This document shows, piece after piece, positions 1 through 34,223 of a DNA stretch of 34,223 nt (positions are counted from its first letter, which is position 1; each line of letters begins with the position of its first letter). This DNA is from Vulcanimicrobiia bacterium. Its GTDB lineage: Bacteria; Vulcanimicrobiota; Vulcanimicrobiia; Vulcanimicrobiales; Vulcanimicrobiaceae. The notes beneath the pieces were generated by a model that did not search any database, was not told the DNA's origin, and was given only the letters and a program-made list of their open reading frames with translations. The position numbers and the translations under genes are program-made. The stretch spans positions 1 to 34,223 of the forward strand of contig JANWKW010000109.1 in assembly GCA_025451135.1 (NCBI GenBank), in the 5' to 3' direction.

Positions 1-99
1 GGCATCCGCCGACGAACGGTGGCCGGCTTCACGCGTCTGGTCTATCGTGTTGTCGACCGTGTCCTTGACCGCTTGTTTGACTTCGTTCAAGTCTGTCAT
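1..99 (-). CDS. Partial small protein of unknown function, runs off window edge (MTDLNEVKQAVKDTVDNTIDQTREAGHRSSADA...)
   Basis: ATG at 99 on minus strand, open to the window edge; composition is that of a normal hydrophilic helical protein, unlike the overlapping ORFs. Confidence 0.5.
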   Translation of the reverse strand, partial: MTDLNEVKQAVKDTVDNTIDQTREAGHRSSADA

Positions 100-208
100 G
101 CCGATATCGTACCCCCACGTTTCGCGCGCTACACGGAGGGGTCGCTTGCGCGCCGCCGCAAGAATCGGGTGGCCGCACCCCTAACGACCGGCGTACGCTA
201 GGAGCGCA

Positions 209-1063
209 ATGGAAGACCAACACTACCTCCGGATCGCCGAGGCGATCGCTTACCTGACCGAACACGCCGGCGAGCAGCCCTCGCTCGACGACGCCGCCGA
301 GCGCGCGGGCCTCAGCCCGTTCCATTTCCAACGCATCTTCCGCGCCTACGCCGGCGTCACGCCCAAGCAGTTCCTCGCGCACCTCACCCTGCAGAACGCG
401 AAAGGTCTGCTCGATGCGAACGCTTCGGTGCTCGACGCCTCGCTCGACGTCGGGCTCTCGAGCCCGGCGCGGCTGCACGACCACTTCGTCACCATCGACG
501 CCGTGACGCCCGGCGAGTACAAGACCGGCGGCCTCGATCTCACCATCTCCTACGGCTTCGCCCCGACGCCGTTCGGCACGGCCTTCGTCGCCCAGACGGC
601 GCGCGGCATCTGCGCATTCGCTTTCATCGACGGTAACGGCGACGCCGAGTTCGCCGCCCTCGCAGCCGATTGGCCAAACGCCAAGCTCGTCCGCGACGAT
701 GACGGCGCCCGCGTAATCGCCCACCGCACCTTCGCGCCAAGCGAGAACGAAACGCCACTGCGCGTGCTCGTCAAAGGCACCAACTGGCAGATCCGCGTCT
801 GGCGGGCGCTGCTCGAGATCCCCGACGGCGCGCTGACCAGCTACGGTTCGATCGCCCGCGCGCTCGGCAATGCCGACGCTTCGCGCGCCGTCGGCAGCGC
901 CATCGGCAAGAACGCGATCGGCGTCCTGATCCCATGCCACCGCGTCATCACGTCGAGCGGATCGCTCGGCGGCTACCGCTGGGGCCCCGTCCGCAAACGC
1001 GCCCTGCTCGCCTGGGAAGCCGCCCGCAGGTCGGAACGTCCCGCCTTGTCATCCCGAGCGTAG
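209..1063 (+). CDS. AraC-type HTH fused to O6-alkylguanine-DNA alkyltransferase (Ada-like without the N-terminal Zn domain)
   Basis: N-terminal AraC HTH (AAERAGLSPFHFQRIFRAYAGVTPKQF), C-terminal Ogt/Ada active site IPCHRVI; last residues LSSRA* are encoded by the dispersed repeat. Confidence 0.93.
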   Translation: MEDQHYLRIAEAIAYLTEHAGEQPSLDDAAERAGLSPFHFQRIFRAYAGVTPKQFLAHLTLQNAKGLLDANASVLDASLDVGLSSPARLHDHFVTIDAVTPGEYKTGGLDLTISYGFAPTPFGTAFVAQTARGICAFAFIDGNGDAEFAALAADWPNAKLVRDDDGARVIAHRTFAPSENETPLRVLVKGTNWQIRVWRALLEIPDGALTSYGSIARALGNADASRAVGSAIGKNAIGVLIPCHRVITSSGSLGGYRWGPVRKRALLAWEAARRSERPALSSRA

Positions 1064-1119
1064 CGCGACCCCTCTTGTCATCCCGAGCGTAGCGCGACGC
1101 GCGTAGTCGAGGGACCGCC
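1045..1119 (+). repeat. Dispersed repeat locus R1 (extra head unit + full unit)
   Basis: cttgtcatcccgagcgtagcgcgac ... ttgtcatcccgagcgtagcgcgacgcgcgtagtcgagggaccgcc. Confidence 0.9.
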
Positions 1120-1140
1120 GAGGACCGCTCGCGGCAGCCA

Positions 1141-1527
1141 TCAGCGGATCGTGAAGCGGTACTCGTCCTTGCCGAGCGTCGCGATATCGCACTTCCCGCC
1201 GTTGTTCTGATACGTCACCGAGACTTTATTCGGATGCCAGTATCCCTCGCACGCGATCCGGTCCTCGGGCAACACCAGCCGCACCACGAACGATGTCGGC
1301 TTGCGTTCGTCCCAGACGGTGCAGCGGAAGTGATACGTCTGCCCGGGCTCGATGCGCTGCGCGAGATCCGGGAAGCAGTTCTTGAGGTGCGGCGATTGCG
1401 CTCGCACCTGTTGCGCGCGATCGTTCACGATCGACACCACGATGACGCGCTTCTCCGCCGCCGGCGCCACGCCGGATACCAGCATGAGTCCGGCCGCCAA
1501 CGCCACGGCCCAAACAACACTACGCAC
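1141..1527 (-). CDS. Small secreted protein of unknown function
   Basis: Signal peptide MRSVVWAVALAAGLMLVSGVAPAA, then a beta-rich sequence with several cysteines. Confidence 0.75.
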   Translation of the reverse strand: MRSVVWAVALAAGLMLVSGVAPAAEKRVIVVSIVNDRAQQVRAQSPHLKNCFPDLAQRIEPGQTYHFRCTVWDERKPTSFVVRLVLPEDRIACEGYWHPNKVSVTYQNNGGKCDIATLGKDEYRFTIR

Positions 1528-1580
1528 GAACCCTCCTCACGGACGCGCGACGCGTTCGACGTCAGCCCGATTCTACCCGG

Positions 1581-2030
1581 TCATGCTCCGCCCGCGAGCA
1601 CCGTGCGGACGCGGTCGCGATCCGCATCCGATGCGAGCGTGACGACCACACCCACGCCGCCCCGACGCAGTCCGTCCCTCCACGCATCCGTACCGACGCC
1701 GAGGCCGAGCAGTCCGCCGAGGATGCTGCCGCCGATCAACCCGACCGAGAGCCCGGACGCGCCGGTCAGCACGAGCGCGAGCGGCCCCGCGACCATCACG
1801 CCTCCCGCGACGAGCACCGTCCCGACCGCCGCCGCGATCAGCGCGCCGACCATGCTGCCGCCGATCGCGCCGACGACCACGCTGCTTTCGTCGGCCGCAT
1901 CGCCCGGAACGTCGTGCTCGTCGAGCACCAAGCTGATGCGTTCGTGACCGTAGCCGAGCTCCTCGAGGCGACCCAAAACCGCCTCGGCCTCGGCGCGATC
2001 GCCGTAGAACATCGATTCGTACTCGCCCAC
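1581..2030 (-). CDS. Glycine-zipper membrane protein, general-stress-protein-like
   Basis: GTG at 2030 or ATG at 2012 (MFYGDRAEAEAVLGRLEELGYGHERISLVLDE); Gly-rich hydrophobic core GAIGGSMVGALIAAAVG...IGGSILGGLLGLGVG; start uncertain. Confidence 0.7.
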   Translation of the reverse strand: MGEYESMFYGDRAEAEAVLGRLEELGYGHERISLVLDEHDVPGDAADESSVVVGAIGGSMVGALIAAAVGTVLVAGGVMVAGPLALVLTGASGLSVGLIGGSILGGLLGLGVGTDAWRDGLRRGGVGVVVTLASDADRDRVRTVLAGGA

Positions 2031-2043
2031 CGTCGTGTACGTC

Positions 2044-2469
2044 CTATGAAGCCGGTTGCGTCGAGAGGCGTTCGAGCACGCGCCCCAGCCGTTCGTTCGC
2101 ATCCGATGCGACCGGCGAGAGTTCAGAGCCGGCGCCGGCGACGCCGAGCATCGCGGTCGCGTCGATGGCGGAGACGTGCGTCGCCCCGTCGATCTCCTGG
2201 ACCACGAGATTGCACGGCAGGAGCAGCCCGATCTGCGGCTCGGCCGTCAGCGCCCGATGGGCGAGCGTCGGATTGCACGAGCCCAAGATGCGATACGGGC
2301 GAAACGTCACGCCGAGCTTCTCGCGTAAGGTCGCCTGGACGTCGATCTCGCAGAGCACGCCGAAGCCCTCGTCTTTCAAGAACGCCTTGGCGGCGTCGAC
2401 GGCGTTCTCGAAGGTCAGGCCGGTGGTCACGTCGCGCCCGTAGGCGAACGATTCGATGGTCGTTGACAT
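2044..2469 (-). CDS. DUF302 family protein
   Basis: MSTTIESFAYGRDVTTGLTFENAVDAAKAFLKDEGFGVLCEIDVQATLREKLG...YRILGSCNPTLAHRAL...IGLLLPCNLVV pattern; ORF track start (2706) is too far upstream. Confidence 0.85.
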   Translation of the reverse strand: MSTTIESFAYGRDVTTGLTFENAVDAAKAFLKDEGFGVLCEIDVQATLREKLGVTFRPYRILGSCNPTLAHRALTAEPQIGLLLPCNLVVQEIDGATHVSAIDATAMLGVAGAGSELSPVASDANERLGRVLERLSTQPAS

Positions 2470-2563
2470 ACCGTCATCATAGGAGCCCGATACGCAGAAG
2501 TCGGGAACATTTCGCGAACGCCGTCCAAGGGCGGGCCCCGCCGGTAGCGAAGGGCCAAAGACC

Positions 2564-3406
2564 ATGATCACCCCCGATCGCCCCCGCGCTGCCGACGCGC
2601 CCGACGCCCGTCCGTACCAGCCCGCTCCCGGTCCCGCCACCGTCCGCCGCGTCACCGCCGGAGCCATCAAGCGCCGCAAGGGCAAGGTGCTCTTCCCGGT
2701 CATCACCGCCTACGACGCCTCGTTCGCGCGCTTCGTCGAAGAGGCCGGCATCGACGTCATCCTGGTCGGCGACAGCCTCGGCAACGTCGTGCTCGGCTAC
2801 GACGAGACCACGCCGGTCACCATGGAAGAGATGATCCATCACGCCGGCGCGGTCACCCGCGCCACCTCGCGCGCCCACGTGATGGTCGACATGCCGTTCG
2901 GCTCCTACCACGTCAGCAACGAGGACGCGCTGCGCAACGCCATCCGCTTGGTCAAAGAGGCCGGCGCGTCGTCGGTCAAGCTCGAAGGCGGCGCGCACGA
3001 GGCCGAAGCCATCCGCGCCATCACCTCGGCCGGCATCCCGGTGGTCGGCCACATCGGCGTCACGCCGCAGACCGCCAGCATGGGGCCGGGCTACAAGCCG
3101 CGCACCCATCGCGACCGGCTGATGGCCGACGCCAAAGCGGTCGAAGCGGCCGGCGCCTACGCGATCGTCCTCGAGGTCGTCGACGCCGAGATCGCCGGCG
3201 AGATCACCCGCGAGCTGAGCATTCCGACCATCGGTATCGGCTCCGGCCCGCAATGCGACTCGCAGGTGCTGGTGCTCTACGACCTGCTCGGCATGTACAA
3301 GCACTCGCCGTCGTTCGTCAAGCGCTACGCCGAAGTCGGCGCCGCCACCGTCGACGCCCTACGCAACTACGCCGAAGACGTACGAACCCGCACCTTCCCC
3401 GAATAG
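2564..3406 (+). CDS. panB: 3-methyl-2-oxobutanoate hydroxymethyltransferase
   Basis: ITAYDASFARFVEEAGIDVILVGDSLGNVVLGYDETTPVTMEEMIHH, MVDMPFGSY, VKLEGG, GHIGVTPQ motifs. Confidence 0.97.
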   Translation: MITPDRPRAADAPDARPYQPAPGPATVRRVTAGAIKRRKGKVLFPVITAYDASFARFVEEAGIDVILVGDSLGNVVLGYDETTPVTMEEMIHHAGAVTRATSRAHVMVDMPFGSYHVSNEDALRNAIRLVKEAGASSVKLEGGAHEAEAIRAITSAGIPVVGHIGVTPQTASMGPGYKPRTHRDRLMADAKAVEAAGAYAIVLEVVDAEIAGEITRELSIPTIGIGSGPQCDSQVLVLYDLLGMYKHSPSFVKRYAEVGAATVDALRNYAEDVRTRTFPE

Positions 3407-3410
3407 AACG

Positions 3411-3531
3411 CCCCGTATCCTCGCAAGCGCGGCGCCCCTTATCATCGCAAGCGCGGCGCCCCTTATCATCGCAAGCGCAGCGCGCCTTGTCATCCCGAGC
3501 GTAGCGCGAAGCGCGTAGTCGAGGGACCGCC
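3411..3531 (+). repeat. Dispersed repeat locus R2: four ~24-bp tandem head units plus one tail
   Basis: ccccgtatcctcgcaagcgcggcg / ccccttatcatcgcaagcgcggcg / ccccttatcatcgcaagcgcagcg / cgccttgtcatcccgagcgtagcg then cgaagcgcgtagtcgagggaccgcc. Confidence 0.9.
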
Positions 3532-3588
3532 GCCGGCCCGGGCGATCGCGTCAAGGGTTAACCCAAACCGCCGCCGCACACCGACCCT

Positions 3589-4206
3589 ATGACCGACGGC
3601 GCGGTGCGCGTGCTGGTGCTCTCCGACACGCACGGCAATCACAAGAAGTTCCGCTCGCTGCCCGACGCGGATATCTTCCTGCACGCCGGCGACTTCACGC
3701 GCTACGGTTCCGGCGCCGAAGAGTTCGCCGTCTGGTTCCACAAGCTGCCGTATCGCGTGAAGCTGCTGACGCTCGGCAACCACGAAGGCAAGGACGCCGT
3801 GCAGAAGTACCGCCCCGAGCAATGGCAGGCGCTGTTCGGTCCGCTCCTTCTCCTCGATCGCGGCGCGCGCGTGAAGGTCCGCGATCGCGACCTCGTCATC
3901 CTGGGCCTACCCCACGCGACCGCACTCCCGCGCATCCCACCGGGCGTCGACATCGTGCTCTCGCACGAACCGCCCTATCGCATCCTCGATGCCGTCTATG
4001 GCGGCGGCCACGCCGGTTCCGAGACGGTCGCAGAACTCGTGCGGGACGCCCGCCCGCCGGTCCACGCCTTCGGTCACGTCCACGCCCGCGGCGGCGAACA
4101 CGACCTCGGCGACCACACGACGCACATCAACGCCGCCACCCGAGGCGTCCTCTTCGACCTGTCCGGTCGAAGCGTCCGCGTCCTCGCGACCATCCGGCCC
4201 GCCTAG
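3589..4206 (+). CDS. Metallophosphoesterase (calcineurin-like, MPPED type)
   Basis: VLVLSDTHGNHKKF, DIFLHAGDFTRYGS, LTLGNHEG, DIVLSHEPPY, HAFGHVHARGG metal-binding motifs. Confidence 0.92.
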   Translation: MTDGAVRVLVLSDTHGNHKKFRSLPDADIFLHAGDFTRYGSGAEEFAVWFHKLPYRVKLLTLGNHEGKDAVQKYRPEQWQALFGPLLLLDRGARVKVRDRDLVILGLPHATALPRIPPGVDIVLSHEPPYRILDAVYGGGHAGSETVAELVRDARPPVHAFGHVHARGGEHDLGDHTTHINAATRGVLFDLSGRSVRVLATIRPA

Positions 4207-6422
4207 GTCTTCGCCGCCGAACGGGCCGCCCGAATCGTCAGCTCGTCGCCGCCCCGGACCTCGAACCGCACGTGTCCTTCGACCGACCGGACCGGCTTCG
4301 CTCGTTTGGAGCCGCGCACGCCGACCGCATCCAGCGGCACCCGCGAATCCGCGCCCGTCGGGATCAGACGGACGGTACACGTCATTCGCGGATCGCCCGC
4401 GACGCGATAGCGGTTCCTGGCGACCGACTGCAGCGGATATTCGCAGAACACCAGGAATGGCCGGCCGGGTATCCGGACGAAGTGACGCGTCGTGCAGACC
4501 AGCGCGAGGCCGGCGCCGTAGATCTCCTGGCCGACCTGCCCCGACTGCAGCGATCCGTCCTGCAGATCCTCGAGCGGGATCGCGAGTTCGCGTCGAACTG
4601 CGCCGTTGCGCGGTTTGGGCGCCAGCGCTTCGGCCGGCAGCTCGCCCGGATAGTAGCTCCACCCGCGCGAGACCAGCCATTTCGCGAACTCGCTCACGAG
4701 CAGCGTCACGCTCTTCGGCAGCTCGTCGCCGGCCATCGCCAATAGCTCGTGGAATTTCGCCAGTGCTTCGAGCTCTTCGTAGGCCGCGATGTACGGCGCT
4801 CCCCGCAGCGGGTAGAGCCCGAAGTAGGTCGAGTAGTGACGGGCGTTGCCGTAGCGCGACTCCCACAGCGCCATGTTGTCGAACACGTTCGCGAGCGCGA
4901 TCAACGTCAGGTCGTAATAGCGCGCGTCGCCGGTCTTCTTCCACAGCCGGACGGCCGCCTCGGCCGCGAAGCCGGTCGTGTTCGTCTGATAGGAGAGGCC
5001 GAAACCGAGGCCTTCCATCGCTTCGGTCGCGAGCCGCGCCTCGTCGAGATACGTCCGGTCGCCGAAGAGGTCGTGCGCGTGCAGCATCACCAACGCGTAG
5101 AGCCCGGCCACGTCGTTCTCGCCGCCCGAGCCCTTCGACGCTTCGGACTGGATGACGTCGAGCGTCGTCAGGTCGAAGAAGATCGGCCAACGGTAGGCGA
5201 ACCGCTTCGCCACCCGTATGGCGTACGGCAGCGAACGCTCGAGCATCGCGCGCGCGTCGGCCCGGCCCAACGCCGCCAGGCGTGTCAGGTTGAAGAGCAC
5301 GTGGTACAAATACCAGCTATCCATCGCGACGTGGTTCTGGTGCTCGTCTTCCTTCTCGTCGAACCGCTCGCCGGGAAGCCAGCGGACCACCGTTCCCAGA
5401 TCCTCCCGGAAGAACGCCGGTAAGCCTTCGGAGATCTCGCGGGACAACGCGAACGTGCGCCCCAGCCATCGCTCGAACTCCAGCAGCGCGATCAAGACCG
5501 TGAGCTGCACCATGCTCTCGGGAGGCTTGTTCTTGGTGTTCACGTACGGCGCCAGGTAGCGGCGTCCGCGCGCCTCGATCGTGCACTCCGGCGAGAGCGA
5601 GAGATCGTACACGGTCGCCAGCGCTCGCTTCGGCCAGTCGCGATAGGATCGCGGCCGGTCCGCCATTCGCGCCACCACCGCGGCGAGCGCGTCGAGGTAG
5701 GCCCGCGCGACCTCGCCGTCGTCCTTCGGGGCCTTCGGCCCCAGCACCAGATAGGCGTCCGAGAGCGTGTACTCGTCGCTCGCCAGCAGCGGGTGTTCCT
5801 CGCTGGTCGGCAGCGCGAAGCCGATCTCGGGCCACGTCCCGCCGACCGAGTCCTTCGGCGTCGTCTTGGTGTCCTCGAAGTACGCGGCCAGCGACGTGAA
5901 GTTCTGCAGATAGAACAGCGACGCTCCGCGCGTGCCGGAGCATGCGGCGAACAGCGACCCGGTCTGCGATCCGTGCTGACGGGTGTAGAGCCGCCCGCTC
6001 CGCTGCGGCGTCACGCCCTGCGTCTCGATCGCGATCAGGTCGCGCGGCTGGCTCGCCAGACGCAGATCGTGGCTCGGGATCAGGGTCGTCACGCTATGCA
6101 GCGTCGTCAGCCGGCCGTCCGTCCGCGTGTCGACCACGACCCGAAAGGCGCCCACGTCGGTCGATAGCTCGATGCTCGCGCCGTCCGGGCGCTTCTCCAG
6201 GTGACCGACCGCGATCGATCCGGTGGCGACGTGCGCGGCCCGCAGGGCGATCGTCTGCGCGCCGTCGGCGTCGACCACGATCCACAGCCCGCGCGCCCCG
6301 CGGTGCAGCGCGAACCGGAACGTCCGGACCGTCCAGCGCGCGAGGACGCCGTCCTTGCGCCCCAGCTCGCGCCGGACGTCCAACAACGCGGGTGAGGTCG
6401 GACCCTCGCTTCGCGCGATCAT
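4203..6422 (-). CDS. Large uncharacterised protein, possibly (alpha/alpha)6-barrel (D-glucuronyl epimerase / six-hairpin glycosidase-like)
   Basis: Long ORF with normal composition; helical repeats with aromatic/charged motifs (FDEKEDEHQNHVAMDSWYLYHVLFNLTRLA, GGENDVAGLYALVMLHAHDLFGD); family assignment weak. Confidence 0.8.
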   Translation of the reverse strand: MIARSEGPTSPALLDVRRELGRKDGVLARWTVRTFRFALHRGARGLWIVVDADGAQTIALRAAHVATGSIAVGHLEKRPDGASIELSTDVGAFRVVVDTRTDGRLTTLHSVTTLIPSHDLRLASQPRDLIAIETQGVTPQRSGRLYTRQHGSQTGSLFAACSGTRGASLFYLQNFTSLAAYFEDTKTTPKDSVGGTWPEIGFALPTSEEHPLLASDEYTLSDAYLVLGPKAPKDDGEVARAYLDALAAVVARMADRPRSYRDWPKRALATVYDLSLSPECTIEARGRRYLAPYVNTKNKPPESMVQLTVLIALLEFERWLGRTFALSREISEGLPAFFREDLGTVVRWLPGERFDEKEDEHQNHVAMDSWYLYHVLFNLTRLAALGRADARAMLERSLPYAIRVAKRFAYRWPIFFDLTTLDVIQSEASKGSGGENDVAGLYALVMLHAHDLFGDRTYLDEARLATEAMEGLGFGLSYQTNTTGFAAEAAVRLWKKTGDARYYDLTLIALANVFDNMALWESRYGNARHYSTYFGLYPLRGAPYIAAYEELEALAKFHELLAMAGDELPKSVTLLVSEFAKWLVSRGWSYYPGELPAEALAPKPRNGAVRRELAIPLEDLQDGSLQSGQVGQEIYGAGLALVCTTRHFVRIPGRPFLVFCEYPLQSVARNRYRVAGDPRMTCTVRLIPTGADSRVPLDAVGVRGSKRAKPVRSVEGHVRFEVRGGDELTIRAARSAAKT

Positions 6423-6463
6423 AGCAAGCCCATCGTGCCCGTCCGCGCGTAAACCAAACGGCG

Positions 6464-6802
6464 ATGACTCCGGCGCCCGGTGGGTACGTTGCCTACGTGA
6501 ACGATTCCACGCAGGCAGCTCGTCCGACGATCGTCGTCAGTCTGGTCCTGGTCCCGCCGAGCGCCGAAGGTACGGGCTGGGGTCACACCGAGACGGGGGC
6601 GTGCGTGGAGTTCTCGCGATCCCGGGAAGCGATGCTCCCGCTCTTCCATCGGCTGCGCGGCGCCGGACGGATCTCCCCGCCGCCGCCGGTGGTCATCGAT
6701 GCCGAAGCGTGGGACGTCAGGCCGATCGACCGCGCCGCATGCCCGGTCCACGCCCTTCCGCCGATCTCCGAAGGAACGGCGATCGCGTTCGCGCCCTACT
6801 GA
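6464..6802 (+). CDS. Hypothetical protein, 112 aa
   Basis: ORF MTPAPGGYVAYVNDSTQAARPTIVVSLVLVPPSAEG...; more protein-like than the antisense ORF 6419..6751. Confidence 0.6.
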   Translation: MTPAPGGYVAYVNDSTQAARPTIVVSLVLVPPSAEGTGWGHTETGACVEFSRSREAMLPLFHRLRGAGRISPPPPVVIDAEAWDVRPIDRAACPVHALPPISEGTAIAFAPY

Positions 6803-6869
6803 CCGTAGAAGGTCGTGGTCGGATGCATCGCGACCTCACGACGCGCGTGCTCCAGGTGATCCGCCCCGC

Positions 6870-7766
6870 CTAGAGCGAGGCGACCTTCGCGTATCCCGCC
6901 GGAACCTCGAAAAGCGCGGCGTCGGCCGCGGTCAGCGTCCGCACGCGTCCGCGCATCATGATGTTGGCGATCGTGTTTGTCGGTAGTTGCGCCAGCGATA
7001 GATCGCTCCGCGAGAACAACGGCGTCGAGACCATATAGAGCAGGAAGTGGGGATAGAACGGCAACGCTGCGAGCGGGTCGGATGCGGGCATGACGTTGCA
7101 GCCGCTCATCGGCGTGAGCCGAGTCGGCGCCATCGTCAACCAGGGTGCGTAGGTCGGGGGCGGCTCGCCGGGTTCCGTCCGATTCGGATCGTAGAACGCG
7201 ACGAACGACGCGAACGCCTGTGCGTACTTGCAGCGCGAGTCGTCGACCGTCTGGGTGATCCGCCCGGCATAGCCTTGATAGGTCACGCCGTCGACGGGCG
7301 TCGGTGGAAACGTATCCAACGTCGTGTGCAGGACGGCGGTCACGCTTGGCGCGGACGCCGGCGGTGCGGTTGGCGAGGGGCCGCTGGACACCGCATAGAC
7401 CTCGGAATCGCCCTTGAAGACGGCGTAGGTCCGGGCGACCGGATCGATATCGATCGTCAGATGATCCATCGGACGTTGGATGACGATGCGTCCCGTGATC
7501 GGGTCCTCGATGCGTTCGTCGGCGCCCAGCCACGCGACGTGCCGCGCCTGGCCGATCGGCAGACCATCCGGTCCCGTTCGCGCACCTGGATTGGCCTTCA
7601 TAGCGGCGATCTCGGCCGTCCAGGCCGCATCGAACTGCGTCGGCTGCAAGAGCGGACGCGAGCGGGTGACCGTCACGACCTGATCGTAGGCTACGCCGGT
7701 CGCATCCGGAGCGACCGTCGGAGCAGCATTCGCTGCAAGGACGAGAAGAACGATAGCGGCGATCAT
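6870..7766 (-). CDS. Secreted protein of unknown function
   Basis: Signal peptide MIAAIVLLVLAANAAP and 298 aa of normal composition. Confidence 0.8.
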   Translation of the reverse strand: MIAAIVLLVLAANAAPTVAPDATGVAYDQVVTVTRSRPLLQPTQFDAAWTAEIAAMKANPGARTGPDGLPIGQARHVAWLGADERIEDPITGRIVIQRPMDHLTIDIDPVARTYAVFKGDSEVYAVSSGPSPTAPPASAPSVTAVLHTTLDTFPPTPVDGVTYQGYAGRITQTVDDSRCKYAQAFASFVAFYDPNRTEPGEPPPTYAPWLTMAPTRLTPMSGCNVMPASDPLAALPFYPHFLLYMVSTPLFSRSDLSLAQLPTNTIANIMMRGRVRTLTAADAALFEVPAGYAKVASL

Positions 7767-7823
7767 GTAGCACCCTCCATCGCGCCTACCTACGCGGGAC
7801 GGGCGCGGCGTGCCTGCGGGTCG

Positions 7824-8288
7824 TCAGCCGTAGAAGGTCGTGGTCGTCGCCGCCGGCGCTTCTTCGCCGATGTGCTGCGTCGCGACGTAGGCGTCGGTCG
7901 CGGAGGTGAACTTCGAGAGGCGGGTCTTGAGCCACCGCGTCGCCATCGTCAGGCGGACGAGCAGCCCGCGCGTCAGGGTCGCGGCCATGAGCCACTGTCC
8001 GTCGGCGACGGCCAGCGAGATCGCCTCGGCCTCGGCCGCGAATGCGCGCGCGCCGACCGAGATCGCGCCCTGCCGCAGGTGGTCGCACATGAACAAGGAC
8101 GTCGCAGTGTCGCCCGAACGCAGACATTCCGACAGCGCATCGACGCTCTTGAAGGCGTCGGGGAGCCAGACGGACTGCACGAACAGATACGTCGCTTCCA
8201 GCTCGCCGTCGAAATACTCTGCGACGCGCCGGACGTCGTGGGGCGCGAAGGGCGCTTCCCTCCGCTGGCGTCGTTCGGGTTGAGACAT
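7824..8288 (-). CDS. Small helical protein, possibly divergent HPt-like, ending in ATTTTFYG
   Basis: ATG at 8288 (MSQPERRQRREAPF); internal FMCDHLRQGAISVGARAFAAEAEAIS resembles an HPt helix (xHxLKGxxxxxGxxxLxxxxxxLE). Confidence 0.7.
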   Translation of the reverse strand: MSQPERRQRREAPFAPHDVRRVAEYFDGELEATYLFVQSVWLPDAFKSVDALSECLRSGDTATSLFMCDHLRQGAISVGARAFAAEAEAISLAVADGQWLMAATLTRGLLVRLTMATRWLKTRLSKFTSATDAYVATQHIGEEAPAATTTTFYG

Positions 8289-8323
8289 CGTGCCTCGACT
8301 ATACGCCCATTCCTGGGGAAATG

Positions 8324-8346
8324 ACAAAAGAATCGGCCCTCGGCCG
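8324..8346 (-). terminator. Candidate intrinsic terminator downstream of purF
   Basis: Minus strand: CGGCC-GAG-GGCCG hairpin followed by ATTCTTTTGT. Confidence 0.55.
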
Positions 8347-8370
8347 TGTTAAGACCCGGTAATGGTTCTA

Positions 8371-9741
8371 TTAGCCCGGCGCCTGCTTGGTCAAATGGGC
8401 CACCGGGACGTTGGGATAGACCCCCGTCAGGCAGCCCAGGCACATCTCGGCCCGCTTGCGCCCGGTCGAGGCCACCAGGGCGTCCAGGCTCAGGTACCCG
8501 AGCGAATCGGCCCCGGTCTTCTGCCGGATCTCCTCGACCGTATAGTTGGCCGCGATCAGCTCGTCGTAGCTGGCCATATCCACACCCAGGTAGCAGGGAT
8601 GCATGATCGGCGGCGAGGTGATCCGCAGGTGCACCTCGGTCGCGCCGGCGTCGCGCAGCAGCCGCACGATCCGGGGCGTGGTCGTGCCGCGCACGATCGA
8701 GTCGTCCACCACCACCACCCGCTGGCCGCGCAGGTTCTCGACCACCGGGTTGAACTTCAACTGGACGCCGCGGCCGCGCATCTTCTGATCCGGGCTGATG
8801 AACGTCCGGCCGATGTACCGGTTCTTGATCAGGCCCTCGACGTACGGCAGGTCGCTCTCGGCCGAGTATCCGATGCCGCCCGGCACCGCGGAGTCCGGCA
8901 CTGCCATCACCACGTCCGCATCGACCGGATGCTCGCGCGCCAGCGCCCGGCCCATCTCGTAGCGCGCCATGTAGATCGAGCGTCCCGAGAGCGACGAGTC
9001 CGGCCGCGCGAAGTAGATGTACTCGAACATGCACAGCGCGGACCGCTCGCCCTCGACGTGCACGACGCGCGACTCGATGCCGTCGGCCGAGATGCGCAGC
9101 ACCTCGCCCGCCTTGATCTCGCGGATGTACTCGGCGCCGACCGTCAGCAGCGCGCACGATTCCGAGGCGACCACGTAGCCGCCGTCGGAGAACCGGCCCA
9201 GGCACAGCGGTCGAACGCCCCACGGATCGCGGAACGCGTACAGCTCGTCCTTGGTGCACAGTACGATCGAATACGCGCCGCGCGCCTGCCCGATCACGCT
9301 CGCGATCCGGTCCATCATCGTCCCGCTCGCCGCCGCCAGCGCCTTGCCGAGCACTTCCGTGTCGGAGCTGGCCAGCAGCACCGCCGTCGGCGGCAGCCCG
9401 TCGCGCAGCTCGTCGGTATTGGTCAGGTTGCCGTTGTGCGCGAACGCGAACGTGCCGATCGCGGTATCCTCGAGCAGCGGCTGCGCGTTGACGACCGCCG
9501 ACGAGCCGGTCGTCGAATAGCGCGTATGTCCGATCGCGATGTGGCCGCTCAGTTCGCCGAGCACCTCTTCGTCGAAGATCGCGCCCAGCAGGCCCATCTT
9601 CTTGTGCGAGCGCAGCGTGTCGCCGTCGGCGGCCGCGATCCCGGCCGACTCCTGGCCGCGATGCTGCAGCGCGTACAGCGCGAAATAGGCAAGCCGAGCC
9701 GCATCCCGGCCCGGCGCGAAGATCCCGGTTACACCGCACAT
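8371..9741 (-). CDS. purF: Amidophosphoribosyltransferase
   Basis: MCGVTGIFAP N-terminal Cys nucleophile, ALQHRGQESAGIA, VVVVDDSIVRGTTTPRIVRLLRDAGA, SPPIMHPCYLGVD. Confidence 0.98.
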   Translation of the reverse strand: MCGVTGIFAPGRDAARLAYFALYALQHRGQESAGIAAADGDTLRSHKKMGLLGAIFDEEVLGELSGHIAIGHTRYSTTGSSAVVNAQPLLEDTAIGTFAFAHNGNLTNTDELRDGLPPTAVLLASSDTEVLGKALAAASGTMMDRIASVIGQARGAYSIVLCTKDELYAFRDPWGVRPLCLGRFSDGGYVVASESCALLTVGAEYIREIKAGEVLRISADGIESRVVHVEGERSALCMFEYIYFARPDSSLSGRSIYMARYEMGRALAREHPVDADVVMAVPDSAVPGGIGYSAESDLPYVEGLIKNRYIGRTFISPDQKMRGRGVQLKFNPVVENLRGQRVVVVDDSIVRGTTTPRIVRLLRDAGATEVHLRITSPPIMHPCYLGVDMASYDELIAANYTVEEIRQKTGADSLGYLSLDALVASTGRKRAEMCLGCLTGVYPNVPVAHLTKQAPG

Positions 9742-9762
9742 AAGAAGTAGTTCAGCCAGCCC

Positions 9763-10422
9763 TTAGTCGCGTCGGCGACCCCCGAAGATCTGGAGCAACG
9801 CCAGGAAGATATTGAGCGCGTCGAGGTAGATCTGCACCGCCATCTGGACCGGCGTGAGCCCGTCGCCCCCGGCCCGGATGCGCGCGAAGTCGAGCAGGGT
9901 CAGCCCCGCGAAGATCGCGAGCGTCGCCCACGCGTACGCCGTCGGGCTGATGAAGTGGAAGAACAGCGAGATCAGGCCGACCAGCACCAACGCGACGAGC
10001 GCCCCGAAGAGGATGCCCTGGAAACGCCGGAGATCCAGCCCGGTGATGTAGACGACGCCGCCGAGCACCGCCATGCCGAGCGCGGTCGTCATCGCCGCGT
10101 CGTAGACCACGCCAGGACCGATCGTGCTGACGTAGTTCCCGATCACCGGCGCGATCCCGACGCCTTCCAACAACGCGAACAGGTAGAAGAGCAGCAGCGA
10201 CAGCGACTCGTTCGAGCGCGTCGCCCGGATCGCGAACAGCACCACGAACCCGATCAGCATCGCGATCATCGCGATTCCGAACGGGATGCCTTGCAAGAAA
10301 TACGCGGCCAGGCCCGTGATGGCCATGCCGAGCGCCGTGATCCCGAGCACGTGCCCGAGCAGCGTCTGGGTCGGCATCGCGACCGCGAGACGGTTCGCAT
10401 TCGCCGGTATCTGGAAGGCCAT
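9763..10422 (-). CDS. Bax inhibitor-1/YccA family membrane protein
   Basis: Seven hydrophobic segments, C-terminal AVQIYLDALNIFLALLQIFGGRRRD typical of bacterial BI-1/YccA proteins. Confidence 0.92.
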   Translation of the reverse strand: MAFQIPANANRLAVAMPTQTLLGHVLGITALGMAITGLAAYFLQGIPFGIAMIAMLIGFVVLFAIRATRSNESLSLLLFYLFALLEGVGIAPVIGNYVSTIGPGVVYDAAMTTALGMAVLGGVVYITGLDLRRFQGILFGALVALVLVGLISLFFHFISPTAYAWATLAIFAGLTLLDFARIRAGGDGLTPVQMAVQIYLDALNIFLALLQIFGGRRRD

Positions 10423-10456
10423 GCCGCCCCCGTTTCGCGCTTCCCGGCCTTCCCCT

Positions 10457-10485
10457 TGCAATCGAACATACGTTCGATGTACGCT
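10457..10485 (+). promoter_or_regulatory. Predicted promoter with LexA operator in the spacer
   Basis: TTGCAA (-35-like, 10457-10462), 17-bp spacer, TACGCT (-10-like, 10480-10485); ATG follows 7 nt later. Confidence 0.5.
10461..10478. promoter_or_regulatory. LexA/DinR-type SOS box, perfect inverted repeat
   Basis: ATCGAAC-ATAC-GTTCGAT; contains TCGAAC-N4-GTTCGA, the actinobacterial/Gram-positive LexA consensus. Confidence 0.82.
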
Positions 10486-10492
10486 CTAACGC

Positions 10493-10939
10493 ATGACCGC
10501 TACCCGCCGCCTCGTCCCCAGCCATGCCGTGCTTGCCGGCCTCCCGGCCGACCTCGCGCGCGCCTCCTCCCGGCCCGCCCGGGTGGCGATCGGATGGCCC
10601 GACGACCCCTACGCCCGCCCCGCCGAGGCCCTGCTGATGCCGCGTCTCCTGGCGATCTTGGCCGATTTCGCGGTGCCCGCCGTCATCCGCACGCGATCGC
10701 CGCTGATCCTGCGCGACCTCGTCGCGCTGGCGCGGCTCGCGCGCGCCGCCGGCGTCCGCGTCTCGTTCCGCATCGTCACCCTCGACGACGTGCGCGTCGC
10801 CGCCCGACTCGCGCGGGCCGGTATCGACGTCGACGCCGCCCTGCTCCGCGCGATCGGCGGCCGGCTCGATGCGGCCATCGGCCGCGCGCGCATCGCACCG
10901 GAGGCACCGCGTCAACTCGGGCTGAACATCGCCGTGTGA
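10493..10939 (+). CDS. Truncated SPL/Rv2578c-like radical-SAM relative lacking the CxxxCxxC motif
   Basis: VAIGWPDDPYARPAEALLMPRLLAILADFAVPAVIRTRSPLILRDLVALARLARAAGVRVSFRIVTLDD resembles the TDPYQPAE...TKSxLxLRDLxLL...VxVSxTTLD core; no cysteines in the 148 aa. Confidence 0.7.
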   Translation: MTATRRLVPSHAVLAGLPADLARASSRPARVAIGWPDDPYARPAEALLMPRLLAILADFAVPAVIRTRSPLILRDLVALARLARAAGVRVSFRIVTLDDVRVAARLARAGIDVDAALLRAIGGRLDAAIGRARIAPEAPRQLGLNIAV

Positions 10940-13900
10940 CCGCGCCGACGTTTCTGCTGCACCCGTCAGAGTTCGCAGCGCACGCCGTGCAGGGCGACTG
11001 GCCGGTCGCGCTCGCGGTCGTGCTCGTCGCCGGGCTCTCGCAGGCGATCGGCCAGAGCATCGTCCTCTTCGTCAACCGCGTCGCCCCGGTGCGCTTCGCG
11101 TTCAGCCTGTTGGTCGGCGCGGCGCTCTTCGTCGTCGGTTATGTCTTCCTGGTGCTGGCCACGTGGCTCACCACGCTGCTGCCCGGCGCGCCCCACGTCG
11201 CGCCCGTCGCGCTCGCGATCGCGATGGCCTACGCCTACGTGCCGCTGCTTTTCGCGTTCCTGGCCGCCATGCCGTACCTCGGCTCGCCCGCGTTGGCCGC
11301 GCTGCGCATCTGGCATCTGGCCGCGCTGGCGCTGGCGTTCGCCTCGCTCGCGCACGTCCCGGTCACCGACGGACTCTGGCACGTCGGCCTCGGCTGGCTG
11401 GTGCTGCAAGTGCTCGAACGCACCGTCGGTCAGCCGGTCGCCGATCTCGGCCGGCGCATCGCCGACGCGGTCGCCGGCGTCTCGCTCGCCGACGAAGGCA
11501 CCGCCGTCCTCAAACGCGCCTGGGTCGCGATCAAACCGGCCAAACGCGACGCCGCCGCCAAGGCGAAGACGCGGCGCAACTGGACGAGCCTCGCGATCGG
11601 TCTCGCGGGGCTCGCCGCTTTCACCTACCTCGTCGCGCTGCTGCTCGACCCGCTCGGCCACACCATCTTCGGCTGGAACCAGGGCCTGCCGCTGGTCGTG
11701 CGATCGATCGTCGGCGTCGTCTGGATCGCGATCGTCGGGCTGGTCGCGGCCTGTCTGCTCGCACCGGTCGAGACGCTCGGATGGTGGGCCGGCTGGTACG
11801 GCGATCCGGTCGGGCCGTCGTCCGGCGGCGAGGCCGGGCTCGCCAATGCCGGCACGCTCGCGCGCCGCGGCGACGCCTCCGGCGCGATCGATCGCTGGGC
11901 CGTCTATCTCGACGGCGTCTCGCAGTCGAGTTCGACCTACACGCCCGACGTCGAGACGTTCCTCGACGCGCTCGTGCCGCGTTTGCCGCGCGGCACCGCC
12001 TTGGTCCGCGGCCTGATGACCTACTCGGTCATGAACAAGCCGCTCGACGCGAGCAGATCGCTCGGCATGTTCTGGGAATTCCTCGACGCCGTGCGCTTCA
12101 AGCGTCCCCAGAGCATCCTCGGCATGATCGTGAATCTGCGCAACATGCTGGTGGTCTCGATCTCCGCCGACGCGCGCTACGGTCCGCTTTACAACCGCGG
12201 CATCGCGCAGATCGTCTATGCCTCGCTCGTCGAGCACGGTTACGTCGCCGGCTCCGGAACGCCGCTCACGCTGATCGGCTACAGCGGCGGCGGTCAGATG
12301 TCGGCCGCCTGCGCGCCCTTGCTCGCGAAGGTCCTCGGCGCGCCCGTCGACATCGTCTCGCTCGGCGGCGTGATGACCGGCGACAACGACTTCCTCGCCG
12401 CCGAGCACCTCTACCACTTCGTCGGCAAGAAGGACGGCGTCGAACCGCTCGGTCCGCTGATGTTCGCGAGCCGCTGGAAGATCGCGTTCCTCTCCAACTG
12501 GAACCGCGCGCTCCGGCTGGGGAAGATCAGCCTGGTCGCCGCCGGTCCGGTCGGCCATCAGGTCCCGGGCGGGTACATGGATCCGCACGCGCTGCTGCCG
12601 GACGGCCGCACCCATCTGGCCGAGACGATCGGCAACATCTCCCACGTCCTGCGCGGCCAGACCGCCTACCTCGCACCGAAGATCCCGAAGCTCGTCAGCA
12701 ACTACGAACGCTATCGCGCGAGCGACGTCAACCGCGAGGGATATTTCCCGGTGAGGCCGGTCGACGATCCGCGCTTCCGTCCCACCGCCGGCTGGATCGG
12801 CCGCTTGATCCTTCCGCAGCCCGCCGATCGCGAGCGCGTGCGCGGCGCGCTCTTCGAAGTCGTGCACGCCCCCGACGGGCACGAAGAACTGCTCGGCAGC
12901 ATCGTGCCGCTGCGCTGGTCCGACGATCCGGCCGTGCGTGCCTGGGTCGAGGCCGTCACCCGCGACGTCGACTTCAGCGCGAACGCGTCCTACAGCAGCA
13001 CCTACCAAGGCTTCGTCCAGCCGGTCCGCGTGAACCATTGGAAGCGCGTCGATCCGCTCGAGTCGCTGGCCGGCTCGCACCCGTACGACGACATCGTGGT
13101 CGCCCTCGACGACGATGCCGTTCTCGAAGCCGCGCCCGACGGCCCGGTGCTGCGCACGCGGCGCGAACCGGTGCAGATCACCGGCAGCCGCTATACGCTG
13201 CTGCACTTCGTCGGCCCGGCGGGCCGGGCCGACCGCTACCGCGTCCGCTTCTTCGACGGAAGCGACGGCGTCGTGCGCGTGCCGCACGTCGTCGCGAACG
13301 GCGACGACATCCTGCCCGCCTCCTCGCGCGATCTCGAGTCGTCGCCCGCCAACGTCGACGGCTGGTACGCCTACGGCGATGTCGACGCCGACGGCCTGTT
13401 CGTCGTGCGCGCCCTCGCGCCGCGCGCGCTGCTCCGTGTCGATCCGCAGCGCACGCTCGCGCGGGACCTCGTCTATCGCTACCTGCGCAAGGAGGCGTGG
13501 GCGGATGCGACCGCCCAGAAAGGCGCCTTCGCGACCGCCGCCTCCGGCACGTGGAACGAAGGCGACGACGCCCTGCTGCTTCACACGTACGGCGGCATCG
13601 GCGGCGCCAAAGCCGAGCCCTCGGCCAAGGGGCGGATCTACTTCGGCCACTTCGCCTACGGCCGGGCGCGCGTCGTGCGCGAACCGCTCGGCGGCGATCT
13701 GCGCTTCGAGATCCGCTACCATCAGGTCTACACCCACAATCCCGACGGTCTGATCGCCGGCGCGCATCACTGGTCGCGGTTCGTCGGCGATCGCCAATAC
13801 GGCTGGCTCGGCTCGCGTCCGATCTGCGACGTCGCGCTCAAGCTCGACGCGTTCGCGCCGGTCTTCCCGGTGATGCTGCGCGAACTCGACGCCATGACCG

Positions 13901-14295
13901 CGCGCTACCGGATCGGCGACGGCACCGGCGCGACTTACGTCGGCGCCGCCAACAACTGCGCCCAAGACGCGAATCAGGCGCTCTTCGACGCGCTCACCGA
14001 TCTCGACATCGCCACCCCGCTCGCCCGCCGGCTGCTGCGCGCTCTCGAACCGTTCGGCCACGCCCGCGGCGATTGGAAAGCCCGCACCGCCAACCTCGGC
14101 CGCACCATGGAAGACGCCCCGTGGTCCGGCCTGATCGCGGGCTTGACGAGTTGGCGCACGTTGCTGCCGCGCAAAGCCTCCGACACCGTCGCCAAGATCT
14201 TCCTACAGCACGGCGCCCACGCCTACATCATGCGAGCCACCCAGATCGGCGGCCACGACCCCACCATAGAACCCATCGTCCCCATGACGTTCTAA
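10936..14295 (+). CDS. 1119-aa fusion: N-terminal multi-TM (Yip1-like) domain, alpha/beta-hydrolase-like domain, C-terminal domain with possible permuted papain-like Cys/His motifs
   Basis: GTG start overlapping upstream TGA (GTGA); about six hydrophobic segments; LTLIGYSGGGQMSA nucleophile elbow; GHFAYG and NNCAQDANQAL motifs. Confidence 0.85.
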   Translation: MTAPTFLLHPSEFAAHAVQGDWPVALAVVLVAGLSQAIGQSIVLFVNRVAPVRFAFSLLVGAALFVVGYVFLVLATWLTTLLPGAPHVAPVALAIAMAYAYVPLLFAFLAAMPYLGSPALAALRIWHLAALALAFASLAHVPVTDGLWHVGLGWLVLQVLERTVGQPVADLGRRIADAVAGVSLADEGTAVLKRAWVAIKPAKRDAAAKAKTRRNWTSLAIGLAGLAAFTYLVALLLDPLGHTIFGWNQGLPLVVRSIVGVVWIAIVGLVAACLLAPVETLGWWAGWYGDPVGPSSGGEAGLANAGTLARRGDASGAIDRWAVYLDGVSQSSSTYTPDVETFLDALVPRLPRGTALVRGLMTYSVMNKPLDASRSLGMFWEFLDAVRFKRPQSILGMIVNLRNMLVVSISADARYGPLYNRGIAQIVYASLVEHGYVAGSGTPLTLIGYSGGGQMSAACAPLLAKVLGAPVDIVSLGGVMTGDNDFLAAEHLYHFVGKKDGVEPLGPLMFASRWKIAFLSNWNRALRLGKISLVAAGPVGHQVPGGYMDPHALLPDGRTHLAETIGNISHVLRGQTAYLAPKIPKLVSNYERYRASDVNREGYFPVRPVDDPRFRPTAGWIGRLILPQPADRERVRGALFEVVHAPDGHEELLGSIVPLRWSDDPAVRAWVEAVTRDVDFSANASYSSTYQGFVQPVRVNHWKRVDPLESLAGSHPYDDIVVALDDDAVLEAAPDGPVLRTRREPVQITGSRYTLLHFVGPAGRADRYRVRFFDGSDGVVRVPHVVANGDDILPASSRDLESSPANVDGWYAYGDVDADGLFVVRALAPRALLRVDPQRTLARDLVYRYLRKEAWADATAQKGAFATAASGTWNEGDDALLLHTYGGIGGAKAEPSAKGRIYFGHFAYGRARVVREPLGGDLRFEIRYHQVYTHNPDGLIAGAHHWSRFVGDRQYGWLGSRPICDVALKLDAFAPVFPVMLRELDAMTARYRIGDGTGATYVGAANNCAQDANQALFDALTDLDIATPLARRLLRALEPFGHARGDWKARTANLGRTMEDAPWSGLIAGLTSWRTLLPRKASDTVAKIFLQHGAHAYIMRATQIGGHDPTIEPIVPMTF

Positions 14296-14310
14296 CCGCG
14301 CCGTCTCCCC

Positions 14311-14352
14311 ATGTCATCCCGAGCGTAGCGAAGCGCAGTCGAGGGACCACCA
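14311..14352 (+). repeat. Dispersed repeat locus R3
   Basis: atgtcatcccgagcgtagcgaagcgcagtcgagggaccacc. Confidence 0.9.
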
Positions 14353-14376
14353 CCCGGCCGCAGCGAACGAACCCTC

Positions 14377-16014
14377 ATGCGGGTTACTACCTTGTCGTCA
14401 TTTGCTATTGCCTTGGCACTTGCAGCGTCCGCGCTCGCGCATGCCGCCACCGCCAAGCCCGATCCGGTGCTCGACGCGCCGCCTGCCGGCCTGGTCCCGG
14501 CGACCGTCAAGCTCTCCGTCATCCTGGCGAAGCACGACGCCTCGACCGGCGCCCAACCGAAGTCGCTGACCGAGGACTGGACGTACGTCGATACCGGGCT
14601 GCGCGGGACCGAACACCTGGTCCGCTCCGGCACCGACTATCACTCGAAGATCAAGAGCGACGCGCAGACCGACGAGTACGGACAGCTCGCCGGGGCGCGC
14701 TGGCACAAGGACACCTACGGCTTCACTACCCCGAACACGGGCACCGAAGACGCGAGCTTCTACGTCCTGCGCGCGATCGAAGATGCATCCGATCCGAAGA
14801 ACGACGTCGAGCTGGCCGGCCGGACCACCGGCGCATCGCCCGCGAACGTCGTCAAGGTGACCGTCCCCGGGGCCAAGCACCCGGAATGGATCTTCTTCGA
14901 CGCGAGCACGTATCGCATCGTCCGCGTCGAGCGCGTCGCCGGCAAGCACCGCATCGCCGCCAGCTACGACGACTTCCGCACGACCGACGGCGTCACCCAA
15001 GCCTGGCACGTGCACGATTCCTACTGGGTCCCCGAATACGACGACGACTACCGCATGACGTCGTTCAAGGCCGGCGGCACGGTCTCGCCGTCGGAGTTCG
15101 CTCCGCCCGCGAACCCGGTCGTGACCGACACCACCGCGCGCGGCCCGCTTCCCTCGCAGTTCCCGTTCCTGGGCGCCATCATCGTCCGCATCACCGTGGG
15201 CGGCCGCGGCCTCGACTTCGAGATCGATCCGAGCGTCCGCTACAACATGATCGACGAAGACGTCGCGCAGCAGCTCGGGTTGCCGAGCTTCGGCAAGTCG
15301 ACCCAGCTCTCGACCGGCGAGCGGATCCCCTACGATACGATCCTGCCGAGCGCCGATCTCGGTCCGATCCATCTCCAGAACTTCCCGGTCTACGCGACCG
15401 ACATCGCCTGGCGCCCGGACGACTCGACCAAGATCGTCGGCACGCTCGGCTACGACTTCTTGGCGTCGCACGTCATCCACGTCGACTACGTGCATCGCCT
15501 GGTCGAGGTTCTCCCGACGTCGGCGCTGCCGCCCGCCCCGGCGAAGCCGATCGCCCACGCTCTCGACATCCCGCTCCAGTTCGACGACGGCGCACTCCTC
15601 GTGCCGATGGCGATCGGCGATGGGTTCACCGAGCACGCCCTCTTGAACACCGGCATGCCGTGGACGGTGGTCTTCGGCAACTACGTCGACGCCCACGCGG
15701 ATACGCTCAAGGGCGCCGGCGGCGCCCACACGAGTTCGTTCGTGCCGTTCGCCGACTCGGCGTCCTACGGCAAGACGATCGACACCTGGATCGTCCACAC
15801 CAACGTCCTATCGTTCGCCAACCTGAACTTCTCGGATCTTCCGATCATCGCGACCGAAGAATCGTACGACGAGCGCAGCATCGACGCCGTCGTCGGCTAC
15901 GACTACTTGGCGTTCTACGACATCTACTTCGACTACCCGCACGACCGTCTGCTGCTCGTGCCGAACGACCGCTTCTACAAAGCGACCGGGAAGGTCAAAC
16001 CCGATGCGCCGTGA
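14377..16014 (+). CDS. Secreted retropepsin-like aspartyl protease homologue with altered catalytic motifs
   Basis: Signal peptide; homologous layout to next gene; catalytic positions read IDPSV and LNTGM instead of D(S/T)GA. Confidence 0.8.
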   Translation: MRVTTLSSFAIALALAASALAHAATAKPDPVLDAPPAGLVPATVKLSVILAKHDASTGAQPKSLTEDWTYVDTGLRGTEHLVRSGTDYHSKIKSDAQTDEYGQLAGARWHKDTYGFTTPNTGTEDASFYVLRAIEDASDPKNDVELAGRTTGASPANVVKVTVPGAKHPEWIFFDASTYRIVRVERVAGKHRIAASYDDFRTTDGVTQAWHVHDSYWVPEYDDDYRMTSFKAGGTVSPSEFAPPANPVVTDTTARGPLPSQFPFLGAIIVRITVGGRGLDFEIDPSVRYNMIDEDVAQQLGLPSFGKSTQLSTGERIPYDTILPSADLGPIHLQNFPVYATDIAWRPDDSTKIVGTLGYDFLASHVIHVDYVHRLVEVLPTSALPPAPAKPIAHALDIPLQFDDGALLVPMAIGDGFTEHALLNTGMPWTVVFGNYVDAHADTLKGAGGAHTSSFVPFADSASYGKTIDTWIVHTNVLSFANLNFSDLPIIATEESYDERSIDAVVGYDYLAFYDIYFDYPHDRLLLVPNDRFYKATGKVKPDAP

Positions 16015-17596
16015 CGTCCTGCTGATCGCCGCCCTCGCGGTCGCGCTGATGGGGGCCGACGCGGCCGGCGACGACGGCACCGCCGCGCCCGCCGGGATCG
16101 CGCCCGCGAACACGACGCTCGCCGCCGTCATGGCCGCGCACCGCAAGGCCGTCGGCAGACTCGCGCCCGGCGTCCCCCGGACGCGGACCGAGCAGTGGAA
16201 CGTGCACCTCGAAGGTTTGGACGGCACGCAGACCTCGGCCGAAGCAGGCAAGGACGACCGGAACGACTCGACCCTCGGGCCGTTCCACCGTGCCGACGGC
16301 ACCTTCGGCGGCCGCGGCTGGCACCAGAACGAGAACGGCGAGGTCGTGCTCGAGCACGGGCTCCATCAGCTCGACGACGTCAGCGATCGTGCCGTCGCGA
16401 CGCAGTCGAAGGGCGTCACGCTGCTGGGCGCGGTCGCCGCGCCGGTAGCCGCCTACGTCGTCAAGGTCGCGCCGCCGGGCGGCCGCATCGAATACCTCTA
16501 CTACGCGCGCGACACCGGACTGCTCGTGCGCCGCGATCGGTCCGTGCGCGGTCGCCGCCGCATCACGACCTACGCGGACTTCCGCACGACCGCCGGCCTC
16601 ACCGAGGCGTGGCACGTCCACACCACCGACGGTCGTCTAGAGAACGACGGCGACTACACGATGACCGCGCTCGCGCTCGGCAAGCCGGTCGATCCCTCGC
16701 TGCTCGCCATCCCGGCCGCGAAGACGCCCGTCTCGCTCTCGGGGCCGCGCGTCTCGGTGCCGATCAAGATGATCGGCGACCGCATCATCATCCCCATCAC
16801 CATCGCCGGCCACACGGTCGATTTCCAGATGGACAGCGGCGCGAGCGGCATCGTCATCGACGACGCGATCGTCGACGCGCTCAAGCTCAAGACGTACGGT
16901 AAGGGCACGGGCGACACGGCCGGGAGTTATAGCGAAGGCTCGACGATCGTGCCGTCGATGACGTTCGGCGGCGTGACCATGACCGACGTGCAGGCGCAGA
17001 GCCTCCCGTTCACGTTCTGGTCGGACGCCAAGACGCCCGTCGCCGGCCTGATGGGCTTCGACTTCATCGACGGTGCCGTCATGCACATCGACTATCTCGA
17101 CGGCACGCTCGAGGCCATCGATCCCAAGACGTTCGTCCCGCCGGCCGGTGCGAAGGCGCTGCCGATCGCGCTCGACGACGACGTCCCGCTGGTCGACGTC
17201 GGCATCGCCAAGGCGATCGGCCATCTCTTCATCGTCGACACCGGAGCCGATCGCAGCGCGCTCTTCTCGACGTTCGTCGCGGCCCATCCGGGCGACGTCG
17301 TCGACCAGGGTCTCGGCGATCAGATGGTCGCCTCGTATCCGTTCGTCACCGACTTCAACGGCGTCGGCGGCACGGTGAAGTACCGCCCGCTCCAGGTCGG
17401 CCCGCTCACCCTCGCCGGCATCGTCTTTCCGAAGTGGCTCTTCCAAGGGACGCACGACGCGCCGGCCTTCGAGGCCGACGACTTCGACGGCCTGATCGGC
17501 CAGGACGTGCTGCGCAACTTCGACGTTTACCTCGACTACGCGCACGAGAAGATCTGGCTCGTCCCCAACGCCCGCTACAACGCCCGCTGGGGCTGA
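16004..17596 (+). CDS. Secreted retropepsin-like aspartyl protease (two lobes)
   Basis: VDFQMDSGASGIVID and LFIVDTGADRSALF; start overlaps previous gene end by 11 nt. Confidence 0.85.
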   Translation: MRRDVLLIAALAVALMGADAAGDDGTAAPAGIAPANTTLAAVMAAHRKAVGRLAPGVPRTRTEQWNVHLEGLDGTQTSAEAGKDDRNDSTLGPFHRADGTFGGRGWHQNENGEVVLEHGLHQLDDVSDRAVATQSKGVTLLGAVAAPVAAYVVKVAPPGGRIEYLYYARDTGLLVRRDRSVRGRRRITTYADFRTTAGLTEAWHVHTTDGRLENDGDYTMTALALGKPVDPSLLAIPAAKTPVSLSGPRVSVPIKMIGDRIIIPITIAGHTVDFQMDSGASGIVIDDAIVDALKLKTYGKGTGDTAGSYSEGSTIVPSMTFGGVTMTDVQAQSLPFTFWSDAKTPVAGLMGFDFIDGAVMHIDYLDGTLEAIDPKTFVPPAGAKALPIALDDDVPLVDVGIAKAIGHLFIVDTGADRSALFSTFVAAHPGDVVDQGLGDQMVASYPFVTDFNGVGGTVKYRPLQVGPLTLAGIVFPKWLFQGTHDAPAFEADDFDGLIGQDVLRNFDVYLDYAHEKIWLVPNARYNARWG

Positions 17597-17599
17597 CCC

Positions 17600-17641
17600 C
17601 TTGTCATCCCGAGCGTAGCGAAGCGAAGTCGAGGGACCGCC
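17600..17641 (+). repeat. Dispersed repeat locus R4
   Basis: cttgtcatcccgagcgtagcgaagcgaagtcgagggaccgcc. Confidence 0.92.
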
Positions 17642-17662
17642 GCCAGCCGGCGCGTCGGCGCG

Positions 17663-17686
17663 CGCTCCCGCGAAGCGAGGGGAGCG
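17663..17686. other. Stem-loop in convergent intergenic region
   Basis: Perfect 7-bp stem CGCTCCC / GGGAGCG with 10-nt loop gcgaagcgag; no U-tract. Confidence 0.45.
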
Positions 17687-17710
17687 AAGAACGTTCCCTC
17701 TACCCGTTCG

Positions 17711-18244
17711 TCAACGAAGAAGGGCAGCTGCGATCGATATGCCGATCGCGGCCAGCCAGCCGACCAACAGCAGACGCGTGAGGTCGTCTTCCCTCTTCTC
17801 TACCTCGCGTAACGACCGCCCCGCGACCACAAAGCCGCCGTCGGCGGTCTGACGCACGACGATCGCCGCGCGGACACCCGGCCGCGGCTGCCACGTCACC
17901 CGGTCGTCGGGCGACGTGCGAGCGCTTTGAAAGACGCCGGCCGGAGGAAGAAGCCCCGTCCCGTCGAGCGTCGCGGAACCCTCGAGCAAATTACTGCGGC
18001 GATCGTAGACGGCTAACCAGGGTGCGAGGCTTCGCGCCACGTCGACGCGTGGATAGCGCGCGCGCTCGGCGACGACCTCCTGCCGAGCGATTGCGATACT
18101 CGTCGCGGCATCTTGCGTCATCTGGATCTGCGGATCGTCGGCCGACATCCGATAATTTTGCTGGACCGCTACAGCGACCGTGCCAAACGTTGTCGTCACG
18201 ATTGCCATCGATAGAAACGCGCGTAGGATCCTCGAGCGCATCAT
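17711..18244 (-). CDS. Membrane protein with extracytoplasmic sensor-like domain between two TM segments
   Basis: N-terminal TM (ILRAFLSMAIVTTTFGTVAVAV), C-terminal TM (LLLVGWLAAIGISIAAALL), ORF 177 aa. Confidence 0.75.
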   Translation of the reverse strand: MMRSRILRAFLSMAIVTTTFGTVAVAVQQNYRMSADDPQIQMTQDAATSIAIARQEVVAERARYPRVDVARSLAPWLAVYDRRSNLLEGSATLDGTGLLPPAGVFQSARTSPDDRVTWQPRPGVRAAIVVRQTADGGFVVAGRSLREVEKREDDLTRLLLVGWLAAIGISIAAALLR

Positions 18245-18321
18245 GGCGAACCGTACCTTTGCAATACAGAGTTATTGTCTTTGTACCACAAAGCCCATCG
18301 CCAAGCAACCCGGGCAGGCCC

Positions 18322-18473
18322 TTTTCATCTCGAGCCCCGGCCCCTGTCATGAGCACCGGCTCCTTGTCATCCCGAGCGTAGCGCGAAGCACCTACATTCC
18401 GTGTCATCCCGAGCGTAGTGCGAAGCGCGTAGTCGAGGGACGAGGGACGAGGGACGAGGGACGAGGGACCGCC
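18322..18473 (+). repeat. Dispersed repeat locus R5: several degenerate heads, one tail, and (GAGGGAC)x5
   Basis: tcat-containing heads at 18325, 18347, 18367, 18404; tail ending gtcgagggacgagggacgagggacgagggacgagggaccgcc. Confidence 0.88.
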
Positions 18474-18478
18474 GAGCG

Positions 18479-19741
18479 CTACGTGCCGATATCGGTCCGG
18501 TAGGTCAGCTCCGTCGTGCCGATCTTTGCGGCGATCGTCTTGACGCTCTCGTAGGCGCGCTTCCGCGCGCTGGCCAGATCGTCGCCGACGCCGGTCACCG
18601 TCAGCACGCGTCCGCCGCCGGCCATCACCCGTCCGTTCGAGACGGCCGTGTTCCCCCAGAACGCCTGCGCGCCGTCGGGCAGCGCGACGTCGGCGTTGAG
18701 CCCGGCCAGCTCCTTCGACGACCGCGGATAGTCCGGCGTCGCCAGCACCACGCCGACGCACGTCTGCGGCGAGAGCGTCGCCAGGCTCAAGTCCATCGCG
18801 CCGTCCGCGACCGACGCCAGCAGCGCGGCGAAGTCGCCGGTCACCCGCGGCATCATCACCTGCGTCTCGGGGTCCCCGAAGCGCACGTTGAACTCGATCA
18901 CGAACGGGCCGTCCTCGGTCCACATCAAGCCGAGGTAGAGCACGCCGACGTAGGTCTCGCCCTCGGCCAACAAGCCGCGCAGCACCGGCGCGACGATGCG
19001 CTCGCGCACCACGTCCATCATGTCGTCGGGGAATCCGATCGGGGGCGAGAACGCGCCCATCCCGCCGGTGTTGGGTCCGGTATCGCCGTCGCCCGCGCGC
19101 TTGTAGTCGCACGCGCCCGCGATCGGCACCATCGCGCGCCCGTCCGAGAGCGCGAACACGCTGACCTCGCGGCCTTCCAGCCGCTTCTCGAGCAGCACGT
19201 CCGAACCGCCGCCCGGCACCTTGCCCGGCCCGTACCAATCGCGCAGCACGGCCATCGCCGCATCCGCGTCGTCGCACACGACCACGCCCTTGCCGGCCGC
19301 CAAGCCGTCGGCTTTCACCACCACCCCGTCGCGCCAGCCGTCCAGCGCCTTGCGCGCCGTCTCGAGCGAATGCACCACCGTGAAGCGCGCGGTCGGCACG
19401 CCGTGCCGCTCCATGAACCGCTTCGCGAAGATCTTGCTCGACTCGAGCCGTCCGCTCGAGCGGCTCGGCCCGAACACCCGCAGCCCGGCGTCCTTGAGCT
19501 TGTCGCAGACGCCCGACGCGATCGACACCTCGGGCCCGACCACCACCAGGTCGATGCCTTCGGCCAGCGCCCGTTCCGCCAGCGCCCGGCCGTCGGTCGG
19601 CGAGATGTCCCAGTTCGTGCCGCGCGAGGCCGTCCCGGCGTTGCCGGGCGCGGCGAAGATCGCCTCGCACGACGGCGATTGGGCCAAACGCCACGAGAGC
19701 GCATCTTCGCGCGCGCCGTTGCCGACCACGAGTATCTTCAC
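18479..19741 (-). CDS. purD: Phosphoribosylamine--glycine ligase
   Basis: MKILVVGNGAREDALSWRLAQSP, VKADGLAAGKGVVVC, GPNTGGMGAFSP, EFNVRFGDPETQVMMPR. Confidence 0.98.
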   Translation of the reverse strand: MKILVVGNGAREDALSWRLAQSPSCEAIFAAPGNAGTASRGTNWDISPTDGRALAERALAEGIDLVVVGPEVSIASGVCDKLKDAGLRVFGPSRSSGRLESSKIFAKRFMERHGVPTARFTVVHSLETARKALDGWRDGVVVKADGLAAGKGVVVCDDADAAMAVLRDWYGPGKVPGGGSDVLLEKRLEGREVSVFALSDGRAMVPIAGACDYKRAGDGDTGPNTGGMGAFSPPIGFPDDMMDVVRERIVAPVLRGLLAEGETYVGVLYLGLMWTEDGPFVIEFNVRFGDPETQVMMPRVTGDFAALLASVADGAMDLSLATLSPQTCVGVVLATPDYPRSSKELAGLNADVALPDGAQAFWGNTAVSNGRVMAGGGRVLTVTGVGDDLASARKRAYESVKTIAAKIGTTELTYRTDIGT

Positions 19742-19745
19742 GGTA

Positions 19746-21284
19746 CTATTCCCACTCCACCGTCGCCGGCGGTTTCGAGGTGATGTCGTAGGCGACGCGG
19801 TTCACGCCGCGCACCTCGTTGACGATGCGCGTCGAGATCCGTTCCAGCAGCGCGTGCGGCAGACGCGCCCAGTCGGCCGTCATGCCGTCCTCGCTGGTGA
19901 TCGAGCGCAACGCCACCAAATTCGCATAGGTCCGGCCGTCGCCCATCACGCCGACCGACTTGACCGGCGTCAGCACCGCGAAGTACTGCCACGGCTTGGG
20001 ATCGAGCGTCGCCGCCTCGATCTCGGCGCACACGATCGCATCCGCCTCGCGCACGACCGTCAACCGCTCCTCGGTGATGTCGCCGATGATCCGGACCGCC
20101 AGCCCCGGCCCCGGGAACGGCTGCCGCTGCACCACGTGCTCCGGCAGGCCGAGCACCCGGCCGAGTTCGCGCACTTCGTCTTTGAACAGCGAACGCAGCG
20201 GCTCGATCAGCGAGAAATCCATGTGTTCGGGCAGGCCGCCGACGTTGTGATGCGACTTGATCTTATGCCCGGCTTTGCTGTCGGGCGTCTTCGATTCGAT
20301 CACGTCCGGGTAGAGCGTCCCCTGCACCAGATACTTCACGCCCGGGATCTTGGCCGCTTCTTCTTCGAAGAGCCGGATGAATTCGTGGCCGATGATCACC
20401 CGCTTGCGCTCCGGATCCTCGACCCCGGCCAGCGCGTCGAGGAAGCGCTTGCGCGCGTCGATCGCGATCACGTTGAGGTGCAGCACGTCGCGGAACGCCG
20501 CCACCACCGACTCGGCCTCGCCCTTGCGCAGCAAGCCGTGATCGACGAACACGCAGGTCAGCTGCTCGCCGATCGCCCGCGCCACCAGCGTCGCCGCGAC
20601 CGCCGAATCGACGCCGCCCGAGAGCGCGCAGATCACCCGGTCGGAGCCGACCTTCGCCTTGATCTCGGCGGTCGCCGTCTCGACGAACGAATCCATCCGC
20701 CACGCGTTGCCGAGTCCCGCGATGCCGTGCAAGAAGTTGTCGAGCACCCGGCGGCCGCATTCCGAATGCACCACCTCGGGATGGAACTGCACGCCGTAGA
20801 TCTTGCGCCGCGCGTCGCCCATCGCGGCGACCTCGCACCGGTCCGTCGACGCCAGCTTCTCGAACCCGTCGCCGAGGCGCGTGACCGAATCGCCGTGCGA
20901 CATCCACACCCGCGTGGTCGGATCGACGCCGGCGAACAGCCCGGCGGCGCTCGCCGCCCGCAGCTCGGCCGGCCCGTACTCCGCATGGTCGAGCTTCACC
21001 AGCTCCGAGCCCAGATGGCGCGCGATCAGCTGCATCCCGTAGCAGATCCCCAGGATCGGCACGCCGCTGCTCAGCAGCGCGGGATCCACGTCGGGCGCAT
21101 CCGGCACCAGTGTCGACTCCGGGCCGCCGGATAGGATGATCGCCCCCGGCGAGCGCGCCGCCAACGTCGCCCACGGCGTGTCGAACGGCACGATCTCGCA
21201 GTAGACCCCCGCCTCGCGCACCCGCCGCGCGATCAGCTGGCTATACTGCGCCCCAAAATCGAGAACGAAGACCGTCTCAGCCAT
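19746..21284 (-). CDS. guaA: GMP synthase (glutamine-hydrolysing)
   Basis: [63 protein letters not shown]-terminal [18 protein letters not shown]. Confidence 0.98.
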
Positions 21285-21325
21285 TTGTCATCCCGAGCGT
21301 AGCGAAGCGAAGTCGAGGGACCGCC
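21285..21325 (+). repeat. Dispersed repeat locus R6
   Basis: ttgtcatcccgagcgtagcgaagcgaagtcgagggaccgcc. Confidence 0.92.
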
Positions 21326-21339
21326 ACCATGCTCTTGCT

Positions 21340-21864
21340 CTACGCCGCTTTGGTCGCGGCGATGGTGGCGTCGTAGTTCGGCTCGGTCGTCACTTCCGGG
21401 ACGATCTCGACGTACTTGATCGTCTTGTCCTTGCCGATCACGACGTTGGCGCGCGCCAGCAGGCCGATCTCCTTGATGCGCAGGCCGTAGGCCGTCCCGA
21501 ACTCGTGGGTCTTGAAGTCCGAGAGCATCGAAAGACCTTCCACGCCTTCGGCGCCGGCCCAGCGGCCCATCGCCATCGGCAGATCCATGCTCACGACGTA
21601 CGCCTTGGCGCCGTCGCCCAGCTCTTCGACCCGGCCGTTGAACGTCTTCGATTCCAGCGAGCAGACGCCGGTGTCGAGCGACGGCACCACGATGAGCAGC
21701 GCGTTGCGCGTGCCGCCGGCGGTCACGTCGTCGAGCGAGACCGGCTTCATGTCGCCGCCGGTCAGGTGCAGTTCGGGCGCGGCGTCGCCGACCTTGACGG
21801 TCTTCCCGACGAGCGTCATCGGATTGCCGCGCATGGTGATGACGCCGGTGACTTCTTCTGCCAT
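21340..21864 (-). CDS. tpx: Tpx-type thiol peroxidase (peroxiredoxin), apparently 1-Cys
   Basis: VPSLDTGVCSLESKTFN peroxidatic motif, RWAGAEG in place of RFCGAEG; ATG at 21864 (MAEEVTG) preferred over 21876. Confidence 0.9.
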   Translation of the reverse strand: MAEEVTGVITMRGNPMTLVGKTVKVGDAAPELHLTGGDMKPVSLDDVTAGGTRNALLIVVPSLDTGVCSLESKTFNGRVEELGDGAKAYVVSMDLPMAMGRWAGAEGVEGLSMLSDFKTHEFGTAYGLRIKEIGLLARANVVIGKDKTIKYVEIVPEVTTEPNYDATIAATKAA

Positions 21865-21912
21865 GATGTTCCCCATTCGAGCGAAATCGAGTGTCTTCGT
21901 AGTGTAGTGGTC

Positions 21913-23067
21913 TTAGGTTAAGATCTCTTGAAGGCGGTCGGCATCGCGCGCGAACGTCACTTCCATCGCGATACGTTCTCCGACCGAGACGTCGCGTCCC
22001 CAGCGGTAGGCCGAGTATGGCGTATAACGCGTCCCGGGCGATCCCGGGATGCGCAGCGAGACGTCGTAGCACACGAACGCCTTGGGCGGTCCAGCCACGA
22101 TCACGCACTGCAGCGCGAACGGTCCGATGATGCCCGGCGGCTTGGCCGCCTTCGCCGCGGCGACGAAGCGCTCGCCCATCTCGAACGCCTTCTCCAGCGT
22201 CGACTCGGTCAAGGTCGTCGCGATGTGGCCGGCCTCTTCCAACCGCATCGGCACCGAGCGCAGCCCGTCGAACGCCGAGGGCGGCACGTTGCGGAAGCCT
22301 TCCAGGTTCGTCTGCCGGCGGGTATCGGTCCCCATCAGCTCCAGCTCGCCCAGGATCGGCGAGTAGAAGAAATTCAGATTGACCGACGGCCCGAGCGCGT
22401 ACTCCTCGATCACCGCGCCGCGCAATCCGTCCTCGGTCACCATCCCGGCGGCCAGGAGCTTCTCGGCCTGCTCGCGGTATTCGGCCGGCGACGAGCACAG
22501 GAAGAACGCCCGTTCGAACGAGATCTTCGCGTGCGGCGCTTTCACCATCACCAGCCGGTCGATCGCATCGGCCGACGGGAACTGCAGCGGATAGCGGATC
22601 CCGGCCGCTTCCATCAGGGCGTACTGGTTGTTCGCCTCGCCGCGCTCCTCGGCGCGCAGCAGCGATCGGCTGCCGAAGAACGGCACCTGCATCTTCGCTT
22701 CGATCTGGTCGTACGAGTACTGCTGGTGGAGGTACACCTCGAACGACCGGTTGGCCACGAAGATCGCGTTCTGCGCGAACAGCGCCGCCTGCACGTCGTC
22801 GTCCAGGAGGTCGGCGAACTTGTCGAGCTGATACGTCGAATCCACGCACCCGCGCGCCGGCACCGAATCGTCGCGGAAATAGTACCGCAGGTACGTCTTC
22901 TCGCGCCCCTTCTCCGTCACGATCAGATTGCGCAGCCCCTGGAGCCGCGCTCCGTAGGCCACATCCAACGCCGAATGACTGCCGATCGAGCAGAGCGCCA
23001 GGCGCGACCGATCGTAGGCGGAAAGCGCCCGGGAAACCGATTCATGCACGTCCCCCCGGTACGACAT
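21913..23067 (-). CDS. purP: Formate-dependent phosphoribosylaminoimidazolecarboxamide ligase-like ATP-grasp enzyme
   Basis: IGSHSALDVAYGARLQGLRNLIVTEKGRE, FFGSRSLLRAEER, NLNFFYSPILGELELMGTDTRRQTN, GIIGPFALQ, SLRIPGSPGTRYTPYSAYRWG; start MSYRGDVHES at 23067 because the longer ORF reads through the repeat. Confidence 0.85.
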   Translation of the reverse strand: MSYRGDVHESVSRALSAYDRSRLALCSIGSHSALDVAYGARLQGLRNLIVTEKGREKTYLRYYFRDDSVPARGCVDSTYQLDKFADLLDDDVQAALFAQNAIFVANRSFEVYLHQQYSYDQIEAKMQVPFFGSRSLLRAEERGEANNQYALMEAAGIRYPLQFPSADAIDRLVMVKAPHAKISFERAFFLCSSPAEYREQAEKLLAAGMVTEDGLRGAVIEEYALGPSVNLNFFYSPILGELELMGTDTRRQTNLEGFRNVPPSAFDGLRSVPMRLEEAGHIATTLTESTLEKAFEMGERFVAAAKAAKPPGIIGPFALQCVIVAGPPKAFVCYDVSLRIPGSPGTRYTPYSAYRWGRDVSVGERIAMEVTFARDADRLQEILT

Positions 23068-23076
23068 CAGGCTCGC

Positions 23077-23124
23077 CTTGTCATCCCGAGCGTAGGCGCG
23101 AAGCGCCGTAGTCGAGGGACCGCC
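23077..23124 (+). repeat. Dispersed repeat locus R7, in a divergent promoter spacer
   Basis: cttgtcatcccgagcgtaggcgcgaagcgccgtagtcgagggaccgcc. Confidence 0.9.
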
Positions 23125-23149
23125 ACTCGCGCCGCGAACGACGCCCGCG

Positions 23150-24505
23150 ATGGCAACCCTCCTGATCCGGAACGCCGCCCGCATCGAGACGTTCGACGAC
23201 GCCGATGCCGCCTACGACGGCGGTTCGATCTTCGTGCGCGACAACGTCATCGAGCAGATCGGCCCATCGGCCGCCCTGCCGCAGACCGCGGACCGGATCG
23301 TGGACGCGAGCGACTGCATCGTCATCCCGGGCCTAGTCAACACGCACCATCACTTCTATCAGACGCTCACGCGCAACGTGCCCGGCACCCAGGACGCCAA
23401 GCTGTTCGATTGGCTGACGACCCTCTATCCGATCTGGGCGCGCATGGACGCGGAAGCGTTCCGCAGCGCGACCGGCGTCGCGCTCGCCGAACTGCTCAAG
23501 TCCGGCTGCACGACCGCCTTCGACCACACCTACATGTGGCCCAACGGCGCCCGCGTCGACGACCAGGTCGATGTCGCGCGCGCCATGGGCGTCCGCTTCC
23601 ACGTCTCGCGCGGCTCGATGTCCGTCGGCCGTTCCAAGGGCGGCCTTCCGCCGGACTCGTGCGTCGAGGACGAAGACGCCATCCTGGCCGACTGCGAACG
23701 CGTCGTCGACGCCTTCCACGACGCCTCGCGCTACGCGATGACCCGCGTCGTGCTCGCGCCCTGTTCGCCGTTCTCGGTCTCGCCCGATCTGATGCGCCAG
23801 AGCGCCGACCTCGCGCGCCGCAAGGGCGTCCATCTGCACACCCATCTCGCCGAAACGCTCGACGAAGAACACTTCTGCCTCGAGACGTTCGGCCGCCGCC
23901 CGGTCGAACTCGCCGAAGACCTCGGCTGGGTCGGCGCCGACGTCTGGTACGCGCACATGGTGCACCCGTCGCCCGATGAGATCGGCCGCCTCGGCGCCAC
24001 CCGCACCGGCATGGCCCACTGCCCGAGTTCCAACATGCGCCTCGCCTCCGGCGTCGCCCCGATCGGCGCGATGCGCAAAGCCGGCGCACGCGTCGGCCTC
24101 GCCGTCGACGGCTCGGCATCCAATGACTCGTCGCATCTTTTGATGGAAGCGCGCCAGGCGCTCCTCGTGCAGCGCGTCCACAACCTCGATCCGGCCGCAC
24201 TCACCGCCCGCGAGGCCCTACGCATCGCGACGCGCGGCGGCGCCGAAGTCCTCGGGCGCGACGACATCGGCCACCTCGCCGTCGGCATGGCCGCCGACAT
24301 CGTCGGCTTCCGCCTCGACACCCTCGATCTGGCCGGCGGCGCCATCCACGACCCGCTCGCCGCCCTCGTCTTCTGCACGCCCCCCAACGCCGACTTCGCG
24401 ATCGTCAACGGCATCCCCAAGATCGAACACGCCGCCGTCATCGACCTCGACGTACAACAACTCGTCGCGACGCAGAATCGCATCGCAAAGCAACTGCTAG
24501 CTTGA
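23150..24505 (+). CDS. Amidohydrolase, 8-oxoguanine deaminase-like
   Basis: PGLVNTHHHFYQTLTRNVP, GLPPDSCVEDEDAILADCERVV, HTHLAETLDEEHFC, MAHCPSSNMRLASG, VDGSASNDSSHLLMEARQALL. Confidence 0.88.
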   Translation: MATLLIRNAARIETFDDADAAYDGGSIFVRDNVIEQIGPSAALPQTADRIVDASDCIVIPGLVNTHHHFYQTLTRNVPGTQDAKLFDWLTTLYPIWARMDAEAFRSATGVALAELLKSGCTTAFDHTYMWPNGARVDDQVDVARAMGVRFHVSRGSMSVGRSKGGLPPDSCVEDEDAILADCERVVDAFHDASRYAMTRVVLAPCSPFSVSPDLMRQSADLARRKGVHLHTHLAETLDEEHFCLETFGRRPVELAEDLGWVGADVWYAHMVHPSPDEIGRLGATRTGMAHCPSSNMRLASGVAPIGAMRKAGARVGLAVDGSASNDSSHLLMEARQALLVQRVHNLDPAALTAREALRIATRGGAEVLGRDDIGHLAVGMAADIVGFRLDTLDLAGGAIHDPLAALVFCTPPNADFAIVNGIPKIEHAAVIDLDVQQLVATQNRIAKQLLA

Positions 24506-24512
24506 TCCCCCC

Positions 24513-24620
24513 CTGTCATTCCGAGCGTAGCGCTTCCTATCTTTGTCATCCCGAGCGTAGCGCTTCCTATCTTTGTCATCCCGAGCGTAGCGAAGCGTAG
24601 TCGAGGGACGAGGGACCGCC
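24513..24620 (+). repeat. Dispersed repeat locus R8: three head units (30-bp period), tail, (GAGGGAC)x2
   Basis: ctttgtcatcccgagcgtagcgcttcctat tandem, then gaagcgtagtcgagggacgagggaccgcc. Confidence 0.92.
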
Positions 24621-24623
24621 GCG

Positions 24624-26036
24624 CTAGGGAACCGGCCCCGCCGAGATCGTCTCCAGCGTGACCGTCCGCCGTTGCCCCGGCGTACCCGGTGCCGGTCGCT
24701 GCGCCAGCACCGTGCCCAACCGCGCCGGCGAGCGGCGGGCCGCGACGCGGATGCCCAGCTTGGCGGCGGCCAACGTGCGCGCCGCCTCTGCCAAGCTCCG
24801 TCCGACGACGCCCGGAACCGCGACCGGCGGCAAGCCCGAACTCACCACCACGCTCACGCTCTCGCCCTTGCGCAGCATCGCGCCGGGCGCCGGCGCCTGC
24901 GCGACCACCATACCGCTGCGAAGGCGTTCGTCGGCGCGATGCGAGACGGCCGATACCAGTCCGGCGACTTCGACCGCCTTGAGCGCGCTCGTCTCCGTTC
25001 GCCCGCGCAGGTCCGGAACGCGCACGTCCGCCTTCGGACGCAGCGCGAATGCCGCGACCACGATCAGCAGCACCGCGACCGTCGCCGCGAGCGCGATCGG
25101 CGCCCACGCCGGCACGACGTACGCGTGCGACTGCCGCGCGCGCATCACCGGCACCGGCCGCGCCTGCACGATCGTCGGCGCCTCCGGGCCGAACGCCGGC
25201 GTCCGCGCCCGCTCCAAGGCCGCCAAGTCGGCGTCGAGTTCGTTCGCCGAGGCGTACCGCGATGCGGGGTCTTTCTGCAGCAGACGATGCACGATCGCGG
25301 CGAGGCCCGGGCTCATGAACGCCTGCAGATCCGCGGCCGCCGGCACCGGCGCCTGGACCTGCGCGAGCGCGACCGCCAGCTCCGACTCCCCCGCGAACGG
25401 CACCTCGCCGCTGCGCAATTGATAGATGACGATCCCGAGGCTATAGAGGTCCGACGCGGCAGTGACCGGCCGTCCCTGCGCCTGTTCGGGCGAGCAGTAG
25501 TGCGCGCTGCCGACCATGTGTCCCGGCCGGGTGATCGTGAAGTCGCCTGGGGCAGCCGTCTTCGCGAGCCCGAAATCGACGACTTTGACGACGCCGTCGG
25601 CCGCTAGGAGCACGTTCCCGGGCTTGATGTCGCGATGCAGGACGCCGCGTTCGTTCGCGACCGCGAGCGCCTGCGCGATCTGCCGCGCGAACGCGACCAC
25701 GTCGGCCTCCGGCAGCGGCCCGTCGCGGGCCAGCACGGTTCCGAGCGATGGTCCGTCGACGTACTCCATCACGATGGCGTGCGAATCGCCGTCGCTCAGG
25801 ATATCGTGGATGGCGGCGACGTTCGGGTGCGCGACGGTAGCGGCGGCCCGCGCTTCGGCATAGAAGCGCGCGAGGAATTCCCGGTCGAGCGCGTATGCCG
25901 GTTTGAGCACTTTGACCGCGACCGTCCGCCGGAGTACGCGATCGTACGCGCGCGAAACGGTGCACGTCGCGCCTTCGCCGACCGGCTCTCCCAGCAGGTA
26001 GCGGTCTCCAAGCAAGCGGGATGCCGAGCGTGCCAT
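24624..26036 (-). CDS. PknB-type Ser/Thr protein kinase with PASTA domains
   Basis: GEGATCTVSRAYD, VAVKVLK, GVLHRDIKPGNVLL, VVDFGLAK, SAHYCSPEQAQG; TM segment; two PASTA-like repeats. Confidence 0.95.
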   Translation of the reverse strand: MARSASRLLGDRYLLGEPVGEGATCTVSRAYDRVLRRTVAVKVLKPAYALDREFLARFYAEARAAATVAHPNVAAIHDILSDGDSHAIVMEYVDGPSLGTVLARDGPLPEADVVAFARQIAQALAVANERGVLHRDIKPGNVLLAADGVVKVVDFGLAKTAAPGDFTITRPGHMVGSAHYCSPEQAQGRPVTAASDLYSLGIVIYQLRSGEVPFAGESELAVALAQVQAPVPAAADLQAFMSPGLAAIVHRLLQKDPASRYASANELDADLAALERARTPAFGPEAPTIVQARPVPVMRARQSHAYVVPAWAPIALAATVAVLLIVVAAFALRPKADVRVPDLRGRTETSALKAVEVAGLVSAVSHRADERLRSGMVVAQAPAPGAMLRKGESVSVVVSSGLPPVAVPGVVGRSLAEAARTLAAAKLGIRVAARRSPARLGTVLAQRPAPGTPGQRRTVTLETISAGPVP

Positions 26037-26263
26037 AGGTCGTACGTTCCCGTTTTCATGCCAAAAGCGAACATCCGCCTCGTGCCTGCGACATTAGGCG
26101 CTTTCCGACGTGAGAAGTTTCGACGAAACCGAGAGGCCTCTAAGCGAAGCCGGGTAAAGTCACGGATACGCGCTAGTCCTATCCACCCGGAACGATCGTG
26201 CGTCGACCTCAATAGACCGGTCCCAGCGTTTCGGAAGCGCATTCCTCGAAAGTAGTCTCTCGC

Positions 26264-27109
26264 ATGGCTCACGCCAAGAAGATCAACTGGCCGATCGCGA
26301 TCAGCATCGGTGCCATCCACGTCATCGCGCTGGCCGCGGTCATCCCGGCGCTCTTCTCCTGGTCGTCGTTCTTCCTGATGATCGGCCTGAGCATCGCGAC
26401 GTGCGGCATCGGCATCTCGCTCTCGTTCCATCGCTCGCTCACCCATCGCGGGCTGCGCCTGATCAAGCCGTTCAACTACATCGCCGCGTTCCTCGGAACG
26501 CTCGCGCTGCAGGGCGGCCCGGTCACCTGGGTCGCGACCCATCGCCAGCACCACGCCGCCACCGATAAGGAAGGCGATCCGCACGGCGCGGACCGCGGCT
26601 TCTTCTGGTCGCATTGCGAATGGCTGATCCGCAACAACGACGCCGTTCCGAACGACGCCGAACGTGCCCGCCTCGCGCCCGACCTCTACAACGATCCGAT
26701 CATGATGTTCCTCGACAAGAACAGCGTGCTGCTCCAGATCGCGCTCGGCGTCGGGCTCTACTTCTTCGGCGGTCTCTCGGCCGTCATCTGGGGAACGTTC
26801 GTCCGCCTGACCGTGATGTACCACTCGACCTGGCTCGTCAACAGCGCGTCGCACATGTTCGGCTACCGTACCTACAAGACCAACGATCTCTCGCGCAACA
26901 ACTGGTGGGTGGCGCTCCTCTCCTGGGGCGAAGGCTGGCACAACAACCACCACGCCTTCCAGTTCTCGGCCCGCCACGGTCTGCGCTGGTTCGAGTTCGA
27001 TCCGATCTGGCTCGCCATCCGCGGTCTCGCCGTCGTCCGCATCGCCCGCGACATCAAAGTCCCCAGCCTAGAAATGCGCCAACGCCTCTCCCTGTCATCC
27101 CGAGCGTAG
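26264..27109 (+). CDS. Fatty acid (acyl-CoA type) desaturase
   Basis: Histidine boxes HRSLTH, HRQHH, HNNHH; C-terminal LSLSSRA* lies in the dispersed repeat. Confidence 0.94.
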   Translation: MAHAKKINWPIAISIGAIHVIALAAVIPALFSWSSFFLMIGLSIATCGIGISLSFHRSLTHRGLRLIKPFNYIAAFLGTLALQGGPVTWVATHRQHHAATDKEGDPHGADRGFFWSHCEWLIRNNDAVPNDAERARLAPDLYNDPIMMFLDKNSVLLQIALGVGLYFFGGLSAVIWGTFVRLTVMYHSTWLVNSASHMFGYRTYKTNDLSRNNWWVALLSWGEGWHNNHHAFQFSARHGLRWFEFDPIWLAIRGLAVVRIARDIKVPSLEMRQRLSLSSRA

Positions 27110-27165
27110 CGCCTCCTCTCCTTGTCATCCCGAGCGTAGCGCGAAGCGCGCAGTCGAGGGACCGG
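27091..27165 (+). repeat. Dispersed repeat locus R9: two head units and a tail
   Basis: cctgtcatcccgagcgtagcgcctcctctc cttgtcatcccgagcgtagcg cgaagcgcgcagtcgagggaccggcg. Confidence 0.9.
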
Positions 27166-27193
27166 CGCCCCCCTTGTCACTCGCTTCGCCCTC

Positions 27194-27712
27194 CTAGTCG
27201 TCGAGATCGGCGAAGGCCTCGCTCACATCGAACACCAGCCAAGGAGCTGCCGCATGTTCGAATCGTTCGTCGCTCGCATACGTGCGAACACCGTCGCGAG
27301 CGTGCGCGATAATGACGCGCTTAGCCGGGTCGACATCCAGCACGAGTACCGCGCCGGTGGCGAGATAACGCGCCGTCTTCCGTTCGCGTAGCCCCGGTCG
27401 GCTCGACGGCGAGCGAACCTCGACCGCAACATCCGGTGAAAACGGCGGAATCTCGCGGTCACCTTTCGGTAAGACCCGAAGCCGATCGTACGAGGCGAAG
27501 GATACGTCGGGCTGAAGGATCGAGTCGGTCCCGTCGACGTCGCCAACACGGAACTCCCATTCGGTACCGACCCTACCCGTCGTTCCAGCAAGACGACGGA
27601 GAGCAATGGCCATGGAGAGTTGAACGGTCGCATGGGTTTGACGCGGGCTCACCTTCGCGTACCGCACGCCGTCGAGGGTCTCGAAGTATTTCGGCTGATA
27701 GGACGTCGGCAT
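27194..27712 (-). CDS. Uma2 family (DUF820) PD-(D/E)XK-like protein
   Basis: LQPDVSFASYDRL...FSPDVAVEVRSPSSRPGLRERKTARYLATGAVLVLDVDP; start MPTSYQPKYFETLDGVRY at 27712. Confidence 0.85.
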   Translation of the reverse strand: MPTSYQPKYFETLDGVRYAKVSPRQTHATVQLSMAIALRRLAGTTGRVGTEWEFRVGDVDGTDSILQPDVSFASYDRLRVLPKGDREIPPFSPDVAVEVRSPSSRPGLRERKTARYLATGAVLVLDVDPAKRVIIAHARDGVRTYASDERFEHAAAPWLVFDVSEAFADLDD

Positions 27713-27877
27713 AATCTTCCACCGCCAGTCTATCACGCGAAAGCGCCTGACCGACAAGCCCGCGAAGGCCGGCGGCGTCACCGAAATTGGTCAGTCAACC
27801 AAACTTCTCTTCTTCGACGACGCCGGCAGTGGTCGTCGCGCTCTCTCCTGGGGCGCCTCAACCCGCTAGCGCTTCCT

Positions 27878-27925
27878 CTCTTTGTCATCCCGAGCGTAGC
27901 GCGAAGCGCGTAGTCGAGGGACCGC
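27878..27925 (+). repeat. Dispersed repeat locus R10 with remnant of a preceding head
   Basis: agcgcttcctctctttgtcatcccgagcgtagcgcgaagcgcgtagtcgagggaccgcc. Confidence 0.9.
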
Positions 27926-28058
27926 CCCCACCTACCGCCCGTCGGCAACCGGCGCCGAGAGGACCCAACGACGTGAAGTTCTTCGGGGTCGGTTGGCCGA
28001 CGAGCTCAGCCCAAATCGAACGGCGCAAAATACGCGATGTGCCACCACGTATCGACGC

Positions 28059-30233
28059 TCACGCTCGGGAAGTCGCCCCCCGATCGGAAACCGCCTTGAT
28101 CGCGCGCAGGACGCGTTCCGGCGTCATCGGGAGCTGCGTGACCCACGCGCCGGTGGCGTCGTGGATCGCGCTTGCGACCGCGGCCGCGAACGGCACCAGC
28201 GGCATCTCCGACATCCCGCGCGCGCCGTACGGCCCCTGCGGATCGGCGTGCTCGACGATGACCGGATACACGTCGGTCGGCATATCCAGCGTCGTCGGCA
28301 GCAGGTAGTTGCTGAAGTGCGGCGTGAGGATCTTGCCGTCTTTGCAGATCAAATTCTCGGTGAGCGTATACCCGACGGCCTGCGCCAAGCAGCCCTCGAT
28401 CTGTCCCTCGACCTGCTGTTTGTTGATCGCCTTGCCGACGTCGTGCACGCTGATGATCTTGGCGATCCGCACCTGCCCGGTGCGCGTGTCGACCTCGACT
28501 TCGACCGCCTGCGACGTGTAGCCGTAGCAGAAGTTCGGCGTGCCCTTGCCGGTCTCGGGATCGAGCGGCGTGGTCGGCGTCGGACGGAACTGCACGGTCG
28601 CCTTCGCATCCGTGCCCGGGAACTTCGCGAGCGCGGCCTTGGCCGCGTCGTGCACCGCGCGTCCGCCCATGAACGTCATGCGCGAGGCCGACGCGCTGCC
28701 GGCGTTCGGCGCTTCGTCGCTCGCCTCGGCCACGATCTGCACGCGGTCGAGCGGGCAGCCCAGCGCCTCGGCGCAGATCTGCCGCAGGATCAGGTGCGCG
28801 CCCTGGCCGACGTCGGCCGCGCCGACGCGCAGCAGCGCGTGCGTGATCTCGCTCACGCCCGAGAGTTCGACCGTCGCGGTCGCCTGATCCGGATAGCCGA
28901 ACGAGTAGCCGACGTTCTTGATGCCCGACGCGAAGCCGTGGCCGCGTTTGATCGGCCCCTTCGGCGCCGCCACCGGCTTGCCGTAGCCTAGCCGCGCCTG
29001 CGCTTCTTCTTCGCAGCGTTCCAGGCACTCCATCGCACCGACCCCCGCCGGCAGCGTGCATTGCGTCGCCCCGACGTCGCCTTCGACGAAGATGTTGCGC
29101 CGCCGCAGCTCGACCGGATCGATGTCCAGCGCATGCGCCAGGCGCGTCACCATCGACTCGACCGCGAAGTGCGCCTGCGGGCAGCCGAAGCCGCGGAACG
29201 CGCCGCTCGGCACGTTGTTGGTATACACCGCATAGCCGTCCGACCACACGTTGGCGATCCGGTACGAGCCGCCCGCGAACAGCGTCGCGCCCTTGAGCAC
29301 TTCCGCACTGGTCGATTCGTACGCGCCGCCATCCGCGACCAGTTCCGTCTGCGCGGCCACGATCGTGCCGTCGTTCTTGGCGCCCCACTTAGTGCGGATG
29401 AAGTACGGGTGGCGCTTGTGGTGCCCGATGATCGACTCGTCGCGGCTCCACACGATCGCGGTCGGCCGCTTCAGCTTCCAGGTCGCAAGCGCCAGTAGCG
29501 GCGCCACGTTGAGATCCTCGCGGCCGCCGAACGCGCCGCCGATCTTCGCGTAGCGGATCGCGACATCGTCTTCGGAGAGCTGCAGCATCTCGGCGATCTG
29601 GCGCAGGTCTTCGTGCAGCCACTGACCGGCCGTCTCCACGACCAGCTTCTCGCCTTCGTAGTACGCCACGCCCGCGTCGGGCTGCAGGTACGCGTGTTCC
29701 TGCCAGCCGGTCTCGAACTCGCCCTCGAGCACCACGTCGCAGGTCTTGAACGCCGCCTCGCAGTCGCCGTAGCGGATGCGGACGTGTTCGAGCACGTTGC
29801 TCTCGCGCTCGTCGTGCACCAGCGGCGAGTCCGGCGACATGGCCGCGCGCGCGTCCACCACCGGCGGCAGGTCTTCGTAGCTCACCTCGACCAGTTTGGC
29901 GCCTTCTTCGGCCGCCTGCGCGGTCTCGGCCACCACCAGCGCGACCCGGTCGCCCCAGAAGCGGACCTTGCTATCGCACAGCAGCGGCTGATCGGCCTTC
30001 ACCAAGCCGTAGCGATTGTAGGGCACGTCGACCGCGGTCAGCACCGCCACCACCCCCGGATGCGCCAGCGCCTTGGCGCTATCGATCGCGAGGATCTTGG
30101 CGTGGGCGCGATGCGCGAACACCACCTTGAGCCGCAGCATGTCCGGGCGCACGAGATCCGCCGGGTACATGGCCGTGCCGGTCACCTTGCCCAGCGCGTC
30201 GTGACGCGGTTCGGATTTTCCGATCAAGCTCAC
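28059..30233 (-). CDS. Xanthine dehydrogenase-type molybdenum-binding subunit
   Basis: GTG at 30233 (MSLIGKSEPRHDALGKVTGTAMYPADL), IGGAFGGREDLNVAPLLALA, PSGAFRGFGCPQ, GQIEGCLAQAVGYTLTE, GPYGARGMSE. Confidence 0.93.
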   Translation of the reverse strand: MSLIGKSEPRHDALGKVTGTAMYPADLVRPDMLRLKVVFAHRAHAKILAIDSAKALAHPGVVAVLTAVDVPYNRYGLVKADQPLLCDSKVRFWGDRVALVVAETAQAAEEGAKLVEVSYEDLPPVVDARAAMSPDSPLVHDERESNVLEHVRIRYGDCEAAFKTCDVVLEGEFETGWQEHAYLQPDAGVAYYEGEKLVVETAGQWLHEDLRQIAEMLQLSEDDVAIRYAKIGGAFGGREDLNVAPLLALATWKLKRPTAIVWSRDESIIGHHKRHPYFIRTKWGAKNDGTIVAAQTELVADGGAYESTSAEVLKGATLFAGGSYRIANVWSDGYAVYTNNVPSGAFRGFGCPQAHFAVESMVTRLAHALDIDPVELRRRNIFVEGDVGATQCTLPAGVGAMECLERCEEEAQARLGYGKPVAAPKGPIKRGHGFASGIKNVGYSFGYPDQATATVELSGVSEITHALLRVGAADVGQGAHLILRQICAEALGCPLDRVQIVAEASDEAPNAGSASASRMTFMGGRAVHDAAKAALAKFPGTDAKATVQFRPTPTTPLDPETGKGTPNFCYGYTSQAVEVEVDTRTGQVRIAKIISVHDVGKAINKQQVEGQIEGCLAQAVGYTLTENLICKDGKILTPHFSNYLLPTTLDMPTDVYPVIVEHADPQGPYGARGMSEMPLVPFAAAVASAIHDATGAWVTQLPMTPERVLRAIKAVSDRGATSRA

Positions 30234-31648
30234 GCCTTCGGCCTCCCGGCGCGCGCGACCGCCGCCGTGTCGTTGCACGAGATCATCGCGTCGAGGATCT
30301 TGCGATAGCCGGTGCACCGGCACAGGTTGCCGCTGATCGCCTGCTGGTGCTGCTCGAGCGTCGCCGACGGGAACTCTTGCAGGCCCTTGGCGCCGGCCAT
30401 CAGCATGCCGGGGATGCAGAACCCGCACTGCACGGCCGCATTGTCGATGTATGCCTGCTGCAGCGGGTGCAGGTGCTCGCCCTCGGCCAAGCCTTCGATC
30501 GTGGTCACCGACTTGCCGTGGATCTGCGGCGCCGGCACCAGGCACGACATCACCGCCGCGCCGTCGATCCAGACCGTGCATGCGCCGCACTCGCCTTCGG
30601 CGCAGCCCTCTTTCGCGCCGGTCAGGCCTGCGTTCTCGCGCAGTGCGTTGAGCAGCGTCTTGGTGGCGGCGCCTTCCAGCTGCCGCGGCTGGCCGTTGAT
30701 GGTGGCGTCGATCGTGCCCGCGAACGCGGGCGCGCCGGCGGATCGTTCGCCGGTGTCGAGCAAGACCGGTTCGCGCGGCAAGTTCTCCGCCTGCTTGCCG
30801 TCGCGCATCCGCTCGAGCGCCTCGATCACGTAGACCGCGACCGTCTCCTTGCGATACTCCGCCGAGCCGCGCACGTCGGCGATCGGCCGCACCTCGCCGG
30901 AAGCGATCGTAGCCGCCAGCGCGATCGTCGCGTCGTCCAGCTTCTTGCCGGCCAGGAACGCCTCGGCCTCGGGCACGCGCACGATCGTCGGCGCCACGCA
31001 ACCGATCGCGATCCGCGCGCACTGCACTCGGCCGTCGCTCTCGAGCGCCACTCCGGCCGCGAGCGCGATCACCGAGATCGCCTGCGCGCGCCGCAACCCC
31101 AGCTTCAGGAAGATGCTGCGCTCGTCGGGCCGCGTCGCCCGTACCCGGATCTCCACGAGCAGTTCGTCGGGCGCCATCACGGTCGTGCGGAAGCCGGTGA
31201 AGAACTCGGCGATGTCGACCGTCCGCTCGCCCCGCTCGCTGCGCAGCACGACCGACGCGCCCAGCGCGACCAGCGGCGCGATCGTGTCGTTGGCCGGCGA
31301 TGCGGTCACCAGATTGCCGGCCAGCGTCCCGCGCGTGCGGATCTGCGGCGCGCCCACCTCGGCGCAGGCCTGATAGAGCGAGAGCGCCCGGTCGCGCGCG
31401 TCGCGCGAAGCCAGCACGTCGTTGTGGGTGGCCAGGCCCCCGATCGCGATCTCGTCGCCTTCGCGGCGCACGTACTTGAGCGCGTCGAGCGCCGTGATAT
31501 CGATCAGCGTCTGCGTGAGCTTGATGCCGCGCTGCAGCTCGACGAGGACGTCGGTGCCCCCGGAGACCATCCGCGCGTCGGCCCCGTGCTCGCCGAGAAG
31601 GCGAAGGGCTTCAGCCTCTGTAGTAGGCCGAAGATAGCTGGAATACAT
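30230..31648 (-). CDS. Fused FAD-binding (CoxM-like) and 2Fe-2S (CoxS-like) subunit
   Basis: N-terminal SGGTDVLVELQRG, GTLAGNLVTASPANDTIAPL; C-terminal KEGCAEGECGACTVWIDG and QCGFCIPGM...GNLCRCTGYRKI; TGA overlaps downstream GTG. Confidence 0.92.
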   Translation of the reverse strand: MYSSYLRPTTEAEALRLLGEHGADARMVSGGTDVLVELQRGIKLTQTLIDITALDALKYVRREGDEIAIGGLATHNDVLASRDARDRALSLYQACAEVGAPQIRTRGTLAGNLVTASPANDTIAPLVALGASVVLRSERGERTVDIAEFFTGFRTTVMAPDELLVEIRVRATRPDERSIFLKLGLRRAQAISVIALAAGVALESDGRVQCARIAIGCVAPTIVRVPEAEAFLAGKKLDDATIALAATIASGEVRPIADVRGSAEYRKETVAVYVIEALERMRDGKQAENLPREPVLLDTGERSAGAPAFAGTIDATINGQPRQLEGAATKTLLNALRENAGLTGAKEGCAEGECGACTVWIDGAAVMSCLVPAPQIHGKSVTTIEGLAEGEHLHPLQQAYIDNAAVQCGFCIPGMLMAGAKGLQEFPSATLEQHQQAISGNLCRCTGYRKILDAMISCNDTAAVARAGRPKA

Positions 31649-31687
31649 CATGCGGGTTTCGATATTTCGCCGTGGAACCCATGCGGG

Positions 31688-32767
31688 GTGCTCGAACTCC
31701 TCGATACCGTGCGCGCGTGGCAGCGCGACGGCCGGCCCGTCGCTCTCGCCACCCTGGTCTCGGTCCAGCACTCGGCGCCGCGCGATCCGGGCGCCGTCTT
31801 CGCGGTCTCCGGCGACGGACGGCTGGCCGGCTCGATCTCGGGCGGCTGCGTCGAGGCTGCGCTCGTCGACGAAGCCCAGGCCGTCCTGCGCGATGGGCGC
31901 GCCCGCGTCGTCAGCTACGGCCTCTCCGACTCCGAAGCCCAAGCGGTCGGACTGACCTGCGGCGGAACCCTGCGGATCGCGGTCGAGCCGCTCGACCCGG
32001 CCTTCTGCCAAGCCCTCGAAGATCGCGTCCCGAACGTGCTCGCGCTGGCGCTGCGTCTCGATGAAGCCGGCGTCGGACGCCGGCTCGCCGTCTTCAAGGA
32101 GACGACGCTCGGCACGCTCGGCTCGGCCGCCCTCGATCACGCGCTCGCGACCGAGATCCGCGAGGGCGGCGCCGTCCTGGAGCCGCACGTCCGCATGCTC
32201 GGCAAACGCGGCGAACCGCACGGCGACGTCGAGCTGTTCGTGGATCGCGTCGCGGTGCCGCCCGAGATGTACGTCTTCGGCGCGATCGACTACGCCGATG
32301 CGATGGTGCGCATGGGGCAGTTCCTGGGCTACCGCGTCACCGTGATCGACGCGCGACCCGCGTTCGCGACGGCGGAGCGCTTTCCGGGTGCGGATCGGGT
32401 CGCCGTCGCTTGGCCGCACGAGTTCCTGGCCGGCGCTCGGGTCGACGAACGCACCGCCATCATCGCGCTTACCCACGACGAGAAGTTCGACATCCCGCTC
32501 TTGCTCGAAGCGATCCGTACCAAGGCCGGCTACATCGGCGCGATGGGCAGCCGCAACACCCACGCCGCGCGCATCGATCGTCTCGGCGCCGCCGGCGCGA
32601 CCGATGCCGAACTCGCGCGCCTCAACGCCCCGATCGGCCTCGATCTGGGCGCGCGAACGCCCGAAGAGACCGCACTCGCGATCGCCGCCGAGATCGTCGC
32701 CCTCCGCCACGGAAGGTCCGGCGGCAGATTGACCGGCGGTACCGGTCGCCTACGAGGAACCGTCTGA
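31688..32767 (+). CDS. XdhC/CoxI family molybdenum cofactor insertion protein
   Basis: ATLVSVQHSAPRDPGAVFAVSGDGRLAGSISGGCVEAAL, IALTHDEKFDIPLL, YIGAMGSRNTHAAR, IGLDLGARTPEETALAIAAEI; GTG at 31688. Confidence 0.92.
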   Translation: MLELLDTVRAWQRDGRPVALATLVSVQHSAPRDPGAVFAVSGDGRLAGSISGGCVEAALVDEAQAVLRDGRARVVSYGLSDSEAQAVGLTCGGTLRIAVEPLDPAFCQALEDRVPNVLALALRLDEAGVGRRLAVFKETTLGTLGSAALDHALATEIREGGAVLEPHVRMLGKRGEPHGDVELFVDRVAVPPEMYVFGAIDYADAMVRMGQFLGYRVTVIDARPAFATAERFPGADRVAVAWPHEFLAGARVDERTAIIALTHDEKFDIPLLLEAIRTKAGYIGAMGSRNTHAARIDRLGAAGATDAELARLNAPIGLDLGARTPEETALAIAAEIVALRHGRSGGRLTGGTGRLRGTV

Positions 32768-32792
32768 CCGCCTCGGTCGACGCGCGCACGCA

Positions 32793-32840
32793 CCTCGTCA
32801 TCCCGAGCGTCGGAAGCGCAGCGACCAGAGTCGAGGGCCC
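32793..32840 (+). repeat. Dispersed repeat locus R11, divergent copy
   Basis: ctcgtcatcccgagcgtcggaagcgcagcgaccagagtcgagggccc. Confidence 0.75.
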
Positions 32841-32846
32841 TCGGAT

Positions 32847-34055
32847 CTAGGAGACGAGATTGACGATCTCTTGTCCTTGGGTCTTCAGGCGACGCGCCTT
32901 CTGTCCGGGCGCCTTCTGCGCGGCCGGCTTGGGCGCGGCCGGCTTCGGCCCGGCGGTGGTGCGGGGACCCGTCTTCGGCGGCTCCATCCGGGCGCGTACG
33001 CGCGCGACCTCCTCCGCGATCTGCGTCACGGTGGCGCGCAATTCGTCGATCTCGCCGAGCGCCGCGGTCAGTGCCTGTCCGGTCGCCTCCGACGTCTGTA
33101 GATCCTCGGAGAGTCTGGAGATGCGTTCCAACGCGGTCACGCGCGCATCATCGGCCTCGCGGAAACGCTGCTGGGCGATCCGCATCTCACGGTCCGCCTC
33201 GGCCAAATGACCCCGCGTCTCTTCGAGTTCGAGGCGGACGGCGTCGAGCGTGCGCGCTTGCGTTTCGATCCGCGCGGTCGCGGCCGCGAGCGCGGTGTTC
33301 GCCTCCAGGAACCGGCGGCTCAGTGCCGCGTGTCGGCTCGCATCGTCGAGCGGCATCGCCCGGACGACGAACTGCAGCGTCGCGCATTCGGGATCGCTCT
33401 CGATCTCGGCGACGGTCGCGGGTGGGTACTGGTCGCGGTCGACATCGGGCACCAGATCCGACCGTTCGAACAAGGGCAGCGTCGTGCGCTCGGTCCGGTC
33501 GACCGCGAAACCGGCGCACAGGAAAAGTTCGTCCAAGCTCTTTGCCGTGAAGAACCGGATGTGTGTCTCGTCGAGCAGGCCGTACTCCGAATAGTCGAAG
33601 CGGCCGGACAGCATCGAGAGCCGGATCGCGCCGTGCGCGATGTTCGGGATCGACGCGACGATGTAGCCGTCCTGGGTCAGCGCTCCGCGCGCCTCCTCGA
33701 GCAGCCGCAGCGGGTCGCGCAGGTGTTCGAGCACGTCGCCGAACGCGACCACGTCGAAGGTCGCGCCGCCCAGCAGCGGCAGCAGCGATTGGATATCGAG
33801 GTCGGCCAGGATCGTGCGCTCGCATCCGTCGCCGGCCAGGGCGAGCGCCTCGGGATTGGCGTCGATCCCCGTCACAACGCAGCCGTTCTTCCGAAGCAGA
33901 CGCGCGAAGTACCCGCTGGCACACCCGACGTCGAGCACGCGCTTGCCCTCGCCGATCATCGCCGCCATCCGCGTCAGGCTGGTGTCGGCATCGGAACTCC
34001 CGCTCTCGAGCTCGGCGTGGGCCGGATACTCCTTCGGCCCGCTAGAGATCATCAT
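32847..34055 (-). CDS. Class I SAM-dependent methyltransferase with C-terminal coiled coil and basic Pro/Ala/Lys tail
   Basis: VLDVGCASGYFARLLRKNGCVVTGIDANPEAL, FDVVAFGDVLEHLRDP; heptad-like LEETRGHLAEADREMRIAQQRF...; tail PKPAAPKPAAQKAPGQKARR. Confidence 0.9.
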   Translation of the reverse strand: MMISSGPKEYPAHAELESGSSDADTSLTRMAAMIGEGKRVLDVGCASGYFARLLRKNGCVVTGIDANPEALALAGDGCERTILADLDIQSLLPLLGGATFDVVAFGDVLEHLRDPLRLLEEARGALTQDGYIVASIPNIAHGAIRLSMLSGRFDYSEYGLLDETHIRFFTAKSLDELFLCAGFAVDRTERTTLPLFERSDLVPDVDRDQYPPATVAEIESDPECATLQFVVRAMPLDDASRHAALSRRFLEANTALAAATARIETQARTLDAVRLELEETRGHLAEADREMRIAQQRFREADDARVTALERISRLSEDLQTSEATGQALTAALGEIDELRATVTQIAEEVARVRARMEPPKTGPRTTAGPKPAAPKPAAQKAPGQKARRLKTQGQEIVNLVS

Positions 34056-34223
34056 CCGTCAGTGTACCCGCGCGTCGTCATGTTCAAAGATCCGCCTCGG
34101 TCCATCGGAATGCATTCCCTCCACCGTGCCTGCGGCCTGCTCGCCATCCCCGTCGGGCTAGGACGACTCGCCGGGGGCGTCGGAATCAGTTTCGGACGCA
34201 TACGTGGAACCCCGGGTCCATGA

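Follow-up and report, generated by a model that had tools for sequence, protein, structure and literature searches.

We propose that a LexA operator lies within a leaderless promoter in a contig of a Candidatus Eremiobacterota bacterium, and that this intact SOS promoter now precedes the catalytically dead remnant of a SplB-like radical SAM gene. We assign this reading a probability of roughly 0.86. The stretch of DNA analyzed (34,223 nucleotides; hereafter the window) is the whole of contig C109 of a draft genome (G000) that comprises 2.1 Mb in 200 contigs and is 70% complete.

Operator and Promoter Layout

The operator ATCGAACATACGTTCGAT is a perfect 18-bp inverted repeat (ATCGAAC-ATAC-GTTCGAT, positions 10461-10478, no strand assigned), and its exact 16-bp core TCGAACATACGTTCGA (TCGAACN4GTTCGA) occupies positions 10462-10477, as described in the initial annotation. 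The claim that the window holds no second full match is borne out as well: the core has a single exact match and the runner-up sites carry two mismatches. A second-order Markov model of the window predicts 0.017 occurrences of the 16-mer and 0.0012 of the 18-mer over this length. Five other perfect 7+4+7 inverted repeats are present in the window, all of them G+C-rich and unlike the operator in sequence. Across the 2.115-Mb draft the 16-mer occurs four times versus about 1.0 expected under the same model, while a reversed-pattern control yields no match. Three of the four exact matches are located directly upstream of start codons, namely those of imuA-imuB-dnaE2, of an operon encoding a methylpurine-DNA glycosylase (MPG operon) and of the 148-residue remnant in the window (P0001). 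The fourth, on contig C129, lacks a promoter context and is probably a chance occurrence. The site CGAACATACGTTC (C90:13711) was rejected as an operator because it forms the stem of an intrinsic-terminator-like hairpin.

The operator is embedded between a -35-like element TTGCAA (10456-10461, plus strand), proposed from the sequence and from relatives, and a -10-like element TACGCT (10480-10485, plus strand), which together make up a putative promoter. Their spacer measures 18 bp, not 17 bp as first annotated, but the -10-like element indeed ends 7 nt before the ATG at 10493, and a leaderless transcript is predicted. An in-frame TAA stop (10487-10489, plus strand) just 5' of this ATG means that P0001 has no start farther upstream and thus no longer N terminus. 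A generic sigma-70 scan did not call the window promoter because the hexamers are weak; comparison with relatives backs them nonetheless, most of which carry cTTGCA or cTTGTA immediately 5' of the box. The boxes of imuA and of the MPG operon in the window's own genome are preceded by TTGACA, and the resulting promoters (TTGACA-box-TACGAT and TTGACA-box-TATGAT, respectively) have the same geometry as the window site. In the 12 relatives compared that have a separate -10-like element, this hexamer ends 6-10 nt before the ATG and no Shine-Dalgarno sequence was found before the start codon; from this, leaderless initiation appears to be conserved at the radical SAM gene. In other family members box and apparent start codon overlap by a single base, with which the box ends and the codon begins. 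The leaderless-looking layout noted initially is thus kept in relatives, with the transcript start itself a prediction.

The SOS Regulon in the Draft Genome and in Other Bacteria

The draft encodes a canonical lexA gene (profile match to TIGR00498 at 6e-67) whose product combines the LexA DNA-binding and S24 domains and has LexA structures as its best PDB relatives. Two variants of the exact motif, TCGAACATATGTTTGC and CCGAACGTCCGTTCTA, are located upstream of lexA, and GCGAACCGGTGTTCGA lies beside the gene divergent from it. The latter (L005:985-1353, minus strand) encodes a YneA-like LysM protein (NF010723, 2.1e-13; 50 bits versus a cut-off of 60), so that a LexA box is found beside a yneA-like gene as in Bacillus. 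The exact motif stands directly 5' of imuA-imuB-dnaE2, a locus identified by an ImuA model match (4.6e-14), the presence of Y-family polymerase domains and an error-prone DNA polymerase match of 1238.7 bits versus a cut-off of 939. In the MPG operon the exact motif directly precedes a small gene that is followed by the glycosylase gene.

This small gene (L004:1540-1965; G000:C140:8539-8964), with its perfect LexA box, encodes a 142-aa protein without Pfam match. Of 61 family genomes, 57 encode the protein, and 13 of the 14 loci checked have a box (up to two mismatches); by these counts it is a conserved uncharacterized protein of the predicted SOS regulon. An HNH endonuclease gene (L101:1528-2115, contig C23 of the draft) has ACGAACATACGTTCGATAGAAT upstream and is likely a further SOS gene.

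No recA gene was found in the 70%-complete draft. The site CGAACAGGAGTTC on contig C137 was considered as the operator of the missing recA, but it falls within the coding region of a transporter-like gene that has neither ftsY nor recA beside it. Among relatives, a lexA box (up to two mismatches) is present in 26 of 29 genomes, and all 14 relatives compared have a box (one mismatch or none) at recA or at an ftsY-recA pair: directly before recA in four, and in ten before an ftsY-like gene leading into recA, FtsY being assigned here by reading the sequence rather than by family search. In these ten (L247, L251-L258, L260) the box is TCGAACAGGAGTTCGA or differs from it by one mismatch, and the AGGAG of its spacer might also serve as a ribosome-binding site. 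The initial annotation had suggested a genome-wide motif search including known SOS genes, and had regarded unrelated operators at lexA or recA as evidence against its proposal. The search located the operator at imuA-imuB-dnaE2 and, in variant form, at lexA of the draft, and lexA here and both lexA and recA in relatives share it.

The association extends to other phyla. GAACN4GTTC is found upstream of radical SAM homologues in 14 of 14 cases in Eremiobacterota, 27 of 37 in Bacillota, 3 of 3 in Actinomycetota and 5 of 13 in Chloroflexota, and GTTCN7GTTC in 4 of 5 Alphaproteobacteria, with a shuffle expectation below 0.4 per group.

A Radical SAM Gene Reduced to a Remnant

The gene behind the operator (10493-10939, plus strand; an open frame of 149 codons) encodes P0001, a 148-aa Rv2578c/SplB-like radical SAM remnant without CxxxCxxC. 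Residues 17-110 match positions 109-201 of the 317-position NCBIfam profile NF038135 (E = 1.6e-10), with a score of 40.5 bits versus a cut-off of 430, far from a full-length family match. Identity to the orthologs in alignment A1 is 36-45%. The full-length radical SAM loci in the family all have CxxxCxxC (23/23) and all but one (22/23) have a box with up to two mismatches, located at the start codon or immediately ahead of it; in 12 relatives, the gene adjoins a divergent BI-1 gene as in the window. Based on the shared core homology, the BI-1 neighbor and the operator, the window locus is orthologous to these full-length loci.

Compared to the full-length orthologs, P0001 is devoid of about 75 N-terminal residues including CxxxCxxC, of an internal block that relatives conserve as LAREIEPTVAPPRQ, and of most of the C-terminal half, but a similar tail is kept (RQLGL versus RQLSL in orthologs). 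The TRSPLxxRD and DPY motifs are retained. In the shared part, P0001 preserves 14 of 22 invariant positions, while no ortholog lacks more than two of them. Divergence at second codon positions is 0.42 for P0001 versus 0.21 between orthologs, while third positions diverge equally (0.49 and 0.48, respectively); the third-position GC of P0001 (0.905) is of a coding type. By these comparisons, P0001 is under relaxed or redirected selection. Having lost the CxxxCxxC motif, the internal block and the bulk of the C-terminal half, P0001 is not expected to have radical SAM activity. No second copy of the radical SAM gene was found in the draft of the window, and a survey of 103 genomes of the order turned up no further copy that is shortened yet intact; the shortened form is thus known from one draft assembly and might in principle reflect an assembly error.

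The predicted structure of P0001, built with its relatives, is a partial barrel with a mean pLDDT of 82.5, and residues 11-110 are mostly at about 90 or above, a confidence that stems mostly from the alignment. Spore photoproduct lyase accounts for the model's six best PDB matches, none of them below an E-value of 0.001. Chance open reading frames are long in this G+C-rich region, and the open frame of P0001 consequently weighs little either way.

In relative G001 (L090, G001:C37) the BI-1-adjacent radical SAM gene is in two parts: a recombinase-like ORF comes after its 5' end, and the remainder is found about 5 kb away. This suggests an insertion and would be another instance of gene loss with the box kept.

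Neighboring Genes and Alternative Readings

Two neighboring genes have to be considered as possible targets of the operator. The divergent BI-1/YccA-type gene (9763-10422, minus strand; Pfam PF01027, E = 4.8e-29) has its ATG at 10422, about 39 bp from the operator and close to the 40 bp given initially. Downstream, P0002 (10936-14295, plus strand) encodes an uncharacterized protein of 1119 aa, probably a membrane protein, for which family profile searches returned no known family. Its start overlaps the P0001 stop in GTGTGA, and it may be the second gene of an SOS transcript, now SOS-driven. P0002 also contains a lipase-like GYSGGG motif. Matches to it occur in 16 of 99 family genomes, i.e., that of the window and 15 others.

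A chance palindrome would be compatible with the roughly one such 16-mer expected across the genome and with the one exact draft match in four, on C129, that is found away from any promoter-like context. The promoter position of the window site, its conservation at 22 of 23 orthologous loci and the sharing of the operator by lexA, recA and imuA-imuB-dnaE2 make this explanation next to negligible, and the window site is very probably a genuine LexA/SOS control switch. It is also very doubtful that this switch mainly serves BI-1, or both genes, as the initial annotation had considered. The short distance to the BI-1 ATG and the box 5' of BI-1 in all nine radical-SAM-bearing loci checked would fit such a role, but a box with up to two mismatches is present in only 2 of 20 relatives that have BI-1 without an adjacent radical SAM ortholog. 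The box thus tracks the radical SAM gene. It is still present at radical SAM loci away from BI-1, and the -10-like element in the window is oriented toward P0001. On the presence/absence pattern in relatives, BI-1 was rejected as the main target. One genome (G040:C200, L075; 63% complete) carries a perfect box, TCGAACAGATGTTCGA, 5' of BI-1 and yields no radical SAM match; this box is possibly a relic operator.

The alternative to which we give most weight, albeit still an unlikely one, is that the box has been kept because it now drives P0002, with P0001 as a passenger. The overlap of the two genes and the stretch from promoter to P0002 start, in which no terminator-like site was found, would allow this. 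Yet none of six P0002 homologues checked in relatives has a box directly upstream, which indicates that SOS control is no ancestral need of P0002 and led us to reject it as an ancestral SOS gene. It is less probable again that P0001 is not decaying at all and has become a new small SOS-induced protein, for instance a catalytically dead, cluster-less half-barrel that binds damage or acts as a regulator. Some residual function is possible, given a frame that stayed open through about three in-frame deletions, a coding-like GC content by codon position and a confidently modeled core whose best structural matches agree on a single enzyme; the retained motifs and the perfect operator point in the same direction. 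Against this, 8 of the 22 invariant positions are gone, divergence at second positions has doubled and the form was seen in a single genome, with no further example among 103 of the order. In its most specific form, a SOS-induced cluster-less mini-SplB that would now be a non-enzymatic DNA-damage protein (e.g., a lesion binder or decoy regulator) and for which the LexA promoter was kept, the idea is a shade more speculative still.

Discussion

We favor an intact SOS promoter on a dead SplB-like remnant. LexA bound to the operator, which overlaps the promoter spacer, would block RNA polymerase; upon DNA damage, RecA-stimulated self-cleavage of LexA would open the promoter. In the ancestor, a full-length Rv2578c/SplB-like radical SAM protein, presumably a DNA-lesion repair enzyme, would have been expressed from it. 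In the window lineage, in-frame shortening would then have cost the protein its N-terminal 4Fe-4S region, the conserved internal block and the greater part of its C-terminal half. What the promoter would serve today is a remnant presumably without enzymatic role and, if co-transcribed, the overlapping 1119-aa gene. Binding, induction, the leaderless start and co-transcription are predictions from the sequence.

The Eremiobacterota operators are identical in half-sites and spacing to the DinR operators of B. subtilis and the actinobacterial LexA operators (CGAAC-N4-GTTCG), and like these they precede lexA, recA, imuA-imuB-dnaE2 and a yneA-like gene. They differ in their host phylum (Candidatus Eremiobacterota; the window does not come from an actinobacterium), in the frequent placement of the recA operator before an ftsY-recA pair and in that several of them coincide with leaderless-type promoters or even reach into the start codon. 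SOS control of splB has been proposed for Alpha- and Betaproteobacteria (PMC3323433) and inferred in Bacteroidetes (PMC8565304), and the LexA regulon tabulated for Streptomyces venezuelae includes the radical SAM gene vnz_31145 (PMC9380542). With a LexA operator before a SplB-like radical SAM gene, the full-length Eremiobacterota loci conform to this pattern, whereas the window gene has lost the iron-sulfur motif and about half of its length. Likewise, both the Rv2578c-family (NF038135) and the PA0069-family (NF033668) models recognize each of the 16 proteins in alignment A1, while P0001 matches the middle of these models alone, far below the cut-offs. In the open library searched, we found no paper on LexA or SOS in Candidatus Eremiobacterota and none linking Rv2578c with LexA. 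The operator type and the SOS control of splB in other phyla are thus already known. What is new in the present sequences is the phylum, a leaderless-type architecture shared among relatives, and a perfect operator that has survived although the gene behind it is gutted.

In summary, this analysis provides a LexA operator and a core SOS regulon for the largely uncultured phylum Eremiobacterota, predicted to consist of lexA, recA or ftsY-recA, imuA-imuB-dnaE2, a yneA-like gene, an Rv2578c-type radical SAM gene and the 142-aa protein. It extends the predicted SOS control of SplB-like enzymes to a further phylum, and the window appears to have caught a case in which a regulatory site outlives the catalytic part of the gene it controlled.
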